From: Catellatospora sp. TT07R-123
GTDB taxonomy: Bacteria > Actinomycetota > Actinomycetes > Mycobacteriales > Micromonosporaceae
Assembly: GCF_018327705.1 (NCBI RefSeq)
Contig: NZ_BNEM01000002.1
Coordinates: forward strand, 2,976,001-3,040,000
Direction of reading: 5' to 3'
Length of the DNA: 64,000 bases
The stretch's first letter is position 1. Every line of letters starts with the position of its first letter. Below, piece by piece: positions 1-64,000 of the stretch. The position numbers and the translations under genes were made by a program. The notes below the pieces were generated by a model. It was not told the DNA's origin. It saw nothing but the letters and a program-made list of their open reading frames with translations, and did no database searches.

Positions 1-341
1 ATCAGGCCAAGCTGACCAGCGTGCTGGACAACGCCGAGGCCGTCACCGTCTTCGCCCCGGTCAACGAGGCGTTCGCCCAACTGCCGCAGGCGGACCTGAA
101 CCGGCTGCTCGCCGATCCGGCGCAGCTCAAGAAGGTGCTGACCTACCACACGGTCAACGGCAGGATCGCGCCGGAGAAGCTGGCCGGCACGCACCCGACC
201 CTGGAAGGCCAGAAGATCACGGTGACCGGCAGCGGTGGTGACTTCAAGGTCAACAACAGCGCGGTGATCATCTGCGGCAACATCCAGACCCGCAACGGCG
301 TCGTCTACCTCGTCGACCGCGTCCTGATGCCGCCGTCCTGA
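1..341 (+). CDS. Fasciclin (FAS1) domain protein, 3' end only
   Basis: The reading frame is open from base 3 and the gene starts before the window. The visible part is the C-terminal half of a FAS1 domain. It has the hallmark VTVFAPVNEAF segment near the start, a YHTVNG motif, and the final strand VVYLVDRVLMPPS. This matches secreted MPT70/MPB70-type proteins, which act outside the cell in adhesion or matrix interaction. Two cysteine-containing regions cannot be judged because the N-terminus is missing. Bases 342-640 after the stop hold no convincing gene and only weak hairpins. Confidence 0.9.
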   Translation, partial: QAKLTSVLDNAEAVTVFAPVNEAFAQLPQADLNRLLADPAQLKKVLTYHTVNGRIAPEKLAGTHPTLEGQKITVTGSGGDFKVNNSAVIICGNIQTRNGVVYLVDRVLMPPS

Positions 342-640
342 GGTATCGAACGGCACGACGCGGTCAGCGCCCGCCGCCGGACAGGACGGCGTCGACGGGC
401 GCGGGACAGGTTGGCGCTGATCACCGCCGGGTCTCGCGGGCCTGTCGAGATGTCTCAAGAGGTTAATCGGATAATGGAATATTCGTCCTTGTTATAGCTT
501 AATAGCCGATTTGGAAATCCTCTGGACTGTGGCGATCCACGCGGGGCAGCCCGCCGGGACGGGCCGGACTTCGTAATCCACCGTGCGGTGACGGCGGCAT
601 GTGGTCAGCTGATAGTGGACCCTGAGTCGAGGAGGCCCTC

Positions 641-1408
641 ATGCGCTCGCTCGGTGACGATCGTGAGGTCAAGCCGACGCGCACGCCTGCGGTCGGAGCG
701 GCTGACGGCAGACGCTCCGTAGAGGTACGGCTGCTCGCGCTCCAGCGCGCCGCCGGCAACGCCGCGGTCTGCTCAAGCCTGACCGGTGGCCCGCCGCCGG
801 GTTCGCCTCCGCCGACCCTGGCGGTGCAGCGATGTGGCGGCGAGGTCCACGAAGGCTGCCCCTGCGCGTCCGAGACCGAGAACGGCCCGGTGGCCGCGCG
901 GCCGGTCCAGCGAGTGAGCTGGCCGCTGGTCGCCGGCGGGGTCCTGGTCGTCGGCACCGCCGCCTACCTGGCCTGGGCCGCACACTGCCTCGACCCGCTG
1001 CTGGACCCGATGAAAACGGAGGCGGTCCGCTTCCGCGCCAAGCACCACCGCGACACCGGCCGCCCCGTCGCCAGTCGCAAGTGGGACGCGTTCGGCCACT
1101 GCTGGATCGGCTGCGCGGGCACAAAGAAGTGCGGCGCGACCGCGACGGCGGTCGTGGGCCAGAGCCGCGAGCTGCTGCGGGAGATGGGCTTCGGCGGTCC
1201 GCACGACAGTTACCGGCAGGACACCAACAACCAGGCCACCGGCCGGGGGTACGGCGACGCGGGCGCCGACTGCTTCGCCGCCTGCGACACCGGGGTACGC
1301 AGCTCGGCACTCGACCTGTCCGCGCCGGAGAGCACCTGCTACACGGCCGACGACGGCGATTACCCCGCGCCCTGCGAACCGCCGCCCTCCGAGCGCGAAC
1401 AGCCGTAG
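641..1408 (+). CDS. Putative eCIS-type cargo/effector protein with C-terminal His/Cys domain
   Basis: 255 aa. An AGGAG ribosome site lies 7 nt before the ATG. The first ~75 residues carry two signatures that I associate with cargo of extracellular contractile injection systems in actinobacteria (DUF4157-type leader): LLALQRAAGNAAV near residue 30 and LAVQRCGGEVHEGCPCA near residue 60. A hydrophobic stretch follows around residues 95-115. The C-terminal half has the pattern DAFGHCWIGC, then a conserved N and GR, then CFAAC. This resembles the DAxRHxxW...D..N..GR domain (DUF6973-like) seen at the ends of polymorphic toxins and phage-like effectors. No injection-system genes lie in the window, so the gene would be an orphan. 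Family assignment is from memory of motifs; the function is inferred. Confidence 0.6.
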   Translation: MRSLGDDREVKPTRTPAVGAADGRRSVEVRLLALQRAAGNAAVCSSLTGGPPPGSPPPTLAVQRCGGEVHEGCPCASETENGPVAARPVQRVSWPLVAGGVLVVGTAAYLAWAAHCLDPLLDPMKTEAVRFRAKHHRDTGRPVASRKWDAFGHCWIGCAGTKKCGATATAVVGQSRELLREMGFGGPHDSYRQDTNNQATGRGYGDAGADCFAACDTGVRSSALDLSAPESTCYTADDGDYPAPCEPPPSEREQP

Positions 1409-1433
1409 CCCGGACGGCGTACGCGGCGCCGAC

Positions 1434-1474
1434 GGTGCGAGCCCCGGCGGGTTGATCCCGCCGGGGCTCGCACC
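1434..1474. terminator. Bidirectional hairpin terminator
   Basis: Perfect 18-bp inverted repeat (1434-1451 with 1457-1474) with a 5-nt loop. It sits between the convergent genes ending at 1408 (+) and 1491 (-), so it can serve both. Confidence 0.8.
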
Positions 1475-1490
1475 GCTCATTCAGCCGTGG

Positions 1491-2570
1491 TCAGAGCAGG
1501 CCGTGCACCAGCTTGTACTGCAGGGTGTAGGCGAGCTTTCCGGGCTTGGCCTCGCTGTACGGCTTGCTCAGCTTGTCGAACTCGCCCTTGTTCGCGGCCT
1601 TGCCGTCGTTCCACAGGGCCAGTGCGCCCAGCTGGGCGGCGGTGAAGCCGCTGTCGACGACCGTATCCTTGGGCAGCGCGGTCATCGTCTGGGTCAGCGC
1701 CTTGACGGCGGCCAGGTAGCTGGCCAGGTCGTCCGGGTTCCAGGCGGCCAGGTCGATCGGCTGGGCGTCGCGGACCCAGCTGCCCCAGTAGAACTCCTGG
1801 AACGGCAGCCCGTTCTGCGCGTAGCCGATGTCGCGGCCGAAGTACAGCAGGCTGCGGTACTTGTCGTCGGCGAAGTTGGCCAGCCCGACGCTGGTCGGCA
1901 ACTTGTTGATCTTAGTGGGGTGGCCCTGCGGGTCGCGCAGGTATACCCACTTGTTCGCCTGCATCTGGTCCCAGAAGGCCGGGCGGGTCAGCGTGCTGAG
2001 GTTGGCCTGCACCCGCAGGCGTACGTGCAGATCGGCCCCGCCGTCCGGCGTCTCGAAGAACGAGGTGAGCGTGTGGTGGCCGTCGGTGAGGAACGGCTCA
2101 CCGCCGGGCCCGATCACGACCGTCTTCATGGGGGCGATGCTGTCGGCGGTCTCGGCGCCGACCGGCAGCTGGCAGGTGAACGACGACGGGTCGTCCAGCC
2201 GCGCGTCCGGGGCCGCCGACGCGGCGGCGATCCGGCCGTCGGCCTCGCACCAGTCGTCGAACTTCTTGTTGATGGCGTCCTTGCCGAGGGTGTACCGGCC
2301 GAGCTTGTAGTACACCTCGTCGTAGCCCAGGGACGGCTGCGTCGGGTGCACGTCGCCGATGCGCACGTCGAGCAGGTCGCCGGGCTGGGCGCACAGGTAC
2401 TGCGCGAACGGGGTCTTGCGGTTGTCGTGGTCGCAGAACACCGGCCGGGTGCCGGGGGCGCCCGGCGCGGCGAGCGCGGCCGGGTTCGCGATCGCGATAC
2501 CGGCGGCGACGATGCCGGCCAGCGCGGTCCCGAGCACCGTGACGCGGCGGCTGGCGAGTGGCAGGCGCAT
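1491..2570 (-). CDS. Secreted ParB/sulfiredoxin-fold protein (putative ParB-like nuclease family)
   Basis: 359 aa from the ATG at 2570, chosen because GAGGAG lies 7 nt upstream and because it starts a clean signal peptide (RR, then a hydrophobic core, then ALAAPG). The mature protein has the ParB/Srx-like core. A segment with DVHPTQPSLGYDEVYYKLGR comes first, followed by VVIGPGGEPFLTDGHHTLTSF, the conserved D-G-H-H motif of the ParBc_2 (PF08857-like) family. Such proteins are usually annotated as ParB-like nucleases, but this copy is exported, so a chromosome-partitioning role is unlikely. Extracellular nuclease or nucleotide chemistry is possible. A longer frame upstream exists but lacks a ribosome site and would bury the signal peptide. 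Confidence 0.7.
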   Translation of the reverse strand: MRLPLASRRVTVLGTALAGIVAAGIAIANPAALAAPGAPGTRPVFCDHDNRKTPFAQYLCAQPGDLLDVRIGDVHPTQPSLGYDEVYYKLGRYTLGKDAINKKFDDWCEADGRIAAASAAPDARLDDPSSFTCQLPVGAETADSIAPMKTVVIGPGGEPFLTDGHHTLTSFFETPDGGADLHVRLRVQANLSTLTRPAFWDQMQANKWVYLRDPQGHPTKINKLPTSVGLANFADDKYRSLLYFGRDIGYAQNGLPFQEFYWGSWVRDAQPIDLAAWNPDDLASYLAAVKALTQTMTALPKDTVVDSGFTAAQLGALALWNDGKAANKGEFDKLSKPYSEAKPGKLAYTLQYKLVHGLL

Positions 2571-2976
2571 GAAGATGCTCCTCGCTGAGGGAAGGGGGAT
2601 CGCCGCCAGCATCGCGATGATCAGACAACAGCGTGGGGAATGCCGGTGAAGAGGGCGCGTACGGCGTGCCAACGATGGGAATCTGGCTGGACGGACCCGC
2701 CGCAGGACCGAACGGTCCTCCCCGGCGTCACGCGCCTCGGCTGTTCGGCCGGGCGCCTCGGGCACAACCGCACCGATCCATCGGCCGACCGGTCGCCGAA
2801 TGCCCGAATCGAGTACGCAACGCCAAAGTGGAATTAGTCGACGGCGGCGGACAATCGCTTATAGATCCTGGTCAGACGCGGTCGCTTCGCCCCGGACGTT
2901 CGCTGTCGCGTCGCCGCGCGGTCATGTCGCGCGCCTACCGTCCCGTCGTTGCATCCATTCTTCAGAAGGGCACGAC
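2571..2976. other. Divergent intergenic region
   Basis: About 400 bases separate the secreted ParB-like gene (-) from the alkaline phosphatase gene (+). It must hold both promoters. I see no confident gene, and no clear tandem PHO box (GTTCACC-type repeats) before the phosphatase gene. Confidence 0.5.
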
Positions 2977-4365
2977 ATGAAGCGCAAGGTTGCCCTTGCC
3001 TGCGTGGCGGCCGCCAGTGCGGTCGCGCTCGGCGTGGCGGGGACCGCGGCGGCTCACTCGGCGGGGAACAAGGACTACGACGGGTTCATCAAGCAGTCCC
3101 ACCGCCAGCCGAAGAACGTCATCCTGTTCATCGGCGACGGCATGGGCACGCAGGAGATCACGGCCGCCCGCTACTACCAGGGCGTGGCCAACAAGCTCAA
3201 CGTGGACCGGATGCCGTTCACCGGCTTCGACACCACGTGGTCGGTGAAGCCGAACGCGGCCGAGCCGTACCTGCCCGACTACGACCCGGACTCGGCGTCG
3301 ACCGGCACCATGTGGGCGACCGGCCAGAAGACGATCGACGAGCGGATCTCGCAGGGCCCCAGCAGCGCGCTGAACGTCCCGGGCGCCAACCTGACGACGG
3401 TGCTGGAGCTCGCCCAGCGCCGGGGCATGAAGGTCGGCGACGTGTCGACCGCCGAGATCACCGACGCCACCCCGGCCGTCCTGGCCTCGCACATCTCGCT
3501 GCGCGGCTGCCAGGGCCCGGCCGACATGGCCAACTGCGCGCTGGAGACCAAGGCCGCCGGCGGGCTGGGCTCCATCGCCGAGCAGGAGATCGACCACAAG
3601 ATCGATGTCATGCTGGGCGGCGGCCGCAACCGGTTCGCGCAGACCATCCCGGGCGGCCCTGACGCGGGCAAGACGCTCGTCCAGGTCGCGCAGGAGCGTG
3701 GATACCAGTACGTGACCGACGCCGCCGGCCTCGCCGGCGTCGCCGACAGCAAGAAGCCGGTGCTCGGCCTGTTCGCCGGCGGCAACATGTCGCTGGAGTG
3801 GAGCGGCCCGACCGCGGCGCTGGGCAAGGGCAACACCCCGGTCGCGTGCACCGAGGACGTGCGCCCGGCCAACGAGCCGAGCCTGGCCGACCTGACCGGC
3901 AAGGCCATCTCGCTGCTGGAGAACAAGAAGGGCTTCTTCCTCCAGGTCGAGGGTGCCTCCATCGACAAGCAGGACCACGCCACCAACGCCTGCGGCCAGC
4001 TGGGCGAGACCGTCGCCTTCGACCGCGCCATCGGCGTCGCGCTGGACTACCAGCGCACCCACCCCGACACCCTGATCGTGGTGACCGCCGACCACTCGCA
4101 CACCAGCCAGATCGTGAGCGAGGACGCCTCCGGCTCCGGCCTGCCGACCGGCTACTCCACCAACGTGGTGACCAAGGACGGCCAGACCCTGACCCTGACC
4201 TACGGCACGGCCGGCTTCGGCGGCGCGGGCGCGGCCCCGGTCACCGCCCCGGCGAGCCAGCAGCACACCGGCGCGGTCGTCCCCGTATGGGCGATCGGCC
4301 CGCGCGGGCTCGGCGTGCTCGGCACCAACGACCACACGGACCTGTTCCACGTCCTGCTCGGCTGA
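2977..4365 (+). CDS. Alkaline phosphatase, PhoA family, secreted
   Basis: 462 aa. It hydrolyses phosphomonoesters outside the membrane to release phosphate. The ATG at 2977 opens a signal peptide (MKRK, hydrophobic core, AHSA). Catalytic landmarks in order are FIGDGMG with metal-binding Asp54, PDSASTGTMWATG with the phosphorylated nucleophile Ser106, VEGASIDKQDHA with metal ligands, TADHSHT, and a C-terminal QQHTG with the last histidine ligand. Length and order match the E. coli PhoA family. The sequence upstream shows no clear phosphate-regulon box, so regulation is open. A strong hairpin follows the stop. Confidence 0.93.
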   Translation: MKRKVALACVAAASAVALGVAGTAAAHSAGNKDYDGFIKQSHRQPKNVILFIGDGMGTQEITAARYYQGVANKLNVDRMPFTGFDTTWSVKPNAAEPYLPDYDPDSASTGTMWATGQKTIDERISQGPSSALNVPGANLTTVLELAQRRGMKVGDVSTAEITDATPAVLASHISLRGCQGPADMANCALETKAAGGLGSIAEQEIDHKIDVMLGGGRNRFAQTIPGGPDAGKTLVQVAQERGYQYVTDAAGLAGVADSKKPVLGLFAGGNMSLEWSGPTAALGKGNTPVACTEDVRPANEPSLADLTGKAISLLENKKGFFLQVEGASIDKQDHATNACGQLGETVAFDRAIGVALDYQRTHPDTLIVVTADHSHTSQIVSEDASGSGLPTGYSTNVVTKDGQTLTLTYGTAGFGGAGAAPVTAPASQQHTGAVVPVWAIGPRGLGVLGTNDHTDLFHVLLG

Positions 4366-4374
4366 CCTGACCCC

Positions 4375-4407
4375 GGGCCGGACCACTCTTGCCGGGTGGT
4401 CCGGCCC
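4375..4407. terminator. Bidirectional hairpin terminator
   Basis: Perfect 12-bp stem (4375-4386 with 4396-4407) and 9-nt loop, between the phosphatase stop at 4365 (+) and the ankyrin protein stop at 4420 (-). Confidence 0.8.
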
Positions 4408-4419
4408 GGCCCTTTCCAC

Positions 4420-5634
4420 TCAGGGGCGGGCCGGGATGCGCACGCGCGCCGCCCTCTCGTAGCGCCACGCCGGATACTCCACCGCCGGGGGCAGGTCGTC
4501 GCCGTCGGCGGTGCCCGGCTCGGCACCGGCCTCGACCAGCGCGGCGATGAGGTCCCCAGCCCGGCGGGCCGCCGCCAGATGCAGTGCCGTGACGCCGTGC
4601 CGGTCCCGGCCGCCCACCGCGAGCCCGGCCGCCAGCAGCCGGGGCAGCAGCCGCACGCCGTCCAGCCGCGCCAGGTAGTGGAGCAGGTTCCGGCCGTTGC
4701 CGTCGGCCACCGCCGGGTCGAATCCGGCGTCGAGCATCGCGACCACCACGTCGGTATGACCCGCGAACGCGTACTCGAACAGCGGTTGCCGGATCCGGTG
4801 CAGCTCGCCCGGCAGCCGCCCCTGGCCGCTGCGCCAGGTGCGCAGCACGGTCACGCAGCCCGGGACCGGGCCGCCGAGCGCGGCCAGCGCCGACTCCCGG
4901 CGGATCTCGTCATCGGTATGGTCCAGCAGGGCCAGCCGCCCGTCGGCCACCTGCACCCGGTGCCAACCCCTCCCGCACCGCACCCGCACCGCGGGCCAGT
5001 CCCACGTGTACTCGGCCCGGGGCTGGACCTCGCCGGGATAGAGCGCCTCGAACACCAGCGGGTGCAGGTCGGCCAGGTCCAGCGCGCCGGAGGCGAACGC
5101 TTCGAGGTCGCCACGGGCCTGCTCACGGCCTGACAGGTACGCCTCCCGGCGCTCGTCCACCGCGTCGGCCCGCCAGCACCACACCGGCAGCGCCTGCCAC
5201 GACGACGGCAACCGGTCGGGCGTGGTGACGGCGAGATACGCGCCCACGCCCTCACTCTTCGACACCGGACCGGTCAGCGCCAGCACCGGCCCGTCGGGCA
5301 GCGGCACCGGCCGCCGGGGGATGCTCAGAAACGCGGCGCTCTCGCCGGTCAGGACCACGGTCGCATAGCTGTTCCAACCGCGATAGTCCGACCGCAGGTA
5401 CTGCTGCATCAGATCGGGTGCCAGCTGGGCCAGGCTCTCCGCCAGCTCTCGCGCCGCCGCCTCGCCCCAGGACGCCTCGACCAGGGCCAGGTCCACGACC
5501 GGCCGCAGCCCGACCGCGAGGCAGGCGCCCTCCCAGTCCCCCGCCAGGCGAGCAGCCGTGCAGGCCGCGATCACCGATGTGGCCGGGCGCAGGGGTTGCG
5601 GACGCGGTCCGGTACGACGACGCGACGTGGCCAT
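4420..5634 (-). CDS. Ankyrin-repeat protein
   Basis: 404 aa from the ATG at 5634 (MATSRRR). Longer in-frame versions would run through the tRNA-like gene at 5664-5735 and are rejected. The last ~130 residues hold ankyrin repeats, seen in PLFEYAFAGHTDVVVAMLDAGFD, then NGRNLLHYLARL, then HGVTALHLAAARRAGDLIAALVEAGAE. Ankyrin repeats bind other proteins. The first ~270 residues match no family I recognise; they are rich in Trp and look like a folded cytoplasmic domain. There is no signal peptide or membrane segment. Partner and role are unknown. Confidence 0.75.
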   Translation of the reverse strand: MATSRRRTGPRPQPLRPATSVIAACTAARLAGDWEGACLAVGLRPVVDLALVEASWGEAAARELAESLAQLAPDLMQQYLRSDYRGWNSYATVVLTGESAAFLSIPRRPVPLPDGPVLALTGPVSKSEGVGAYLAVTTPDRLPSSWQALPVWCWRADAVDERREAYLSGREQARGDLEAFASGALDLADLHPLVFEALYPGEVQPRAEYTWDWPAVRVRCGRGWHRVQVADGRLALLDHTDDEIRRESALAALGGPVPGCVTVLRTWRSGQGRLPGELHRIRQPLFEYAFAGHTDVVVAMLDAGFDPAVADGNGRNLLHYLARLDGVRLLPRLLAAGLAVGGRDRHGVTALHLAAARRAGDLIAALVEAGAEPGTADGDDLPPAVEYPAWRYERAARVRIPARP

Positions 5635-5663
5635 GGGCTCGACTGCCTCCCGCACAAAGGGAG

Positions 5664-5735
5664 CAGGACCGGCCGGATTCGCACCGGCGTCCTCCGCATT
5701 GAAGTGCGGCGCGACGACTACTGCGCTACGGCCCC
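5664..5735 (-). tRNA. tRNA-like gene with UCA anticodon and non-canonical anticodon loop
   Basis: The minus strand folds into a 72-nt class I cloverleaf. It has a 7-bp acceptor (GGGGCCG with CGGTCCT, two G-U pairs), TA at positions 8-9, a 3-bp D stem, a 5-bp anticodon stem (CCGCA/TGCGG), a 5-nt variable loop and a 5-bp T stem with 7-nt loop TGCGAAT. The anticodon loop is CTTCAA, only six bases, or eight if the last pair opens. The triplet after U33 reads UCA, the complement of the UGA stop. The outer stem extends by four more pairs (11 bp in all), and CCA is not encoded. It could be a degenerate tRNA, a tRNA-like regulatory RNA or an unusual suppressor. The ankyrin gene begins 30 nt downstream. 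Confidence 0.55.
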
Positions 5736-5812
5736 GCTCGACCGGCAGTGTAATGCGGCCTGCGGGGCGGGTGGGGCCGACCGCCACGGCGGGCGGCCGG
5801 CCCGCGACGCGA

Positions 5813-6034
5813 CTACTTGGAGTCGGCCAGGTCGGCGATCGCGCGGGCAGCGCGGAAGTACGGGCTGCGGCCCAGCTCGCCGATCGTCTTGACGCCCAGG
5901 GCGTCCTTGATGTGCTCAGCGGCACGCTCGCTCACACCGGCGAGCGCGGCGACCGGCGCGTTGACGAGCTCCTCCAGGCTCTTGTCCTGGTACTCCTTGT
6001 CCAGCAGCTTGGCGAGATCGGCGGAAACCGGCAT
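5813..6034 (-). CDS. Small helix-hairpin-helix-type protein
   Basis: 73 aa. The ATG at 6034 is preferred over the GTG two codons earlier because AAGGAG lies 5 nt upstream of it. The sequence has a helix-hairpin-helix pattern: LVNAPVAALAGVSERAAEHIKDALGVKTIGELG, like the DNA-binding or docking HhH repeats of DUF4332-type proteins. There is no signal peptide. It is probably a small DNA- or protein-binding adaptor; its target is unknown. Confidence 0.7.
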   Translation of the reverse strand: MPVSADLAKLLDKEYQDKSLEELVNAPVAALAGVSERAAEHIKDALGVKTIGELGRSPYFRAARAIADLADSK

Positions 6035-6201
6035 GGCCACTCCTTCGGCATCGGTGGTCCGGCACGGCGCCGGACGTACGCCCAGATCCTTTCACTTCCA
6101 CCGCAGGCGATCCGGGGCGGGCCGGAGTGGACGGAGCAATCCGCAGCTCACCGACCATTCCCGTCAGAGTCCATTTAGTACTGTGAACCGGGCCCGCCGT
6201 G

Positions 6202-8919
6202 TCAGGAGGCGAGTGCGGCGGTGACCTCGGTCCGGGAGGTGACGCCCAGCTTGCGCAGGATGCTGGAGACGTGGACGGCCGCGGTCTTGGGCGAGATGTA
6301 CAGGCGGCGGGCCAGTTCCGCATTGGTGAGGCCGTCGGCGACCAGCAGCGCCACCTCGCGTTCGCGGGTGGTGAGCGCGGCGGCACCGGTGACCGCCGTC
6401 CGGCCGTCTGCGGGGGCCAGTCCGAGCTGCGCCTGCAACTGGGCGAGCTGCACGGTGCGCCAGCCGGTCCAGCGGCGCAGCAGCTCGGCGGCGTGTTCGA
6501 CGCCGCCGGCCGCCTCGGCGTCGCGGCCCAGCGCCAGCAGGCATCGGGCCACGCCCAGGTGGGCGGTGCCGCGCACGGCCGGGGCCAGCAGGGGTGATCC
6601 GGCGACCGAGCGGTAGCCGTCCAGCGCCGCCGCGGTCTGCCCGCAGACCTCGGCGAGCTGCGCCTCCACCAGCGCCCGCCAGTGGTCCCAGACCTGCCCG
6701 TCGAGCAGCTCACCGGCAAGCAGGCGCAGCCGCTCCCGCGGCAGTCCGGCGTACAGCGCCGCTGACAGCAGGTCGTGGGCCTGCTCGCCGCTGCGCCACG
6801 CCTGAGCGCGCAGCCCTTCCAGCACCGGGCCGAGCAGTTCCTGAGCCCGGTCGACGTCGCCGCCGCGGCACGCCAGGTGGAATTCGAGGCAGAGCAGCAC
6901 CATCGGGTCGAGCTTCTCGACTTCGGCCAGATCGGACAGCAGGCGGCGGACCCGGTCCAGCGCCCCGGACTCCAGGCACAATCCGGCGAGGAACACCGCG
7001 TGGAAGTCGGCGCGGCGGCCCGAGTGGCGGTAGCCGCGGTCGCGGGCGCGCCCGTCGTCGAGCGCCCCGATCGCGGCCTGCAGGTCGCCCTCACGCATCG
7101 CCAGCCGGGCCCGGCCCTGGTAGTACGCCGCGACCGACAGCGCCTCGAACCCCGCCCGCTCGGCGTCGCCGCGCATCCGCTCCAGCAGCTCGGCCTGCTC
7201 GGTCAGCGAGGACGCCTGCGGCATCTGCAGCAGCCGGTTCAGCGCCCGCGCCGCCAGCACCCACTCGCCGAGCTTCTCCGCCTCGTCGACCAGGCCCGCC
7301 AGGATCGCGCGCCCCTCCGCCGACCGGTCGGAGTTCCCGGTCAGCACGATGCCCTTCTCCACCAGCGCGGCCAGCCGGATCTGCGGCAGGTCGAACTGGG
7401 CTGCCAGCGCCAGCGCCCGGTCCGCCCAGGCCAGCGCCTCTTCGTCGTAGTCGCGCAGCATCGCCGACTGCGCCACGGCCGTCATCGCCCGCGCCTTGTC
7501 GGCACCCGGCGGCAGCTGCGCGATGAGCTGCTCGATGTCGGCGGTGACCCGCTCCATCCACGCCTCGTCCCCGGCCTCCCACGCCAGCCGGATCAGCAGG
7601 TAGAGCGCGTCGGCCCGGTCGGCAGGGCCGTCGGCCAGATCACGCCAGCGCTGGCCGTAGCAGGCGGCGTCGTCCAGCAGCCCGGCCAGCCACGCGGCGC
7701 GGGCCGCGGCCGACAGCAGCGCCAGATCCTCCGGCTCCTCCGCCATGCCCATCTCCGCCAATTGCAGCGCCTGGTACGCCGAACCGATGGCCAGGTAGAG
7801 CTGGGCGCCCCGGCGGGCCGCACCGACCATGTCGGCGTAGCGGCCGGCGGCCTGCGCGTGATGGGCGATCAGCGCCGGGTCGGCGTCCCCACCCGCCAGC
7901 AGCGCCTCCAGCGCGCTCTCGTGCAGGCGGCGGCGCTGGCGGCCCAGCATCTGCCCGGTGATGGCCTCGCGGACCAGCGCATGCCGGAAGCTGAACTCGT
8001 CCTCGCCCGCCTCCACCAGCACGCCGCGCACCACCAGCTCGCGCAGCACGCCGATCAGCTCGTCCTCGCCCGCCCCGGTGACCGTCGCCAGCAGGTCGAA
8101 CGGCGCCCGGCGGCCCAGCACCGCGGCCGCCTCCACCACCCGCTGCGACGCCGGGTCGAGGCTGGTCACCTGGCGGCGCAGCACCTCGGCCAGGCTCCAC
8201 GGCAGCGGCTGCGCCACCAGCGACTCCAGGTCGCCCGGCGCGCACGAGCCGAGCAGCTCCTCCAGGAAGAACGGGTTGCCGCCGGTGCGGTGGTACAGCG
8301 CGGCGGCGGTGCGGTATGACACCGGCCGCCCGGTGACGGTCGCCAGCAGCGCCGCGGTCTCCGCCTCGGTCAGCCGCTCCAGCCGCAGGTGCGCCACGGC
8401 GTGGCGGCGTTCCATCCGCTCCAGCAGCGACGCCAGCGGGTGCCGGTTGCTCACCTCGTCCGGCCGGTACGTCCCGACGAGCACGCGCGGTCCGTCGGCG
8501 TCGGCGAGGCGCTCGAACAGCGCGGCGCTCTCCGAGTCGGCCCAGTGCAGGTCCTCGAACACGACCACCGACGGCGACTCGCCGACCAGGTCCGCGACCA
8601 GGGCCAGGCCGCTGTGCAGCCGCTCGACCGGGCTGCGCTGCGGGTCGGTCACCGCGGACAGCCGGTCGGCGTCCACGCTCACGCCGTCCGCGTCGAGCGC
8701 GTCCAGCAGCAGCTCGTACGGCCGGGCCAGCGAGTCGGGCTCGGCGTGGCCGAGCAGCACCACGGCCTGGTCGGGCAGTGTGGCCAGCAGCTCGCGGACC
8801 AGCCTCGTCTTGCCGATGCCGGGCTCGCCGCCGACGAAGACCACGGCCGGGCGCCGCGCCGCCACCAGCTGGGTCAGCCGGCGCAGTTCGCGGTCACGCC
8901 CGATCATCGCCGAGCTCAC
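6202..8919 (-). CDS. Large ATP-binding LuxR-family (LAL) transcriptional regulator
   Basis: About 905 aa. The N-terminus is an AAA/STAND ATPase with Walker [10 protein letters not shown] near residue 30 and Walker [12 protein letters not shown] near residue 120. A long helical TPR-like sensor region fills the middle. The C-terminus is a LuxR helix-turn-helix ([18 protein letters not shown], then [17 protein letters not shown]). Family members are ATP- and ligand-controlled activators, often of secondary metabolism or sugar use. The GTG at 8919 is chosen because GAGG lies about 6 nt upstream; starts at 8940 (GTG) and 8907 (ATG) are also possible. The gene stands alone, so its targets cannot be read from its neighbours. 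Confidence 0.9.
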
Positions 8920-9120
8920 GGCACCTCGCTGGCTTCCCACGCGCGACAGCGTACCGGCGCGTCCGGACAGCTCCGGTGCCCTTTTCCGGCCGCCGGGCCT
9001 GTGTGCTCGCTCTCATCGGCCCGAGCGGCGGTCACCGGACCGCCCCGTCCATCGACGACCGCCCGCCGTGTCCGAATGGGAGCGGGGCCGATCCGCGCGG
9101 CCCGCCGGACCCCGGATACG

Positions 9121-9158
9121 AACAGGCCCGGGGCCGTGTGGCGGCTCCCGGGCCTGTT
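9121..9158 (-). terminator. Hairpin terminator of the 47-aa gene
   Basis: Perfect 12-bp inverted repeat (9121-9132 with 9147-9158), just past the stop of the small minus-strand gene. Confidence 0.7.
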
Positions 9159-9168
9159 GCGGTGGTGC

Positions 9169-9312
9169 TCATCGCGTCGTGCGGTCTTGGCGGCGGCGCT
9201 TGTGGCCGTGCCGGTGCACTCTCGCCGCCAGCCGCTCCTTCGCGGCCTCGTCGACGAGCTCTCGGTGGTGCAGCTTCGCGAGCTCGAAGTTCAGCTCGGG
9301 CAACTCGAACAT
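9169..9312 (-). CDS. Small basic hypothetical protein (47 aa)
   Basis: A short frame with an AGGAG site 6 nt before its ATG at 9312 and a strong hairpin right after its stop. The protein starts MFELPELNFELAKLHHREL and ends in a His/Arg-rich basic tail (HRHGHKRRRQDRTTR). The first half should form an amphipathic helix. The basic tail suggests nucleic-acid or membrane contact, but nothing more can be said. The signals on both sides make it likely to be expressed. Confidence 0.6.
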   Translation of the reverse strand: MFELPELNFELAKLHHRELVDEAAKERLAARVHRHGHKRRRQDRTTR

Positions 9313-9537
9313 CCCAGACTCCTAAGTCCGTGACAGTGTGTTTCTCTGACGTCCTCAATACTGGTCTGCCGAGCGGCTTTCCCCATCCGCAGCAGCGGCG
9401 TATCTTCCCTGGCCGCGACGTACCTAGGCGGGTGCGTACCGGTGTCTAGGTATGCCTACGCGGCGTGACGGCCACCACGTGCGCGACGGCGTACCACACA
9501 CCGGTTCCGGATTGCCGGGACGGGTGCCCGGACGCCC

Positions 9538-10188
9538 TCACCTCGGGGCGGGCTCGTACCGGTGGAAGTGGAGGAACATGTCCACGCCGGTGGTGATGAG
9601 GCCCTCGGTGACCTGCTCCGGCAGCGACGCGCCGTAAGCGCTGTGGATCAGATGCGGGTAGAGCACGAGGGAGTAGAGCTGGATCACGGCGAGGTCGATG
9701 TCGGGCATCCGCAGCCGCCCCTGGGCCACCAGCCGCTCGAACGTCGCCACCAGGGCCGGCCGGGCCCGGTCGGGGCCGTTCTGCCGCCAGGCCTGACCGA
9801 GCTGGGGAAAGCGGCGCACCTCGCTGACGACCAGGTGGCGCAGGGCGAGCATGTCCGGCCGGGTCATCGCGGCGACCCAGGAGCGCGCGGTCCAGACCAG
9901 GCTCTCGCGCAGGTCGTCGGAGCTGTCCAGGCGTGCCTGGGTGCCGGCGACCGCCTCGTCGAGCGCCTGTTCCAGCGCGTCGCCGATGACGGCCTGGAAC
10001 AGGCCTTCCTTGCTGCCGAAGTGGTTGTAGACGGTGACCTTGGAAACCCCGGCCTGGTTGGCGATCAGGTCGATCCCGGCGTCGAAGCCGTGCTGGACGA
10101 AGGCGTCGCGGGCCGCGCGCACGATCGCCTGGCGCTTGCGTTCGGCCCGCTCACCTGCTGGTACGCGGGGGGCCGGGGGCTGGGTCAT
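9538..10188 (-). CDS. TetR/AcrR-family repressor
   Basis: 216 aa. Residues 15-60 form the TetR DNA-binding domain (RQAIVRAARDAFVQHGFD, then GVSKVTVYNHFGSKEGLF). The C-terminal region (RRFPQLGQAW) resembles the AefR-like TetR_C group that often senses hydrophobic compounds. It is divergent from the SRPBCC gene at 10256. The gap between them holds nested palindromes that are the likely operator, so self-regulation and control of the neighbour are inferred. Confidence 0.9.
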   Translation of the reverse strand: MTQPPAPRVPAGERAERKRQAIVRAARDAFVQHGFDAGIDLIANQAGVSKVTVYNHFGSKEGLFQAVIGDALEQALDEAVAGTQARLDSSDDLRESLVWTARSWVAAMTRPDMLALRHLVVSEVRRFPQLGQAWRQNGPDRARPALVATFERLVAQGRLRMPDIDLAVIQLYSLVLYPHLIHSAYGASLPEQVTEGLITTGVDMFLHFHRYEPAPR

Positions 10189-10206
10189 GGCTGGATGCTA
10201 GCAGAG

Positions 10207-10256
10207 TTGAACTGAACCGTTGAGTTCATATGAACTGAACTGTATGGTTCAGTTCA
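10207..10256. promoter_or_regulatory. Probable TetR operator cluster
   Basis: TGAACTGAAC occurs as a direct repeat at 10208-10217 and 10231-10240. The second copy pairs with GTTCAGTTCA at 10247-10256 (10-bp arms, 6-nt spacer). A perfect 12-bp palindrome GTTCATATGAAC lies at 10224-10235. The cluster ends on the first base of the SRPBCC start codon. Confidence 0.7.
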
Positions 10257-10777
10257 TGCACAGTGAGTTCGCGTCCTATCACGAGCACAACGTCACGTAC
10301 TGCCTGGAGCGCATCACGGCGCCCACGGCCGGCTGGAAGACCCTTGTCGCACAGGCCTCAGCGGTGACAGACGCCAGCCCGCAGCAGGTCTGGCGGGTGT
10401 GGAGCGACCTGTCGGGATGGCCGGGCTGGTCGCCGCTGCACACGGCGACGGCGTGGGCCGGCACCCCCGGCTTCGCCGTAGGCGCGCGCTTCGACCAGAC
10501 CCTGGCGCTGGGCTTCCCCGTCGGCACCAAGACCGAGCAGGCCACCCTCGCCGAACTCGAACCCGGGTCCCGGGCCGCCTGGGCCGGCGACTCCGGCGGC
10601 GTCAGGAGCTGCCACTCGTGGCAGTTCACCCCGACGGCCTCCGGCGGGACGCACATCAGCAACGTCGAGGCGCTCACCGGTACGGCGGTCGGCCTGGTGC
10701 GCCCGCTGGTCGCACGGCGCTGGAACAGCATGTTCCAGGGCGCCGTCGACGGCCTCGTCCGCACCGCCACCGCCTGA
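10256..10777 (+). CDS. SRPBCC-fold (START/Bet v1-like) protein
   Basis: 173 aa from the ATG at 10256. The fold begins near residue 30 with KTLVAQASAVTDASPQQVWRVWSDLSGWPGWSPLH, the typical first strand and helix of polyketide-cyclase/dehydrase-like lipid-binding proteins. A late strand (GGTHISNVEAL) and the long C-terminal helix follow. No ribosome site precedes the start, and the operator overlaps it. The message may be leaderless, or the true start may lie further in. It is probably the regulated partner of the divergent TetR gene. The ligand is unknown. Confidence 0.75.
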   Translation: MHSEFASYHEHNVTYCLERITAPTAGWKTLVAQASAVTDASPQQVWRVWSDLSGWPGWSPLHTATAWAGTPGFAVGARFDQTLALGFPVGTKTEQATLAELEPGSRAAWAGDSGGVRSCHSWQFTPTASGGTHISNVEALTGTAVGLVRPLVARRWNSMFQGAVDGLVRTATA

Positions 10778-10831
10778 GACACGGCTGCGGGTGCCGGCCG
10801 GATCGCGCAGAGTCCGGCCGGCACCACGCGG

Positions 10832-12262
10832 TCATGCCACAGCCTGCGCCTGCTTCACCACCGGCCGAAGCCCGTCGCGGCCGGTGCCGCCACCGGTCCG
10901 CTCCCCCGCCCGGCCGCGCGGCCGCAGCCCGAACCAGACGGCGGCCGCGCTGACCAGCGTCACGACCACATCCACGCTCAGCGCGAGGTGGATACCGGCC
11001 AGGCCCTCGCGCTGCGTCGCGGCGATCGCGCCCAGGACGGGGACCCCGATGGTGATGGCCACCAGCTGGGTCATCGAGGTCAGGCCGGTGGCCAACCCCT
11101 GCTCCTCGTTCGGCAGGCCCGAGGTTCCGGTCACCGTGTAGGCCACGATGGCGCTGACATGGCCGAAGAACCCGATGAACAGGGCGGGGACCAGGACCGC
11201 GAGCGCCATCCGGTCGGCACCGGCGAACACCAGCGGGAGGGTCGCCAGACCCTGCACGGCCAGGCCCACGGTGAGGACCTTGCGGCTGCCGAAACGCCCG
11301 ATGGACCGTCCGGCCAGCACCCCGGCGGCCACCGAGGCCAGGCCCGGCACTCCGAAGACCAGACCGGTGACCAGCGGGGAGAAGCCGAGGACATTCTGAA
11401 GGTAGAACGTCAGCAGGAAGATCATGCCGGGCTCCATCGTGAAGATCACGAGTCCGGCGTAGTTGCCCCATTTCACCGTGGGCCGGCTGAGGATGCGCAC
11501 CGAGGCCAGCGGCGCGGGCGAGCGCAGCTCGATCATCCAGAACGCCGCCAGCAGCAGCACACCGGCGACGGCCGCCGGGACGTTCTGCTCGATGACCGCG
11601 TAGATCACGGCCAGCAGGCCGCCGGTCACGGTCACCGCGCCCGGCAGGTCCAGCCTCACCCGGTCGGGCATGACGCTCTCCCTGATCAGGATCGGGGCCA
11701 CCAGCAGGATCGCCACCGCCACCGGGACGTTGAGGAAGAACGCGGCCCGCCAGCCCAGCAGGCTGACCAGGGTGCCGCCGGCCAGCGCGCCGACGGTGAA
11801 ACCGCCCGAGAGCAGCGCGCCGTTGAGACCGAGCACGCGCTCGCGCGCACCGCCCTCGGCGAACGTGCTCGTGAGCAGGGACAACGAGGCGGGGATGGCC
11901 ATCGCGGTGGCGAAGCCCTGCAGCACGCGGGCGGTCAGCAGCGTCTCGGGGCCGGTGGCGAACCCGCCCAGCAGCGAGGCCCCGGTGAGCAGGACCATCC
12001 CGGCCAGGAACATCCGGCGGCGGCCGAACAGGTCCGCCATCCGGCCGAACAGCAGGGTGAAGCCGACCGCGGGCAGCGCGTACGCGGAGACGATCCAGGG
12101 GAGGTCGGCCGCCGCCAGCCCGACGCCGGCCGCGACGTCGGGCAGCGCGACATTCAGGATCGAGAAGTCGACCGACAGCATGAACCCGGCACCGAGCAGG
12201 ACGAACAGGATCAGCCGCTGCCGGGTGCCGAACGATGCGGACGGTTGTGGATCGGTGGTCAT
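10832..12262 (-). CDS. MFS drug exporter, DHA2 (EmrB/QacA) type
   Basis: 476 aa with about 14 hydrophobic segments. Motif A appears as GRMADLFGRRRMF near residue 75. The first helix carries the DHA2-typical FMLSVDFSILNVALPDVA. It is a proton-driven efflux pump of the inner membrane; the substrate is not predictable. AAGGAA precedes the ATG at 12262. The TetR repressor lies nearby but is separated by the SRPBCC gene, and the exporter has its own upstream region, so control by that TetR protein is uncertain. Confidence 0.9.
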   Translation of the reverse strand: MTTDPQPSASFGTRQRLILFVLLGAGFMLSVDFSILNVALPDVAAGVGLAAADLPWIVSAYALPAVGFTLLFGRMADLFGRRRMFLAGMVLLTGASLLGGFATGPETLLTARVLQGFATAMAIPASLSLLTSTFAEGGARERVLGLNGALLSGGFTVGALAGGTLVSLLGWRAAFFLNVPVAVAILLVAPILIRESVMPDRVRLDLPGAVTVTGGLLAVIYAVIEQNVPAAVAGVLLLAAFWMIELRSPAPLASVRILSRPTVKWGNYAGLVIFTMEPGMIFLLTFYLQNVLGFSPLVTGLVFGVPGLASVAAGVLAGRSIGRFGSRKVLTVGLAVQGLATLPLVFAGADRMALAVLVPALFIGFFGHVSAIVAYTVTGTSGLPNEEQGLATGLTSMTQLVAITIGVPVLGAIAATQREGLAGIHLALSVDVVVTLVSAAAVWFGLRPRGRAGERTGGGTGRDGLRPVVKQAQAVA

Positions 12263-12394
12263 GCGGATTCCTTCGTTCGATGAGCCTGTCTGCGGGCGCA
12301 GGGCAGCACGCCGTCCGGCTGAGCCGGACGGCGTGTCTCTGCGGGTTGTCGGGATCTCGTACCGATCCCAGGAGATGGCGGCTGATGCCGCCGG

Positions 12395-12745
12395 TCAGGG
12401 AGAATCCTGCTCCGGCGTCTCGGCGGCCTGCTTGATGTTCGCCAACCGCCGGTCCCAGGCGGACGCGAGCGCGGTCATCCACCGCGCGGTCGCGTTCAGC
12501 GCCACCGACCGCACCGCGTATCGCACCTCGCGGCCGACCCTGTTTCCGGACACCAGCCCGGCCGTCTCCAGGACGGTGAGGTGCTTGACCACCGCCTGGC
12601 GCGAGACGGGAAGCTCTTCGGCGAGCGTCGTCGCGGTGGCCTCGCCCCGGGCGGCGAGGAGATCGAGCAGCTGGCGCCGGGTCGGGTCGGCCAGTGCGGC
12701 CAGGACGCTGTCCACGGGCTCGGCGTCGGGGCCCTCCTGCGTCAC
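12395..12745 (-). CDS. ArsR-family HTH regulator
   Basis: 116 aa winged-helix protein: LADPTRRQLLDLLAARGE, then TTLAEELPVSRQAVVKHLTVLETAGLV, the standard ArsR recognition helix region. There is no obvious metal-binding ELCVCDL-type Cys motif, so it probably does not sense metal. It starts inside the last codons of the SRPBCC gene (4-nt overlap) and is therefore translated with it. ArsR-AHSA1 pairs of this kind are common in actinobacteria. It probably represses its own operon through the GTGCAACC palindromes upstream. Confidence 0.9.
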   Translation of the reverse strand: MTQEGPDAEPVDSVLAALADPTRRQLLDLLAARGEATATTLAEELPVSRQAVVKHLTVLETAGLVSGNRVGREVRYAVRSVALNATARWMTALASAWDRRLANIKQAAETPEQDSP

Positions 12746-13188
12746 ACGGACGCCTCTTCGGCGCGCTTGCGCAGGTCGGCGAGGACCTGCGGCCAGCCGT
12801 CAGTGTTGTTCTTCATCGCCTGGCCGCGCACCTGCTCGGATGCGGCCAGCGACGCGAACCCGCTCTCGACGACGCGCAGGCGCGTCTTGTCGCCCTCCGG
12901 GATCAGCGTGAACTCCACCAGCGTGCTGTTGTCCTCGCCCAGCTCCTCGCCGGGGAAGGCGCTGGCCCAGCGGTAGGCCAGGTAGGTCGGTGCCTCGACC
13001 TTCTCCACCCGCACCGGGAACTCGCCGTACTCGGAGTTCTTGGCCACCATCGACTCGCCCTCGCGGGCCACGGTGCCGGGCAGGCTCGCCGCGTCGGCCA
13101 CCCAGAACCCGGGCTGGGCCACCAGCGACCAGACCCGCTCCAGGGACGCCTCGATCAGGGTCTCGCGCTCGATTCGGTCGTCACTCAT
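12742..13188 (-). CDS. SRPBCC (AHSA1-like) protein
   Basis: 148 aa. It has the AHSA1 pattern: an initial IERETLIEASLERVWSLVAQPGFW, the core YLAYRWASAFPGEE, a strand STLVEFTLIPEGDKTRLRVVESGF, and a final helix GWPQVLADLRKRAE. Proteins of this class form a hydrophobic cavity and pair with ArsR repressors. It is the first gene of the two-gene operon, with two palindromic operators 30-85 nt upstream of its ATG. Confidence 0.88.
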   Translation of the reverse strand: MSDDRIERETLIEASLERVWSLVAQPGFWVADAASLPGTVAREGESMVAKNSEYGEFPVRVEKVEAPTYLAYRWASAFPGEELGEDNSTLVEFTLIPEGDKTRLRVVESGFASLAASEQVRGQAMKNNTDGWPQVLADLRKRAEEASV

Positions 13189-13217
13189 CAGGTACTCCTC
13201 GGGTCATCGCTACCATC

Positions 13218-13272
13218 GTGCAACCCTATGGTTGCACATGGCCGACGGGAGGTGCAACCCAAAGGTTGCACC
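13218..13272. promoter_or_regulatory. Two perfect palindromic operators (ArsR operon)
   Basis: GTGCAACC-4 nt-GGTTGCAC at 13218-13237 and GGTGCAACC-4 nt-GGTTGCACC at 13251-13272 share the same half-site, spaced about three helical turns apart. They sit directly upstream of the SRPBCC-ArsR operon on the minus strand. Confidence 0.8.
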
Positions 13273-13303
13273 TCGATCCGGAAGTCCGTCTCAGCCGTAC
13301 GGA

Positions 13304-13534
13304 TCAGTCGGTGAGAAGGTTCGTCAGGCGGCCGGCGAACAGCTGCGCCTCGATGTCGCTCACCTCGTTGCCCAGCTCGTGGACGAGCATCTGCTTGGTG
13401 CACAGCACCCTGTCCTGCTCCCGGACCTCGGCCCTGGGGATCACCACGACCTCGTCGTCGACCACGGCCAGGACCGGATCGACGTCCCGGGACCTCGCGA
13501 GCACCCGCACCTCGTTCGCCGTCACCGTAGTCAT
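13304..13534 (-). CDS. Small hypothetical protein (76 aa)
   Basis: Acidic, soluble protein with no signal peptide or membrane segment. It has a strand-rich first half (VLAVVDDEVVVIPRAEV) and a helical second half. No recognised family. The start has only a weak ribosome site. A palindrome at 13565-13582 lies about 30 nt upstream and may control it. Codon use fits the neighbours. Confidence 0.6.
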   Translation of the reverse strand: MTTVTANEVRVLARSRDVDPVLAVVDDEVVVIPRAEVREQDRVLCTKQMLVHELGNEVSDIEAQLFAGRLTNLLTD

Positions 13535-13564
13535 GTATTCACGTTACCGACGGTTCACCGCCAA

Positions 13565-13582
13565 ACAGGTACAAATACCTGT
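13565..13582. promoter_or_regulatory. Palindromic site upstream of the 76-aa gene
   Basis: ACAGGTA-caaa-TACCTGT, a perfect 7-bp inverted repeat in an AT-richer patch about 30 nt before the start at 13534. It is a likely operator; the regulator is unknown. Confidence 0.45.
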
Positions 13583-13632
13583 ACCTCGTGGTCCCGCCTC
13601 TGACCTGCCGCATTCGGCCGGCAGAAATCGAA

Positions 13633-13665
13633 GCAGCCCGCCGGCGGGGATCGCCGACGGGCTGC
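13633..13665 (-). terminator. Hairpin downstream of the LamG-like gene
   Basis: 8-bp GC stem (13633-13640 with 13658-13665) about 30 nt past the stop at 13697. Confidence 0.45.
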
Positions 13666-13696
13666 CGACCGCGTCTGCGGCGGAGGTCTGACCGGA

Positions 13697-14521
13697 TCAG
13701 GTGGCCGGTGTCCACAGGCGGGCGTTGCGGAAGACGGTCTCCCCCACGCCGGACGCGCCGCTCGGCGCCGCGCCGCCGTCGGTGAGCACGCTCACGGTTC
13801 CGCTGGTCAGCGTCTTGTCGGTGACCGACTTCAGCTTCTTGCCGTCGAAGTACACGGTCAGCACGTCGCCGACCGCCGTGACGGCGAGCTTGTGCGCGGC
13901 CTTCACGTCCGGCTCCGGCACGTTGACGTCGAGCAGGTCCTCCGGGCCGTGGTTCTTGCCGTCGATCCCGTAGTTCAGCCAGATGTGCCCGCTGCGCCCC
14001 ACCTCGACGTAGTAGCCGGTGCCGCCGCCGTTGCAGCGGAAGAGCAGCCCGGCGACCCGGGCCGTGCCGAACTCGAACTCCACCTCGTACGTGAAGTCGG
14101 AGGCCGACGTCGAGGAGTGGCACTGGTGGTAGTAGTTCGTCGCCTTGGCGTGCAGGCCCTTGCCGTCGAAGACGCAGGTGCCCGAATTCGGGTCGCCGTT
14201 GGACCAGATCCCGCTGTCACTGGTCAGCGCGTCGTTCATGGCCAGCCGGGAGTGCTCCGGCAGGTAGGGGTTGACTACCGCGTCAACGACAGGGGACAGC
14301 TCAGGCGATGGAGACGGCAACGGGGACGGCGACGGGGACGGAGATGGGGTGGGAGACGGCGGCGGAGTGGGACCGCCATTCACGTTGAAGATCCAACCAA
14401 ACACCGCCGTCGCGAAGGCGACCACGACACCGCTGACGATCAGCGTTCGGAGGGTGTGGTCCTTCGTTGGCTTGTCCGTGCTGTCCTTGTCTGGCTTGCC
14501 GGTGTTGCCCTCTTCTGCCAT
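13697..14521 (-). CDS. Membrane-anchored protein with extracellular LamG/ConA-like domain
   Basis: 274 aa from the ATG at 14521 (GGGAG 7 nt upstream). It has a charged cytoplasmic head of ~25 residues, one membrane helix (LIVSGVVVAFATAVFGWIF) and a Pro/Ser linker with repeated PSPSP units. The outer domain of ~190 residues is a beta-sandwich: FTYEVEFEFGTARVAGLLFRC, then GYYVEVGRSG, then VYFDGKKLKSV, typical of LamG or 3-keto-disaccharide-hydrolase-like folds. Such domains bind carbohydrates. No enzyme signature is visible. Confidence 0.7.
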   Translation of the reverse strand: MAEEGNTGKPDKDSTDKPTKDHTLRTLIVSGVVVAFATAVFGWIFNVNGGPTPPPSPTPSPSPSPSPLPSPSPELSPVVDAVVNPYLPEHSRLAMNDALTSDSGIWSNGDPNSGTCVFDGKGLHAKATNYYHQCHSSTSASDFTYEVEFEFGTARVAGLLFRCNGGGTGYYVEVGRSGHIWLNYGIDGKNHGPEDLLDVNVPEPDVKAAHKLAVTAVGDVLTVYFDGKKLKSVTDKTLTSGTVSVLTDGGAAPSGASGVGETVFRNARLWTPAT

Positions 14522-14670
14522 CACGCGACTCCCGTCAACGGCACCCCGTGGTGCACACACGGAATGTATGAGTCGCGATCGCACGATGTGATCGGCCGAT
14601 CAGCCGCACGATCCGGGCCTGCGGTTGCTCGGACCGCCGAAATCGCGATGGGCACGTCGCCCGATCCTCT

Positions 14671-14701
14671 GCCGCCGCCCGTCGATGAGACGGACGGCGG
14701 C
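14671..14701 (-). terminator. Hairpin terminator
   Basis: 13-bp inverted repeat with one mismatch (14671-14683 with 14689-14701), 25 nt past the stop of the secreted beta-sandwich gene. Confidence 0.6.
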
Positions 14702-14725
14702 AGCGGGACCTTCAGCGATGGACGA

Positions 14726-16324
14726 TCAGTTGTCGGTGACGGTCAGTTGCAGCGGGCCGTTGGGCATAGGCTGCCCGAACGGGCCGTACGCCGACCGCAG
14801 GCGGCTCTCGTCGTACAGCTCGAAGCCGTACGTGTAGACGCCGGGGGCGATGTCGTAGGGCAGGTAACCGTAGATGGTCATGTACCCGTCGGCGTCGACG
14901 CCGTTGCCGCCGAACTGCTGGGCGACCGTGTTGCCCGCGGTGTCGTACAGGTAGAGCGAGTAGCCGTTCGCCGGTGCCAGCGGCGCGACGACCTTCACCT
15001 TCACCACCGGCCACAGGCTGCCCGCCTGGCTGCGGGCGACCGTGGTCGGCGTCAGGGTCGCCTCGGTCGCCGTCGGCGGGGTCGTGTTGGGCAGCTGCCG
15101 GATCCGCAGCCCCGTGGCCGGAGCCTCGTACGCGGCGCCGTAGACGGCCACCCGGCCGGCGCCGTCCTTGACGACCAGGCCGTTGAGGTCGCACCACGGC
15201 GTACCGTGGGTGAACCGCACCGGGATCGTCACGACCCCGGCCGAGCTCACCGTCGGCGTGGTGGTCGTCTGGGTGCAGCCCCAGTTGATGAAGTCGGCGA
15301 CGACCTCGGTCACGCCGCCCTGCGCCCCGCTGACGGTGAAGCTCAGCGTGGTGATCGTGTCCCCGGCCCAGTTGTTGACCGGGTTCGGCGTCGCGGTGAA
15401 GCCGGTCGCCCGCACCGTCTCGTTCGAGGTGACGGTGACGGCGGGGGTCTCCGGGGTGGTCAGCGTGGTGCTGTTGCCGACGTTGTCGACCAGGGTGAGC
15501 CCGGTGACGGTCCACCGGCCCGACGCCGTACCCGCCGGGAACCTCACCTCGATGCCGCAGTTGGTGTAGTTCACGTCGCCGCCGGTGTACGGCCCGCAGC
15601 GCGGGTCGCGCACGAACCAGGCCGACTCGAAGGCGGTGTCGAGCTTCTGCCCGCCCGGACCGGTCAGCCGCAGCGTGCCCTTCCAGAAGCCCGCCTGCGT
15701 GTCCTGTAGCGACGCGTAGTAGCGCAGGTAGCCGACCTGGTCCTTGACGTAGACGTACGGCCGCTCGTTGTTGATCGGCTCCTGGTAGAACTGGGTGAAG
15801 CTCGGCGCCGTCGAGTCGGCCAGGGTGGTGGCCTTCAGCGTCGCCGCGCCCAGCGCGGTGCCGGTGACCGTCGTGGAGTGACCGAGCTCGTCGGAGAGGG
15901 CGACCTCCGCGACCGCCCACAGCGCCTGCTTGGTCCTGCCGAACTTCGGCACCACGAAGTCGTACTGGTACGTCGACTCCTGCGGCGTGCCCGACAGCCA
16001 GCGGGCCTTGGTGTACCACTGCTCGTTGTAGCGGAAGTCGACCTCGTAGAGCTGGCCGAGCCGCTTGCCGGCGCTGTCGACCATGTACAGCTTGAGCAGG
16101 CCGTTGAGGTCCGTGGCTGCGGTGTCGGTGTTGCGGACCGTCCACTTCAGCGCGACCACGGCGTCGCCGTTGCGGGCGTCGACGTGGTTGGCGGCGAAGT
16201 TGATGGATCTGAGGCAGAGCGGGTTGCCTGCCTGCGCTGACGCGGGCGCGGCGATGCCAACGACCGCGACCGATGTCGCGACCGCCAGGACGCATGCCGC
16301 CCGGCGAATCCACATTGATGACAT
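14726..16324 (-). CDS. Secreted multi-domain beta-sandwich protein
   Basis: 532 aa from the ATG at 16324; an alternative start at 16351 adds 9 residues, and neither has a good ribosome site. A signal peptide (WIRRAACVLAVATSVAVVG, then ASAQA) is followed by several Ig-like or bacterial-repeat beta domains. The repeated phrases SFTQFYQEPINN, GLTLVDNVGNSTTL and LRIRQLPNTTPPTATEATLTPTTV suggest three to four modules. Scattered cysteines (LCLR, PRCGP, TNCGIE, WGCTQ, PWCDL) could form disulfides. No catalytic motif is seen. It is likely a cell-surface or matrix protein. Confidence 0.65.
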   Translation of the reverse strand: MSSMWIRRAACVLAVATSVAVVGIAAPASAQAGNPLCLRSINFAANHVDARNGDAVVALKWTVRNTDTAATDLNGLLKLYMVDSAGKRLGQLYEVDFRYNEQWYTKARWLSGTPQESTYQYDFVVPKFGRTKQALWAVAEVALSDELGHSTTVTGTALGAATLKATTLADSTAPSFTQFYQEPINNERPYVYVKDQVGYLRYYASLQDTQAGFWKGTLRLTGPGGQKLDTAFESAWFVRDPRCGPYTGGDVNYTNCGIEVRFPAGTASGRWTVTGLTLVDNVGNSTTLTTPETPAVTVTSNETVRATGFTATPNPVNNWAGDTITTLSFTVSGAQGGVTEVVADFINWGCTQTTTTPTVSSAGVVTIPVRFTHGTPWCDLNGLVVKDGAGRVAVYGAAYEAPATGLRIRQLPNTTPPTATEATLTPTTVARSQAGSLWPVVKVKVVAPLAPANGYSLYLYDTAGNTVAQQFGGNGVDADGYMTIYGYLPYDIAPGVYTYGFELYDESRLRSAYGPFGQPMPNGPLQLTVTDN

Positions 16325-16467
16325 ACGATCGTGTATAACAACCGCCCGCAAACGCGGCGAGCGAGTTTCACCATTCCTTCACAGGTCAGGCGACATCTCC
16401 GTTGCCGACCGTCGATACTTTCAGGCAGAGCCGTCGATCCGTTAAGCCCAACCGGCGCACGTGGCAG

Positions 16468-16932
16468 TCATCGTCGCTTCGCCCCGGATGGCCAAAGGAC
16501 TCGCACCGGCACGCCGAGCACGCGGGCGCGGACGACGACGTCGGCGGTGCCGCCATTGCCGGCGGGGTCGGAGCCGTCCCAGATCGCGATGAGCAGGTCT
16601 GCGCCGCGAAGGAGTTCCTCAGCGCCCGCGGTCCACGCCTGCGCTGGTGTGGGGTAGAGCGGGAGGTGATCCACCGCGGCGGCTCGAGCCAGGAGGGCGG
16701 CGAAGGGTTCCTGGTCGAAGTGGCGGTGCTCGGGTTGAACGGCGATGGCCTCAAGCCGTCCGCCGAGGTCGAGCACGGCGTGGGCGAAAAGCTGGTCGGG
16801 TCCGTCTGCCAGCAGGGACACTCCGACGAGTGCCGGGGTGGCGTGCTGGGCCAGTTCGTCGCGTAGCGCCAGGTCGACGAGGGTGAGGGTGTCGACCGGG
16901 AGTTTGGTGTGGCCGGTGATGGCGATACGCAT
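16468..16932 (-). CDS. SLOG/Rossmann-fold nucleotide-binding protein
   Basis: 154 aa. The N-terminus RIAITGHTKLP is the SLOG-type start (compare ITGHR in YpsA/DprA/LOG relatives). GVSLLADGPDQLFAHAVLDLGGRLEAIAVQPE gives the second strand and a GxDQLxA-like loop, and LLIAIWDGSDPAGNGGTADVV is the conserved phosphate-binding G-rich segment. SLOG proteins bind nucleotides or NAD-like ligands and appear both in metabolism and in conflict systems. It stands alone here. The ATG at 16932 is preferred to the GTG at 16941. Confidence 0.65.
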   Translation of the reverse strand: MRIAITGHTKLPVDTLTLVDLALRDELAQHATPALVGVSLLADGPDQLFAHAVLDLGGRLEAIAVQPEHRHFDQEPFAALLARAAAVDHLPLYPTPAQAWTAGAEELLRGADLLIAIWDGSDPAGNGGTADVVVRARVLGVPVRVLWPSGAKRR

Positions 16933-16969
16933 CCCGGTCACGTTAACGGGTCGGGCGGATCGAGAGGGG

Positions 16970-17347
16970 TCATGCCGAGGCGCAGCGCGAGCTGGCGTAG
17001 TTCGTCGTGGCCTCCGGCACGTGACTGCCTGCCCTCAGGGTGCCCTTCGGGCGCGGGTGGCTTCGCTGGCGTTCTGGAGGCTCAGGTCCGGTGATGTTCT
17101 CGGGCGGATACCAGATGCCCCGCCAGACGGACACACCGAGCGGCCTGCCGAGGGGCACGGTGCCAGGCCGGAAGTCTGTCAGATCTGGATTCTCGACGAT
17201 CTTCGTCATGGGCGGCACAGGTGTTCCGTACCGGCATCGGACGATCTCCAGGCAGTCATCGAGGTCTCGGCCAGTCACACCCACCACCGGCGGCCAGCCG
17301 CGCGGATAGATCCCGGAGATGTCGAAATGAAGCCAATACCTGCACAT
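16970..17347 (-). CDS. Hypothetical protein (125 aa)
   Basis: Read from the ATG at 17347 (AGGA just upstream). The first ~85 residues look like a real conserved domain: MCRYWLHFDISGIYPRG, then VVGVTGRDLDDCLEIV, then GVSVWRGIWYPPENITGP. The last ~35 residues are Pro/Arg/Ser-rich and may be a read-through after a lost stop. I know of similar unnamed actinobacterial proteins but no function. It is divergent from the secreted protein at 17596. Confidence 0.5.
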   Translation of the reverse strand: MCRYWLHFDISGIYPRGWPPVVGVTGRDLDDCLEIVRCRYGTPVPPMTKIVENPDLTDFRPGTVPLGRPLGVSVWRGIWYPPENITGPEPPERQRSHPRPKGTLRAGSHVPEATTNYASSRCASA

Positions 17348-17595
17348 GTGTCCTGCCGCCTTCCGCCACCGCAGGAGGGTACCGGCAGACATGGAGGGAA
17401 TCTGTTCGGGCGCAGCCCCGGTTTCGAAGACCGCCCAGAGTCGACCGGGATGCCCGAAACGCTGAGTCGGCGTCGTCGGACAGCTGGCCGCCGAGAGATC
17501 GTGGTGTGGGTATCCGATCAGGAGGCCCACCAGCAACATTAGGTACTGGCCGCACCTCGTTGCCGCTACACAGGCGCCCGACGACGCTCATCCGC

Positions 17596-18072
17596 ATGAA
17601 GAAACTCTTTATGCTCGTCGTCACGGTTCTGGCAGGCGTCGCGTCCCTGCTCATCGCGGCACCGGCGCAGGCCGCGGGCGCATGCGGGTCCGCGTGCAAC
17701 TACACGTGGCCCGACGAGACCGCTCCCAACGGCGTCGTGTGCGCCAGCGGCGCCACCACCCCCGTGTCGGCCTACTCCTCATCCCACGGCCTCACGGTGC
17801 AGCTGCGCTACAGCCCGACCTGCCGGACGGTCTGGGGGCGCATCTACGGCGGCCTCAACCAGTACTACTACATCCACATGCGGCGCAAGTGGGTGAGCGC
17901 CTCCACCGGCGAGGTCACCTACGAGTACTTCACCGCCGACCAGATCGGGCCGCCGAGCAACCGGCCGCACGAGTGGGGCAAGCAGTTCGACGACGCCGGC
18001 TACAAGACCGAGGCGTGCGCCTCCACGTCCTGGAGCACATCGGGCATCTTCCTCTGCACCTCCGCGTACTGA
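17596..18072 (+). CDS. Secreted DUF2690-like protein
   Basis: 158 aa. The signal peptide (MKK, hydrophobic core, AQAAG) opens at the ATG at 17596. The mature part starts with a Cys pair (ACGSACNYTWPD), then GVVCASGATT, then GLTVQLRYSPTCRTVWGRI. This strand pattern, with one conserved Cys and RYSxxCRTxW, resembles DUF2690 proteins of actinobacteria. Six cysteines suggest disulfides outside the cell. Role unknown. A hairpin terminator follows at 18115. Confidence 0.7.
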   Translation: MKKLFMLVVTVLAGVASLLIAAPAQAAGACGSACNYTWPDETAPNGVVCASGATTPVSAYSSSHGLTVQLRYSPTCRTVWGRIYGGLNQYYYIHMRRKWVSASTGEVTYEYFTADQIGPPSNRPHEWGKQFDDAGYKTEACASTSWSTSGIFLCTSAY

Positions 18073-18114
18073 CCCGAACGGATCGGATCGGGTCGGGTCG
18101 GTGTGGCGAGTTCA

Positions 18115-18142
18115 GGGGCGGTCGCCAAGCAGCGACCGCCCC
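18115..18142 (+). terminator. Hairpin terminator
   Basis: Perfect 11-bp stem (18115-18125 with 18132-18142) and 6-nt loop, ~40 nt past the stop at 18072. A second 9-bp inverted repeat lies at 18191-18217. Confidence 0.65.
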
Positions 18143-18237
18143 AACGCCGTCAGCTCGTGCAGCATTGACCCCGCCAACAATTTCGAAGACGCTCGCTAGG
18201 TTTGATCTCTAGCGAGCTTCTGACGTGTGTGTACCTG

Positions 18238-18440
18238 TGGGCGGTACTGGGATTGAACCACTGACCTCTACCGTGTGAACGCGGTCCTGGCCTGTCCCCC
18301 GGTATCGCCCGCTGTCAACGCGCACGAGACGCTGCGCTCCTGCCACTGGCTGGAAGCGCTCGGCCCAAGCCGGAGTCAGCAGGTTCGCTGACTTTCTGCT
18401 GACTCTCGGCGGGCGCCGGAGCGCTTCGTCCCGAACGCGA
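18238..18440. repeat. Degenerate tRNA-Val half plus att arm (left boundary of the island)
   Basis: Bases 18238-18279 match the 3' half of the intact tRNA-Val(CAC) at 27372-27446 with four differences in 42. A ~160-base arm follows that recurs at 25860-26025. It includes the shared stretches GGTATCGCCCGCTGTCAACG and GGTTCGCTGACTTTCTGCTG. This is the structure of an attachment site left by an integrative element that targets the tRNA 3' end, and it marks the left end of the 18.2-27.4 kb island. Confidence 0.65.
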
Positions 18441-20183
18441 TCAGTCCTCTTGGCTGAGTTCGTCTTGTGTTGGCTGTTGCTCGTCCGGCCTGCCGTCGGC
18501 GTCTTCCAGTGTCGTCGTCTGTTGGCTGTGGCTGGATGGTTCTGCCGCCTGTTCGCTGTCTTGCGGAAGCTTGAGTCCTATCGGCGGCGTGGTCCAGGGG
18601 TCGAACTGCGGTGGCGCCTGATAGCTGTTCAGGATAGACAGGTCGACCGTGCCGCCGGAGAATCTCGCCCCGACGAACCCAACCTCACCGCCGGAGAACG
18701 TCGCCCCGTCGAACCCGACCGTGCCACCGGAGAACGTCGCTACCTCGAACCCGACCGTGCCGCCGGAGAATCTCGCCCCGAAGAACTCGACCGTGCCACC
18801 GGAGAACGTCGCCACGACGAACCTCACCGTGCCGCCGGAAAACTTCGCCCCAACGAACCCGACCTCGCCGCCGGAGAACGTCGCCCTGTCGAACCCGACC
18901 GTGCCGCTGGAGAATGTCGCCCCGTCGAACCTGACCTCGCCGCTGGAGAATGTCGCCCCGTCGAACCAGACCGTGCCGCCGGAGAACGTCGCCACGACGA
19001 ACCTGACCTCGCCGCCGGAGAACGTCGCTACGTCAAACCTCACCGTGCCGCCGGAGAACGTCGCTACGTCGAACCTGACCTCGCCGCCGGAGAACGCTGC
19101 CCTGTCGAACCTGACCTCGCCGCCGGAGAACGTCGCCCTGTCGAACCTGACCTCGCCGCCGGAGAACGTCGCCCCGCCGAACCAGACCGTGCCGCCGGAG
19201 AACGTCGCCCTGTCGAACCTGACCTCGCCGCCGGAGAACGTCGCCCCGCCGAACCAGACCGTGCCGCCGGAAAACGTCGCCCCGACGAACCCGACCGAAC
19301 CGCCGGAGAACGCTGCCCCGCCGAACCAGACCGTGCCGCCGGAAAACGTCGCCCCGACGAACCCGACCTCGCCGCCGGAGAATGTGGTGTTGGCAAAGTT
19401 GGTGTTGGCGGTGAAGTGGGCGTCGCTGAAGTCGCCACTGTCGAAGGTGGCGCCGGTGAAGTCGAGTTCGTGTCCGCGCCAGCTGAGGGTGTCGGTGTCG
19501 GGGTCGGCGCGAAGGTGGTCGCGGATGATGGTGATGATGGTGAGGCGTACTTCTCGTTCGCCTTTGATCCATCCGCCTTCTTCGGCTTTGGGGTCGGGTT
19601 GGTAGGGCATGCGTAGGTAGGCGCAGAGGACGTTGATGCAGGTCTGTCGGCCTGCTTGCCAGTCGTCGGCGAGTCCGGCGATGGCGTAGACGCCTGCGAG
19701 GCGTACGGCGGCTGATTCGTGGCCGAGTTGGGCGCTGGCGGCGGTGAATCGTTCGTTGAACAGCCTGGTGTCGTCTCGGCTGCTGGCCTCGATGGCGCGT
19801 TGGTTGGCCTCATCGGCCCAGCGGTGTGCGTCCTCGGCGATGCGCTGCTTGCGGTAGGCCACGACCAGGGCGACGACGCCGCCGAGTCCGCCGGTGATGA
19901 TGAGGGCGATCTGGACCATGTTCAGCTGGTCCTGCGTGGTCAACTGCGTCGTCGTCGGTGCGGGGCCGGTCGGGTTGGTGGAGACCGGCGGGACACCTAC
20001 GCCGAGGGAAGGCGACCCCAGCCCGAGCCAGAGAAGTACGCCGGTACCGCTGAGGACGACGATCGCAGAGAGGATCACGGCGGCCAACGCCAGGGGGAAC
20101 CTCACCAGTTCGGCGGGCTTGCCTGTGACGGCGCTCTTCATCCATCGAGGATTCACATCGTCTGTTGTACCCAGCCCGTGCAT
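18441..20183 (-). CDS. Membrane pentapeptide-repeat protein
   Basis: 580 aa. Two membrane helices lie near residues 30-55 and 90-110. A coiled, charged region (YRKQRIAEDAHRWADEAN, then SSRDDTRLFNERFTAASAQL) follows, then a conserved block AVRLAGVYAIAGLADDW, INVLCAYLRMPY. Residues ~265-515 are 21 tandem units of 12 residues (consensus ATFSGGxVxFxx), a pentapeptide-type right-handed beta-helix with a two-residue insertion per unit. The tail is Gln/Asp/Glu-rich. This architecture (membrane anchor, helical block, pentapeptide helix) is common in actinobacteria; function is unknown. The start is uncertain (20183 or further in). Confidence 0.8.
   Translation of the reverse strand: MHGLGTTDDVNPRWMKSAVTGKPAELVRFPLALAAVILSAIVVLSGTGVLLWLGLGSPSLGVGVPPVSTNPTGPAPTTTQLTTQDQLNMVQIALIITGGLGGVVALVVAYRKQRIAEDAHRWADEANQRAIEASSRDDTRLFNERFTAASAQLGHESAAVRLAGVYAIAGLADDWQAGRQTCINVLCAYLRMPYQPDPKAEEGGWIKGEREVRLTIITIIRDHLRADPDTDTLSWRGHELDFTGATFDSGDFSDAHFTANTNFANTTFSGGEVGFVGATFSGGTVWFGGAAFSGGSVGFVGATFSGGTVWFGGATFSGGEVRFDRATFSGGTVWFGGATFSGGEVRFDRATFSGGEVRFDRAAFSGGEVRFDVATFSGGTVRFDVATFSGGEVRFVVATFSGGTVWFDGATFSSGEVRFDGATFSSGTVGFDRATFSGGEVGFVGAKFSGGTVRFVVATFSGGTVEFFGARFSGGTVGFEVATFSGGTVGFDGATFSGGEVGFVGARFSGGTVDLSILNSYQAPPQFDPWTTPPIGLKLPQDSEQAAEPSSHSQQTTTLEDADGRPDEQQPTQDELSQED
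18638..19389 (-). repeat. 21 x 36-bp coding tandem repeat
   Basis: In-frame 36-bp units within the pentapeptide gene, with low divergence between units. Opposite-strand frames over this array are long and Pro/Asn-rich only because of the periodicity. Confidence 0.9.
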
Positions 20184-20242
20184 CCTGGCGGATCGGCCGT
20201 GAGTGCGTTCACCGTGACCTATCGGACGCTACGCGTCGGGCT

Positions 20243-20670
20243 GTGGCGAGTGGTGATCTCCTTGCGGCGGCAGTCTTGACCAGACCACAGTGCCGGCGGG
20301 TGGCGTAGCGGAGCGGAGCTGCCCGCCGGCACTGTGGTACTGCCCTTGTGGTGACGGCGTAAGGAGATCACCACCCCAACCACCCCTCCCCAACCATCTT
20401 CCCGCCGCCGTTCCGGGTGCATCTCTGAAGCGGTGGTCGGGGTTCGGGGCGGAGCCCTGAGGTCTGAGATAGCTGTGGTGTTCGGGTGTGGCGGCGTCGC
20501 GGGAGGCGCGGTCTGGTCCACGGCGGTGTTCCGTGATGGTTCTTGGGATCCTGGGCTGTCTCGTCGGCTGGCGCCCGTGTCCCCCGCGCGGGCCGGAGGC
20601 AGAGCGCGGGGGGACGCGGTGCGCCGGGCCGCGTCAGCGGCCCTTGATCCCATAGAGATTAATTCGGCAA
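20243..20670. repeat. ~430-bp duplicated non-coding module, copy 1
   Basis: Closely matches 26818-27248. The first 130 bases form nested inverted repeats: GTGGTGATCTCCTT at 20250-20263 pairs with 20361-20374, and an inner 17-bp stem surrounds 20285-20333. The rest is GC-rich with short palindromes and ends at TTGATCC...TTCGGCAA. No ribosome site or convincing protein is seen. It is likely a structural DNA or RNA module of the mobile element. Confidence 0.75.
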
Positions 20671-20794
20671 TCAAACGCCCTTGGCCGAAACAGCGCTGCA
20701 TCGCGACAACGGCAGAGCGCGACGACCCAGAGCGTCGTCAGCCATCAGGCGGCCTGCAACCATGCCCCTCAGCCGTGCCATCCGAGATCACGGA

Positions 20795-21682
20795 CTAGCG
20801 GCTACTTACCGCGGCTTTCCTCCGCTGGATGAGGAACACTCCTGCCAGCACCAGCGCGGTTCCCGACACCATCCCCACGGTGACCGTTTCGTCGAGGACA
20901 AGTGCACCCAACGCAACTGCGACGACGGGCAAAAGGTAGGTGACCGCGGACGCGGCTGTCGGTCCCTCATCTGCGATCAGCCGGTAGTTCAGGACGTAGG
21001 CAGCTCCTGTGCCCAGCGCGCCCAGGATTGCGACGCTGATGACCGCATCGGCGCGCCAGGTCACCGGCTGCGTGCCGAACACTAGCAGCGCGATCGCGAG
21101 AAGCACCGTCGCGGCGCCGAGTTGGCTCGCAGAGAGCATCAGCGGTGGCATACCCCGGCCTGCCAGGTATTTGCCCATGTAGACGTAGCTCACCCCGTAA
21201 CAGGCCGAGGCGGCGAGACAGGCCAGTCCTCCCGCGCTGGCGATCTCGCTGGCGGACTGCCAGGGCGAGAAGATGAGCACGGTGCCGAGGAATCCGACCA
21301 CAATGCCGATCACGCGGGCGGGTGTGACGGCCCGGTCCGTGGCGGCAAGGTAAGCAACGCCGAAGGTCCATAGGGGCGTCGTTGCGTTGAGTACGCCCGC
21401 GACGTTGGATGCGACGGTCTGCTCACCGATCCCGAACAGCACGTACGGCACGGCGTTGGCGATTAGCGCGGCGACGAACAGATGTCCCCAGGTCGCGATC
21501 CCCTGTGGCCTGGGCAGTCGTCGGTAGAGCGCAATCGGTGCCAGCACGGCGAACCCGAGCAGCAGTCGAAGGAAGACGAGCTGCACGGGGCTGAAACCTC
21601 GCAGTGCGAGCTTGATCCACAGGAAGCTCGACCCCCATAGCAGGGCCAGCAGCGCCAGCCGTGCGACGTTTGCCCTGCGCAC
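20795..21682 (-). CDS. EamA/DMT-family permease
   Basis: 295 aa with ten hydrophobic helices and two EamA halves: ALLALLWGSSFLWIKLALRG at the start and, in the second half, LACLAASACYGVSYVYMGKYL. Drug/metabolite transporters of this family move amino acids or other small metabolites out of or into the cell. It begins two bases after the GntR regulator's stop, so the two form an operon. The GntR protein probably responds to the transported compound. Confidence 0.9.
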   Translation of the reverse strand: MRRANVARLALLALLWGSSFLWIKLALRGFSPVQLVFLRLLLGFAVLAPIALYRRLPRPQGIATWGHLFVAALIANAVPYVLFGIGEQTVASNVAGVLNATTPLWTFGVAYLAATDRAVTPARVIGIVVGFLGTVLIFSPWQSASEIASAGGLACLAASACYGVSYVYMGKYLAGRGMPPLMLSASQLGAATVLLAIALLVFGTQPVTWRADAVISVAILGALGTGAAYVLNYRLIADEGPTAASAVTYLLPVVAVALGALVLDETVTVGMVSGTALVLAGVFLIQRRKAAVSSR

Positions 21683-21684
21683 GC

Positions 21685-22464
21685 TCAGTCCTCGATCGGC
21701 ATGTGGTAGTCCAGGCCGGTCAGGTCGGCCCGCATGACGAACCGGGTGACCTCGAACGGCTTGATGTCCTGGTCGAAGCTGGTGTGCAGTACGACGATGA
21801 CCGGCACGCCGGGTGGCATCATCAGGCCCGACGCTTCGGCGGGTGTCGGCATCCGGGAGCTGATCTCCTCGCGGCTGCGGGTAATGGACCGGCCGAGATC
21901 CTCGAAGCGGGCGTAGATGCTGCCGCGCCCCAGGGTCTTCTCCGTGGCCAGCGGCGAACCGAGGACGATCGGCACCGGGATGTAGGTGACCCCGATCTGA
22001 ACCGGCTCACCGTCTGCGAAGTACCAGTTCTCGCGCCGGACTACGAGGTCGGTCGCCGGGTCGAGGTCCAGCCGTTCCGCGACATCGGCGGGCGGGGGGA
22101 CCTGCGTGACGGACCGACATTCGGTGCTCGGGATCCGGCCCTGCTTCATTACCTCGATCCGGAACGGCGACAGTCCGCTCTTGTCTCGCGCCCGCTTGGA
22201 GTAGCGGTCGGCGCCGGATCTGACCAGCGGCCTGCGCTGGCGGACGAAGACGCCCTTGCCGTGGCGAGCCGCCGCGAGGCCTTCGGACTGGAGGATCGCC
22301 AGCGCTTCGCGCGCTGTGTTGCGCGCCGTCTGGTAGGTCGCCGCCAGCTCACGCTCAGAGGGCAACTGTTCACCAGGCGCGTACACACCGCTTTCGATCT
22401 TGTCCCGCAGCTCGTCTGCGATACGCCTGCTCGGTGGCCGCCGATCCTCGCCGCGATCAGTCAT
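21685..22464 (-). CDS. GntR-family regulator with UTRA sensor domain
   Basis: 259 aa. The N-terminal winged helix reads RIADELRDKIESGVYAPGEQLPSE, then TARNTAREALAILQSEGLAAARHGKGVFV, the classical GntR motif. Residues ~95-255 form a UTRA ligand domain (VVRRENWYFADGEPVQIGVTYIP). It is the first gene of an operon with the EamA permease. Three related palindromic half-sites lie in the divergent promoter region, which indicates autoregulation and probably control of the small gene at 22667. Confidence 0.92.
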   Translation of the reverse strand: MTDRGEDRRPPSRRIADELRDKIESGVYAPGEQLPSERELAATYQTARNTAREALAILQSEGLAAARHGKGVFVRQRRPLVRSGADRYSKRARDKSGLSPFRIEVMKQGRIPSTECRSVTQVPPPADVAERLDLDPATDLVVRRENWYFADGEPVQIGVTYIPVPIVLGSPLATEKTLGRGSIYARFEDLGRSITRSREEISSRMPTPAEASGLMMPPGVPVIVVLHTSFDQDIKPFEVTRFVMRADLTGLDYHMPIED

Positions 22465-22508
22465 GGCCTTTCCAACCTGCTCGTAGGGGTGTCGTCTCTA
22501 CGCTACCC

Positions 22509-22588
22509 CAACTGGCTTGAGCCACCTATTGACGGGCTGCATCCATCGATGCAAACTGGCTTAAGCCAGATGTGGCTCAAGCCAGTTG
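22509..22588. promoter_or_regulatory. Three-part GntR operator
   Basis: The central perfect palindrome CTGGCTTAAGCCAG at 22556-22569 is flanked on the right by GTGGCTCAAGCCAGTTG (22572-22588). That right-hand sequence is the exact reverse complement of 22509-22525. The shared half-site is ACTGGCTT. It lies 45-125 nt upstream of the GntR start. Confidence 0.75.
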
Positions 22589-22666
22589 ATGTCGAGTGAG
22601 CACGGGATGGTCAAGGCCGTCGCGACGAGCCCACCAGAAGATCACGATGCGCAGGAAGGGCATGCG

Positions 22667-22894
22667 ATGGGGACCCCGATCGCAGAACGCGAGTTCGAGC
22701 GGTATGCCGAGGCTCAGGCAGCACGTGGCGCTTACCTGCTTCTGGTCCACCGCCGTGAGGCCACCGGATGCTGCCGCCGCTGCGGTCGAGTGCATCCATG
22801 CGAATTCCGCCTGCGCGGAGCGCAACTGCTGGCGCATTTCGCGGACTGGCAAGCGGTCGAACCCGCTCTGGTCCGGCCGTATCTGGCCGGTTGA
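22667..22894 (+). CDS. Small Cys-rich (putative zinc-binding) protein
   Basis: 75 aa from the ATG at 22667, which has AGGAAGG 7 nt upstream; longer starts lack a site. After a helical N-terminus (EREFERYAEAQAARGAYLLLVHRR) comes TGCCRRCGRVHPCEFR, where Cys at four positions could bind one zinc. It is divergent from the GntR gene and shares its operator region. Similar small proteins accompany GntR regulators on actinomycete integrative elements, so a role in element biology is possible. Confidence 0.65.
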   Translation: MGTPIAEREFERYAEAQAARGAYLLLVHRREATGCCRRCGRVHPCEFRLRGAQLLAHFADWQAVEPALVRPYLAG

Positions 22895-22898
22895 GACT

Positions 22899-22973
22899 CC
22901 CCGCCGACACCGGCGGGGCACAGCGGGCGCGTACGGTCCCTGGCTCGCAACTAGCGGTCCCGTACGCGCCCGC
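22899..22973 (+). terminator. Two consecutive hairpins
   Basis: CCCCGCCG-4 nt-CGGCGGGG at 22899-22918, starting 5 nt after the stop at 22894. A longer 14-bp inverted repeat follows (22923-22936 with 22960-22973). Confidence 0.7.
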
Positions 22974-23122
22974 CCCTCGAACCGGTCAGACCGACGCCCC
23001 GGACGTCGAGCACGTCTCGATGAACTCCGGTTCTAGGACCTTCGCCGAGCGGGCGTCCGATCACGGTCCACGGCCGAATCGGGCGGTCGTCGATCTGAGC
23101 TGGTGACCCTGACGGCGGCCGC

Positions 23123-23854
23123 CTACCCGGCGGGTTGGTCAGTGACGCCCCACTGCGCCAGCGGGCGACCGTCGGCACGCCACTGGTGCAGCCCGGCAGA
23201 GATCTTCGGCCAGCCGTCCGGAGCGTCCTCCCACGCCTCCTGACGTCCGAACACGGTCCGGTCCAGCAGGCTGTAGGACCAGAAGCCCGCCTCGGTGCCG
23301 CGGTCGGTCGTCCAGTAGGTCTCGTAGACGCGGCCGTGATCGTCGCGCACGTAGCAGCCGAGCCAGCCGAAATCCCGGCCGGCCAGCAGTCCGTCGCCCG
23401 CGTCACGCGCCGAAAACCAGGGCGCGGTATAGCCCATGAAGTCTGCGTACGGTCGGCTCTCCTCGTAGGTGCCCTCACAGAAGTAGGCCAACGTCACGTC
23501 GCGTGCATGCAGGTGCGCCAGCGGGCCCTGGACCTGGGATGCGAAGTAGGTGCAGCCGATGCACTGCCTTTCGGCCGGCTGGCCGTCATGCCACATGTGG
23601 AAGTAGCCGACGAGCATCCGTCGCCCCTCGAAGACGTCCAGAAACGGAACCTCGCCCTTCGCGCCGACCACGGTGACGGACCCGGGAATCTCGATCATCG
23701 GTAGCTGGCGGCGTTCTGCGGCGATCGCGTCGCCCGCGCGGGTGTGCGCCTTCTCCTTGACAAGGAGACTGGCGCGGGCGGCTTCGTACTCGTCGCGGCT
23801 GGTGACAGTCGGCAGCGCGGAGACCGCCAGCGGCACGGTAGGTAGGTGGCGCAC
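23123..23854 (-). CDS. DUF899 family thioredoxin-like protein
   Basis: 243 aa from the GTG at 23854 (AAGGAG 5 nt upstream). The family pattern is clear: SRDEYEAARASLLVKEKAHTRAGDAIAAERRQLPM, then FEGRRMLVGYFHMWHDG, then RQCIGCTYFASQ with a CxxC-type pair, and later FGWLGCYVRDDHGRVYETYWTTDRG. DUF899 proteins have a thioredoxin fold related to AhpC/TSA and are presumed redox proteins; the substrate is unknown. It belongs to the island cargo, but codon use is normal. Confidence 0.85.
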   Translation of the reverse strand: MRHLPTVPLAVSALPTVTSRDEYEAARASLLVKEKAHTRAGDAIAAERRQLPMIEIPGSVTVVGAKGEVPFLDVFEGRRMLVGYFHMWHDGQPAERQCIGCTYFASQVQGPLAHLHARDVTLAYFCEGTYEESRPYADFMGYTAPWFSARDAGDGLLAGRDFGWLGCYVRDDHGRVYETYWTTDRGTEAGFWSYSLLDRTVFGRQEAWEDAPDGWPKISAGLHQWRADGRPLAQWGVTDQPAG

Positions 23855-24264
23855 ATTCGCTCCTTCTCTTCGATAGCACCTGACGCCATACGCTCGGTCA
23901 GGCTTAACCAACCTAGTCCGGTGCATACATCGCGCAGTGCCGCTCGGCTGGCCACGACATGATCGCTCTCGACTATCGCGCACCGGGTGAGCCGGCCATG
24001 GTCCACGTAGATCAGGACTGGGATTACGCCGTCCGCGGGCCGTCCCCTAGACGGTCCCACCGGCCGCTGCTGAATCTGCTCCCGTAGCAGTGACACCTGG
24101 AGTTCGTCTGGTACCTGCGTGGCAGGTGCGCCGTTGAGGCCCCAAGTAGCGAACACTGGCAGCCGGGCGCCGGGCACAACATGATGCCTCCGTCTGCGCT
24201 GTCACCCGCCGTAAACTGTGCTCATGATCGAGCCGTCATGCGAGGTCCGCACTTGTGCCGGCGA
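23855..24264. other. Intergenic region without a confident gene
   Basis: About 410 bases. A minus-strand frame reads through here into the DUF899 gene region, with a plausible-looking stretch (GVIPVLIYVDHGRLTRCAIVE), but it has no ribosome site and no family match. It may be a gene remnant. Confidence 0.4.
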
Positions 24265-25557
24265 TCAGCCTGCGCGTTGATGAAGGCTTCTGGCCTTCGC
24301 CTGCTGGGCTCGCCAGGCAACTAACTCTGCCTCGATGTGCGTAAGCTTGTCCCGGCGCTCAAGGATGGCGCTTTCGAGGTGACGCCTTCGATGTGATACC
24401 CCCTCCAGCAATCTACTGATCTGACGGGCCTTAGAGTCAAGTTCGTACAAGTCCGAATAGTAGCCGTCTTGATCCCTAACACCAGATGGGCTTTTTAAAA
24501 ATACATTCCGCTCGTCGCTTACGTGACGTGACTGCATTTCGAGGCGACGCTCGCTATCTTGAAGCGATTCTAGTTCGGCCGAGTGATAGCCGATTTCGTA
24601 GCTCATTCGCTCCGCCAACGCCGCTAGATTCTCGATCTCGAGGTCCCCCACGTTCGCGGCAATTGATGCGGGCACCTCAGCTTGGCGGATGGTTGCCTCA
24701 CTCACTTCTGCATCGAGGAACCTCTTTGCGCTTTTTAAAAACTCCCCTACGTTCAATATGACAAGATGGCAGTTTGCGTACTCACGCGCCTCCTTTACCA
24801 ATTCCGGTCGTGCAGATACGATCTTCCGGTTGACTTGGCGGAACCAGTCCTCTTTCTCGTCGCCCGTTACGAGCAGGATGTGACTGGCACCGGCTCGTTT
24901 GGCGTGTTCAAGAGTCTGTGCCCACACAAAGTAGTCACCATGCGACTGATCCTTGTTGCCGTCGCGGTAGCCGGGAGGCTCGGAGTTCTTTATCCTTCGA
25001 TCCGCCTCAGCTAGACGCTCGGCGAGATCATCGACGAATGGCTGGCCGATCTTGCCGTTCAACAACGACTCTATTCGATCTAATATTGGGTCCTTGGAGA
25101 AGGATCGCACTGGAGTGTGCTTGTCCTGAAGGTCGGACACGACCCTGGATAGCGGCGTAAAAGCATTGGTCAATGCTTCGGTCAAACGCGACTTCTCTTC
25201 ATCCGACAGCGAGACGCGCTTGAACAGTTCATTGATGCGCTCGCCAAGTTCCTGACTGACTTTCGATTCTGCCTGCCGGATGCTTGCAGCGAGCGCAGCG
25301 TAGCCGTTACGGAGATCGCTCATCACGCGTATGCGGTTTCGGTAGAATTCCTCACCAACCTGATGGGGAATGAAGATTCGCTTTTCAAGGCGTTCCAAAG
25401 CGCTAAGCAGTTGTTCACTTGCCTCGGTTGTATATCGGTATGCGTTGAAGAGCACGTTGGTATCCACAACTACCGTGCCCAGCGTGAATGAGGTTCGAAG
25501 ATCGTTGTCGGTTGGGACTAAGTAATGTGCAAACTGATCCCGAAATGCAAGTGGCAT
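24265..25557 (-). CDS. PIN-like nuclease-domain protein (DUF4935 type) with coiled-coil tail
   Basis: 430 aa with GAGGAGG 4-5 nt before the ATG at 25557. Residues 25-270 form a PIN-like domain. VVVDTNVLFNAYR has the first acidic residue, IFIPHQVGEEFYRNR gives the second, GDYFVWAQTLEHAKRAGAS the third, and ILLVTGDEKEDWF the last. These acidic positions should bind the metal for RNA cleavage. Residues 310-425 are helical and coiled-coil-like. The gene looks less GC-rich than its surroundings, a sign of recent transfer. PIN-like DUF4935 proteins occur in phage-defence islands; that role is inferred. Confidence 0.75.
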   Translation of the reverse strand: MPLAFRDQFAHYLVPTDNDLRTSFTLGTVVVDTNVLFNAYRYTTEASEQLLSALERLEKRIFIPHQVGEEFYRNRIRVMSDLRNGYAALAASIRQAESKVSQELGERINELFKRVSLSDEEKSRLTEALTNAFTPLSRVVSDLQDKHTPVRSFSKDPILDRIESLLNGKIGQPFVDDLAERLAEADRRIKNSEPPGYRDGNKDQSHGDYFVWAQTLEHAKRAGASHILLVTGDEKEDWFRQVNRKIVSARPELVKEAREYANCHLVILNVGEFLKSAKRFLDAEVSEATIRQAEVPASIAANVGDLEIENLAALAERMSYEIGYHSAELESLQDSERRLEMQSRHVSDERNVFLKSPSGVRDQDGYYSDLYELDSKARQISRLLEGVSHRRRHLESAILERRDKLTHIEAELVAWRAQQAKARSLHQRAG

Positions 25558-25816
25558 GTGCCCTCCTCTGCAAGCGTGTCCATATTAGGGGGTGCGGTGT
25601 GCGCTCGACACTAGTTTTGGCCAGGACTGATGATGCGCTCACGACCGACCGAGGAAGCGCCACCCTGATAGCGCGACACGCAAGCAGCACGGCCGGTTCG
25701 CGCCGGGCCAAACGTACAGTCAAGCCGAATGTACTCAAAGCGGACGCCGACGCTGAGCGAAGTCCCAGCTCATCGAGCTGGGACTTCAGAAGGGTTAAAT
25801 CTCCGTATCGCATGGG

Positions 25817-26025
25817 TAGGCGATACTGGGATCGAAACCAGCCGACTCTTCCGTGTGAACACGGTCCTGGGCTCTCCCCCGGTATCGCCCGCTGTCAACG
25901 CGCCTGGAACGCTGTGCTTCCGCAACTGACTGGAAGTGCTCAGGGTAAGCAGGAGCCATCAGGTTCGCTGACTTTCTGCTGACTCTCGACGGGCAACTGG
26001 ACCCCTCGTCCCGAACGCTTCACCG
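25817..26025. repeat. Second degenerate tRNA-Val copy plus att arm
   Basis: Bases 25817-25859 match the 3' half of tRNA-Val(CAC), including the 14-base core CTCTTCCGTGTGAA identical to the intact gene. Read on the minus strand, 25817-25890 still resembles a whole tRNA with CAC anticodon but a broken D arm. The ~160-base arm that follows is the same as at 18280-18440. It is an internal junction between two accreted elements. Confidence 0.7.
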
Positions 26026-26033
26026 GCGCCCAC

Positions 26034-26714
26034 CTAGGGCACAGCGTCGCGTTGTGCAATCTGGTCGCGGCTGCGCTGTGGAAGGGCGGCAAACAACGTC
26101 CCGATGCGCTTCGGCCGGGAAATCATCTGGTCAACGATGACGTTTACCAGTGCAAAGAGGGATCCGACGAGGTCGGTGCTGTTGTCTATCTGGATCTCTC
26201 CTGGATGCACGGCATTGTTGCCCACGACACGAAGTACATCCATGGCCTGCTGGACCTGGGGGTCGAGGCCCTTCTGCACAAGCTTCGCAATCTTGTCGTT
26301 GATCTGGCCGGAACCCGGCTCAATGTCATCTACAAGCATCTGGAGGCTGAGCCTTAAAAGCGCTGCCGCGCTTCGCGGTGAAAGTGTGGAAACGTCGCGG
26401 GCTTCCTCGTAGATAGCTCGAACGTCGTCAGGCATATCAGCACTAGGCGATACGCCCACCTTCGACAGCGGGAACACCATGCGCCAGCCGTCTGTATTGG
26501 TTCGATACCAAACGATGTTCTCGTTGCAGGCCATGCACTGCTGCGTCTGGAAGTACCTGATCGGCGCGAACTTGTGCTCTTCGACTCTCCTGAAAAGAGG
26601 AAGATCTTTCATCAGCGCGAACACCCCGCATGCGCTGTGCGGGCACAAGTACTGATCGTTTTCCGGGCTCGGAATCTTCTCCATCGCGCTCTTGGCGGGG
26701 ACAAAATCTGTCAC
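26034..26714 (-). CDS. Zinc-ribbon/DUF4145 protein
   Basis: 226 aa. The N-terminal ~65 residues hold two Cys pairs (YLCPHSAC and CMACNEN), a probable zinc ribbon. The C-terminal ~120 residues are a DUF4145 domain: LSPRSAAALLRLSLQMLVDDI, then INDKIAKLVQKGLDPQVQQAMDVLRVVGNNAVHPGEI. DUF4145 is often attached to restriction or other defence enzymes; alone it may be an adaptor. It appears lower in GC than the chromosomal genes. The start is a GTG at 26714 or the ATG ten codons in. It is the only gene of the second island unit. Confidence 0.75.
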   Translation of the reverse strand: MTDFVPAKSAMEKIPSPENDQYLCPHSACGVFALMKDLPLFRRVEEHKFAPIRYFQTQQCMACNENIVWYRTNTDGWRMVFPLSKVGVSPSADMPDDVRAIYEEARDVSTLSPRSAAALLRLSLQMLVDDIEPGSGQINDKIAKLVQKGLDPQVQQAMDVLRVVGNNAVHPGEIQIDNSTDLVGSLFALVNVIVDQMISRPKRIGTLFAALPQRSRDQIAQRDAVP

Positions 26715-26817
26715 GTGCGATATGGTCCCACCTCAGCGCCTTACACGCGCGAGATTATGCTGGTCGTGACGTGAGTTCTAGCCGCCTGGCCGGGAGAGAG
26801 AGCCGACAGGACGATTC

Positions 26818-27248
26818 GTGGCGAGTGGTGATCTCCTTGCGGCGGCAGTCTTGACCAGACCGCAGCCGCCGGCGGGTGGCGGAGCGGAGCGGAGCTGCCC
26901 GCCGGCGGGTGTGGTACTGCCCTTGTGGTGACGGCGTAAGGAGATCACCACCCCTACCCCCACTCTTCCCACCTTCTTCCCGCAGCTGTGCCGGGTGCAT
27001 CTCTGAAGCGGTGGCCGGGGTTCGGGGCGGAGCCCTGAGGTCTGTGGTTGCTGTGGTGTTCGGGCGTGGCGGCGTCGCGGGAGGCGCGGTCTGGTCCACG
27101 GTGGTGTTCCGACATGGCTCTTGGGGTTCAAGGCGAACATGGCGGCTGGCGCCCGCGTCCCCCGCGCGGGCCGCAGGCAGAGCGCGGGGGGACGCGGTGC
27201 GCCGGGCCGCGTCAGCGGCCCTTGATCCTTCAGAGATCAATTCGGCAA
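26818..27248. repeat. ~430-bp duplicated non-coding module, copy 2
   Basis: Near-identical to 20243-20670 across its length, including the outer GTGGTGATCTCCTT inverted repeat (arms near 26825 and 26938) and the terminal TTGATCC...TTCGGCAA. It lies between the DUF4145 gene and the intact tRNA-Val. Confidence 0.75.
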
Positions 27249-27334
27249 ATCTCAAGGGTTTGGCTTGCGCGAAGCTGCTGAGTCTTCGGTGATGCGGCGC
27301 CCCAACTTGCCGACTTAGTCACCCAGATACCAAG

Positions 27335-27367
27335 AGAGGGCACATCCATCAATAGGATGTGCCCTCT
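27335..27367 (-). terminator. tRNA-Val terminator
   Basis: Perfect 13-bp stem (27335-27347 with 27355-27367), 5 nt past the 3' CCA of the tRNA. Confidence 0.85.
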
Positions 27368-27371
27368 GATC

Positions 27372-27446
27372 TGGTGGGCGATACTGGGATCGAACCAGTG
27401 ACCTCTTCCGTGTGAAGGAAGCGCGCTCCCGCTGCGCCAATCGCCC
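27372..27446 (-). tRNA. tRNA-Val (CAC)
   Basis: Canonical 75-nt cloverleaf with encoded CCA: acceptor GGGCGAT/ATCGCCC, anticodon arm CTTCC-TTCACAC-GGAAG giving anticodon CAC, T loop TTCGATC. Its 3' half is the integration target reused at 18238 and 25817. Confidence 0.97.
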
Positions 27447-27616
27447 GCAACGAGATGGAACTCTACAGCATGTCCAGCCTGGCTCGCATCTCGGTACCTC
27501 CTCGGCGCGTCGCGCCGACCAGAACCCGCACAAAACAGGTCGAGGTGCTCTCGCGAGCACCTCGTCCGGTCTTTGGTGACGGTCGGTGACCGCCGGGGTG
27601 GTGGGGTCGAGTTGGT

Positions 27617-28048
27617 TCAGCGCCCGGCCAGCAGCCGGTTGACGGCGGCGTCGACGTCGAGGTGGTCGGTCTCGCGGCCGCGCGGTACGACGACGTACGT
27701 GCGGCGCAGGAACCGGACGAGGACGCTGCGGGGGACCTCGAAGAGCGCGTTGCCGTCGGGCGACGACAGGGCGAGCGCGACGAAGTCGCCGCGCGGGGTG
27801 GCCCAGGGCCAGACCCGCACATCACCGATGCCGGCCGGCTCGTCGAGTCCGGTGACCAGGAGTTCGCGCGCGAACGACCAGCTCACCGCCTCGCCGCCGG
27901 CGGATTCGGCGTGGAAGAGCACATGCACCGCGTACGGGTCGACCGGGTCGTAGCGAAGGCTCGCCCGCACCGGCAACGAGGTCGCGTCGGGCGCGACCAG
28001 CCGCAGCGATGTCTCGACCTCGACGGTCGTAGGACGGATGGCACTCAT
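27617..28048 (-). CDS. ssgB: SsgA-family sporulation/cell-division regulator, probably SsgB
   Basis: 143 aa from the ATG at 28048 (GGAG 8 nt upstream). The family pattern runs the full length: LPVRASLRYDPVDPYAVHVLFHAE, then VSWSFARELLVTGLDEPAGIGDVRVWPW, then LALSSPDGNALFEVPRSVLVRFLRRTYVVVPRG. SsgB-type proteins recruit FtsZ to future septa in sporulating actinomycetes. Length and conservation favour SsgB, the family member found outside Streptomyces. It is divergent from the TIGR02611-like gene. Confidence 0.85.
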   Translation of the reverse strand: MSAIRPTTVEVETSLRLVAPDATSLPVRASLRYDPVDPYAVHVLFHAESAGGEAVSWSFARELLVTGLDEPAGIGDVRVWPWATPRGDFVALALSSPDGNALFEVPRSVLVRFLRRTYVVVPRGRETDHLDVDAAVNRLLAGR

Positions 28049-28340
28049 GGACGTACTCCCCCCGGCACTGCGGCGGAGCTCAATCGCTCCGCCCCTCCCA
28101 TACTCAAGGTGACTCTCCCTTATACGCTCCGTCATCGTTACGATCTCACCCGATCGCGGGAAGATCGATGAAAACGCGGGCCCCGGCGCACCTACAGGGA
28201 GTAAGATGCCGTGCTTTGCCCTGAATTGCTCAATTGTGATGCCGCCCAAGGCGTCGACACACTCCGGTAACGTCCAGTCATCAGGGTTGGTGACGGGTGA
28301 TTTCAAGAGCCCGGTGCGCGAGACGGACAGGGTTGGGGCG

Positions 28341-28781
28341 ATGGCTGACAAACCGGACTTTCGGCAACCGGAGGCGCCCGCTCGCCCCGGCCTGAAGGAC
28401 CGGGCCCGCCTGGGTTACCTCGCCATCCGGGCGAACCCGACCGGGCGGTACGCGCTGCGGATCGTCATCGGCCTGCTGGGCGGGCTCGTGGTGCTGGCCG
28501 GGCTGGTGCTGATCCCGCTGCCGGGTCCGGGCTGGCTGATCGTCTTCGCCGGCCTGGGCATCTGGGCGATCGAGTTCGCCTGGGCCCGCAACCTGCTGGT
28601 CTTCGGCCGGGGCAAGCTCAGCGGCTGGACCGGGTGGGTCAAGCGGCAGCCGCTGGCGCTGCGCCTGCTCATCGGGCTGGCCGGGCTGCTGTTCGTGGCG
28701 GCGATCGTGATGATCTCGCTGCGGCTGACGTTCGGCCCGGGGGTGTTCCAGCGCCTCTGGGACTGGTTCCTCACGCATTGA
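28341..28781 (+). CDS. TIGR02611-like (PGPGW) membrane protein
   Basis: 146 aa from the ATG at 28341. Three hydrophobic helices: the first at ~35-55, ending in the hallmark PLPGPGWLIVFAGLGIWAIEFAWA, and a last one near residues 105-130. The family is widespread in actinobacteria with unknown function; the PGPGW turn is diagnostic. The 292-base gap to ssgB holds both promoters. Confidence 0.8.
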   Translation: MADKPDFRQPEAPARPGLKDRARLGYLAIRANPTGRYALRIVIGLLGGLVVLAGLVLIPLPGPGWLIVFAGLGIWAIEFAWARNLLVFGRGKLSGWTGWVKRQPLALRLLIGLAGLLFVAAIVMISLRLTFGPGVFQRLWDWFLTH

Positions 28782-28930
28782 GGGAACTCCCAGCGACGGT
28801 CAGCCTGCCCGTGCCGTACGACCGGACGACTTGACCGCAGCGTCACCACGCGGTGTGATCAGAGTGATCCGGCCGCGCCCGTCAACCTCCCCAGGTCAGC
28901 GCGGCCGGGTCCCCTGAGCTGCGCAAACGG

Positions 28931-30073
28931 TCAGCTCTTGATCTTTTCTATGATCGGCGTCAGATCACGCCTTTCGATGGCCGCCGCCATCAGCTCCGGG
29001 AACGCGTCGGGCGTGCACGCGAACGACGGCACCCCCAGCGCCGCCAGCGCGGCCGCGTTGCCGTGGTCGTACGCGGGCTGTCCCTCATCCGACAGCGCCA
29101 GCAGCACGATGACCTGCACCCCCGCCGCCGTCATGGCGGCGACCCGGCGCAGCATCTCCGCGCGCACGCCGCCCTCGTAGAGGTCGCTGATGAGGATGAA
29201 GATGCTGTCGCGCGGACGGGTGACCAGCCCCTGGCAGTAGCCGATGGCCCGGTTGATGTCGGTGCCGCCGCCCAGCTGGGTGCCGAACAGCACCTCGACC
29301 GGGTCGTGCAGCTGGTCGGTGAGGTCCACCACCGCCGTGTCGAACACCACCAGCGACGTGCGCAGCGTCTTCATCGACGCGAGCACCGCCGCGAACACTC
29401 CCGAGTAGACGACCGACGCCGCCATCGAGCCGGACTGGTCCACGCACAGCACCACGTCGCGCTGCACCGACCGGGTCTGGCGCCCGTAGCCGATCAGCCG
29501 CTCCGGCACGATCGTGCGGTGTTCGGCCTGGTAGTGCTTGAGATTGGCGCGGATGGTGCGCTGCCAGTCGATATCGCGGTGGCGGGGCCGGTTGATCCGC
29601 GCGGCGCGGTTGAGGGCACCGGTCACCGCGGCGCGGGTCTTGTTCGCCACGCGCCGCTCCAGCTCGGCCACGACCTTCGCGACCACCATGCGGGCGGTGC
29701 TGCGGGCCTTGTCCGGCATCACCTTGTTCAAGGACAGCAGCGTGCCGACCAGGTGCACATCGGGTTCGACCGCCTCCAGCATCTCCGGTTCGACCAGCAG
29801 GCGGGTCAGGTTGAGCCGCTCGATCGCGTCGGCCTGCATGACCTGCACCACGGTCGACGGGAAGTACTGCCGGATGTCGCCGAGCCAGCGGGCGACCTTG
29901 GGCGCGGACCCGCCGAGCCCGGCACTGCGGGTGCTGCCGCCGTCCTCACCGCGATACAGGGCGGACAGGGCGTCGTCCATGCCGCAGTCCGTTCCGGACA
30001 GCTGGACCCCGGTGCCGTCGCCGTCGCCGCCGAGCACCAGCCGCCAGCGGCGCAGCCGCTCCTCGTCGCTCAT
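28931..30073 (-). CDS. VWA-domain protein of the MoxR/DUF5682 cassette
   Basis: 380 aa. The C-terminal VWA domain has an intact metal-ion-dependent adhesion site: VDQSGSM (Asp212), GGGTDIN, and LISDLYEGG. The N-terminal ~200 residues are helical. VWA proteins partner with MoxR AAA+ ATPases, which remodel or load them. It is the last gene of a five-gene run on the minus strand. Its ATG overlaps the stop of the DUF5682 gene by 4 nt, so the two are translated together. Confidence 0.9.
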   Translation of the reverse strand: MSDEERLRRWRLVLGGDGDGTGVQLSGTDCGMDDALSALYRGEDGGSTRSAGLGGSAPKVARWLGDIRQYFPSTVVQVMQADAIERLNLTRLLVEPEMLEAVEPDVHLVGTLLSLNKVMPDKARSTARMVVAKVVAELERRVANKTRAAVTGALNRAARINRPRHRDIDWQRTIRANLKHYQAEHRTIVPERLIGYGRQTRSVQRDVVLCVDQSGSMAASVVYSGVFAAVLASMKTLRTSLVVFDTAVVDLTDQLHDPVEVLFGTQLGGGTDINRAIGYCQGLVTRPRDSIFILISDLYEGGVRAEMLRRVAAMTAAGVQVIVLLALSDEGQPAYDHGNAAALAALGVPSFACTPDAFPELMAAAIERRDLTPIIEKIKS

Positions 30074-32346
30074 GACCGACTCCCTCCGGCGTTGACCAGC
30101 AGTTTCAGGGTGGGCAGCACCAGGGCGACCCGATCGGGGTCCAGGGCGGCCAGCTCGTCGTCACCGGACGCGGGACTGCCGGAGCCGCCGGTGCCCAGGT
30201 GGCCTACGCGTACGCCGACCGACCGCCGCTCGGGGGCGGCGAAGGCGCCGAAGGTACGCCGCAGCAGCGGCAGCACCGCCGTGAACGTGTCCGGGCCGAG
30301 GCCGACCAGCCACCGGTCCACCAGGGACAGCAGTGCCTCATCGTGTACGAGCAGCAGCCCGCCACCGGCGATGAAGCCCTCGACGTACGCGGCCGCGGCC
30401 GGGGCGGGCACGCCGACGGTGAGCGAGCGGGCCAGCCGCAGTTCGACCGCGTCGGCGTCGAGGACGCCCGCGTCGCGCAGCAGTCGCAGCAGCCGCCCGG
30501 CCAGCAGTCCCGGCAGGTCGGGCCGGTCCACGAGCCGGGCCAGGGTGTCCAGCCACTCCTGCCGCAGCGGCAGCTCGGTGCCGAGCAGTGTCAGCGCCTC
30601 GTGGGTGCCGTCGAGGTGGACGCGCAGGGCGCGGGCGGCGTCGTCGTCCAGGCCCGCGACGGCGCCGGGCAGACCGAGCCGGATCCGGGTGACCAGGCCC
30701 GCGAGCACCTCGGCGAGGGCGTCGGTGCTGGTGGCGCGGACGTCGCCGTAGCGCAGCGACCGGGCCAGTGCGGGCACGGCCGCCATCAGCTGGGCGATGT
30801 CGGTGTCGACGGCGGCCCGGTCGGCCAGCGCCCTGAGCACCGCGGGCTGGGCCTGCGGAAGCTGGGCGAGCAGGCACGACTCCAGCAGGCCGGTGAGCCC
30901 GGCGAGGTCGGCGCCCGCGCACGAGTCGACGACCTTGGCAGTGGCGGCCTGCTCGACGGTGACGCCGTACGCGCTGGCGCTGATCAGGTCGACGGCGTAC
31001 TCGGGCTGCCATTGCAGCTGCCAGGACTCCCAGAAGGTGCCCTTGCCGCCCTTGGCCCGCTGGGCGGGGCGGCCCCAGTCGACGCCGAGCAGCCGCAGCC
31101 GGTGCAGCAGGCGGCTGCGCTCCAGCTCGTTGGGTTTGCGCAGGTCGAGGTCGAGGTCGCGGACCAGGGCCTCGGTGGCCAGGCGCAGCCGCTTGGCCTG
31201 GGCGGCCACGTCGCGCGCCAGCGGCACCGACGGGGTCTCGTCGGGTACGGCACCGAGCCGCTCCCCCACCACGACCTGCCGCTGGATCAGCTCCAGCCGC
31301 GTCTCGTCGCCGTCGCACAGCACCGACCGGGTCGCCTCGGTGACCTCGGCCAGGCCCGGCAGCGGCCGCCCGCGCAGCACCGCGAGGGTGTCGGCCAGCC
31401 GGGTCGCCTCGATCACGTGGGCGCTGGACACGGGCAGGTCCTGGCCGCGCAGCACCCCGGCGACCTCGACCAGCCACCGCTCGACCGGGTGGTCGTCGGT
31501 GGTGAACAGGTGGTGGTACCAGCCGGGTGAGGTGACTCCGGCGCCGTAGCCGCTCCAGGACGCCAGCCGACCGTGCGTCCACGGCACCCAGGTGATCGCG
31601 GTCGGCACCGTCGGCAGGCCCTTGAGCAGGTCCTTGTCGGCCTTCTCCGGCGGCAGGTCGCCGGACAGCGCCGGCACGTGCCAGGCGCCGCAGACGACCG
31701 CGATGCGCTGGTGGCCCTCGCGCAGCGCGGCGCGGAGCGTCTGCCGCATGTACGCCTCGCGGACCAGGTCTTCGGCGATGGCCGGGCTGTCCTTGCGGAC
31801 CTCGGTCATCGCCTCGGCGACCGCCGCGAACGGGTTGCCGTCGCGGCGGTGCTCGATCACGTCCTCCCACCAGCGTTCGGCGTCGTCGTACCCGGCCGCG
31901 TGCGCGAGCCCGGCGATCGGGTCGACGCGCAGCTCGGCGGGGTCGACGGCGTCCGTTTCGGACTCCGCGTCCGCGGTGGGTTCGGCGGGCGCCTGGGCTG
32001 CGGCGCGAGCCGCGAAGCGGTGCCCGGCGGGCAGGTCGCAGAAGCGCAGCGGCACGTCGTGGACGGCGGCGTGGCGCAGCGCCTGCCATTCGGGCGAGAA
32101 CACCGCGAACGGCCAGAACGACGCGCCCTCGCCGGGGGTGGTGCCGGTGCCCGTCGGGTACGCCAGCAGCGCCACCGGCGGCTGGAGGCCCTCGTGGGCG
32201 GCCAGGGCCACCAGGGCGTCGGCCTCGGGCGGGCCCTCGACCAGGATCAGGTCGGGGCGCAGCTCGTCCAGGGCCCGCACCAGGGCCCGGGCCGAGCCCG
32301 GACCGTGGTGGCGGATGCCGAAGACGTGCACGCGGTCGCTGGTCAC
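30070..32346 (-). CDS. DUF5682 family protein
   Basis: 758 aa from the GTG at 32346, overlapping the MoxR stop (GTGA) with GGGAGG upstream. The N-terminus VHVFGIRHHGPGSARALVRALDELRPDLILVEGPPEAD carries the His and Glu residues expected of the EreA/ChaN/TraB-like superfamily. A later VVCGAWHVPAL supplies another His. The second half is helical and Leu-rich. No reaction is established for DUF5682. The same frame stays open further upstream across the AAA+ gene, but that is antisense-free read-through noise, not a fusion. Confidence 0.85.
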   Translation of the reverse strand: MTSDRVHVFGIRHHGPGSARALVRALDELRPDLILVEGPPEADALVALAAHEGLQPPVALLAYPTGTGTTPGEGASFWPFAVFSPEWQALRHAAVHDVPLRFCDLPAGHRFAARAAAQAPAEPTADAESETDAVDPAELRVDPIAGLAHAAGYDDAERWWEDVIEHRRDGNPFAAVAEAMTEVRKDSPAIAEDLVREAYMRQTLRAALREGHQRIAVVCGAWHVPALSGDLPPEKADKDLLKGLPTVPTAITWVPWTHGRLASWSGYGAGVTSPGWYHHLFTTDDHPVERWLVEVAGVLRGQDLPVSSAHVIEATRLADTLAVLRGRPLPGLAEVTEATRSVLCDGDETRLELIQRQVVVGERLGAVPDETPSVPLARDVAAQAKRLRLATEALVRDLDLDLRKPNELERSRLLHRLRLLGVDWGRPAQRAKGGKGTFWESWQLQWQPEYAVDLISASAYGVTVEQAATAKVVDSCAGADLAGLTGLLESCLLAQLPQAQPAVLRALADRAAVDTDIAQLMAAVPALARSLRYGDVRATSTDALAEVLAGLVTRIRLGLPGAVAGLDDDAARALRVHLDGTHEALTLLGTELPLRQEWLDTLARLVDRPDLPGLLAGRLLRLLRDAGVLDADAVELRLARSLTVGVPAPAAAAYVEGFIAGGGLLLVHDEALLSLVDRWLVGLGPDTFTAVLPLLRRTFGAFAAPERRSVGVRVGHLGTGGSGSPASGDDELAALDPDRVALVLPTLKLLVNAGGSRS

Positions 32347-33428
32347 TCCGCCTCCCGCGCGGCCCGGTAGAAGTCCTTCCAGCCGTCGCGCTCGCGCGCC
32401 ACGGTCTCCAGGTACTCCCGCCAGATGACGGCGTCGGTGACGGGGTCGCGGACCACCGCGCCGCGGATGCCCGCCGCCACGTCGGCGGCGCGGACCACGC
32501 CGTCGCCGAAGTGCGAGGCCAGGGCCATGCCGCTGGTCATCACCGAGATCGCCTCGGCGGTGGACAGCGTGCCGCTGGGGCTCTTCAGCTTGGTACGCCC
32601 GTCGGCGGCCAGCCCCTCGCGCAGCTCCCGGAACACGGTCACCACGCGGCGGATCTCGTTGATCGCGTCGGGCACCTCCGGCAGCTCCAGCGACCGGCCC
32701 AGCGACGCGACCCGGCGCTGCACGATGTCGACCTCCTCGTCGACCGAGCCCGGCACCGGCAGCACGACGGTGTTGAAGCGGCGGCGCAGCGCGCTGGACA
32801 GCTCGTTGACGCCCCGGTCGCGGTCGTTGGCGGTGGCGATCACGTTGAAGCCCTTGACTGCCATCACCTCGTCGCCCAGCTCCGGCACGGGCAGCGTCTT
32901 CTCGGACAGGATGGTGATCAGGGTGTCCTGCACGTCCGACGGGACACGGGTCAGCTCCTCGACCCGGGCGATGGCCCCGGTGCGCATCGCGACCATCATC
33001 GGGCTGGGCACGACCGCCGCCGGGGTGGGGCCCTCGGCGAGCAGGCGGGCGTAGTTCCAGCCGTACCGGATGGCCTCCTCGGGGGTGCCCGCGGTGCCCT
33101 GGATCAGCAGCGTCGAGTCGCCGCTGATCGCGGCGGCCAGGTGCTCCGACACCCAGGTCTTGGCGGTGCCGGGCACGCCCAGCAGCAGCAGCGCCCGGTC
33201 GGTGGCCAGGGTCGCGACCGCGACCTCCATCAGGCGGCGCGGGCCGATGTACTTCGGGGAGATCTGGTCGCCGTCGCCGAGCAGGTACGTCACCACGGCC
33301 TGCGGGGACAGGCGCCAGCCGGGCGGGCGGGGCTTGTCGTCGGCCGCGGCCAGGGCCGCCAGCTCGTGGGCGTACGACTGCTCGGCGTGCGGGCGCAGCA
33401 CGGTCGGCGTGTCGATGGTGGCGGTCAT
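32343..33428 (-). CDS. MoxR-family AAA+ ATPase
   Basis: 361 aa. Walker A appears as LLLGVPGTAKT near residue 80. A Walker B/sensor region follows (IARVEELTRVPSDVQDTLITILSEKTLPVPEL), then sensor 1 (NVIATANDRDRG) and an arginine finger in SSALRRRFN. MoxR ATPases act as hexameric chaperones that activate partner proteins through VWA-domain adaptors, here most likely the VWA protein two genes on. It is coupled by 4-nt overlaps at both ends. Confidence 0.92.
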   Translation of the reverse strand: MTATIDTPTVLRPHAEQSYAHELAALAAADDKPRPPGWRLSPQAVVTYLLGDGDQISPKYIGPRRLMEVAVATLATDRALLLLGVPGTAKTWVSEHLAAAISGDSTLLIQGTAGTPEEAIRYGWNYARLLAEGPTPAAVVPSPMMVAMRTGAIARVEELTRVPSDVQDTLITILSEKTLPVPELGDEVMAVKGFNVIATANDRDRGVNELSSALRRRFNTVVLPVPGSVDEEVDIVQRRVASLGRSLELPEVPDAINEIRRVVTVFRELREGLAADGRTKLKSPSGTLSTAEAISVMTSGMALASHFGDGVVRAADVAAGIRGAVVRDPVTDAVIWREYLETVARERDGWKDFYRAAREAE

Positions 33429-34912
33429 GCGAACTCCCGGTGGATGTCGTGCCGGATGGCGAGGATGGTGTGCAGTCGGGTGAGCAGCTGGACGTAGAGC
33501 TGCGGCATGTCGTCGAGCAGTGCGGCCAGCTGCGGCGCGTACGCGGGGTCGAGGCCGGTCTCGGCGCGGCGCAGGAGCTGGAAGCGGCCGCTGCTGGAGC
33601 GTTCCCGGTCGCGCAGGACGGCCAGCACGGCCTCGCACACGACGGTCGGCCAGGGCTCGGGCAGGGCGGGCAGCAGCCGCACCGCGCTGTCCACGTTGCG
33701 GCGCACGTGCGTGGCGACGGTCTCGGCCAGTTCCTCCGGCGGCAGCACGGCCACGAGCTGTACGTGCAGTTCCCCGGCGTCGGAGAACCCGGCCGACAGC
33801 AGCGCCTTGGCCCATACGCCGTCGCGCTGGGCGACCGCCGCGCGGGCCAGGCCCTGCCGGACGGTCGGGCCCCAGTCGTCGGAGGCCTTGCGGTTGAGCA
33901 CGGCGGCCGGGTCGGCGTCGACGGCGGCCCAGCAGTCCAGCGGGGCGGCGGCGATGAGCTGGGCCAGCCAGTGGGCCCGCTCGCCGGTCCCGGCCGGCGC
34001 CTTGGCGATGATGCCGTCACGGCGCATGCCGTCGTCGCACTCGGCGGGCGGAGTGATCTCCATCCGCCGCGACTTCGGCGCCGCCACGCAGGCCAGCACC
34101 CGGTCGGCCATGCGCTGCCGGTATGCCGAGCCCGGCAGCCGCCCCAGCAGCCGGGTGGCGGCGTCGCGGACCTGGGTGCGCCGGTCGTCGAGGGCCTTCT
34201 CCAGCCACGGCTCGTCGTCGAGCCCGAGCCCGGTGGCGCAGGCGTCGATGAGCACGGCCAGGTCGGCGGCCTTCTCCTGCGGCCACGCCTGCACGAGCAG
34301 GTCCCGTCCGGCGGCCGGGTCGGCGGCGCGCAGCCGGGCCAGGTGGGCGGCGCGGGCCTCGACGCGGCCGGTGTCCCAGTCGTCGCCGGCCGGGGCCTGC
34401 TGCGGCGTGGCCACGGCCCAGGACCAGCGGCCGGGGCCCTCGGCGCACAGCCACTGGAGGCGGGCGCCCCCGACGGCGCGCACCAGCGCACGCTGGGCCG
34501 AGTCGGCCTGCTCCAGCAGCGGCACCAGGTGCGTCGGCGCGACCAGCAGGCCCCGTCCGGCGGCCAGGGTCAGCCATTCGGTGACCAGGTCGCGCTGCAC
34601 CGAGCGGTCCAGCTCGGCGTCCGATCCCGACAGCAGCCCGGACAGCCGCCGCTGGGCCGCGGCCGGGGCGTACGCGGCGGTCTCGGCCGGGGCCGGGGCC
34701 GGGACCTCGATCCGGGCGGGCCGCTGCGCGGCACGGCCGGCCACGGTCACCACGGCGGCCGCGGTGAGCAGCCCGTCGGGGTCGAGCGGCCCTTCCGGGA
34801 CCGCCCCGGCCAGCAGCGGCGGGACCGCCTCGGGGGCGCAGGCGCGCCGGTCGGTGCCGACCAGGGCACTGGACAGCAGCTCCGGCCACAGCGCGGAAGT
34901 CTGCTCGCTCAT
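33425..34912 (-). CDS. DUF5691 family protein
   Basis: 495 aa from the ATG at 34912. It starts SEQTSALWPELLSSALVGTDRRA, as typical for DUF5691. The rest is an all-helical, HEAT-like Ala/Leu-rich repeat protein with no catalytic motif, which suggests a scaffold for the cassette. The start lies in a hairpin (34911-34943). Downstream it overlaps the MoxR gene by 4 nt. Confidence 0.8.
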   Translation of the reverse strand: MSEQTSALWPELLSSALVGTDRRACAPEAVPPLLAGAVPEGPLDPDGLLTAAAVVTVAGRAAQRPARIEVPAPAPAETAAYAPAAAQRRLSGLLSGSDAELDRSVQRDLVTEWLTLAAGRGLLVAPTHLVPLLEQADSAQRALVRAVGGARLQWLCAEGPGRWSWAVATPQQAPAGDDWDTGRVEARAAHLARLRAADPAAGRDLLVQAWPQEKAADLAVLIDACATGLGLDDEPWLEKALDDRRTQVRDAATRLLGRLPGSAYRQRMADRVLACVAAPKSRRMEITPPAECDDGMRRDGIIAKAPAGTGERAHWLAQLIAAAPLDCWAAVDADPAAVLNRKASDDWGPTVRQGLARAAVAQRDGVWAKALLSAGFSDAGELHVQLVAVLPPEELAETVATHVRRNVDSAVRLLPALPEPWPTVVCEAVLAVLRDRERSSSGRFQLLRRAETGLDPAYAPQLAALLDDMPQLYVQLLTRLHTILAIRHDIHREFA

Positions 34913-34943
34913 GCCGGAACCCCGCTTCGCGTGGTTCCGGCAT
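34911..34943. repeat. Hairpin overlapping the DUF5691 start
   Basis: ATGCCGGAACC (34911-34921) pairs perfectly with 34933-34943. A GAGCGAGCGAAGCGAGCGA-type stretch follows at 34970-34990. This pattern around start codons (minus strand reads MSERSERIMRH...) looks like a recurring element rather than gene-specific DNA. Confidence 0.5.
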
Positions 34944-34988
34944 GAGGCTCGGTCGCACAGTGCCTCATGATTCGCTCGCTTCGCTCGC

Positions 34989-36311
34989 TCATGCCCGCAC
35001 CACCTCCCCCTCGGTGTACGCGGTGAGCGGCCGCAGCCCCGCGGGGCTCCATTCGGCCGCCAGGGTGACGGGGCCGCCACCTGCGACGGCGGCGGTGCGC
35101 CACGGCTCGCCCGCGGCCGGGTCCAGCGGCAGCGCGTCGCCGTCGGCGTCGACCAGGTGCCAGGGCTGCCCCGGCACGAGCCTGCCCGCCAGCAGCAGCG
35201 GCCAGGCCGACAGCCACGGGTCGGCGGCCAGCGCGGCGGCGAGCTCGTCCAGCGCCCCCGCCACGGTGTGCACCGGACCCGGGCGCGGGCACTGCCGCGG
35301 GGCGCCGTGGCGCTCGGCCACCAGGGCCCGCAGCGGGGCGGCGCCGGGGTGGAAGCACAGGTCCGCCTCGACCTCGGTGCCCAGGACCAGGTCGACGGGC
35401 AGGGCCTGGCCGGGGGCGGCGAAGGACAGGACCAGCGCGGCCCGGCCGGTGTCGCGGCCGCGCAGCCACACCCGGCGGCTGGTCAGCTTGTCCTCGGCCT
35501 CGTCGCGTACGCCGACGACCTGCCAGGTGTCGCGGACCGGCGCGGTGGCCAGCACCTGCTCGGTGGTGGCAGGGGCGCCGACCCGGGTGCGGACCGTCGC
35601 GGCGAGCTCGTCGGGCAGGTCGTCCACGGTCGCGGCGCCGGTGAGCAGGTGCAGCAGCGACAACTCGGCCAGCAGCCGCTGCTCCCAGCCCGCCCCGGAG
35701 CTGGGCAGCGGGGCCAGGCGGCGCACCGCCGCGGCCAGCCCGGGGGCCTGCGCGTCGACGAGGCGGGCGGCCACCTGCTCGAACGGCTTGTAGCCGGACT
35801 GGTCCAGGCCCGCGATGCCGTGGCGGATCTGGTCGGCCAGCCATACCCGAAGCTCGCCGACGCCGCCCGCGACGGACTCGGCGCGCTTGTCGGCGCGGCG
35901 CTGCGCGGCCCGGTCCTGGGCCTCGGTGCGGGGCGCGGCGGCGCGTTCGGCCTTCTTCTCCGCCCGCGCGCCCCGGCCGGTGGTCCACTGGGCCATCCAG
36001 TCCGGCGGCTCGGTGGCGGCCACCTGGCCGCCGGACCAGCGCAGCAGCAGCGCCAGCCCGTGCTTGCAGGGGAACTTGCGGCTCGGGCAGGAGCACTTGT
36101 ACGCGGGCTCGGTCAGGTCCACGCAGATCTGGTACGGGTTGCTGCCGCTGCCCTGGCACAAACCCCACAGTCCGGCCGGCTCGCCGCCGGTGCCGGTGCT
36201 GCTCCAGCCGCCGGAGGCGGCGAGCTTGCGCGCCGAGGCGAAGGAGGAGGCGTCGGGCGCGAGCGCCTGCACCTGCTCCGCCGTCCACGGCGGCATCGTT
36301 GCTTCGGACAT
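34989..36311 (-). CDS. SWIM zinc-finger protein
   Basis: 440 aa from the ATG at 36311 (MSEATMPPW). The SWIM motif is CSCPSRKFPCKHGLALLL near residue 80 (CxC...CxH), preceded by the Trp/Gly-rich segment usual in this group. SWIM fingers bind DNA or proteins. The rest is a long domain of unknown function. It is the first gene of the five-gene cassette, 76 nt before the DUF5691 gene. Confidence 0.85.
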   Translation of the reverse strand: MSEATMPPWTAEQVQALAPDASSFASARKLAASGGWSSTGTGGEPAGLWGLCQGSGSNPYQICVDLTEPAYKCSCPSRKFPCKHGLALLLRWSGGQVAATEPPDWMAQWTTGRGARAEKKAERAAAPRTEAQDRAAQRRADKRAESVAGGVGELRVWLADQIRHGIAGLDQSGYKPFEQVAARLVDAQAPGLAAAVRRLAPLPSSGAGWEQRLLAELSLLHLLTGAATVDDLPDELAATVRTRVGAPATTEQVLATAPVRDTWQVVGVRDEAEDKLTSRRVWLRGRDTGRAALVLSFAAPGQALPVDLVLGTEVEADLCFHPGAAPLRALVAERHGAPRQCPRPGPVHTVAGALDELAAALAADPWLSAWPLLLAGRLVPGQPWHLVDADGDALPLDPAAGEPWRTAAVAGGGPVTLAAEWSPAGLRPLTAYTEGEVVRA

Positions 36312-36347
36312 GGGCGGCACCATAGCCACCCTGTCCGACAGCGACGG

Positions 36348-37172
36348 TCAGGCCCCGGTCGGCGCGGCCTGTGCGGGGGCCGTTCCGGTCCCGGACCCCT
36401 GGTCCGCGACGGGCTCGCGGAGCTTGGCCCGGTCGTCGGGGACGCGGGTGCGGTCGGGGTCGAGGAAGTCGATGAGGTCGATCAGCGCGTGCTGGGTGCG
36501 CAGCAGCCGCACGTTGCCGTCCGGGGAGCCGCTGCGGCGCTGGGTGACGATCTCGTCGACGTCGGTGCGCAGGCGCCCGAACCAGCGCTGGAACTCGGGC
36601 TCGCCGTCGATCCTGGTGCAGAAGGCCGGGTAGGTGATGCTGTCGCTGCGGCCGTTGGCCCCGGACACCATGCACAGCTCGCCGATGGCCCGCTGCTGGC
36701 CGCGGAACAGCCGGAAGTGCGGCAGCGGGTGCCTCAGCGTGGACAGCTCGTTGGTGACGGCGCTGAGATGGCGGGTGAAGGCGCGGTTGCTCTCGTCGTC
36801 GCCCAGGTCGAGGAACCGCATCTCGCGCCGGAGGATCTCGACCCAGCACAGGTATTCGGCCAGCACGTAGACGGTGTAGTCGCGCGCGTAGCGGCGCTCG
36901 TCGACGTCGTCGTGGTCGAGGAAGTTCATGAAGTAGACACCGCTGACGGCGTTGTGCAGGCGCGACTGGAGGCTGAACGCGGCCAGCAGCAGCGGCTCGC
37001 GGTAGCGGCTGAGCACCTCCTTGGCCTGCTCGGCCTTGCTCTCCTGGTGGCGCTGCTCGGCCAGCCGGTGTTCCAGCATGCTGGCCTTGCGCGCCGACCA
37101 GGTCGTCATCACGCCGGCCACCACCGCGCCGAGCACGGACAGCACGGCGGAGATGAGGCTGAGAGTGTCCAT
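36348..37172 (-). CDS. Single-pass membrane protein of unknown function
   Basis: 274 aa, GGGAG 7 nt before the ATG at 37172. One N-terminal helix (LISAVLSVLGAVVAGVMTTW) is followed by a charged coiled-coil (EHRLAEQRHQESKAEQAKEVLSRYREP) and a helical soluble domain (NAVSGVYFMNFL, then YTVYVLAEYLCWVEILRREMRFLDL). Related unnamed proteins with one helix and a helical body exist in actinobacteria. No function is evident. It is separate from the SWIM cassette. Confidence 0.75.
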   Translation of the reverse strand: MDTLSLISAVLSVLGAVVAGVMTTWSARKASMLEHRLAEQRHQESKAEQAKEVLSRYREPLLLAAFSLQSRLHNAVSGVYFMNFLDHDDVDERRYARDYTVYVLAEYLCWVEILRREMRFLDLGDDESNRAFTRHLSAVTNELSTLRHPLPHFRLFRGQQRAIGELCMVSGANGRSDSITYPAFCTRIDGEPEFQRWFGRLRTDVDEIVTQRRSGSPDGNVRLLRTQHALIDLIDFLDPDRTRVPDDRAKLREPVADQGSGTGTAPAQAAPTGA

Positions 37173-37447
37173 AGTGATCTCCCTGGGGGAACGCGGGCCG
37201 TGCGACAGTCTGCCGGGCGGGTTCGTCTATGCCAAGGTGATACACCCAGCGCAATGCCTTGGTCGCCTTAAGTGATCATGTCTGCTGTGGACATCCACCG
37301 CAGTGGACAGGAGCACTCTCGGGCGGCTAGTTTCTTGGCCCGAAGGCAATTGTCGAACAGCGCCCTGTGGCATGTCACGAAACCGATGGGGGCTCGGCTG
37401 GGTTGGCGCAGACCCGTGTCGATGCCGCGGTGCGCCGTACCTTGGAC

Positions 37448-39769
37448 GTGGTCAGTGTGAGAAACCGTGGCTGGAGTATCCGCGCCAAGATCATGACGTT
37501 GGCCGTGGTCCCGCTGATAGCGATCACCGGCCTGTCCGCCTTCGCGGTCGCGGTCACCGCGGATGGCGCGCTCAACCTTCTGCACGCCCGACAGTACGAG
37601 CAGGTGTTCGGCAACTACGGCGAACACGTGATGACGGCGCTGCAGAAGGAGCGCCTCCTTTCCGTGGCCGAGAAGCCCGGTTCGGCGGCCCTGACCGAGC
37701 AGCGCGCCAAGACCGATGCCGACGAGCAGATCCTGCGTCGCCGCATCGCCGACAGCGGCCTGCGCGAGGACCTCTCTCCGCACGAGCTGAGCCTGGTCGA
37801 CGCGTTCCTGTCCGCGCTGAACGGGCTGCCGCAGACCCGTGCCGACATCGACGCCAAGCGCGCCGACAACGCCGCGATCGTCCGCGACTACTCCGACCTC
37901 ATCGACACGCTGTATCGCGCGTTCGCCCCGCTGACCGACCTGGCCGACCCCGATCTGGCCCGGTCGGCGCGCGGCCTGTTCGCCGTCAGCCGCAGCCGCG
38001 AGATGCTGAACCGCGAGGACGCCGTGGTCACCGGCGCCGTGGCCGACGGCAAGGTCACCACCGCCGAGCAGACCGCGCTGCTGCGCATGATCGGCGCCCG
38101 CCGCCAGCTGCTGGAGGAGTCGCAGGCGGCGCTCCAGTCGCCGCACCGCGAGACGTTCCAGCAGATCTTCACCAGCGACACGTACACGACCCTGTACTCG
38201 ATGGAGGAGTCGCTGTCCAACGCGCGCACGGGCGGGAAGCTCCCGCTGGACGCCGCGATCTGGCGCAGCACCACCCAAGCGATCATCACCCAGATGGACG
38301 CCGCCGAGGGCGCCGCGGCCGCGGCCACCTCCGAGCTGGCCAACGAGGTCGGCATCGGCGCCTTCGTCAAGACCATCTCCGCGGGCCTGCTCGGTCTGAT
38401 CTGCGCCGTCATCTCGCTGGTGCTGTCGCTGCGCACCGGCCGGTCGGTGGTCCGGCGCCTGGAGCGGCTGCGGGTGTCGGCGCTGGAGGTGGCGCACGAG
38501 CGCCTGCCGCGCGCCATCGCCGCCCTGCGCCAGCCCGGCGCCGTCGTCAACGATCCGTCGCTGACCGAGGTGCCCCTGGTCGCGGTCGGCACCGACGAGG
38601 TCGGCCAGGTCGGCCACGCCTTCGGCGCCGTACAGCGCACCGCCGTGCGCGCCGCCGTCGACGAGGCGATCCTGCGCCGCGGCATCAGCGACGTCTTCCT
38701 CAACATCGCCCGCCGGTCGCAGGCGCTGCTGCACCGCCAGCTGACCCTGCTGGACCGGATGGAGCGGCGCACCGCCGAGCCGCAGGAGCTGGAGGACCTG
38801 TTCCGGCTCGACCACATGGCGACCCGCATGCGCCGCCACGCCGAGGCGCTGGTCATCCTGGCCGGTGCGGCCCCGGGCCGCGGCTGGCGCCACCCGGTGC
38901 CCACCATCGACGTGGTCCGCGGCGCCACCTCCGAGATCGAGGACTACCAGCGGGTCACGGTCGACCGCATGCCGGACGTGAAGGTGGTCGGCCGGGCGGT
39001 CGGCGACCTGATCCACCTCGTCGCCGAGCTGCTGGAGAACGCCACCTCGTTCGCCCCGCCGCACACCCGGGTCCGGGTCTTCGCCGAGGTCGTGAGCCAC
39101 GGGCTGGCCCTGCACGTCGAGGACCGCGGTCTGGGCATGAGCGACGCCGAACTGCTGGAGGCCAACGCGAAGCTGGCCGAGCCGCCCGCGTTCGACCCGT
39201 CGCACAGCTCGCGGCTGGGCCTGCTGGTGGTCGCGCGGCTGGCCGCCCGCCAGGGCATCACGGTGCGGCTGCGGCCGTCCTCGTACGGCGGCATCACCGC
39301 GGTCGTGCTGGTCCCGGCCGAGCTCGTGCTGGACGACGACAGCGGGCGCACCGAGCCGGTGGTCGTGGCGCCGCGCGTGCCCGCCGTGACCGCGCAGGCC
39401 GCCGTGCCCGCCCCGCTCGACGAGCAGACGATCGATCTCGGCACCGCGAGCGCCAGGACCGATGAGGAGGCCGCGCTGCTGCTGCCCAAGCGGGTACGCC
39501 GCAGCACCGCCGAGCCCGCCACCGCGGGCAGCCCCGCCGCCCTGGGGGAGGACACCACGCTCTCCCTGGCTTCGGAATCGGCGCCCCCACGCGCCCGCAG
39601 CGCCGATCAGGTACGGACGATGATGTCCGCGTTCCAGTCGGGTACCGTGCGCGGGCGGGCTAAAGCCGTCACCGAGATCTCCGACAACGGGGAAGACACC
39701 GTGAGCCATAGCCGGCCGCAGGACAGCGCCGGCTTGGAAGACAGTCCCACCCTGGAAGGACGTGCCTGA
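37448..39769 (+). CDS. cvnA: Conservon sensor-kinase-like protein CvnA
   Basis: ~773 aa from the GTG at 37448; starts at 37367 and 37457 are also possible, and none has a strong site. A membrane helix near the N-terminus (IMTLAVVPLIAITGLSAFAVAV) precedes a nitrate-sensor-like extracellular helical domain. A second helix lies near residue 325, then a dimerisation region (NIARRSQALLHRQLTLLDRME) and a HATPase with N-box LVAELLENATSFAPP and G-box EDRGLGMSD. The C-terminal ~170 residues are a Pro/Ala linker. CvnA starts the four-gene conservon that couples membrane sensing to the CvnD GTPase. Confidence 0.9.
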   Translation: MVSVRNRGWSIRAKIMTLAVVPLIAITGLSAFAVAVTADGALNLLHARQYEQVFGNYGEHVMTALQKERLLSVAEKPGSAALTEQRAKTDADEQILRRRIADSGLREDLSPHELSLVDAFLSALNGLPQTRADIDAKRADNAAIVRDYSDLIDTLYRAFAPLTDLADPDLARSARGLFAVSRSREMLNREDAVVTGAVADGKVTTAEQTALLRMIGARRQLLEESQAALQSPHRETFQQIFTSDTYTTLYSMEESLSNARTGGKLPLDAAIWRSTTQAIITQMDAAEGAAAAATSELANEVGIGAFVKTISAGLLGLICAVISLVLSLRTGRSVVRRLERLRVSALEVAHERLPRAIAALRQPGAVVNDPSLTEVPLVAVGTDEVGQVGHAFGAVQRTAVRAAVDEAILRRGISDVFLNIARRSQALLHRQLTLLDRMERRTAEPQELEDLFRLDHMATRMRRHAEALVILAGAAPGRGWRHPVPTIDVVRGATSEIEDYQRVTVDRMPDVKVVGRAVGDLIHLVAELLENATSFAPPHTRVRVFAEVVSHGLALHVEDRGLGMSDAELLEANAKLAEPPAFDPSHSSRLGLLVVARLAARQGITVRLRPSSYGGITAVVLVPAELVLDDDSGRTEPVVVAPRVPAVTAQAAVPAPLDEQTIDLGTASARTDEEAALLLPKRVRRSTAEPATAGSPAALGEDTTLSLASESAPPRARSADQVRTMMSAFQSGTVRGRAKAVTEISDNGEDTVSHSRPQDSAGLEDSPTLEGRA

Positions 39770-39770
39770 C

Positions 39771-40181
39771 GTGGTACCGACGACGACCCGACCCGCGACT
39801 GACTGGCTGCTCGACGACCTGCTCGCCCGAGTGCCGCAGGCCCGCTGCGCCGTCGTGCTCTCCGTCGACGGCCTGCTCACCGGCGCCTCCACCGGCATGT
39901 CCCGGGACGACGCCGAGCACCTTGCCGCGGTCGCCTCGGGCTTCTCCAGCCTGGCCGGTGCCACGGGCCAGCGGTTCAAGGGCGGCCCGGTCCGCCAGAC
40001 CATCGTGGAGATGGAAGAGGCGTTCCTGCTGGTCAGTGCCGCGGGTCAGGGCTCCTGCCTGGCCGTGCTGGCCGACCCCGACATCGACCTGGGCATCCTC
40101 GCGTACGAGATGGCCATGCTCGCCACCCGCGTCGGCACGCACCTGGCCACGCCGTCGCGGCCGGGTGCCGATGTCAACTGA
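39771..40181 (+). CDS. cvnB: Roadblock/LC7 protein CvnB
   Basis: 136 aa from the GTG at 39771, one base after the CvnA stop, with AAGGA ~9 nt upstream. Roadblock/LC7 pattern: DWLLDDLLARVPQARCAVVLSVDGLLTGASTGMSRDDAEHLAAVASGF, then EAFLLVSAAGQGSCLAVLADPDIDLGILAYEM. These proteins act as regulators (GAP- or scaffold-like) of the partner GTPase CvnD. Confidence 0.93.
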   Translation: MVPTTTRPATDWLLDDLLARVPQARCAVVLSVDGLLTGASTGMSRDDAEHLAAVASGFSSLAGATGQRFKGGPVRQTIVEMEEAFLLVSAAGQGSCLAVLADPDIDLGILAYEMAMLATRVGTHLATPSRPGADVN

Positions 40182-40563
40182 CCCCGTCGACCCCGTAGTC
40201 GAGGAGGGCCCGGCCTGGTGGGACCACGAGGCCGGGCCGGTGGTCCGCCCATACATGGTCACCGGCGGCCGGGTGCGGCCGAAGACGTCCGACTTCGACC
40301 TCATCACGTACGTGGTGGCGACCGCGACCCTGGCCGCGGACACCCCCTCCCCCGAACACCAGTCGATCCTGGCGTTCACCCAGGAGCCTCGCGCCATGGC
40401 CGAGATCGCCTCCCGTGTGGACCTGCCCCTGGGCGTGGTCCGCGTGCTGCTGTGCGATTTGCTCCAGGACGGTCTGATCTCACGCTACGATCCGCCGTCC
40501 ACCGACCACCTTCCGAATGTCGACACCCTCCAGGCGGTGATCCATGGACTCCGTGCGCTCTGA
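40171..40563 (+). CDS. cvnC: DUF742 protein CvnC
   Basis: 130 aa from the ATG at 40171, overlapping cvnB by 11 nt. DUF742 features: GPVVRPYMVTGGRVRP, FDLITYVV, then a winged-helix-like end AEIASRVDLPLGVVRVLLCDLLQDGLI. CvnC bridges the kinase and GTPase modules in the conservon. Confidence 0.93.
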   Translation: MSTDPVDPVVEEGPAWWDHEAGPVVRPYMVTGGRVRPKTSDFDLITYVVATATLAADTPSPEHQSILAFTQEPRAMAEIASRVDLPLGVVRVLLCDLLQDGLISRYDPPSTDHLPNVDTLQAVIHGLRAL

Positions 40564-41131
40564 CGCCGCGCCGGTCCCCCAGGCGTTGAAGATCCTGGTC
40601 GCCGGAGGTTTCGGCGCCGGCAAGACCACGCTGGTCGGGGCGGTCAGCGAGATCAGTCCACTGCGGACCGAGGAGGTGCTCACCACCGCCGGGATGGGCA
40701 CCGACGACATCACGGGCGTGTCCGCCAAGACGACCACCACGGTCGCGATGGACTTCGGCCGGATCACCATCAACCCGCACCTGGTGCTGTACCTGTTCGG
40801 CACCCCGGGCCAGAACCGCTTCTGGTTCCTGTGGGACGAGCTGGCCACCGGGGCGCTGGGGGCGGTCGTGCTGGCCGACACGCGGCGCCTGGCCGACTCG
40901 TTCGCGGCGATCGACTACTTCGAGCAGCGCGGCACGCCGTTCGTCATCGCGGTGAACTGCTTCGACAGCGAGCAGCGCTACACCGTCGAGCAGGTGCGCG
41001 AGGCGCTGGACCTGGACGGCCACGTCCCGGTGCTGCTGACCGACGCCCGTGACCGCGTCTCGGTCAAGAACGTCCTGATCACCCTGGTGGAGCACGTCCT
41101 CACCATGGTGAAGGCCGCCGTTCCGGCCTGA
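40544..41131 (+). CDS. cvnD: Conservon GTPase CvnD
   Basis: 195 aa, overlapping cvnC by 20 nt. P-loop VAGGFGAGKTTLV near residue 20, switch region TTTTVAMDFGRI, G3-like FGTPGQNRFWFLW, and a G4-like AVNCFD. These are Ras-like GTPases of the MglA/CvnD group, thought to switch output of the conservon complex at the membrane. In some conservons a P450 (CvnE) follows, but none does here. Confidence 0.93.
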   Translation: MDSVRSDAAPVPQALKILVAGGFGAGKTTLVGAVSEISPLRTEEVLTTAGMGTDDITGVSAKTTTTVAMDFGRITINPHLVLYLFGTPGQNRFWFLWDELATGALGAVVLADTRRLADSFAAIDYFEQRGTPFVIAVNCFDSEQRYTVEQVREALDLDGHVPVLLTDARDRVSVKNVLITLVEHVLTMVKAAVPA

Positions 41132-41182
41132 TCGAACTCCGCCGGTGGGCGCGCCCGCCACGCGTCCACCGGCACCCGACGA

Positions 41183-41404
41183 TTACCTGCCGCGCCGCTT
41201 CATGACCAAGACGACGCCCACCACGATCAGGGCGACCACGACCAGGCAGCACAGCGCGCCGCCGCCGAAGAAGCCGAAGCCGCCGCGCCGCTTCTTGAAC
41301 TCCTCGGCGACGCCGGACTCCTCCGCCCATGCGACGGCGGGCACGAGCATCGTGGACAGCAGACCGGCCACCGCAGCGGCCCAGAGGCGAGAAATGCGTT
41401 CCAT
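41183..41404 (-). CDS. Small secreted/membrane protein (73 aa)
   Basis: From the ATG at 41404: signal-like helix (LWAAAVAGLLSTMLVPAVAWAEE), a charged Gly-rich segment (KKRRGGFGFFGGG), a second helix (ALCCLVVVALIVVGVVLVM) and a basic end. It may be a two-helix hairpin or a processed single-pass protein. Convergent with the conservon. Confidence 0.6.
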   Translation of the reverse strand: MERISRLWAAAVAGLLSTMLVPAVAWAEESGVAEEFKKRRGGFGFFGGGALCCLVVVALIVVGVVLVMKRRGR

Positions 41405-41491
41405 GGCCGCCAGCCTAGGCGGCCCGCGCCAGCCGCCGGGCCGATCCGCGTCGAACCCCGCCCCCGGCCCGCCACGCGGGACACTGTCGGC

Positions 41492-41890
41492 ATGACAGCG
41501 CTCCCCCTGCTCATCGTCGACGCCGCCAACGTCGTCGGTTCGGTCCCCGACGGCTGGTGGCGCGACCGCCACGGCGCCGCCACCCGCCTGCGCGACGCGA
41601 TCGCCGACCTGCCCGGCACCGGCCTGCCCGGCGTGCCGGAACTTCCCGGCCCGATCGAGGTCGTGCTGGTCGTGGAGGGCGCGGCCCGCGACGTGGCGCA
41701 GACCCCGGGGGTACGGGTGCACGCCGCCCCCGGCAGCGGCGACGACGCCATCGTCGGCCTGGTCCGGCAGGAGGCCCCGGACCGGCCCGCCGTGGTGGTC
41801 GCCACAGCCGACCGGGGCCTGCGCGACCGCGTCACCGCCGCGGGCGGCCTGGTCACCGGCCCGCGCAGCCTGCCCTACCGGGGCCGATAA
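41492..41890 (+). CDS. NYN/PIN-like nuclease-domain protein
   Basis: 132 aa. PIN/NYN-type acidic positions occur at LLIVDAANVVGS (first Asp), the central GSGDDAIV, and VVVATADRGLRDRV. This matches YacP-like or small NYN ribonucleases. No extra domains. It lies 43 nt before the kptA gene on the same strand. Confidence 0.75.
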   Translation: MTALPLLIVDAANVVGSVPDGWWRDRHGAATRLRDAIADLPGTGLPGVPELPGPIEVVLVVEGAARDVAQTPGVRVHAAPGSGDDAIVGLVRQEAPDRPAVVVATADRGLRDRVTAAGGLVTGPRSLPYRGR

Positions 41891-41933
41891 CGCGTCGACA
41901 GCGGTGGCGGCCCATGCCTACCGTGGCATCGAC

Positions 41934-42467
41934 ATGGATACGGTGAAAATCAGCAAGCGGCTGTCGTACGTGCTGCGACACGCCCCCGAAAGCATCGGCA
42001 TCACCCTCAGCCCCGACGGCTGGGTGCAGATCGACACCCTGCTGCGCGCCCTCGCCGCGCACGGCCACCGGGTCACCCGCGCCCAGCTCGACACGGTGGT
42101 GGCCGACAACGACAAGCAGCGCTTCGCCGTCGACGGCGACCGGATCAGGGCCAGCCAGGGCCACTCGGTGCAGGTCGAACTGGGCCTGACCCCCGTCGAG
42201 CCCCCCGAGCTGCTCTACCACGGCACGGCCCGGCGCAACCTGGCCTCGATCTACGCCGACGGCGTGCACCGCGGCAGCCGCCACCACGTGCACCTGTCCG
42301 CCGACGCGCAGACCGCGCACAAGGTCGGCAGCCGCCACGGCGCCCCGGTGATCCTGGTGGTCGCCGCAGCCGCGATGGCCGACGACGGCCACCACTTCTA
42401 CCGCAGCGCCAACGACGTATGGCTCACCGACGAGGTCCCCGCCCGCTACCTGCGCGGCGAGGCCTGA
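41934..42467 (+). CDS. kptA: RNA 2'-phosphotransferase (Tpt1/KptA)
   Basis: 177 aa. It moves a 2'-phosphate from RNA to NAD. Family motifs: SKRLSYVLRHAPESIGITLSPDGWVQIDTLL in the N-terminal winged helix, then LYHGTARRN and HVHLSADAQTAHKVGSRHG in the NAD-binding lobe, and HFYRSANDVWLT near the end. The catalytic Arg-His-Arg set is visible. Bacteria lack the yeast tRNA-splicing pathway that needs it, so the natural substrate is unclear. The start could also be the GTG at 41904. Confidence 0.93.
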   Translation: MDTVKISKRLSYVLRHAPESIGITLSPDGWVQIDTLLRALAAHGHRVTRAQLDTVVADNDKQRFAVDGDRIRASQGHSVQVELGLTPVEPPELLYHGTARRNLASIYADGVHRGSRHHVHLSADAQTAHKVGSRHGAPVILVVAAAAMADDGHHFYRSANDVWLTDEVPARYLRGEA

Positions 42468-42518
42468 CCCGTCCGCCCCGCCGCCCCACCCGCGCCCGCG
42501 GCCCTGCCTTCAGCATTG

Positions 42519-42575
42519 ACGTTGGCCTATCTCGTCGACTGGGCGGTGATCGTTCTCGACGACATAGGCCAACGT
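42519..42575. repeat. Long-arm palindrome between kptA and tRNA-Gly
   Basis: 20-bp arms (42519-42538 with 42556-42575, one mismatch) and a 17-nt loop. Could serve as a terminator for kptA or be a dispersed palindromic element. Confidence 0.7.
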
Positions 42576-42678
42576 TTATGTAAGCGCGGGGCGGATGCCG
42601 GCAGCGGGCGCAGGCGGCCGCGAAGTGGCCGGAAACACGAATCGCCGGTGGCCCGAGGGCTACCGGCGATCGTTGATG

Positions 42679-42754
42679 TGGAGCGGATGACGAGACTCGA
42701 ACTCGCGACCCTCACCTTGGCAAGGTGATGCGCTACCAACTGCGCTACATCCGC
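42679..42754 (-). tRNA. tRNA-Gly (GCC), CCA encoded
   Basis: Acceptor GCGGATG/CATCCGC, anticodon loop TTGCCAA (GCC), T loop TTCGAGT, encoded CCA at 42679-42681. Its 73-nt body is identical to the copy at 44095-44167 in the opposite orientation. Confidence 0.97.
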
Positions 42755-42915
42755 ATGTCAGGTGGCTTGCCCTGCGGCTTGCTGCCTGACGAGACAGAAC
42801 TCTAGCGGGTGCCCCGCCGCCCGCGCCACTCGGTATCCCCTTCCGCGCGCCGCGGGTGTCCGGCACCACCGACTCGCCGATGCGAGCAGCCCTCACATGC
42901 CCGTACCCTCGATCG

Positions 42916-43998
42916 GTGACCCGACCGCGCCTGGGCCGCGCCGCCCGCCCCCTCGCCTGCCTGGCCCTGCTCTCCGCCCTGGCCGCGTGCGCGGCGCGGC
43001 AGCCCGCGTCCTGGCACCCGCCCGCCGGTCCGGCCGAGCCGGCCGCCACGGCCTCGCCCGCGCCGGCGCCCGCCGAGGAGATCACGCTGGCCTTCGCGGG
43101 CGACGTGCACTTCACCGGCCGCACCCTGGCGCTGCTCAAGAACCCGGACACGGCATTCGGGCCGTACGCGGAGCAGCTGCGGGCCGCGGACTTCGCCATG
43201 GTCAACATGGAGACGCCGATCACCGACCGCGGCAGCGAGCAGCCCAAGGAGTTCCATTTCCGGGGGCCCAAGGAGTCGTACGCGGCGATCAAGGCGGCCG
43301 GGATCGACCTGGTGTCGATCGCCAACAACCACACCCTCGACTACGGCCAGATCGGGCTGCTGGACACGCTCGACTCGGCAAAGGAGGCCGGGCAGCCGGT
43401 CGTCGGGGCGGGGCACGACACCGAGGAGGCGTACGCGCCGTACCTGACCACGGTGAAGGGGGTGCGGCTGGCGATCGTGGGCATGTCGCAGGTGCACGAC
43501 CTCAAGGAGCAGTGGAAGCCCACGGCGACCCGGCCCGGCATCGCGATGGCGTTCGACAAGAACCTGGCCGTGGCGGCCGTCAAGAAGGCCCGCGCGCAGG
43601 CCGACGTCGTGATCGTCTTCATGCACTGGGGCACCGAGGGGCAGAGCTGCCCCAACGGCGAGCAGAAGACCTTCGCCAAGCTGATGGCCGACAGCGGCGC
43701 CGACCTCGTGCTCGGCACCCACGCGCACGTCCTGCTGGCCGACGGGTTCCTCGGGGACACGTACGTCCACTACGGCCTGGGCAACTTCCTCTGGTATTCG
43801 GTGTCCAAGAGCACCGACACCGGCCTGCTCACCGTCGTCATCAAGAACGGAAAGGTGAAGAGCCGCGTGTTCACGCCCGGCACCGTGTCGAACAACGGGC
43901 AGCCCGTCCCGGTCACCGGGAACGCCCTCAAGGCGGTCCAGCAGCGACTTGACCAGGCAGCTCGTTGCACCGGGCTGGCCCCTTCACCCCAGGCCTGA
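42916..43998 (+). CDS. CapA-family metallophosphatase-like lipoprotein
   Basis: 360 aa from the GTG at 42916, which opens a lipoprotein signal (RPLACLALLSALAAC). CapA domain: LAFAGDVHFTGR with the first metal ligands, VNMETPITDRG, SIANNHTLDYG, VFMHWGTEG, and LGTHAHVLL with late histidines. The domain is a calcineurin-like phosphatase linked to poly-gamma-glutamate or other capsule anchoring. No capB/capC genes lie nearby, so the substrate is open. It sits between two inverted tRNA-Gly genes. Confidence 0.9.
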   Translation: MTRPRLGRAARPLACLALLSALAACAARQPASWHPPAGPAEPAATASPAPAPAEEITLAFAGDVHFTGRTLALLKNPDTAFGPYAEQLRAADFAMVNMETPITDRGSEQPKEFHFRGPKESYAAIKAAGIDLVSIANNHTLDYGQIGLLDTLDSAKEAGQPVVGAGHDTEEAYAPYLTTVKGVRLAIVGMSQVHDLKEQWKPTATRPGIAMAFDKNLAVAAVKKARAQADVVIVFMHWGTEGQSCPNGEQKTFAKLMADSGADLVLGTHAHVLLADGFLGDTYVHYGLGNFLWYSVSKSTDTGLLTVVIKNGKVKSRVFTPGTVSNNGQPVPVTGNALKAVQQRLDQAARCTGLAPSPQA

Positions 43999-44094
43999 CG
44001 CGCCCGGGGCACCCCGGTTTGGCAAGACCGACCTCGACCGGCTAAAGTTCTCATCCGTTGGGCAAGCACGCCGGAAGGCGGGCGAAACTGACAA

Positions 44095-44167
44095 GCGGAT
44101 GTAGCGCAGTTGGTAGCGCATCACCTTGCCAAGGTGAGGGTCGCGAGTTCGAGTCTCGTCATCCGCT
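44095..44167 (+). tRNA. tRNA-Gly (GCC), no CCA
   Basis: Same 73-nt sequence as 42682-42754, first of the Gly-Cys-Val cluster. CCA is not encoded. Confidence 0.97.
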
Positions 44168-44197
44168 CGGAGCACGGCCGCAAGGACGTAAAACCAC

Positions 44198-44268
44198 GGT
44201 GGAGTGGCCGAGAGGCGAGGCAACGGCCTGCAAAGCCGTGTACACGGGTTCAAATCCCGTCTCCACCT
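44198..44268 (+). tRNA. tRNA-Cys (GCA)
   Basis: 71-nt cloverleaf: acceptor GGTGGAG/CTCCACC, anticodon loop CTGCAAA (GCA), T loop TTCAAAT. Confidence 0.97.
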
Positions 44269-44279
44269 CGTAAGAGCAC

Positions 44280-44354
44280 GGGCGATTGGCGCAGTGGGAG
44301 CGCGCTTCCTTGACACGGAAGAGGTCACTGGTTCAAACCCAGTATCGCCCACCA
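44280..44354 (+). tRNA. tRNA-Val (GAC)
   Basis: 75 nt with encoded CCA: acceptor GGGCGAT/ATCGCCC, anticodon arm CTTCC-TTGACAC-GGAAG (GAC). It differs from the CAC tRNA at 27372 in only a few positions, yet shows no integration remnants. Confidence 0.97.
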
Positions 44355-44356
44355 GC

Positions 44357-44393
44357 AAAGAGGGCCTGTCCGCATAGCGGACAGGCCCTCTTT
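44357..44393 (+). terminator. Terminator of the Gly-Cys-Val tRNA cluster
   Basis: Perfect 17-bp stem (44357-44373 with 44377-44393), 3-nt loop, followed by a T-rich run. Confidence 0.92.
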
Positions 44394-44420
44394 CTTTTCC
44401 CTACCGGATGCGGATGGGTT

Positions 44421-44488
44421 GGCTGCGCTTTCGGGGAAAGTGCTGGAATCCGAGCGTTCGTTCGTGCAGTTTCCCCGAAAGTGCAGCC
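44421..44488. repeat. TTTCGGGGAAAG palindrome, imperfect copy
   Basis: 28-base arms (44421-44448 with 44461-44488, four mismatches) around the core CTTTCGGGGAAAG. Same sequence family as the perfect copy at 53622-53687. Lies between the tRNA terminator and the carboxypeptidase stop. Confidence 0.75.
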
Positions 44489-44499
44489 GGCCGGGAAGG

Positions 44500-45726
44500 T
44501 CAGGTGCGCCGGCGCCGGCGGCGGGCGGTGGCGGAGATCGCCAGGCCCGCCGCGGCGACCACGGCGCCGAGGGCGAGGATCCGGGGCGTTCCCGTTCCCC
44601 CGCCCGAGCCGGCGGTCGAGGCCTGCTGAGCGGCCGCCACCACCGGTGCCGGGGACGCGGCCCCGGCCGGGTCGACCAGGTGCCCGACCGCCGCGTCCGC
44701 GGGCTGGGAGAAGCCCCAGTCCAGCAGGGCGGCGCCCTGCTGCCAGCCGCTCAGGGGCAGGTATTCGGCGCCGAGCAGCGTGACGACGAGCCGGCGGCCG
44801 TTGCGGGCGGCGGCGCCGACGTACGTGTGGCGGGCCAGGTCGGTGTAGCCGGTCTTGCCGCCCAGGGCGCCCGGATACTCGTCGAGCAGCCGGTTCTGGT
44901 TCCCGATCTCGAAGCCCTTGACGTGCCGGCGCTGGGCGGGGACCTTGGCCTGCCTCGTGATGGTGTACCGCTGGAAGGCCGGGTCGGCGAAGCACGCCCG
45001 CGCGATGAGGGCGAGGTCGTACGCACTGGTGTACTGCCCCGGCCCGTCGAGCCCGGACGGGGTCACCGCGTGGGTCTGGTACGCGCCCAGCCGCTGCGCC
45101 TCGGCGTTCATCTCCCGCACCCCGGCCGCGGCACCGCCGCTCCCCCCGCCGAGGCGGGCCAGCACGTTCGCGGCGTCGTTGCCGGAGACCAGCAGCAGCC
45201 CCAGCCACAGCATCTCGACGGAGTACTTCCCGCCCTCGACCAGGCCGACCGCGGAGCTGCCGGGTTCGAAGTCCATGTCCTCGGGGGTGACGGTGATCAC
45301 CTCGTGCGGGTCGAGCTTCGGCAGCATCGTGGCGGCGAGCAGGAGCTTCTGCACGCTGGCCGGGGCGCCGTACTCGTGGGGGCCGCAGGCGCCGAGGACG
45401 GCGCCGGTGTCGAGGTCGGCCACGATCCACGAGGTGGCGCTCACCGCGGGCGGCCTTGACGCGCCCGGCGGGACGGCCAGACCGGTGGTGGCCAGTTCCT
45501 CCCCGCCGACCGCCCGGTGGACCGGGTCGTCGGTGGGCGGGGACGGCCGCTCGGGCATGGACCACTTCGGGGCGGGGGTCTTCGGACAGGGCACCGCAGC
45601 GCGGATCACCGCACCGGCGCGGGTGCCGGGTTCGGCGCCCACACTGCCCGGGGCGGGCGCCACGGGCACGGCCAGCGACGCGGTGACCAGCGCGGCGAGG
45701 CCCGCCGTGGAGGAAAACAGGACCAT
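44500..45726 (-). CDS. Serine-type D-Ala-D-Ala carboxypeptidase (peptidase S11)
   Basis: 408 aa. It trims the fifth D-alanine from peptidoglycan peptides outside the membrane. Catalytic motifs: ASVQK (SxxK), VSGN (SxN) and GGKTGYTD (KTG). An N-terminal signal helix and a C-terminal membrane anchor (RILALGAVVAAAGLAISA then a basic end) place it on the outer face. Length and layout match actinobacterial DacA-type enzymes. Confidence 0.93.
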   Translation of the reverse strand: MVLFSSTAGLAALVTASLAVPVAPAPGSVGAEPGTRAGAVIRAAVPCPKTPAPKWSMPERPSPPTDDPVHRAVGGEELATTGLAVPPGASRPPAVSATSWIVADLDTGAVLGACGPHEYGAPASVQKLLLAATMLPKLDPHEVITVTPEDMDFEPGSSAVGLVEGGKYSVEMLWLGLLLVSGNDAANVLARLGGGSGGAAAGVREMNAEAQRLGAYQTHAVTPSGLDGPGQYTSAYDLALIARACFADPAFQRYTITRQAKVPAQRRHVKGFEIGNQNRLLDEYPGALGGKTGYTDLARHTYVGAAARNGRRLVVTLLGAEYLPLSGWQQGAALLDWGFSQPADAAVGHLVDPAGAASPAPVVAAAQQASTAGSGGGTGTPRILALGAVVAAAGLAISATARRRRRRT

Positions 45727-45820
45727 GTTTCGCAGATTAATATGAAGCTCACGTACATGTAGAATTCTCTACAAATCAGTCAGATATTGCCTATCGCCTC
45801 GTCCCGGCTTCCCTATCGCC

Positions 45821-47017
45821 TCATCCCGCGGCCAGCGCGGTGGTGGGCGACAGCCTGGCGGCGCGGACCGCCGGGTAGAGCCCGGCCACCGCGCCGACCA
45901 GCACGGTCACCGCCACGCCGCCTGCCGTCGCCCAGGCGGGCACGGCGACCGGCCAGCCCCGCGACGCCGCGTACGCCGCGGTGATCGCCGCGCCGAGCAG
46001 CGCCCCGGCCGCCCCGCCCAGGCCCGACAGCAGCAGCGACTCGACCAGGAACTGGGCCGCCACGGCCCGCCGGGTCGCGCCGAGCGCCCGGCGCAGCCCG
46101 ATCTCGCCGCGCCGCTCCAGCACCGAGATGATCATCGTGTTGGCCACGCCGACCCCGCCGACCAGCAGCGCCACCGCACCCAGCCCCAGCAGCAGCCCCG
46201 TGAAGGCGCGATCGGTGGCCTGCCTGGCGGCCAGGGCGTCCGAGGGCCGCGACACCCGCGCCGACAGCGGGTCCGCCGGATTCGCGGTGGCCCCGAGCAC
46301 GTCGCGTACGGCGAGCACCCGGTCGGGGTCGGTGCGGCAGTAGACGGTCGTCGGGTGCCCGTCGTACCCGAGCCGCTGTGCCGCGACCGGGCCGCCGACC
46401 AGCGCCGCCGAGTCCAGTTCGGGCGCCAGCGGCACCGGGGCGAGCACGCCCGCGACGGTGAACCACTGCCTGCCCAGCCACACCTGCTGCCCGGCGCCGG
46501 TGACGCCGAGCCGCCGGGCGGCCGTCGCCCCGAGCACCGTCACCGGGAACCGCTCGGTGGCCGGGTTCAGCCAGGTGCCGGTGCCGAGGCTACCGCCGAC
46601 CGTGCCGAGCAGGCCCAGGTCGGCCGCCATGACCGCGATCGCACCGGACTGCTGCTCCGGGATGCGGTCGTTGCGGTACACCCGCGCCTGCGGCAGCAGC
46701 CCGACGGCGTCGGCCGAGACCACCGGGCCGATCCGGCGGATCATCGGCACCGCCTCGGCGGGCAGCGCCGCCGGTTCGCCCGACAGCACCGCCTCGCCCG
46801 GTGCCACGGTGAGCAGGTTCGTGCCGAGCCGGTCCAGGGTGCGGTCCAGGTCGGCCCGGGACGAGGCGGAGATGCCCAGCACGGCGAGCATCGCCGCGAT
46901 GCCGATCGCGATGCCCAGCGCCGACAGGACGGCGCGCAACGGCCGGGCACGCAGCGCGCCGACCCCGATGAGCAGCAGGTCGGTGGTGCGCAGCCGGGCC
47001 GGTCGGGGCAGCCTCAT
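45821..47017 (-). CDS. MacB/FtsX-like ABC transporter permease
   Basis: 398 aa. One N-terminal helix (LRAVLSALGIAIGIAAMLAVLGIS), a large extracytoplasmic MacB-PCD domain, and three C-terminal helices (GLLLGLGAVALLVGGVGVANTMI, then SGLGGAAGALLGAAIT). This type does not pump through the membrane but uses ATP to move the periplasmic domain in efflux. Its start overlaps the ATPase stop by 4 nt. Confidence 0.92.
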   Translation of the reverse strand: MRLPRPARLRTTDLLLIGVGALRARPLRAVLSALGIAIGIAAMLAVLGISASSRADLDRTLDRLGTNLLTVAPGEAVLSGEPAALPAEAVPMIRRIGPVVSADAVGLLPQARVYRNDRIPEQQSGAIAVMAADLGLLGTVGGSLGTGTWLNPATERFPVTVLGATAARRLGVTGAGQQVWLGRQWFTVAGVLAPVPLAPELDSAALVGGPVAAQRLGYDGHPTTVYCRTDPDRVLAVRDVLGATANPADPLSARVSRPSDALAARQATDRAFTGLLLGLGAVALLVGGVGVANTMIISVLERRGEIGLRRALGATRRAVAAQFLVESLLLSGLGGAAGALLGAAITAAYAASRGWPVAVPAWATAGGVAVTVLVGAVAGLYPAVRAARLSPTTALAAG

Positions 47018-47772
47018 GCCGCCGCCTCCCGCCGGGTGCTGTCGGCCGTGACCCGGCCGTCGCGCATCCGCACCCGCCGGGGCAGGCTGTCGGCGATGCC
47101 CTGGTCGTGGGTGATGACCACGACCGTGGTCCCGTCGGCGTGCAGCCGCCGCAGCAGGTCCAGCACCGTCGCCGCCGCCGCCGAGTCCAGGTTGCCGGTC
47201 GGCTCGTCGGCGAGGATCACCTCGGGCCGCTTCACCAGCGCGCGGGCGATGGCCACCCGCTGGCGCTCGCCGCCGGACAGCTCATGCGGGCGGTGACGCA
47301 GCCGGTGCCCGAGACCGACCTGGTCCAGCGTCTCGGCGGCCCGCTCGCGCCGCCGGGCGCGGGCCACGCCGCCGTACAGCAGCCCGTCGGCGACGGCGTC
47401 CAGCGCGCGTACGCCGGGGGCCAGGTGGAACTGCTGGAACACGAAGCCGATGGCGCGGGCGCGCAGCGCGGCCAGCGTCCGGTCGGGCAGCGTGCCGGTG
47501 TCGTGCCCGGCGACCCGGACCGTGCCCGCCGTGGGCCGGTCGAGCAGCCCGACCAGGTGCAGCAGCGTCGACTTGCCCGATCCGGACGGCCCGGCGACGG
47601 CGACGAACTCGCCGCGGCCCACGGCCAGGCTGACGCCGTCGACGGCGATGACCCCGCCCGGGTACGCCCGGGACACGCCGACGAGTTCGAGCACGTGCGT
47701 GCCCTCAGGGTCGAGCAGGGCACCCTCCACGTCGGAATGCGATGACAAGCTGCCCTTCCTCGCGCGGATCAT
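47014..47772 (-). CDS. MacB/LolD-like ABC transporter ATPase
   Basis: 252 aa. Walker A GPSGSGKSTLL, Q-loop FVFQQFHLAPGV, signature LSGGERQRVAIARAL, Walker B VILADEPTGNLDS, H-loop VITHD. Partner of the permease that overlaps downstream. Upstream it overlaps the adaptor-like protein by 4 nt. The operon order is lipoprotein, adaptor, ATPase, permease. Confidence 0.94.
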   Translation of the reverse strand: MIRARKGSLSSHSDVEGALLDPEGTHVLELVGVSRAYPGGVIAVDGVSLAVGRGEFVAVAGPSGSGKSTLLHLVGLLDRPTAGTVRVAGHDTGTLPDRTLAALRARAIGFVFQQFHLAPGVRALDAVADGLLYGGVARARRRERAAETLDQVGLGHRLRHRPHELSGGERQRVAIARALVKRPEVILADEPTGNLDSAAAATVLDLLRRLHADGTTVVVITHDQGIADSLPRRVRMRDGRVTADSTRREAAA

Positions 47773-48806
47773 TGAGGGATCACCACCCGGGTGCCGGGGG
47801 TGATGTCGCCGCCGGTGAGCTCGACGCGCCCGCCCGCGAACAGTCCGGTCCGGACGGCGACGTAGCGGGTGCTGCCGCCGTCGGCGACCTGTACGCCGTA
47901 GCCGCCCTCCGACAGCGCGACCAGCGCCGTGACCGGCACCGTGAGCACCCCCGGGCGGCGCTGGGCGGTGAAGCGGACGGTCACCTGCCCGGCGGCGGCC
48001 AGCGCGGCCTGGTCGGGCACGCGGACGTACGCGGTGACCTCCGGTTCCCCGGTGGCGCCCGCGGCGGGCGGGCCCAGGCTCTCGACCGTGCCCGCGACCT
48101 CGGCCCCGGCGGCCAGGCGCACCGTCACGGGTGTGCCGGGCACGGCCAGGTGCCGCCGCTGGTCGTCCAGCCGCAGCGCGACCGAGCGGACGGCGCCCGT
48201 GCAGCGCAGCACCTCGCCGTCGGCCGGGTCGCCGACGCGCAGCGCGTGCGCGTCGACCCGCACCGGGCCGGCCGCGTACGCGAGCTGCCGGGGCTCGACC
48301 GCCCCGGTCTCCGGCAGGCCCAGCGAACGCTGCCAGCGCCGCACCGCCGCCGCCGTCGCGGCCGTGTAGCGCTCGTCCGCGCCGCCCTTGGTGAGCCCCA
48401 GGGCGGCCAGGTTCGCCTCCAGCTGCCGGACGTCGCGGCCCCGGCTGCCCACGGCCAGCGGCCGGTACGCGGGCAGCGGGCCGTACAGCAGCACCACCGG
48501 CAGGTCGTCGACCCGCAGCAGCGGCCGCCCCCGCGACACGGTCGAGCCGACCGGCGCGAGCCAGGTGAGCAGCCCCAGCCCGTCGCCGTCCGGCTCGGCC
48601 GGGCGCGGGTAGCGCACCGGCAGCGCCTCGCCGAAGCCCAGCTCGCCGGGCACGTCGGTGAACTCGACCAGATCCTCCCGGAGCACCTCGGCGGTGCGCG
48701 GCGGCGCGGCCGCGGCCGGGCCGGGTCCGCCGTCGCAGCCGGACCCGGCGCCGGTCGCCACCGCCAGCGCGCCCAGCACCGCCCGCCGGCGCAACCGGAC
48801 GCTCAC
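47769..48806 (-). CDS. HlyD-like adaptor with peptidoglycan-binding domain
   Basis: 345 aa from the GTG at 48806. An N-terminal signal-like segment ends at a Cys (GAGSGC), a weak lipobox. A peptidoglycan-binding_1-like repeat lies near residues 120-165 (SRGRDVRQLEANLAALG, then TAAAVRRWQRSLGLPETG). The rest has the beta-barrel strands of membrane-fusion adaptors (GTPVTVRLAAGAEVAGTVESLG; VTVRFTAQRRPGVLTVPVTALVAL). It probably links the MacB-like pump to the cell wall. Confidence 0.85.
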   Translation of the reverse strand: MSVRLRRRAVLGALAVATGAGSGCDGGPGPAAAAPPRTAEVLREDLVEFTDVPGELGFGEALPVRYPRPAEPDGDGLGLLTWLAPVGSTVSRGRPLLRVDDLPVVLLYGPLPAYRPLAVGSRGRDVRQLEANLAALGLTKGGADERYTAATAAAVRRWQRSLGLPETGAVEPRQLAYAAGPVRVDAHALRVGDPADGEVLRCTGAVRSVALRLDDQRRHLAVPGTPVTVRLAAGAEVAGTVESLGPPAAGATGEPEVTAYVRVPDQAALAAAGQVTVRFTAQRRPGVLTVPVTALVALSEGGYGVQVADGGSTRYVAVRTGLFAGGRVELTGGDITPGTRVVIPQ

Positions 48807-49357
48807 CGGTTCGGCTTCGGGGACGGATCGGTGGGCAGCAGGTTGCGGCACTTCTCCAGCGCCGCCATGGCGACCTTGTCGTCCTGGCGGATCCAGTGGT
48901 CGAGGTGCCCGGTCACCGGGTCCGGGTCGGGCACGTCCGTCGCCCCGTTGTCGCGCATGCACTGGGCGTACTGCCGCAGCTTCTCGACGTCGCCGACCGG
49001 GCGGGGGCTCTGCGCCGCGGCCGGGGGCAGGAACTTCATGCAGCCGTCCAGCGCCGCCTGGAACGAGTCCTTCAGGCCCATACCGAGGTCGTCCATGGCG
49101 TGCAGCAGCGCGCTGCGCCCGGACCGGTCGCCGGGCACCGGGTCGGGCATGTCGGTGATGCCCGCCTCGCGCATGCACGCGACGAACTCCAGCTCCCGCT
49201 GCACCGGGTCGTCCGACGGCGTGCTCGGCGGCGCGGCCGCGGGGGCGCTCGCGCCGGGCGTCGCGGCGGTGGCCACCTCGGGCGCCGCCCCGCCGTCCGA
49301 GCAGGCTCCCGTCAGCAGCGCCAGCAGCAGCACCGCGCTCCACCTGCGAATCCTCAT
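48803..49357 (-). CDS. Lipoprotein with repeated CMREAG motif
   Basis: 184 aa. Lipoprotein signal ends in LLTGAC. Two similar segments, FVACMREAGITDMPDP and YAQCMRDNGATDVPDP, suggest an internal duplication. Each has one Cys, plus further Cys in DGCMKFLPP and EKCRNLLP. Such proteins accompany MacB-like operons in actinobacteria. First gene of the efflux operon; ligand unknown. Confidence 0.8.
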   Translation of the reverse strand: MRIRRWSAVLLLALLTGACSDGGAAPEVATAATPGASAPAAAPPSTPSDDPVQRELEFVACMREAGITDMPDPVPGDRSGRSALLHAMDDLGMGLKDSFQAALDGCMKFLPPAAAQSPRPVGDVEKLRQYAQCMRDNGATDVPDPDPVTGHLDHWIRQDDKVAMAALEKCRNLLPTDPSPKPNR

Positions 49358-49556
49358 CGTCTAAGGTCCTCTCCGTCCGGGCGCGGGGTTTCGCACCGGG
49401 ACAGACACGGAGCCCCGGCGGCCCCGGGTTGCCCGGGTGGACGCCCCGAGCGGCTGTGGTGATCGTCATAGCGGGCCGGGCAACCCTGCGGCGGCCCGCT
49501 TCCGTGTTCCTGCCGCACGGTCCGCCCGAACGCGGGCAGGACGCCGACAGGCCGGG

Positions 49557-50123
49557 ATGAGACGAGGTGACGCTTTGCTGGGATGGCGGGACCGCCGCGC
49601 CCCCGAGGCCGACTTCGTCGCCTTCTACGCCGAGCGCGCCGACCACCTGCGCAAGACCGCGTACCTGCTGTGCCGGGACTGGCATCTGGCCGAGGACCTG
49701 GTGCAGACCGCGTTCACGAAGCTCTACCGGCACTGGCACCGGGTCGAGCGCCACGACGCCCTCGACCAGTACGCCCGCCGCGTGCTGCTGCGCGCGTTCC
49801 TCGACGAGCGGCGGCGGCCGTGGCGGCGCGAGTACGCCACCGAGCCCGGCAGCAGCGCACTCGACAGCGCCGTCCGCGACGAGTACGCCGAGGAGGGGTC
49901 CGCGCTGCACGCCGCGCTGGTCCGGCTGCCCCGGCGGCGCCGAGCGGTACTGGTGCTGCGCTTCTGGGCCGACATGTCGGTCGAGCAGGTCGCGCAGGCG
50001 ATGGATTGCTCGACCGGCACCGTGAAGAGCCAGACCGCCCGCGGCCTGGCACAGCTGCGCGAACTGCTGGACGACGGCACGGTCGACGCCGACAGCCTGC
50101 GGCCGAACTGGGGGATGCGATGA
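49557..50123 (+). CDS. SigE-family ECF sigma factor
   Basis: 188 aa from the ATG at 49557; a TTG at 49575 with GAGG upstream is an alternative. Region 2: FVAFYAERADHLRKTAYLLCRDWHLAEDLVQTAFTKLYRHW. Region 4: ALVRLPRRRRAVLVLRFWADMSVEQVAQAMDCSTGTVKSQTARGLAQLRELL. Lacks regions 1 and 3, as ECF factors do. It overlaps the downstream membrane protein by 4 nt, so that protein is the likely anti-sigma partner. It is divergent from the efflux operon. Confidence 0.92.
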   Translation: MRRGDALLGWRDRRAPEADFVAFYAERADHLRKTAYLLCRDWHLAEDLVQTAFTKLYRHWHRVERHDALDQYARRVLLRAFLDERRRPWRREYATEPGSSALDSAVRDEYAEEGSALHAALVRLPRRRRAVLVLRFWADMSVEQVAQAMDCSTGTVKSQTARGLAQLRELLDDGTVDADSLRPNWGMR

Positions 50124-50926
50124 CCGACGTGAAGGACCTCTGCGACCGCATCCTCGACGCGCCCGCGCCCCCGTTGCGCGACAGCGCGCAGGTGCTGGCC
50201 GCCGCCCGGCACGCCGACCGGCGCCGGACCCGCCTGGCCGCGGGCGGCGGCCTGGCCTGCGCCGCCCTGGCCGCCGCCGCGGTGGCCGCGCTGCTGCCCG
50301 CCGCCCCCGGCCCCGCGCCGCTCGCGCAGCAGACCCCGACCGCCGCCGCGGTCTCGGCGGTGCCGCTGCCGCGGCTGCCCGGACCCGACGCCGCCCACGC
50401 CCACGGCGGCCGCATCGCGCAGGTGCTGACCGGGGCAGTGCCGTCCGGGTACGCGGTCCGCCCCGACGGGGCCACCGACACCTGGCGCCTGGCCGCCGAC
50501 GCGGGGGCGCTGCCGCGCTACGTCTCGGTGACCAGGCTCGTCGTCTCCGACGACGGCGGCGAGGGTTCCCTGTCGGCGGCCCTGATCGGCGACGGCGGCG
50601 GCGTCCCCGGCGGCGACCTGTGCGCGGCGGCGGTGACCACCCGGCTCACCGCGTACGTCGAGCTCGGGCCCGCCACCTGCGCCGTCGCCACGGTCGGCGG
50701 GGTCGCGGTGCGCACCGACACCGCCGCCGACGGCGGCCTCACCGCGACCCGGTTCCTGACCGGCGGCTTCCTCACCGTCCGCTGGCGGCCCGGCACCGGT
50801 GACGCGGCCACCGCCGGGCAGCCCTGGACCGCCGAGCAGGGCACCGGCCGCCCGGCGCTGCGGCCGTCGGCGTTCACCGGCGAGCTGCTGGCGCGGGTGG
50901 CCGCCGACCGGCGGCTGCTGCCCTGA
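50120..50926 (+). CDS. Membrane protein paired with ECF sigma factor (putative anti-sigma)
   Basis: 268 aa. Cytoplasmic N-terminus of ~40 residues (TDVKDLCDRILDAPAPPLRDS), one membrane helix (LACAALAAAAVAALLP), then an Ala/Gly-rich outer domain. There is no zinc-binding HxxxCxxC motif, so it is not a ZAS-type anti-sigma. The coupling to the sigma gene suggests it holds the sigma factor at the membrane. Confidence 0.65.
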   Translation: MTDVKDLCDRILDAPAPPLRDSAQVLAAARHADRRRTRLAAGGGLACAALAAAAVAALLPAAPGPAPLAQQTPTAAAVSAVPLPRLPGPDAAHAHGGRIAQVLTGAVPSGYAVRPDGATDTWRLAADAGALPRYVSVTRLVVSDDGGEGSLSAALIGDGGGVPGGDLCAAAVTTRLTAYVELGPATCAVATVGGVAVRTDTAADGGLTATRFLTGGFLTVRWRPGTGDAATAGQPWTAEQGTGRPALRPSAFTGELLARVAADRRLLP

Positions 50927-51015
50927 TACCGCACGATCACCAGCCGACCTCGCGTGCGTCGCGATGGTACGGTCCATGCCGCGCACCGACGCAGCATGCG
51001 GACAAGGGGGACGAT

Positions 51016-52272
51016 GTGGACGGTGACCGGATCACGCTGGCAGCACTGCTGGCCGGCGAGCCCTCCGCCGAGGCCTGGGAGCAGGCCTGGCCGCTGCTGG
51101 AGCAGGCATCCCCCGACGAGCTGGCCACCGCAGCACCGCTGCTGCGGTCCTGGCCGCCGCGGCTGCGGCCGATGCCCGACGCCTGGTGGCAGCAGTACGC
51201 CGCAGGCCAGTCCCGGCCGTGCCACGCGCTGGCGGCCTGGCGGCAGCTCGGCGACCTCGACCACGTCCAGAGCGGACGCCCGGCCCTGGCCGAACCCGAC
51301 GAGGACGCGGACTTCGCGTACTTCTACCACGGTGCGACCTCGGTGGCCTGCCCCGACGACCCGCGCTGGCTGGTCGTGACCGCCGCCGCCGAATGGCACC
51401 ACAACGGCGGCGACATCGTCGTCTGGGGTGCCGTGCCGCAGCTGCCGTCGCGGATGCTGCTCGACGGCGCCCACTTCCACGACGAGGCCCTGGACACCTC
51501 GCTCAGCCCCGACGGCACGGTGGCGGTCACCTCGGTCGAGGGCCGTCTGCACGCCTGGGCCGTGCCCGAGGGCACCGCGCTGTGGCAGCTCGACCTCGGC
51601 CCGACCGCCGACGGCGACGACTTCTTCGACGTCGACCGGGCCAGCGTCCGGATCGGGTTCAGCGCCGACGGCAGGCTGGTCGCGGCCGGTTCGGCGGCGC
51701 ACGGCGTACGCGTGGTGGACACCGCCTCCGGCGAGGTCCGCCTCAGCACCCCCGCCGATCCGTGCGGTCCGGTGGCGCTGAACCGCGACGGCGGGCGGCT
51801 GGCCCACGCCGGTGGCGGCGGCGAGATCGTGATCCGCGACGCCGCCACCGGCGAGACCGTGCTACGCCACGACACCGGCCTGGCCGGGGTGAACGCGCTC
51901 GCCTTCGCCACCGACGGGACCGGCCTGCTGGTCGCGGGCGGGCTCGGCGGCGAGGCGGGCCTCGTGCCGGGCGCGGCGCTGCTCACCCTGGACGGCGACC
52001 GGGTGACCGGCACGTCGCTCGTGCCCTCGGGCAGCGAGCTGCCCGCCGACTCGCCCCTGGCGATCCTGTGCACCCGCTGCGTATGGGCCGAGCACGGCCC
52101 GCTCGTCCACGCCGTGGACGACAGCGGCACCGTCCTGTTCGACGGCACCGGCCGCGTCCTGTGGACCGAACCCGGGATGGCGGCGGGCAACTTCTCCGCC
52201 GACGGGCGCATCCTGGTCCTGGTCAGCGAGACGATCAGCGCGGTGTTCGCCGACGCGCTGCCACCCGCCTGA
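51016..52272 (+). CDS. WD40-like beta-propeller protein
   Basis: 418 aa from a GTG with AAGGGGG 5 nt upstream. A helical N-terminal ~110 residues precede repeated beta-propeller blades: DTSLSPDGTVAVTSVEGRLHAW, IGFSADGRLVAAGSAAHGVRVVD, LNRDGGRLAHAGGGGEIVIRD, LAFATDGTGLLVAGG. Blade signatures S-P/A-D-G are clear. No signal peptide, so cytoplasmic. Likely a protein scaffold; its position between two ECF loci may be chance. Confidence 0.8.
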   Translation: MDGDRITLAALLAGEPSAEAWEQAWPLLEQASPDELATAAPLLRSWPPRLRPMPDAWWQQYAAGQSRPCHALAAWRQLGDLDHVQSGRPALAEPDEDADFAYFYHGATSVACPDDPRWLVVTAAAEWHHNGGDIVVWGAVPQLPSRMLLDGAHFHDEALDTSLSPDGTVAVTSVEGRLHAWAVPEGTALWQLDLGPTADGDDFFDVDRASVRIGFSADGRLVAAGSAAHGVRVVDTASGEVRLSTPADPCGPVALNRDGGRLAHAGGGGEIVIRDAATGETVLRHDTGLAGVNALAFATDGTGLLVAGGLGGEAGLVPGAALLTLDGDRVTGTSLVPSGSELPADSPLAILCTRCVWAEHGPLVHAVDDSGTVLFDGTGRVLWTEPGMAAGNFSADGRILVLVSETISAVFADALPPA

Positions 52273-52276
52273 TCCT

Positions 52277-52304
52277 GGGCGGGCAGCCTTCCGGCCGCCC
52301 GCCC
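52277..52304. terminator. Convergent hairpin terminator
   Basis: 8-bp GC stem (52277-52284 with 52297-52304) between stops at 52272 (+) and 52313 (-). Confidence 0.6.
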
Positions 52305-52312
52305 ACCCCCGT

Positions 52313-53044
52313 TCAGCCCGCCGGCACCGCGCGGGCGGGCGGGACCGGTCCGGCCGGGTCGACGTTGTCCTGGTCCCCCGGCCCGTCGTGCGGCGGGGCG
52401 CCCGGCACCAGCCGTACCCTGCCGTCCTCGCTCTTGATCTGCACTGCGACCCCGCTGACCGCCGCGAGCGGCACCGGGCCGTGGTAGCGGGAGTCGTTGA
52501 CGGCGGGCCGGTTGTCGCCCATCACGAACACCTGCCCGGCCGGGACCGCGACGGGGGCGAACGGCGCCGTGGCCTGGTCCAGGTACGGCTCGGCCACCGC
52601 CACCCCGTTGACCGTCACCGCGTCGCACGTGCCCGCGGCGGTGGCCGGGCAGGCGACCGTGTCGCCCGGCAGCCCCATCACCCGGAAGATCGCGTCGTAC
52701 TCGTCGCCGCCGTACGCGATGTGGATCTGCACGATGTCGCCGCGGGCCGGGCTCAGCGACCGGTCGAACACGACCCGCTCGCTGATGCCCACGGTGGGCT
52801 TCATCGCGCCACTGGGCTCGACGACGGTGAAGAAGTCGGTACGGCCGAGCAGCGTCGCGGCGGCCAGCGTCGACAGGGCCACCGTCCCGGCGCCCAGCCC
52901 GAGCAGCAGGTTGCGCCACCGGCGCAGCCGCCGCCCGCGCCGGGCCTGGCCCAGCACCCGGCCGGCCAGCCCGGGGTCGGCCTGTACGGACGGGGCGGCC
53001 GCGGCGGCCAGCGTCCGCAGCCGCTCAGACGGATCGTCGGTCAT
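52313..53044 (-). CDS. Signal-peptidase-I-like membrane protein lacking both catalytic residues
   Basis: 243 aa. The fold is S26: box B EPSGAMKPT (residues 77-84), box D-like YDAIFRVMGLPGD (116-128), box E GDNRPAVNDSRYHG. But Ala80 replaces the nucleophilic Ser of PSGSM, and Phe120 replaces the Lys of the KRV motif, so peptidase activity should be lost. The N-terminal ~45 residues are charged and cytoplasmic (SERLRTLAAAAAPSV, basic RRGRRLRRWR), then one helix (LLLGLGAGTVALSTLAAATLL). It overlaps the ECF sigma gene by 4 nt and sits where an anti-sigma factor would be. A sensor/anti-sigma role is inferred. Confidence 0.8.
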   Translation of the reverse strand: MTDDPSERLRTLAAAAAPSVQADPGLAGRVLGQARRGRRLRRWRNLLLGLGAGTVALSTLAAATLLGRTDFFTVVEPSGAMKPTVGISERVVFDRSLSPARGDIVQIHIAYGGDEYDAIFRVMGLPGDTVACPATAAGTCDAVTVNGVAVAEPYLDQATAPFAPVAVPAGQVFVMGDNRPAVNDSRYHGPVPLAAVSGVAVQIKSEDGRVRLVPGAPPHDGPGDQDNVDPAGPVPPARAVPAG

Positions 53045-53562
53045 CGGGTGGTCTCCTTCTCGGGGTGGGGCGCGGGCAGCAGGGCGGCGCGGACCTTGTC
53101 CAGCCCGCGCGCGAGGTTGCTCTTGACGGTGCCGGCCGAGCAGCGCATCAGCGCCGCGGTCTCGGCCTCGGACAGCCCGTCGACGACGCGCAGCACGACG
53201 GTGACGCGCTGGCGGGGCGGCAGCTGCGCCAGCAGCTGGTCCAGCTGGGCGCGGGCCGCGACCGCTTCGGCGTGGTCGGGGTCGGCGCCGATCCGGTCGG
53301 GCTCGACGTCGACGGGCACCGGCACCAGATGGGTGCGGCGTCCCCGGTCCTTGGCCAGGTTGACCAGCACCGCGCGTACGTACGCCTCGGGCGAGTCCAG
53401 CCGGCGCGACCAGTGCCGGGTCAGCCGCAGCAGCGCGGTCTGCAGCACGTCCTCGGCCTCGGCCGGGTCGGGCACGAGCAGGCGCGCCAACCGCAGCAGC
53501 CGGTCGCCGTGCGCCCGCACGAACCGGGTGAAGTCGAGCTCTTCAGAGGGGGTCACACCCAT
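53041..53562 (-). CDS. SigE-family ECF sigma factor
   Basis: 173 aa from the ATG at 53562. Region 2: FTRFVRAHGDRLLRLARLLVPDPAEAEDVLQTALLRLTRHW. Region 4: QLPPRQRVTVVLRVVDGLSEAETAALMRCSAGTVKSNLARGLDKVR. No ribosome site; possibly a GTG two codons in. The long perfect palindrome at 53622-53687 lies 60 nt upstream. Coupled to the catalytically dead signal-peptidase-like gene. Confidence 0.93.
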   Translation of the reverse strand: MGVTPSEELDFTRFVRAHGDRLLRLARLLVPDPAEAEDVLQTALLRLTRHWSRRLDSPEAYVRAVLVNLAKDRGRRTHLVPVPVDVEPDRIGADPDHAEAVAARAQLDQLLAQLPPRQRVTVVLRVVDGLSEAETAALMRCSAGTVKSNLARGLDKVRAALLPAPHPEKETTR

Positions 53563-53621
53563 CAGAAACGAGAACCGCTCGCCATCCGTTGCACGCCCCG
53601 CCCCGTCTTGCGGTGCCGGTC

Positions 53622-53687
53622 CGTGCAGTTTCGGGGAAAGTGCACGAATGGACGCCCCGATTCGTGCACTTTCCCCGAAACTGCACG
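53622..53687. repeat. TTTCGGGGAAAG palindrome, perfect copy
   Basis: Perfect 28-bp arms (53622-53649 with 53660-53687) and a 10-nt loop. Second copy of the family seen at 44421-44488. Lies in the 194-base gap between the sigma gene and the secreted protein ending at 53757. Confidence 0.85.
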
Positions 53688-53756
53688 CGAGCGGGCCACC
53701 GCGGTGGGACGCGGGGTGGGACCGGCGGGGGTCCCGGCCGCCCGCCGGTCCGTGGG

Positions 53757-54242
53757 TCAGGCGGCCGGAGGGGCCAGGTAGGTCACGGCCCGACCGCAGT
53801 AGCTGGGCGGGACGGTGTGCAGCGGGCTGCGGCAGACCTGGACCACGACCCGGTTGATGCTGGTCGAGAAGGTGCTGGTGTTCAGGGTGAACGTCAGCGC
53901 GACCGAGCCGTTGTCGACCGATCTGCTGGCCCGGTCCACCTCGACGCTGCCGGAGTACGCCACGAACGTGGCAGTGCTGTAGTAGCCGTCGTCGCGGCAC
54001 TGGGTGACCGGGTCGATGGGCTGGGGGTGGTCGGTGAGCTTGCCGCTGACGTCGACAGCGGTGACCGGCACCGGCGAGGTGGAGCCGAAGCGCCAGTTGA
54101 GCGTGCCGTCGGTGACGCCGTAGCGGCAGGCGTCGCCGGAGTCGGCGTGGAACGTCTGGCTGACGGCGGCCTGGGCGACGCCGGGCAGGGCGAACACCGC
54201 GGCGAAGGCGGCGGCCGCCACCACGAAGCGAGCTGCTCTCAT
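53757..54242 (-). CDS. Secreted hypothetical protein (161 aa)
   Basis: From the ATG at 54242 with a signal peptide (RAARFVVAAAAFAAVFALPGVAQAAV). The mature part is strand-rich: ACRYGVTDGTLNWRFGSTS, VTAVDVSGKLTDHPQP, FVAYSGSVEVDR, and a tail with RVVVQVCRSP, YCGRAVTYL. Four cysteines, likely two disulfides. An immunoglobulin-like fold is plausible. No known family. A 13-bp inverted repeat in the upstream region may control it. Confidence 0.7.
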   Translation of the reverse strand: MRAARFVVAAAAFAAVFALPGVAQAAVSQTFHADSGDACRYGVTDGTLNWRFGSTSPVPVTAVDVSGKLTDHPQPIDPVTQCRDDGYYSTATFVAYSGSVEVDRASRSVDNGSVALTFTLNTSTFSTSINRVVVQVCRSPLHTVPPSYCGRAVTYLAPPAA

Positions 54243-54248
54243 CGTCGT

Positions 54249-54331
54249 TTCCCTTTCATCGGGGACGGGGACGGGCTGTGGCCGGGACACAACGATGCCC
54301 GCCAATATAGCAGTCCTTCGATGAAAGGGAA
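54249..54331. promoter_or_regulatory. Inverted repeat in promoter region of the secreted gene
   Basis: TTCCCTTTCATCG at 54249-54261 has its exact reverse complement at 54319-54331, 57 nt apart, upstream of the start at 54242. The right arm abuts the terminator hairpin of the methyltransferase gene. Operator pair or looped structure. Confidence 0.45.
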
Positions 54332-54360
54332 CGGCGCCGCCCTGGCGGGCAGGCGCCGTT
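54330..54360 (-). terminator. Terminator of the methyltransferase gene
   Basis: 9-bp stem AACGGCGCC (54330-54338) with 54352-54360, ~20 nt past the stop at 54383. Confidence 0.55.
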
Positions 54361-54382
54361 GTCAGCCGGTATGCCCGGCGGG

Positions 54383-55060
54383 TCAGACGACGCGGCCGGG
54401 CTGTGGGGCCGGGGCCGGGGCCCAGGTCGGGGTGAGCTGGTCGGCGCGGGTGAGCCGCAGCCAGGTGAACGGCTGCACGTGCCCGGTCGGGGTGTGGTGC
54501 TCCTCGCGCTCGGCCTGCAGCACCACGAACCCCGGGAACTGCGCGGCCAGCTCCTGCGGGCCGTAGCGGACCACCGGCAGGCCGGAGCAGGTCTGCGGGC
54601 CGTCCTCGGCGAACACGCCCAGCACCACCTGGCCGCGCGGAGCCAGCGCCGCCTCCAGGACCCGGCGGTAGCGGTCGCGGTCGGCGGCGTCGGTGAGGAA
54701 GTGGAACACGGCCCGGTCGTGCCAGCCGGCGTATCGGCGCAGCGGCGACCAGGTCAGCAGGTCGCGGGCCATCCAGTGGGCGGCCCCGGCCCGGTCGCCG
54801 AGGCGGCGGCGGGCCGTGTCGAGGGCGGACTGCGCCACGTCCAGGACGGTGACGTCGGTGACGCCGCGGTCGAGCAGCGCGTCGACCAGGGTCGAGGCGC
54901 CGCCGCCGACATCGACGACGGAGCTGCCGGGGCCGACGCCTCCGGCGGACAGCAGCCGCAGCGACATTGCGGGCTGGTCCTGATACCAGCTGGCGGACCG
55001 GGATTCGGTCCGGGCGTACACGGCCTGCCAGTGCGCGGTAGCGCCAACGGGTTGTGCCAC
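54383..55060 (-). CDS. Class I SAM-dependent methyltransferase
   Basis: 225 aa. Motif I VVDVGGGASTLVDALL near residue 48, motif post-I VTVLDVAQSALDTARRRL, and WHDRAVFHFLTD near motif IV. Glycine-rich motif has the VDVGGGASTL form found in small-molecule methyltransferases. No signal or membrane segment. Substrate unknown; single gene. Confidence 0.9.
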   Translation of the reverse strand: MAQPVGATAHWQAVYARTESRSASWYQDQPAMSLRLLSAGGVGPGSSVVDVGGGASTLVDALLDRGVTDVTVLDVAQSALDTARRRLGDRAGAAHWMARDLLTWSPLRRYAGWHDRAVFHFLTDAADRDRYRRVLEAALAPRGQVVLGVFAEDGPQTCSGLPVVRYGPQELAAQFPGFVVLQAEREEHHTPTGHVQPFTWLRLTRADQLTPTWAPAPAPQPGRVV

Positions 55061-55200
55061 CTGATCAGCATGCCAGCACCGCCGGGCGAGACGGTCGTTA
55101 CCTACCTGGCAGCGGCGCGAACGGATGTGCTAACACGGGCCGTGGGCACTGCTCAGGGCCGCCCCCTGCGTGTCGGCCGGGGTCGGTAACATCCCGGGCC

Positions 55201-55722
55201 GTGACCCGCTTCGATGAGATCAGGGCGTCGTTCTGGAGCGACAGCGCGCACGGCGCGCAGCCGCCGCTGACGCGTGAACTGGTCAACCAGGTGCAGACCA
55301 CGCTCGGGGTGGTGCTGCCGGGGTCGCTGCTGGAGCTGCTGCGGCTGCGCAACGGCGGCGGGGTGGCCCGGCCGTTCAGCGCGTTCCCGGTCAACGGGGC
55401 GACGTCGTGGTGCACCGACGAGGTGCCGTTCGAGAGCCTGCTCGGCGTCGGGCGGCGGGCGGGCATGCTCTCCCTGTTCGACAGCCCCTTCCTGGTGTCG
55501 TACTGGGGGCTGCCGTCCGGGATCGTGCTGCTGAGCAGCACTACCGGCCACAGCTGGGCGGCCCTGGACTACCGCCCGCGCGGCCCGCGCGCCGAGCCGA
55601 CCGTGGCCTGGTTCGACGCCGACTTCGCCGCCGAGCTGACGCTGGCGGCCGACTTCCGGGGCTTCCTGGCGGGCCTGCGCGCCCCTGTGACGGACCGCAC
55701 GGTGTCCGCCGTCTTGCCTTGA
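55201..55722 (+). CDS. SMI1/KNR4 (SUKH) family protein
   Basis: 173 aa from the GTG at 55201. SUKH pattern: LTRELVNQVQTTLGVVLPGSLLELLRLRNGGGVARPFSAFP, then a central acidic strand, YWGLPSGIVLLSSTTGHSWAALDYRPRGPRAEPTVAWFD. SUKH proteins are often immunity proteins for polymorphic toxins. No toxin gene lies next to this one, so it may be a solitary immunity or house-keeping member. Confidence 0.85.
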   Translation: MTRFDEIRASFWSDSAHGAQPPLTRELVNQVQTTLGVVLPGSLLELLRLRNGGGVARPFSAFPVNGATSWCTDEVPFESLLGVGRRAGMLSLFDSPFLVSYWGLPSGIVLLSSTTGHSWAALDYRPRGPRAEPTVAWFDADFAAELTLAADFRGFLAGLRAPVTDRTVSAVLP

Positions 55723-55750
55723 CGTCGGCGGCAATGTCTAGCGTGGTCCC

Positions 55751-56131
55751 ATGCTGATCGGTGAGCTTGCCGAACGCGCCGGTACGAGCGCCCGCACCCT
55801 GCGCTACTACGAGGCGCACGGTCTGGTGTGCCCGCAGCGCACCGCCAACGGCTACCGGGTGTACGACGAGGCCGAACTGCGCGTGGTGCACGAGATCCGG
55901 ACGCTGCTCGCGGTGGGTTTCGGGCTCGACGACATCAAGCCGTTCGTCGCGTGCCTGCGCGCGGGCAACAGCTCGGGCGACGTCTGCCCGGACTCGGTGG
56001 CCGTGCTGCGCCGCAAGCTCGAGGAGGTCGACGCGTGCCTGGCCGAGCTGGCCGCGGTGCGCGGCCGCCTGGCCGGTCAGCTCGACTACGCCATCGCCCA
56101 CCGGGAGGAATCATGCTGCAACCCGTGCTGA
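55751..56131 (+). CDS. MerR-family regulator
   Basis: 126 aa. Winged helix LIGELAERAGTSARTLRYYEAHGLVCPQRTANGYRVYDEAEL, then a dimerisation helix (VAVLRRKLEEVDACLAELAAVRGRL). The last residues, EESCCNPC, plus Cys in ACLRAG and DVCPDS, suggest thiol or metal sensing. It overlaps the thioredoxin gene by 19 nt, so the two are co-translated and the regulator probably responds to redox change. Confidence 0.9.
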   Translation: MLIGELAERAGTSARTLRYYEAHGLVCPQRTANGYRVYDEAELRVVHEIRTLLAVGFGLDDIKPFVACLRAGNSSGDVCPDSVAVLRRKLEEVDACLAELAAVRGRLAGQLDYAIAHREESCCNPC

Positions 56132-56457
56132 CCGCCGTCACCGATGCCACCTTCGCCGAGCTGGTGCTCGCCGCCGACCGGCCGGTGGTGCTCGACTTCT
56201 GGGCCGAGTGGTGCCCGTCGTGCGCCCGGATCTCGTCGAGCCTGACCGAGCTGGCCGACGAGTTCGGCGACCGGCTGCCCATCCTGGCCATCGACGCCGA
56301 CGCCAACCCGGAGACGATGCGGGCGTACAAGGTGATGTCGCTGCCGACGCTGCTGGTGTTCCGCGACGGCGAGCTGGCCGGCTCGCTGGTCGGGGCGCGC
56401 CCCAAGGCCGCGCTGCGGATCGCGTTGGCCAAGCTCGCCGGGATCGAGGAGAAGTAA
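56113..56457 (+). CDS. Thioredoxin with WCPSC active site
   Basis: 114 aa with GGAGG 7 nt before the ATG. Thioredoxin fold: VVLDFWAEWCPSCARI, cis-Pro SLPTLLVFRDGE, and GARPKAALRIALAKL. The active site reads WCPSC rather than WCGPC, which should shift the redox potential. It follows the MerR gene in the same operon. Confidence 0.9.
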   Translation: MLQPVLTAVTDATFAELVLAADRPVVLDFWAEWCPSCARISSSLTELADEFGDRLPILAIDADANPETMRAYKVMSLPTLLVFRDGELAGSLVGARPKAALRIALAKLAGIEEK

Positions 56458-56499
56458 AGAATATTTGACATGACCCGGGCGCGGCCCTACCTTCGGGGC

Positions 56500-56928
56500 A
56501 TGGCCTTCGAGGAGAAGCGCGCCTGGATCATGATCGCCGTCACCGTCGCGGCGTACTCGGTCTACGTCGCGGTCGTCCTCGGCCGGGCGGGGCAGACCCC
56601 GCTGGCCGAGGTGCCCTACGCCGGGACGCTGCTGTGGTGTGTCGGGGCCGCGATCGTCGGCGCGATCGTGCTGTACATCGCCGCCGCGATCGCCTCCCCC
56701 GCCGACGCCGACCGCAAGGACCAGCGCGACCGGGAGATCCACCGGTTCGGCGAGTACACCGGGCAGTGGTTCGTGCTCGCGGGCGCGATCGCCGCCCTGG
56801 CCATGGCGATGCTGCGGGTGGACCAGTTCTGGATCGCCAACGGGATCTACCTGGCGTTCGTGCTGTCGTCGCTGCTCGCCTCGGTCGTGAAGATCGTGTC
56901 GTACCGGCGGGGCTTCCAGTCGTGGTGA
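56500..56928 (+). CDS. Four-helix membrane protein
   Basis: 142 aa. Hydrophobic segments: [62 protein letters not shown], and [20 protein letters not shown] charged loop with [20 protein letters not shown] joins helices 2 and 3. It pairs with the small XRE regulator, which starts at the overlapping GTGA. Such pairs are common in bacteria (DUF2178-like); the function is unknown. Confidence 0.75.
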
Positions 56929-57152
56929 AGCCGACCCGGGTGACCAACTCGATCCGGGCGCTGCGGTTCGCCCACGGCGAGATGACCCAGGCGGAGCTGG
57001 CCGACCGCGTCGGGGTCACCCGGCAGACCGTGATCGCCATCGAGCAGGGCCGCTATTCGCCGTCGCTGGAGATGGCATTTCAGATCGCCCGGGTATTCGG
57101 CGTCGGACTCGACGCGGTGTTCCAGTACCCGGACACGGATCAGCCCGGGTAG
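56925..57152 (+). CDS. Small Cro/CI-type (XRE) regulator
   Basis: 75 aa from the GTG at 56925, overlapping the membrane protein stop by 4 nt. [64 protein letters not shown], the YozG/SinR-like short form without a sensor domain. It probably autoregulates the operon. Confidence 0.9.
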
Positions 57153-57177
57153 GGAACGTATCCCGACCCGGGCTGAG
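57141..57177. terminator. Bidirectional hairpin terminator
   Basis: 10-bp stem CAGCCCGGGT (57142-57151) with 57167-57176, with further inner pairing. It lies between the XRE stop at 57152 and the GlsB-like stop at 57186. Confidence 0.75.
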
Positions 57178-57185
57178 CAGCTGCG

Positions 57186-57455
57186 TCAGACGGAGCTGCG
57201 CCCGCGGACACCGGCGATCAGGGCCACGCCCAGGGCGGCCAGACCGACCTGGAAGACCAGCTCGATCCAGTCGATGCCGTCCGTGACGGCGACGCCGACG
57301 GCCTGCGCGATCGCGGTGCCGATGAGGGCGGCGACGATGCCGACCAGGATCGTCAGCCAGATCGGCATGCTCTGCCGGCCCGGCACGACCAGCCGGCCGA
57401 GAGCGCCGATCACGAGGCCGACGATGATTGCCGAGATGATTCCGGCGACAGTCAT
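57186..57455 (-). CDS. GlsB/YeaQ/YmgE family membrane protein
   Basis: 89 aa from the ATG at 57455 (AGGAG 7 nt upstream). Three helices: IISAIIVGLVIGALGRLVVPG, with the hallmark GALGRLVVPGRQ, then MPIWLTILVGIVAALIG and ELVFQVGLAALGVALIAG. A stress-associated small membrane family of unknown mechanism. Confidence 0.88.
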   Translation of the reverse strand: MTVAGIISAIIVGLVIGALGRLVVPGRQSMPIWLTILVGIVAALIGTAIAQAVGVAVTDGIDWIELVFQVGLAALGVALIAGVRGRSSV

Positions 57456-57560
57456 GACAGTGCTCCTAACGTGCGCGAAAGGGGTTGCTCCGCTGCTTTT
57501 GGACTGCCCCTTGCCGCGCCGCCGCAAACCTGTCTTTCCGGCGCACATTCCGTTCGGAAT

Positions 57561-58961
57561 TCAGTGCGCGTATTCGCCCAGCCGGAAGAACTGGGTGATC
57601 TGATCGCGCTGCGGGCCCATCCCGAATCCGATGACCGGCACCCCGATCTCCCGCTCCACGAACGACCGGAACTCCAGCAGCTCCAGCGGCAGCTCGTCGG
57701 GGCGGGCGGCGTCGAGCTGCGCGGCGCTGAACGACGGCAGCACCCGGGTCGCGCCGTGCTCGGCGGTGGCCGGCACGCGCACCGGGATGCCGTTGAACAT
57801 GGTCTCGCCGTACAGGGAAAGGCAGTCGACCTTGTTCAGGTAGACCACGTCGACCCCGACCGCGACGACCATCTCCCGCAGCTGCTCCAGGTCCAGGATG
57901 CCGATGCGGCGCGGACGGCCCGTGCCGGAGCCGTATTCGTGGGTGAGCATGCGCATGGCGATGCCCAGCTCCAGCTCGTCGGTCGAGGCGCGCAGCAGCT
58001 GTACGTCGAACTCGGCGTGCTCCTCGGCGCGGCCCCGGCCGGTGGAGACGGCCTGCGCGAAGTACGCCGCCGAGCGCTCCGCGCCCAGCTCGGACGGGAA
58101 CGGCCCGTTGCCGACCCGGGACATGACCGCCTTGGCCACGCCGATGGTGTACCGGTGGAACCGCGGCGGAAGGTCCCCGCCGACGTAGGCGTACGCGGGG
58201 ACGGTGTGGCTGGCGGTGACGTACGGCTGGTCGCCGTGCACGACGTCCAGCATCATCGACTGCGCGCCCTCGAACAGCACCCGCGCCCCGGCGCCGACCT
58301 GCTCGGCCAGCCAGGTGCGGCGCGGCTGGACGTATCCCCGCACCCGCTCCACGCAGGCGGCGAACGAGGTCAGGCGCTCCTCCAGGTCGCGGTGCGCCGC
58401 CGCGGTGTCGCCGCCGGACGCGGCCAGCTCGGCCTCGGCCGCGGCGCGCATCGCCGCGACCGTCCCGGCCGGGTCGGCGAGCACGTCGCGCAACTGAAGG
58501 TTGGTGCGGGCACCGCCGCGCATCCGGTATGCCCGGTCGGCGTAGCACGGGCCCATCCCGTTCTTGGTGGTGCCGATGCCCGCGCTGTTGCGCTCGTCGA
58601 CGATGAGGTGCACCGGCTGCACCACGGCGGCGCGGTCGCTGACGTGCAGGCGGCCGGTGAGGTCCACGCCGTGCGCCGCGATCTGGTCCAGCTCGGCCAC
58701 GAGCTTCCACAGGTTCACCGCGCAGCCGGAGCCGATGTAGAGCAGCGTGCCGGGCTGGAAGATCGCGCACGGCACCTGCTGGAGCACGACGCGGCCCTGA
58801 GGGGTGTCGATGGTGTGACCGGCGTTGGCGCCGCCGTTGAACCGGGCCACGATGTCGTAGTCGGGCGCGAGCAGGTCGATGATCTTCGCCTTGCCCTCGT
58901 CTCCGTACTGGAGTCCGACCAGGACATCAGCGTAGCCGCGGGTGGGGTGGACAACCGTCAT
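57561..58961 (-). CDS. purA: Adenylosuccinate synthetase, divergent (PurA family)
   Basis: 466 aa. It joins IMP and aspartate with GTP to make adenylosuccinate. The signature is GLQYGDEGKAKIIDLLA (usual QWGDEGKGK). It keeps the catalytic Asp; NAGHT keeps the catalytic His; GIGTTKNGMGPCYADR matches the IMP loop; GAGARVLFEGAQSMMLDVVHGDQPYVTASHT and PQRDQITQ are intact. It is ~35 residues longer than E. coli PurA, with an unusual Q-Y-GDEGKAK loop. No purine genes neighbour it, so it could be a second, specialised copy. Confidence 0.88.
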   Translation of the reverse strand: MTVVHPTRGYADVLVGLQYGDEGKAKIIDLLAPDYDIVARFNGGANAGHTIDTPQGRVVLQQVPCAIFQPGTLLYIGSGCAVNLWKLVAELDQIAAHGVDLTGRLHVSDRAAVVQPVHLIVDERNSAGIGTTKNGMGPCYADRAYRMRGGARTNLQLRDVLADPAGTVAAMRAAAEAELAASGGDTAAAHRDLEERLTSFAACVERVRGYVQPRRTWLAEQVGAGARVLFEGAQSMMLDVVHGDQPYVTASHTVPAYAYVGGDLPPRFHRYTIGVAKAVMSRVGNGPFPSELGAERSAAYFAQAVSTGRGRAEEHAEFDVQLLRASTDELELGIAMRMLTHEYGSGTGRPRRIGILDLEQLREMVVAVGVDVVYLNKVDCLSLYGETMFNGIPVRVPATAEHGATRVLPSFSAAQLDAARPDELPLELLEFRSFVEREIGVPVIGFGMGPQRDQITQFFRLGEYAH

Positions 58962-59224
58962 GGCAGAGCTACCTCGTCTCGCTGGCGGGGTACGGGCTAC
59001 CGGCCTCGTCGCCGACGCGCGAGCGGGGCGGCGGATACGGCAAATAACCCCTAACGGGGGTAATCCGCACCAGACCGTCGCGGGCGGCTTGGACGGTAGC
59101 AGGGGCCCATACGAGCGTCAACGACGCAGATCACCGCCGACCGCGCTCTCGCGTTGTCCTCTGCCGCCCCAGCAGGGAGCATGGACCTACGACCACCCCG
59201 CGCCCGAGCACCTGTGAGGACGAG

Positions 59225-60154
59225 ATGGACTGGCTGCTGTCGCCGCCGACGCCGGAGGCCGGCAGCCTGCTGCGCCGGGAGATCGGCACCTACCTGGCCC
59301 GCCACGCCGACGACCCGGTGGCCGTGCCCGAGGCCGAGCTGACCGTCTCCGAGCTCATCATGAACGCCGTCGAGCACGCGGGCGGCCCGATCTGGGTGTC
59401 GGTCGACTGGCACCGGGTCCACCCCACGATCACCGTGCACGACCTCGGCCCGCTGTTCACCCCGGACCTGACCCCGCCGCTGGTCACCGCCGAACGCGGC
59501 CGCGGCATGTGGCTGGTGTCGCAGCTGGCCACCGACCTGGCCGTGGCGGCCAAGCGCGGCGGCGGCAAGCGGGTCAGCGCCACCCTGCCCGTGGCGCGGG
59601 CCGCCGAGAAGTCGTTCGACCCGCCCGCCCGGGTCACCGACCCGCTGCCCGCCGCGAGCGAGTCCGGCCCGGACGGGTTCGGGCGCGAGCCGTTCCTGCG
59701 CGCGCTGGTGGTCGAGCTGTCGCGGGCCGTCGAGGACGACGCGGGCCTGCAACGCGCGCAGGAGCTGGTCGCGCACGTGGGGGCGACCGTCGGCGGCCAG
59801 ATGGAGGCCGAGTTCCGCGCCGCCCGGCAGATCGTGGGGCGGTTGACATCCGCCCAGCTGGCCGAGTGCTACGTCCGCCTCAAGGCCGCGATCGGCGGCG
59901 ACTTCTACGTGATCGAGGTCAGCGACGACCGGATCGTGCTGGGCAACCGGAGCTGCCCGTTCGGCGACGCGGTCCGGCTGGCCCCCGCGCTGTGCCGGAT
60001 GACCTCCAGCGTCTTCGGCGGCATCGGCGCCCGCAACCACGGCACCGCCACCGTGGAGCTGACCGAGCGCATCGCCGTCGGCGACCCGCAGTGCCGCGTC
60101 ACGGTCCACCTGGGGCCGGACCCGGACGCCGAGGGCCACCGCTACCAGCGCTGA
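59225..60154 (+). CDS. HATPase (anti-sigma-type) fused to a methanogen-output-like domain
   Basis: 309 aa, GAGG upstream of the ATG. Residues 1-125 are a GHKL ATPase: N-box TVSELIMNAVEHAG, G1 VHDLGPLF, G2 GRGMWLVSQLATDL. A Pro/Ser linker follows. Residues ~155-300 match the methanogen output domain 1 pattern: FYVIEVSDDRIVLGNRSCPF, then LAPALCRMTSSVFGGI, then GDPQCRVTVHL, with three conserved Cys that may hold a cofactor or metal. The fusion suggests a redox- or ligand-controlled RsbW-like switch kinase. Partners unknown. Confidence 0.8.
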   Translation: MDWLLSPPTPEAGSLLRREIGTYLARHADDPVAVPEAELTVSELIMNAVEHAGGPIWVSVDWHRVHPTITVHDLGPLFTPDLTPPLVTAERGRGMWLVSQLATDLAVAAKRGGGKRVSATLPVARAAEKSFDPPARVTDPLPAASESGPDGFGREPFLRALVVELSRAVEDDAGLQRAQELVAHVGATVGGQMEAEFRAARQIVGRLTSAQLAECYVRLKAAIGGDFYVIEVSDDRIVLGNRSCPFGDAVRLAPALCRMTSSVFGGIGARNHGTATVELTERIAVGDPQCRVTVHLGPDPDAEGHRYQR

Positions 60155-60179
60155 GCCACGGCAGCTCCGCGACCGCCGG

Positions 60180-60785
60180 TCAGCCCCAGGAACGCACCTC
60201 GGGCGCTTCCGCGCGGCCCAGCATCCAGGCCATCAGCCCGTGCCGGTCCGTACGGTCGGGCAGCTGCTCCAGCAGCTCCGGCAGCCAGCGCGCCACCAGC
60301 GCGTCGGGCCACTCCGCATAGCCGTAGCCCAGGCCCAGGTCGACGTGGTGCACCTCGACCTCGCGCCAGCGCGCGAACACCAGCCGGGTCGCCGGGATCT
60401 CGTTGACGTCCCCGGCCAGCACCGTACGCGCCCACACCTGCGGCGGGGCCGCCGCGAACGCGGCGTCCACGGCCTCGTCGGCGGCACGCAGGTCGGCGAC
60501 GATCTCGGCGGCGGGCCGGGCGTGACCGGCCTCGATCTCGGCGGCGCGGCCGGCCTGGCCGCCCTCGTACTGCGTGACCAGCTCGCCGCGCTCGACCGCG
60601 CGCAGCCGCCGCAGCACACTGTCGGCGTTGCGGGCCAGATGCGTCAGCACGTGCCCGACCGTCCACCCCGGCAGCCGGCTGGGCTGGCGCACCACCAGGT
60701 CGTCGACGCGGTCGAGCGTGCGGTGCAGCCGCTCGTGCGCGGCACGGCAGGCGGCGAGATCAGCACTCAGGTCGGTCCCGGACAC
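60180..60785 (-). CDS. Mycothiol-dependent maleylpyruvate isomerase (MDMPI) family protein
   Basis: 201 aa from the GTG at 60785. DinB/MDMPI pattern: LHRTLDRVDDLVVRQPSRLPGWTVGHVLTHLARNADSVLRRL with metal-binding His, then TRLVFARWREVEVHHVDLGLGY with the second His pair. The family uses mycothiol, the actinobacterial thiol, or acts as a metal-dependent transferase. The specific reaction is unknown. Confidence 0.85.
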   Translation of the reverse strand: MSGTDLSADLAACRAAHERLHRTLDRVDDLVVRQPSRLPGWTVGHVLTHLARNADSVLRRLRAVERGELVTQYEGGQAGRAAEIEAGHARPAAEIVADLRAADEAVDAAFAAAPPQVWARTVLAGDVNEIPATRLVFARWREVEVHHVDLGLGYGYAEWPDALVARWLPELLEQLPDRTDRHGLMAWMLGRAEAPEVRSWG

Positions 60786-60857
60786 CCGGCCATCATCCCA
60801 CCACCACCGCCCCAAGTCCCGCCGAGCCCACCCCAACCCCGCCAGATCGGCCAAGAT

Positions 60858-60926
60858 CAGCCGAGTTGCCAGGCAGTCGGGCGTGTTCGGGGCCGAGATA
60901 CGGCCGACTGCCCGGCAACTCGGCTG
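60858..60926. repeat. Long-arm palindrome upstream of the amidohydrolase
   Basis: 23-bp arms (60858-60880 with 60904-60926, one mismatch) and a 23-nt loop, in the 189-base divergent gap. Confidence 0.8.
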
Positions 60927-60974
60927 GGGTTTGGGTCCGGGGCGGGGGTCGGGGGTGGGCGGTAGGGTGCGGCG

Positions 60975-61769
60975 ATGAGTGAGGATCTTGAGGGGTATCG
61001 GGTGATCGGCGGGACGGCCGGGAGTCCGGTGATCCTGCACGTGCCGCACGCGGCCACGGCGATCCCGGCGCGGGTACGGGCCGGCCTGCTGCTCGACGAC
61101 GCCGAGCTGGCCGCCGAACTGGCGGCGATGACCGACGCGCACACCGACCTGATCGCCGCGTACGCCGCCGACGCCGCCCGGCTGCGCCCGTGGACGTTCG
61201 CCAACACGCTGTCGCGGCTGGTCGTGGACCCCGAGCGGTTCCCCGACGAGCGCGAGGCGATGGCCGCGGTGGGCATGGGGGCGGTCTACACCCGCACCAG
61301 CACCGGGGCACCGCTGCGCGCCGACGACCCGGCGGCCGCGAAGCTCCTGGTACGGCGCTATTTCGAGCCGTACGCGGCGGCGATGACGGAACTGGTCGAC
61401 GCCCGGCTGACCGCGACGGGGCGGGCGGTCGTCGTCGACGTGCACTCCTACCCGCGACAGCGGCTGCCGTACGAGATCGGCGGCGCCCACCGGCCCGAGG
61501 TCTGCCTCGGCACCGACGGCACGCACACGCCGTCCTGGCTGGTCGAGGCGGCGCGGGCGGCGTTCGCGGACTACGACGTCGCCTTCGACAGCCCGTTCGC
61601 GGGCTGCTACGTCCCGCTCAAGCACTACGGGCAGGACTCCCGGGTGACCGCCCTGATGATCGAGCTGCGCCGCGACGTGTACTCCGCCGGGCCCGGCGGC
61701 CCGCCCACCGAGGGGCTGGCCGGGATCGGGGCGGCCCTGGCCCGCCTCGTGGACGCCTGCACGGCGTGA
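60975..61769 (+). CDS. N-formylglutamate amidohydrolase family protein
   Basis: 264 aa. Family motifs: ILHVPHAATAIP, AMTDAHTDLI with metal ligands, FANTLSRLVVDPERFPDE, VVVDVHSYPRQRLPYE, CLGTDGTHTP, MIELRRDVY. It removes formate from N-formyl-glutamate or related compounds (histidine degradation, HutG-like). No other hut genes lie in the window. The start ATG at 60975 has little ribosome site. Confidence 0.92.
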   Translation: MSEDLEGYRVIGGTAGSPVILHVPHAATAIPARVRAGLLLDDAELAAELAAMTDAHTDLIAAYAADAARLRPWTFANTLSRLVVDPERFPDEREAMAAVGMGAVYTRTSTGAPLRADDPAAAKLLVRRYFEPYAAAMTELVDARLTATGRAVVVDVHSYPRQRLPYEIGGAHRPEVCLGTDGTHTPSWLVEAARAAFADYDVAFDSPFAGCYVPLKHYGQDSRVTALMIELRRDVYSAGPGGPPTEGLAGIGAALARLVDACTA

Positions 61770-61772
61770 CGA

Positions 61773-61820
61773 CGTGTGCGGGCCGGTCCGGCGTCTCCCT
61801 GCCGGACCGGCCCGCACACG
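61773..61820 (+). terminator. Strong hairpin terminator
   Basis: Perfect 20-bp stem (61773-61792 with 61801-61820) and 8-nt loop, 4 nt past the stop at 61769. Confidence 0.9.
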
Positions 61821-61945
61821 GAACGCGGCCCGCACCGCGTTCCACCCCCTACCGGAATCCGGCCCGACGGCCGGTCACCCGGAGTCACCTGTAGTCGAAT
61901 GTGCCGGGGCGGGGCGGCCCTGAGGCCGTCCCGCCCCGGCGGTCA

Positions 61946-62326
61946 TCAGCGTGGCGATCCGCCCGCGTAGTAGTCGCCGAGCCGGTCCCGGTAGCCGGCG
62001 TCGTCGCGCCGGTCCGGGTCGTACTCGGGCGCGTCCTTGATCTCGGCCTTGGTGCGGTCGACGAAGACCCGCTCGTCGGCGAAGTCGATGTTCTTGATGA
62101 CTCCCGCCGGGAGCAGCACCTTGCTGCCGAAGATCCACGGACCGGTGTCGACCACGATGTAGCGCGAACCGACGGCGCCGGTCGCCTCATCGATCTTGCC
62201 GATACCGCCGTCGACCGCCTCCACGTGGAAGCCCGTGATCGATCGGTCGCCGCCGTCGTCGACAGGCTTGTAGTCGAGCGTCTCGCGGTAGCTCCACGGA
62301 TCCCACATCGGGTTCATGGCCGTCAT
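61946..62326 (-). CDS. PRC-barrel domain protein
   Basis: 126 aa from the ATG at 62326 (GAGGCGAGC upstream). PRC barrel: FHVEAVDGGIGKIDEAT, SRYIVVDTGPWIFGSKVLLPAGVIKNID, then VFVDRTKAEIKDAPEYD. PRC-barrel proteins take part in RNA processing or stress and photosynthetic complexes; this short single-domain type is common in actinobacteria. Confidence 0.88.
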   Translation of the reverse strand: MTAMNPMWDPWSYRETLDYKPVDDGGDRSITGFHVEAVDGGIGKIDEATGAVGSRYIVVDTGPWIFGSKVLLPAGVIKNIDFADERVFVDRTKAEIKDAPEYDPDRRDDAGYRDRLGDYYAGGSPR

Positions 62327-62603
62327 TCTGCTCGCCTCCCATGCTCGTGTTGGACTGATGTGCCGCCTTGATACCCGTTCGCGGCGATGCCTAACGTCGC
62401 GCGGCCGACTTTCCGCGGCGGACAACCACGTACGGCGCGGCGACCCGCACCTGGCCCGGCGCGGCAAGATCGCCGTTTTCGGTCAGGGAGTCGAGTCTGG
62501 CACCGCCAAATGTCCACAATCAGCGATCTTCAACCGGTATAACTTGCTTAGCCGGACGCTGACCGGCGCGGGATGACGAGAAGCCGCCACGGAGGGCACG
62601 TCC

Positions 62604-63050
62604 ATGACCAAGTTGATCGACATAACCTTCGCGAGCATGCGCAACACCAGCGATCAGGACAACAACATCTCGCCGTTCGGCGTCATCCTCGGCCGGATAG
62701 TCAGAGCAGTGGACGACGAGGAGGTGCACTCCCAGGAGGTCCTGTACGACAGACCGCAGGGCACCGAGGCGATGCACCCGAGCGGTGCGCATTTCATCGC
62801 GCAGAACAAGAGCCTGACCTACAGCGTCACCAAGCAGCTGACGATCAATCCGGATGAGATGCTGATGTTCTATACCGACCTCCACGAGGGCGACGACGAA
62901 CACGAGGGGCACTACTCCGGGTCCTACAGCTGCAAGGTCCGGCACGACGACATCGTCGGATTCATGGATGTCCCGTGCCACTACTCACATGCCGCCGGCG
63001 ACTATCCGACCAAGATGATGATCAATTACACCGTGAACCTCGCGGCGTGA
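62604..63050 (+). CDS. Hypothetical protein (148 aa), beta-rich
   Basis: GGAGGG lies 10 nt before the ATG. The sequence is not high-Ala like its neighbours and is strand-rich: LIDITFASMRNTSDQDNNISPFGVILGRIVRAVDDEEV, then FIAQNKSLTYSVTKQLTINPDEMLMFYTDLHEGDDEHEGHYSGSYSCKVRHDDIVG. No known family. No signal peptide. Asp/Glu-rich loops (EGDDEHEG) could bind metal or calcium. Confidence 0.65.
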   Translation: MTKLIDITFASMRNTSDQDNNISPFGVILGRIVRAVDDEEVHSQEVLYDRPQGTEAMHPSGAHFIAQNKSLTYSVTKQLTINPDEMLMFYTDLHEGDDEHEGHYSGSYSCKVRHDDIVGFMDVPCHYSHAAGDYPTKMMINYTVNLAA

Positions 63051-63157
63051 GGCTTACCGACTGAAGGGCCGCCGGGAACGCATCAGCCGGGCCATTGACG
63101 ACCCTTTCGGCGGAAGCGGCCCCGGCGGCCGGTGCCTCGTTCAGAACGAGGCGACGG

Positions 63158-64000
63158 TCATCGGAGGTACACGTCCGGCACGGGCGGGGTGGCCATGCCG
63201 TCGCCGATGAAGAAGCTCGGGTGCGGCGGCTGGTTGTAGGCGGTGTTCTGCCAGGCGATCGCCTCCCGGTACTGGATGTCCTGCATCAGCGTGTAGATGC
63301 GCCGGGTCGTCGGCGTCGGCGTGCTGTAGATCCGCAGCGCCGTGTCGCCGGTGACCGGCCAGATGACCTCCTCGCGCCAGTCGCCGAACAGATCGCCCGA
63401 CAGCGACGGCGTCGCCTTGGTGCTGTTGTTGGAGTGGACGTTCGCCCCGGTCAGCAGCCGGGTGTCGCCGCCGGTGCCGTACTTGTCGATGTGGGTGCCG
63501 TCGAGCAGTTCCCGCACCGGGTCGGCGTCCCACCAGGACAGGAAGTTGGTCGAGCCCGGCTTGCGACTGCTGACCACGCCGCCGGTGCGCACCGACCGCA
63601 GCCCCGAGTCGGCCGACGACCAGCTCTCGGCCCCGGCGCTGCCCGCCCAGACGTCACCGGCGACACCGCGGCCGTTGTCCCCGTTGGGGGTGGTGGTCCA
63701 CAGCACCTGCCCGGTGCGCGCGTCGGCGACCCACGACGACGGCTTGCTGCCGTCCTCGTCGACCTTGAACTCCTCCAGGCCGGGACGGGCCGGGTCGAGG
63801 TCGCCGACGTGCATGGCGTCGCCGTGCCCGTTGCCGGTGTTCCACAGCTTCGCACCGTTGTCGTCGATCGCCATCGAGCCGTAGATGATCTCGTCGCGCC
63901 CGTCGGCGTCGACGTCGGCGATGGACAGCTGGTGGTCGCCCTGGCCGGCGTACGCCGAGTTGCCCGAGGTGTTGCTGTCGAACGTCCACCGCTTGGTGAG
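63158..64000 (-). CDS. Rhamnogalacturonan lyase (PL11-like), 5' end outside window
   Basis: The frame is open to the window edge (ATG 63874 is internal). Visible 280 residues: DGRDEIIYGSMAIDDNGAKLWNTGNGHGDAMHVGDLDPARPGLEE, then DWREEVIWPVTGDTALRIYSTPTPTTRRIYTLMQDIQYREAIAWQNTAYNQPPHPSFFIGDG. This is the C-terminal propeller of PL11 lyases, with Asp-rich calcium loops and the end motif GDG. It cleaves the pectin rhamnogalacturonan I backbone outside the cell. Confidence 0.92.
   Translation of the reverse strand, partial: LTKRWTFDSNTSGNSAYAGQGDHQLSIADVDADGRDEIIYGSMAIDDNGAKLWNTGNGHGDAMHVGDLDPARPGLEEFKVDEDGSKPSSWVADARTGQVLWTTTPNGDNGRGVAGDVWAGSAGAESWSSADSGLRSVRTGGVVSSRKPGSTNFLSWWDADPVRELLDGTHIDKYGTGGDTRLLTGANVHSNNSTKATPSLSGDLFGDWREEVIWPVTGDTALRIYSTPTPTTRRIYTLMQDIQYREAIAWQNTAYNQPPHPSFFIGDGMATPPVPDVYLR

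Follow-up and report, generated by a model that had tools for sequence, protein, structure and literature searches.

What does a signal peptidase-like membrane protein do directly behind an ECF sigma factor gene once its catalytic residues are gone? The question is raised by two genes on the minus strand of the window, the whole 64,000-nt stretch of Catellatospora sp. TT07R-123 DNA analysed here. The upstream gene (53041..53562) encodes a 173-aa protein with Sigma70_r2 and r4_2 domains, which passes the curated TIGR02983 cut-off (143.3 bits versus 141.55) and is thereby assigned to the SigE family of ECF sigma factors. The downstream gene (52313..53044) encodes a 243-aa membrane protein with a Peptidase_S26 domain (PF10502, E 4.9e-25). 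A sequence-only reading of this DNA had delimited both genes and placed a 4-nt overlap between them (53041-53044), which we confirmed. A plus-strand gene at 51016-52272, whose product has weak WD40/beta-propeller matches, converges on this operon.

The same reading had described a charged cytoplasmic N-terminus and one helix, and hydropathy and a structure model gave the same picture (all coordinates of the operon refer to the minus strand). Residues 1-45 (52910..53044) are predicted to be cytoplasmic and are Arg-rich close to the membrane; they would be the candidate sigma-binding part. A single predicted membrane helix covers approximately residues 46-66 (52847..52909; 46-64 by hydropathy). 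It is followed by the S26 fold at residues 69-214 (52403..52840), which is predicted to lie outside. The model recovers this fold (pLDDT 83.8), with helices at residues 5-22 and 24-67. The protein ends in a family-specific C-terminal tail of about 40 aa (GAP...VDP...PP; 52316..52432), the end of which is predicted to be disordered (pLDDT under 50 at residues 222-242).

The S26 motifs are kept, as had been claimed, and the GD.R....DSR box is invariant in an alignment of the 10 family members described below. HMMER alignments against E. coli LepB and other S26 chains place Ala80 (codon 52805..52807) at the nucleophile position (LepB Ser90) and Phe120 (52685..52687) at the general-base position (LepB Lys145), in agreement with the sequence-only reading. 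A MAFFT alignment of 88 S26 proteins gives the same placement. Val182 (52499..52501) aligns to LepB Ser278, which we take to support the Lys. The 88 rows are the 10 family members and 78 other S26 relatives; the 78 come from 80 loci, with L038 left out as a duplicate of G005 and L042 as a false 14-aa frame.

Both catalytic residues are absent from nine of the ten family members (nucleophile/base A/F, A/F, E/Y, N/M, A/M, A/F, A/L, A/S, S/K and G/R) versus 2/78 other relatives (S/K in 68, S/R in 8, N/N in 1 and G/S in 1). The substitutions are therefore not sequencing errors or chance, and the loss of the dyad is conserved. In a second set of mostly actinobacterial relatives, with one spurious row of 48 set aside, 2/47 lack both residues and 5/47 lack at least one of the dyad. 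The Ser278 position is Ser in 76 of the 78 non-family rows and Ala or Val in eight of the ten members. The deep-branching S/K member (L133) keeps Ser, Lys and Ser278, and L119 also keeps Ser at the Ser278 position. No Lys or His is invariant across the 10-member alignment, so there is no obvious replacement base. The window protein has the fold and the GD.R....DSR box of type I signal peptidases (S26A) and lacks their Ser nucleophile and Lys base; judged by its sequence, it is an S26A homologue and not a functional member. Two ordinary signal peptidases, encoded adjacently at ~3.51 Mb of the same genome, retain Ser and Lys, and export therefore need not depend on the S26-like protein.

Altered dyads were also seen among the other relatives. 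Eight rows from Olsenella and relatives (L073, L093, L096, L098, L099, L102, L107 and L109) all have Arg for the catalytic Lys and keep the Ser nucleophile, and three relatives have damaged dyads (Val/Val in L015, Ala/Lys in L021 and Ser/Ile in L035). Dead S26 proteins are encoded in an Acidobacteriota MAG (Asn/Asn, L091:3731-4567) and in Candidatus Roslinia (Gly/Ser, L116:3848-4411). These two loci contained no match to the sigma factor, and Pfam detected no sigma factor among the six neighbours scanned.

A genome survey for sigma-gene/dead-S26 pairs, which the sequence-only reading had put forward as a check, showed that the pairing is conserved. We found 10 full-length pairs and one deletion remnant in four families of Actinomycetes, all next to one sigma clade. 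Among 354 genomes of Micromonosporaceae, the S26-like query gave eight matches at E 1e-22 or better (seven members, the window included, and G148), and the sigma query gave eight at E 1e-45 or better (the same seven and G284). The S26 gene, or in G284 its remnant, is present in 8/8 genomes of these 354 that carry the family sigma. A profile was also run against 394 genomes drawn from the class and returned five matches. One is the window, and three (L132, L133 and L134) are new sigma-linked members that belong to three other families; the fifth is an ordinary S/K enzyme whose locus has no sigma match. At E 1e-32, no further member appeared when we sampled the orders of the new members (22, 13 and 196 genomes) and the phylum (396 genomes). 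As a control, the fetched DNA of 79 other S26 loci and that of 27 loci (L011-L037) gave no match to the sigma factor. The earlier reading had named intact homologues beside unrelated genes as evidence against it; within the family, the sole intact member (L133) adjoins the same sigma.

The genes overlap by 4 nt in eight of the ten full-length pairs and by 8 nt in G445; in G617, there is a 1-nt overlap or a 14-nt gap, depending on the start chosen. The G284 remnant (L128:1501-2170) has a normal partner gene start and the family-typical last residues, with the membrane and S26 parts gone. A short frame of ~50 aa is left of the S26-like gene, and the sigma gene and promoter are intact. We compared the flanks of the 11 loci over up to 7-8 kb per locus (less for G034 and G445), and at E 1e-20 or better 94/526 flanking frames have a counterpart in another locus. 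Such matches connect the window with G005 and, less so, G284 with both; the remaining four links, of one frame each, are sigma genes matching the family sigma. The feature common to the 11 loci is the two-gene unit (in G284 with the remnant). Plasmid carriage was rejected: tblastn matched four plasmid records, and no match extended over 80% of the query. Three carry a Leptolyngbya annotation as leader or signal peptidase I, and the fourth match is to a stretch without annotation.

Phylogenetic analyses placed the family in one clade (100/99) on a long branch of an S26 tree of 38 rows, built without rows from the canonical signal peptidases of the window genome. L133 is outermost in this clade, and the fork that separates it is weak (92/34). 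In a sigma tree of 40 rows, the 11 family sigmas form a single clade (100/100), separate from 29 other SigE-family sigmas encoded in the genome; within it, L133 and L134 fall outside the remaining nine (97/93). A single loss of catalysis after the L133 split would fit these trees, short of proof. With Ser, Lys and Ser278 all retained in the deep-branching L133, the S26 domain was probably still catalytic when it was recruited and lost its activity later. By NG86, dN/dS ranges from 0.28 to 0.65 over 12 pairs of the S26-like gene and from 0.14 to 0.33 over nine pairs of the sigma gene, with synonymous differences of up to 0.59 per site that make the deeper values rough. On these estimates, the S26-like gene is under purifying selection.

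The family carries marks of its own. Cys132 and Cys140 are present in 10/10 members, and the column of the latter is a gap in 78/78 others. Counted from residue 204, the C-terminal tail measures 39-42 aa in all ten members and at most 25 aa in the 78 other S26 rows. The position of LepB Ile86 is Glu or Gln in 10/10 members and Ile or Val in 69/78 others, and that of LepB Tyr143 is Ala or Ser in 8/10 members. We take both positions to line the substrate pocket. Their alteration disfavours a plain signal-peptide binder and weakens that part of the sequence-only reading, which had offered signal-peptide binding as one possible role. An A-x-A motif falls within residues 41-75 in 9/10 members, which is weak evidence of cleavage as the helix is Ala-rich.

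Is the place behind the sigma gene informative in itself? TIGR02983 matches 81 genes in the window genome, 25 of them over the cut-off, and we examined the best 30 of the 81 (loci L136-L165). All 30 have a membrane partner: 19 have it as a separate gene and 11 as a fusion to the sigma factor. The S26-like gene thus occupies the position expected for a cognate membrane regulator, as had been supposed. The 19 separate partners lie close behind the sigma gene, with an overlap of exactly 4 nt in 12 at the start chosen, and carry a membrane helix in their first 90 residues, preceded by a mostly Arg-rich N-terminus. In the 11 fused cases, the sigma frame runs on into a membrane helix and a further domain. 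A second hydrophobic stretch occurs in three of the 30 (L155, L136 and L143), so the rule of one helix has exceptions. When 40 window genes were tested in a similar way, three were positive, one of which belongs to the other SigE pair of the window. This pair lies ~2 kb away on the plus strand (49536-50926) and consists of a second SigE-family sigma gene with a 4-nt overlapping gene for a 268-aa membrane protein without a Pfam hit.

The outer domains in these 30 loci are seldom recognised by Pfam (one Germane/Gmad2 and weak propeller-type hits). Among the 18 other separate partners, 15 gave no Pfam hit at E 0.001, and an S26 hit is absent from all 18. For N-terminal similarity, a first shuffle control gave 10/18 separate partners and 3/11 fused linkers with scores reached by at most 5 of 200 shuffles. 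With the Arg-rich patch left out, 23 of 1000 shuffles reached the score of the best of the 18 partners, and 36 and 53 those of the second and third; the set mean was equalled by 179 to 239 of 1000 shuffled sets, the range depending on how the missing L140 score is handled. We therefore rejected homology of the N-terminus to those of other SigE partners; the data support a common layout only.

The region before the sigma gene is conserved as well. In the window, a -35-like element, TGCAAC (53588..53593), and a -10-like element, TCTCGT (53568..53573), precede the sigma ATG, the latter by 5 nt in a leaderless-like arrangement. The motif TGCAAC-N14/15-(T/G)CNCGT stands just before the sigma start in 11/11 operons, and its TGCAAC element is conserved in all of them. 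Nine upstream regions read TGCAAC, 14 nt (15 in one) and TC(T/A/G)CGT; L133 shares the motif, and L134 has the variant TGCAAC-N14-GCTCGT. This position in every operon makes autoregulation of the sigma/S26 operon likely.

The strict pattern TGCAACN14-15TCTCGT occurs once in the 9.17-Mb genome, at the sigma/S26 operon, and its reversed form twice. Counted over the whole genome, the pattern is no more frequent than expected by chance; its weight lies in its position. Over 11 genomes, a looser motif gave 33 hits, of which 10 lie at the operons; the other 23 compare with 18 for the reversed control. A wider regulon read from the motif was therefore rejected, the 23 hits not rising above that control. 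One hit in G420 (L191) falls within a stretch of repeated TGCAACG words, away from the pair, and was not counted as a target. Upstream of the promoter lies a perfect 28-bp inverted repeat with a 10-nt loop (53622-53687), and an imperfect second copy is found at 44429-44480. No exact copy was present in the other fetched loci, except those covering the same place. The repeat is possibly a scattered palindromic element.

We interpret the S26-like protein as a membrane-anchored cognate regulator of the sigma factor. Most likely it is an anti-sigma factor whose cytoplasmic part is short and class-II-like and whose S26 domain is a non-catalytic sensor; we give this reading a probability of about 0.6. 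The properties tested for membership among cognate anti-sigma factors were the operon, the overlap, the predicted topology and the co-conservation. That the protein is functionally linked to the sigma factor is more certain than the sign of the link, and we hold it to be very probable. The pair would form a two-gene transmembrane switch that is probably self-activating. One helix would anchor the protein, with ~45 residues inside and the non-catalytic S26 domain and the 40-residue tail outside. The short cytoplasmic segment would most likely keep the sigma factor inactive until the outer domain meets a ligand or the S26-like protein is cut. The released sigma factor could then transcribe its own operon from the TGCAAC/TCTCGT promoter.

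Several observations speak against an anti-sigma role. The cytoplasmic segment is unlike those of the other SigE partners under the strict control, and the motif search yields no targets beyond the operon. G284 keeps the sigma gene without the membrane and S26 parts, L133 retains the catalytic residues, and the family amounts to only 10 members here. The S26-like protein has no anti-sigma family match in Pfam or NCBIfam at E up to 0.01. A class I anti-sigma factor is described as having an N-terminal four-helix domain of more than 50 aa, or a zinc-type motif (PMC7406223); here the cytoplasmic part has ~45 aa, no anti-sigma family hit, and neither Cys nor His in residues 1-45, and the protein does not fit that class.

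The S26-like protein could instead be what the sigma factor mainly targets or acts through, induced from its own operon to serve as a secretion chaperone or to bind peptides. The shared operon and promoter agree with this, as does the lack of any other regulon visible by the motif. The best fold match is SipA of Streptococcus pyogenes, an inactive signal peptidase homologue described as working without catalysis (PMC4049620). However, the cleft is reported as kept in SipA, whereas the Ile86 equivalent is Glu or Gln throughout the family. The gene order also resembles that of the 18 other separate SigE-sigma/membrane-protein pairs, 11 of which have the same 4-nt overlap at the start chosen and none an S26 partner. 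This suggests a regulator slot with exchangeable outer domains, and we consider the effector role unlikely. A positive partner, that is, a membrane anchor or co-activator taking the sigma factor to the membrane, would agree with the 11 of 30 SigE-family genes that encode a sigma factor fused to a membrane helix and a further domain. However, the fused ECF groups 48, 52 and 53 are described as expected to be inactive until proteolysis (PMC8999054). The fused form therefore argues for inhibitory tethering, which leaves a positive role with a low probability.

A peptidase that uses other residues would find a candidate in Ser78 (LepB Ser88), invariant in 10/10 members, and a precedent in the complete Ser, Lys and Ser278 of L133. 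We judge it very improbable given the missing invariant Lys or His, the loss of Ser278 in 8/10 members, and the Phe, Tyr, Met or Leu in place of Lys145 in 7/10. The patchy occurrence (7/354 family genomes) and the G284 remnant would suit a chance neighbourhood or a decaying pseudogene. However, with ten conserved pairs in mostly different contexts, dN/dS well below 1 and a conserved promoter, this is scarcely credible.

The preferred reading, a membrane-anchored anti-sigma factor, can be set beside known systems. SipA (PDB 4n31) is an inactive type I signal peptidase homologue that serves pilus assembly with a conserved peptide cleft, and no sigma partner is named in the parts of that paper available to us (PMC4049620). 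The window family shares its dead dyad but has an altered cleft position (Glu/Gln in 10/10 versus Ile/Val in 69/78 at Ile86), two added Cys, the added 40-aa tail and an ECF sigma factor as its partner. The Bacillus anti-sigma factors RsiV (of SigV) and RsiP (of SigP) are described as first cut by signal peptidases (PMC8844934, PMC7593790). There an active signal peptidase does the cutting, whereas here the presumed anti-sigma factor would itself be a dead signal peptidase.

Anti-sigma domains under 50 aa have been set aside as possible class II (PMC7406223). The class II factors of the CnrY type are described with a short cytoplasmic segment, like the ~45 aa of the window protein. The likeness is one of segment length and of the predicted helices (5-22 and from 24 on), and no sequence match supports it. 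To our knowledge, CnrY has no S26 domain. In the actinobacterial groups ECF48, ECF52 and ECF53, the sigma factor is described as fused to a membrane helix and a further domain (PMC8999054), as in the 11 fused genes of the window genome, whereas the window pair consists of two separate overlapping genes with an S26 outer domain. An inactive S26 fold (PMC4049620), and membrane anti-sigma factors and fused ECF membrane proteins (PMC7406223, PMC8999054), were thus already described. In the open-licence literature, which leaves most subscription journals outside, we found no description of an ECF sigma factor paired with an S26 protein, and the combination with a dead S26 protein appears to be new with respect to that literature.

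The sigma pair is not the only case of a dead S26 protein next to a transcription regulator: two genomes of the same family as the window genome encode S26 membrane proteins, one fully dead and the other half-dead, that adjoin PadR-family genes. In G148 (L122:1495-2504, minus strand), the protein has Ala/Asp/Ala at Ser90/Lys145/Ser278 and is encoded directly downstream of the PadR gene, with a 4-nt overlap from a GTG start or a gap of ~40 nt from the first ATG. In G019 (L012:1513-2555, minus strand), it has Ala/Lys/Ser, and its gene overlaps the PadR gene by 4 nt. The two proteins are 44% identical over 198 aa. S26 recruitment beside regulators may have happened more than once, and the two cases serve as a lead. 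More tentatively, and with some doubt on our side, dead signal peptidase domains recruited repeatedly (by ECF sigma and by PadR) to form the outer, sensing part of a transmembrane pair that controls genes would relay the export state or another envelope signal to transcription without proteolysis of their own.

The window protein scores 75.1 bits against a cut-off of 47 with the NCBIfam equivalog model for signal peptidase I, which matches 10/10 members at E up to 0.001. Automatic annotation is therefore likely to file this dead regulator under signal peptidases. Should the anti-sigma reading be true, an essential export enzyme has been turned into a sensor, and L133, intact and beside the same sigma clade, opens the loss of catalysis to study. 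Active signal peptidases are described as triggering some Bacillus ECF sigma systems, and a regulator shaped like a signal peptidase would be an unexpected twist on these. The recurrence of the pair in scattered related bacteria suggests that the shell of an enzyme has been reused as a gene-controlling sensor.
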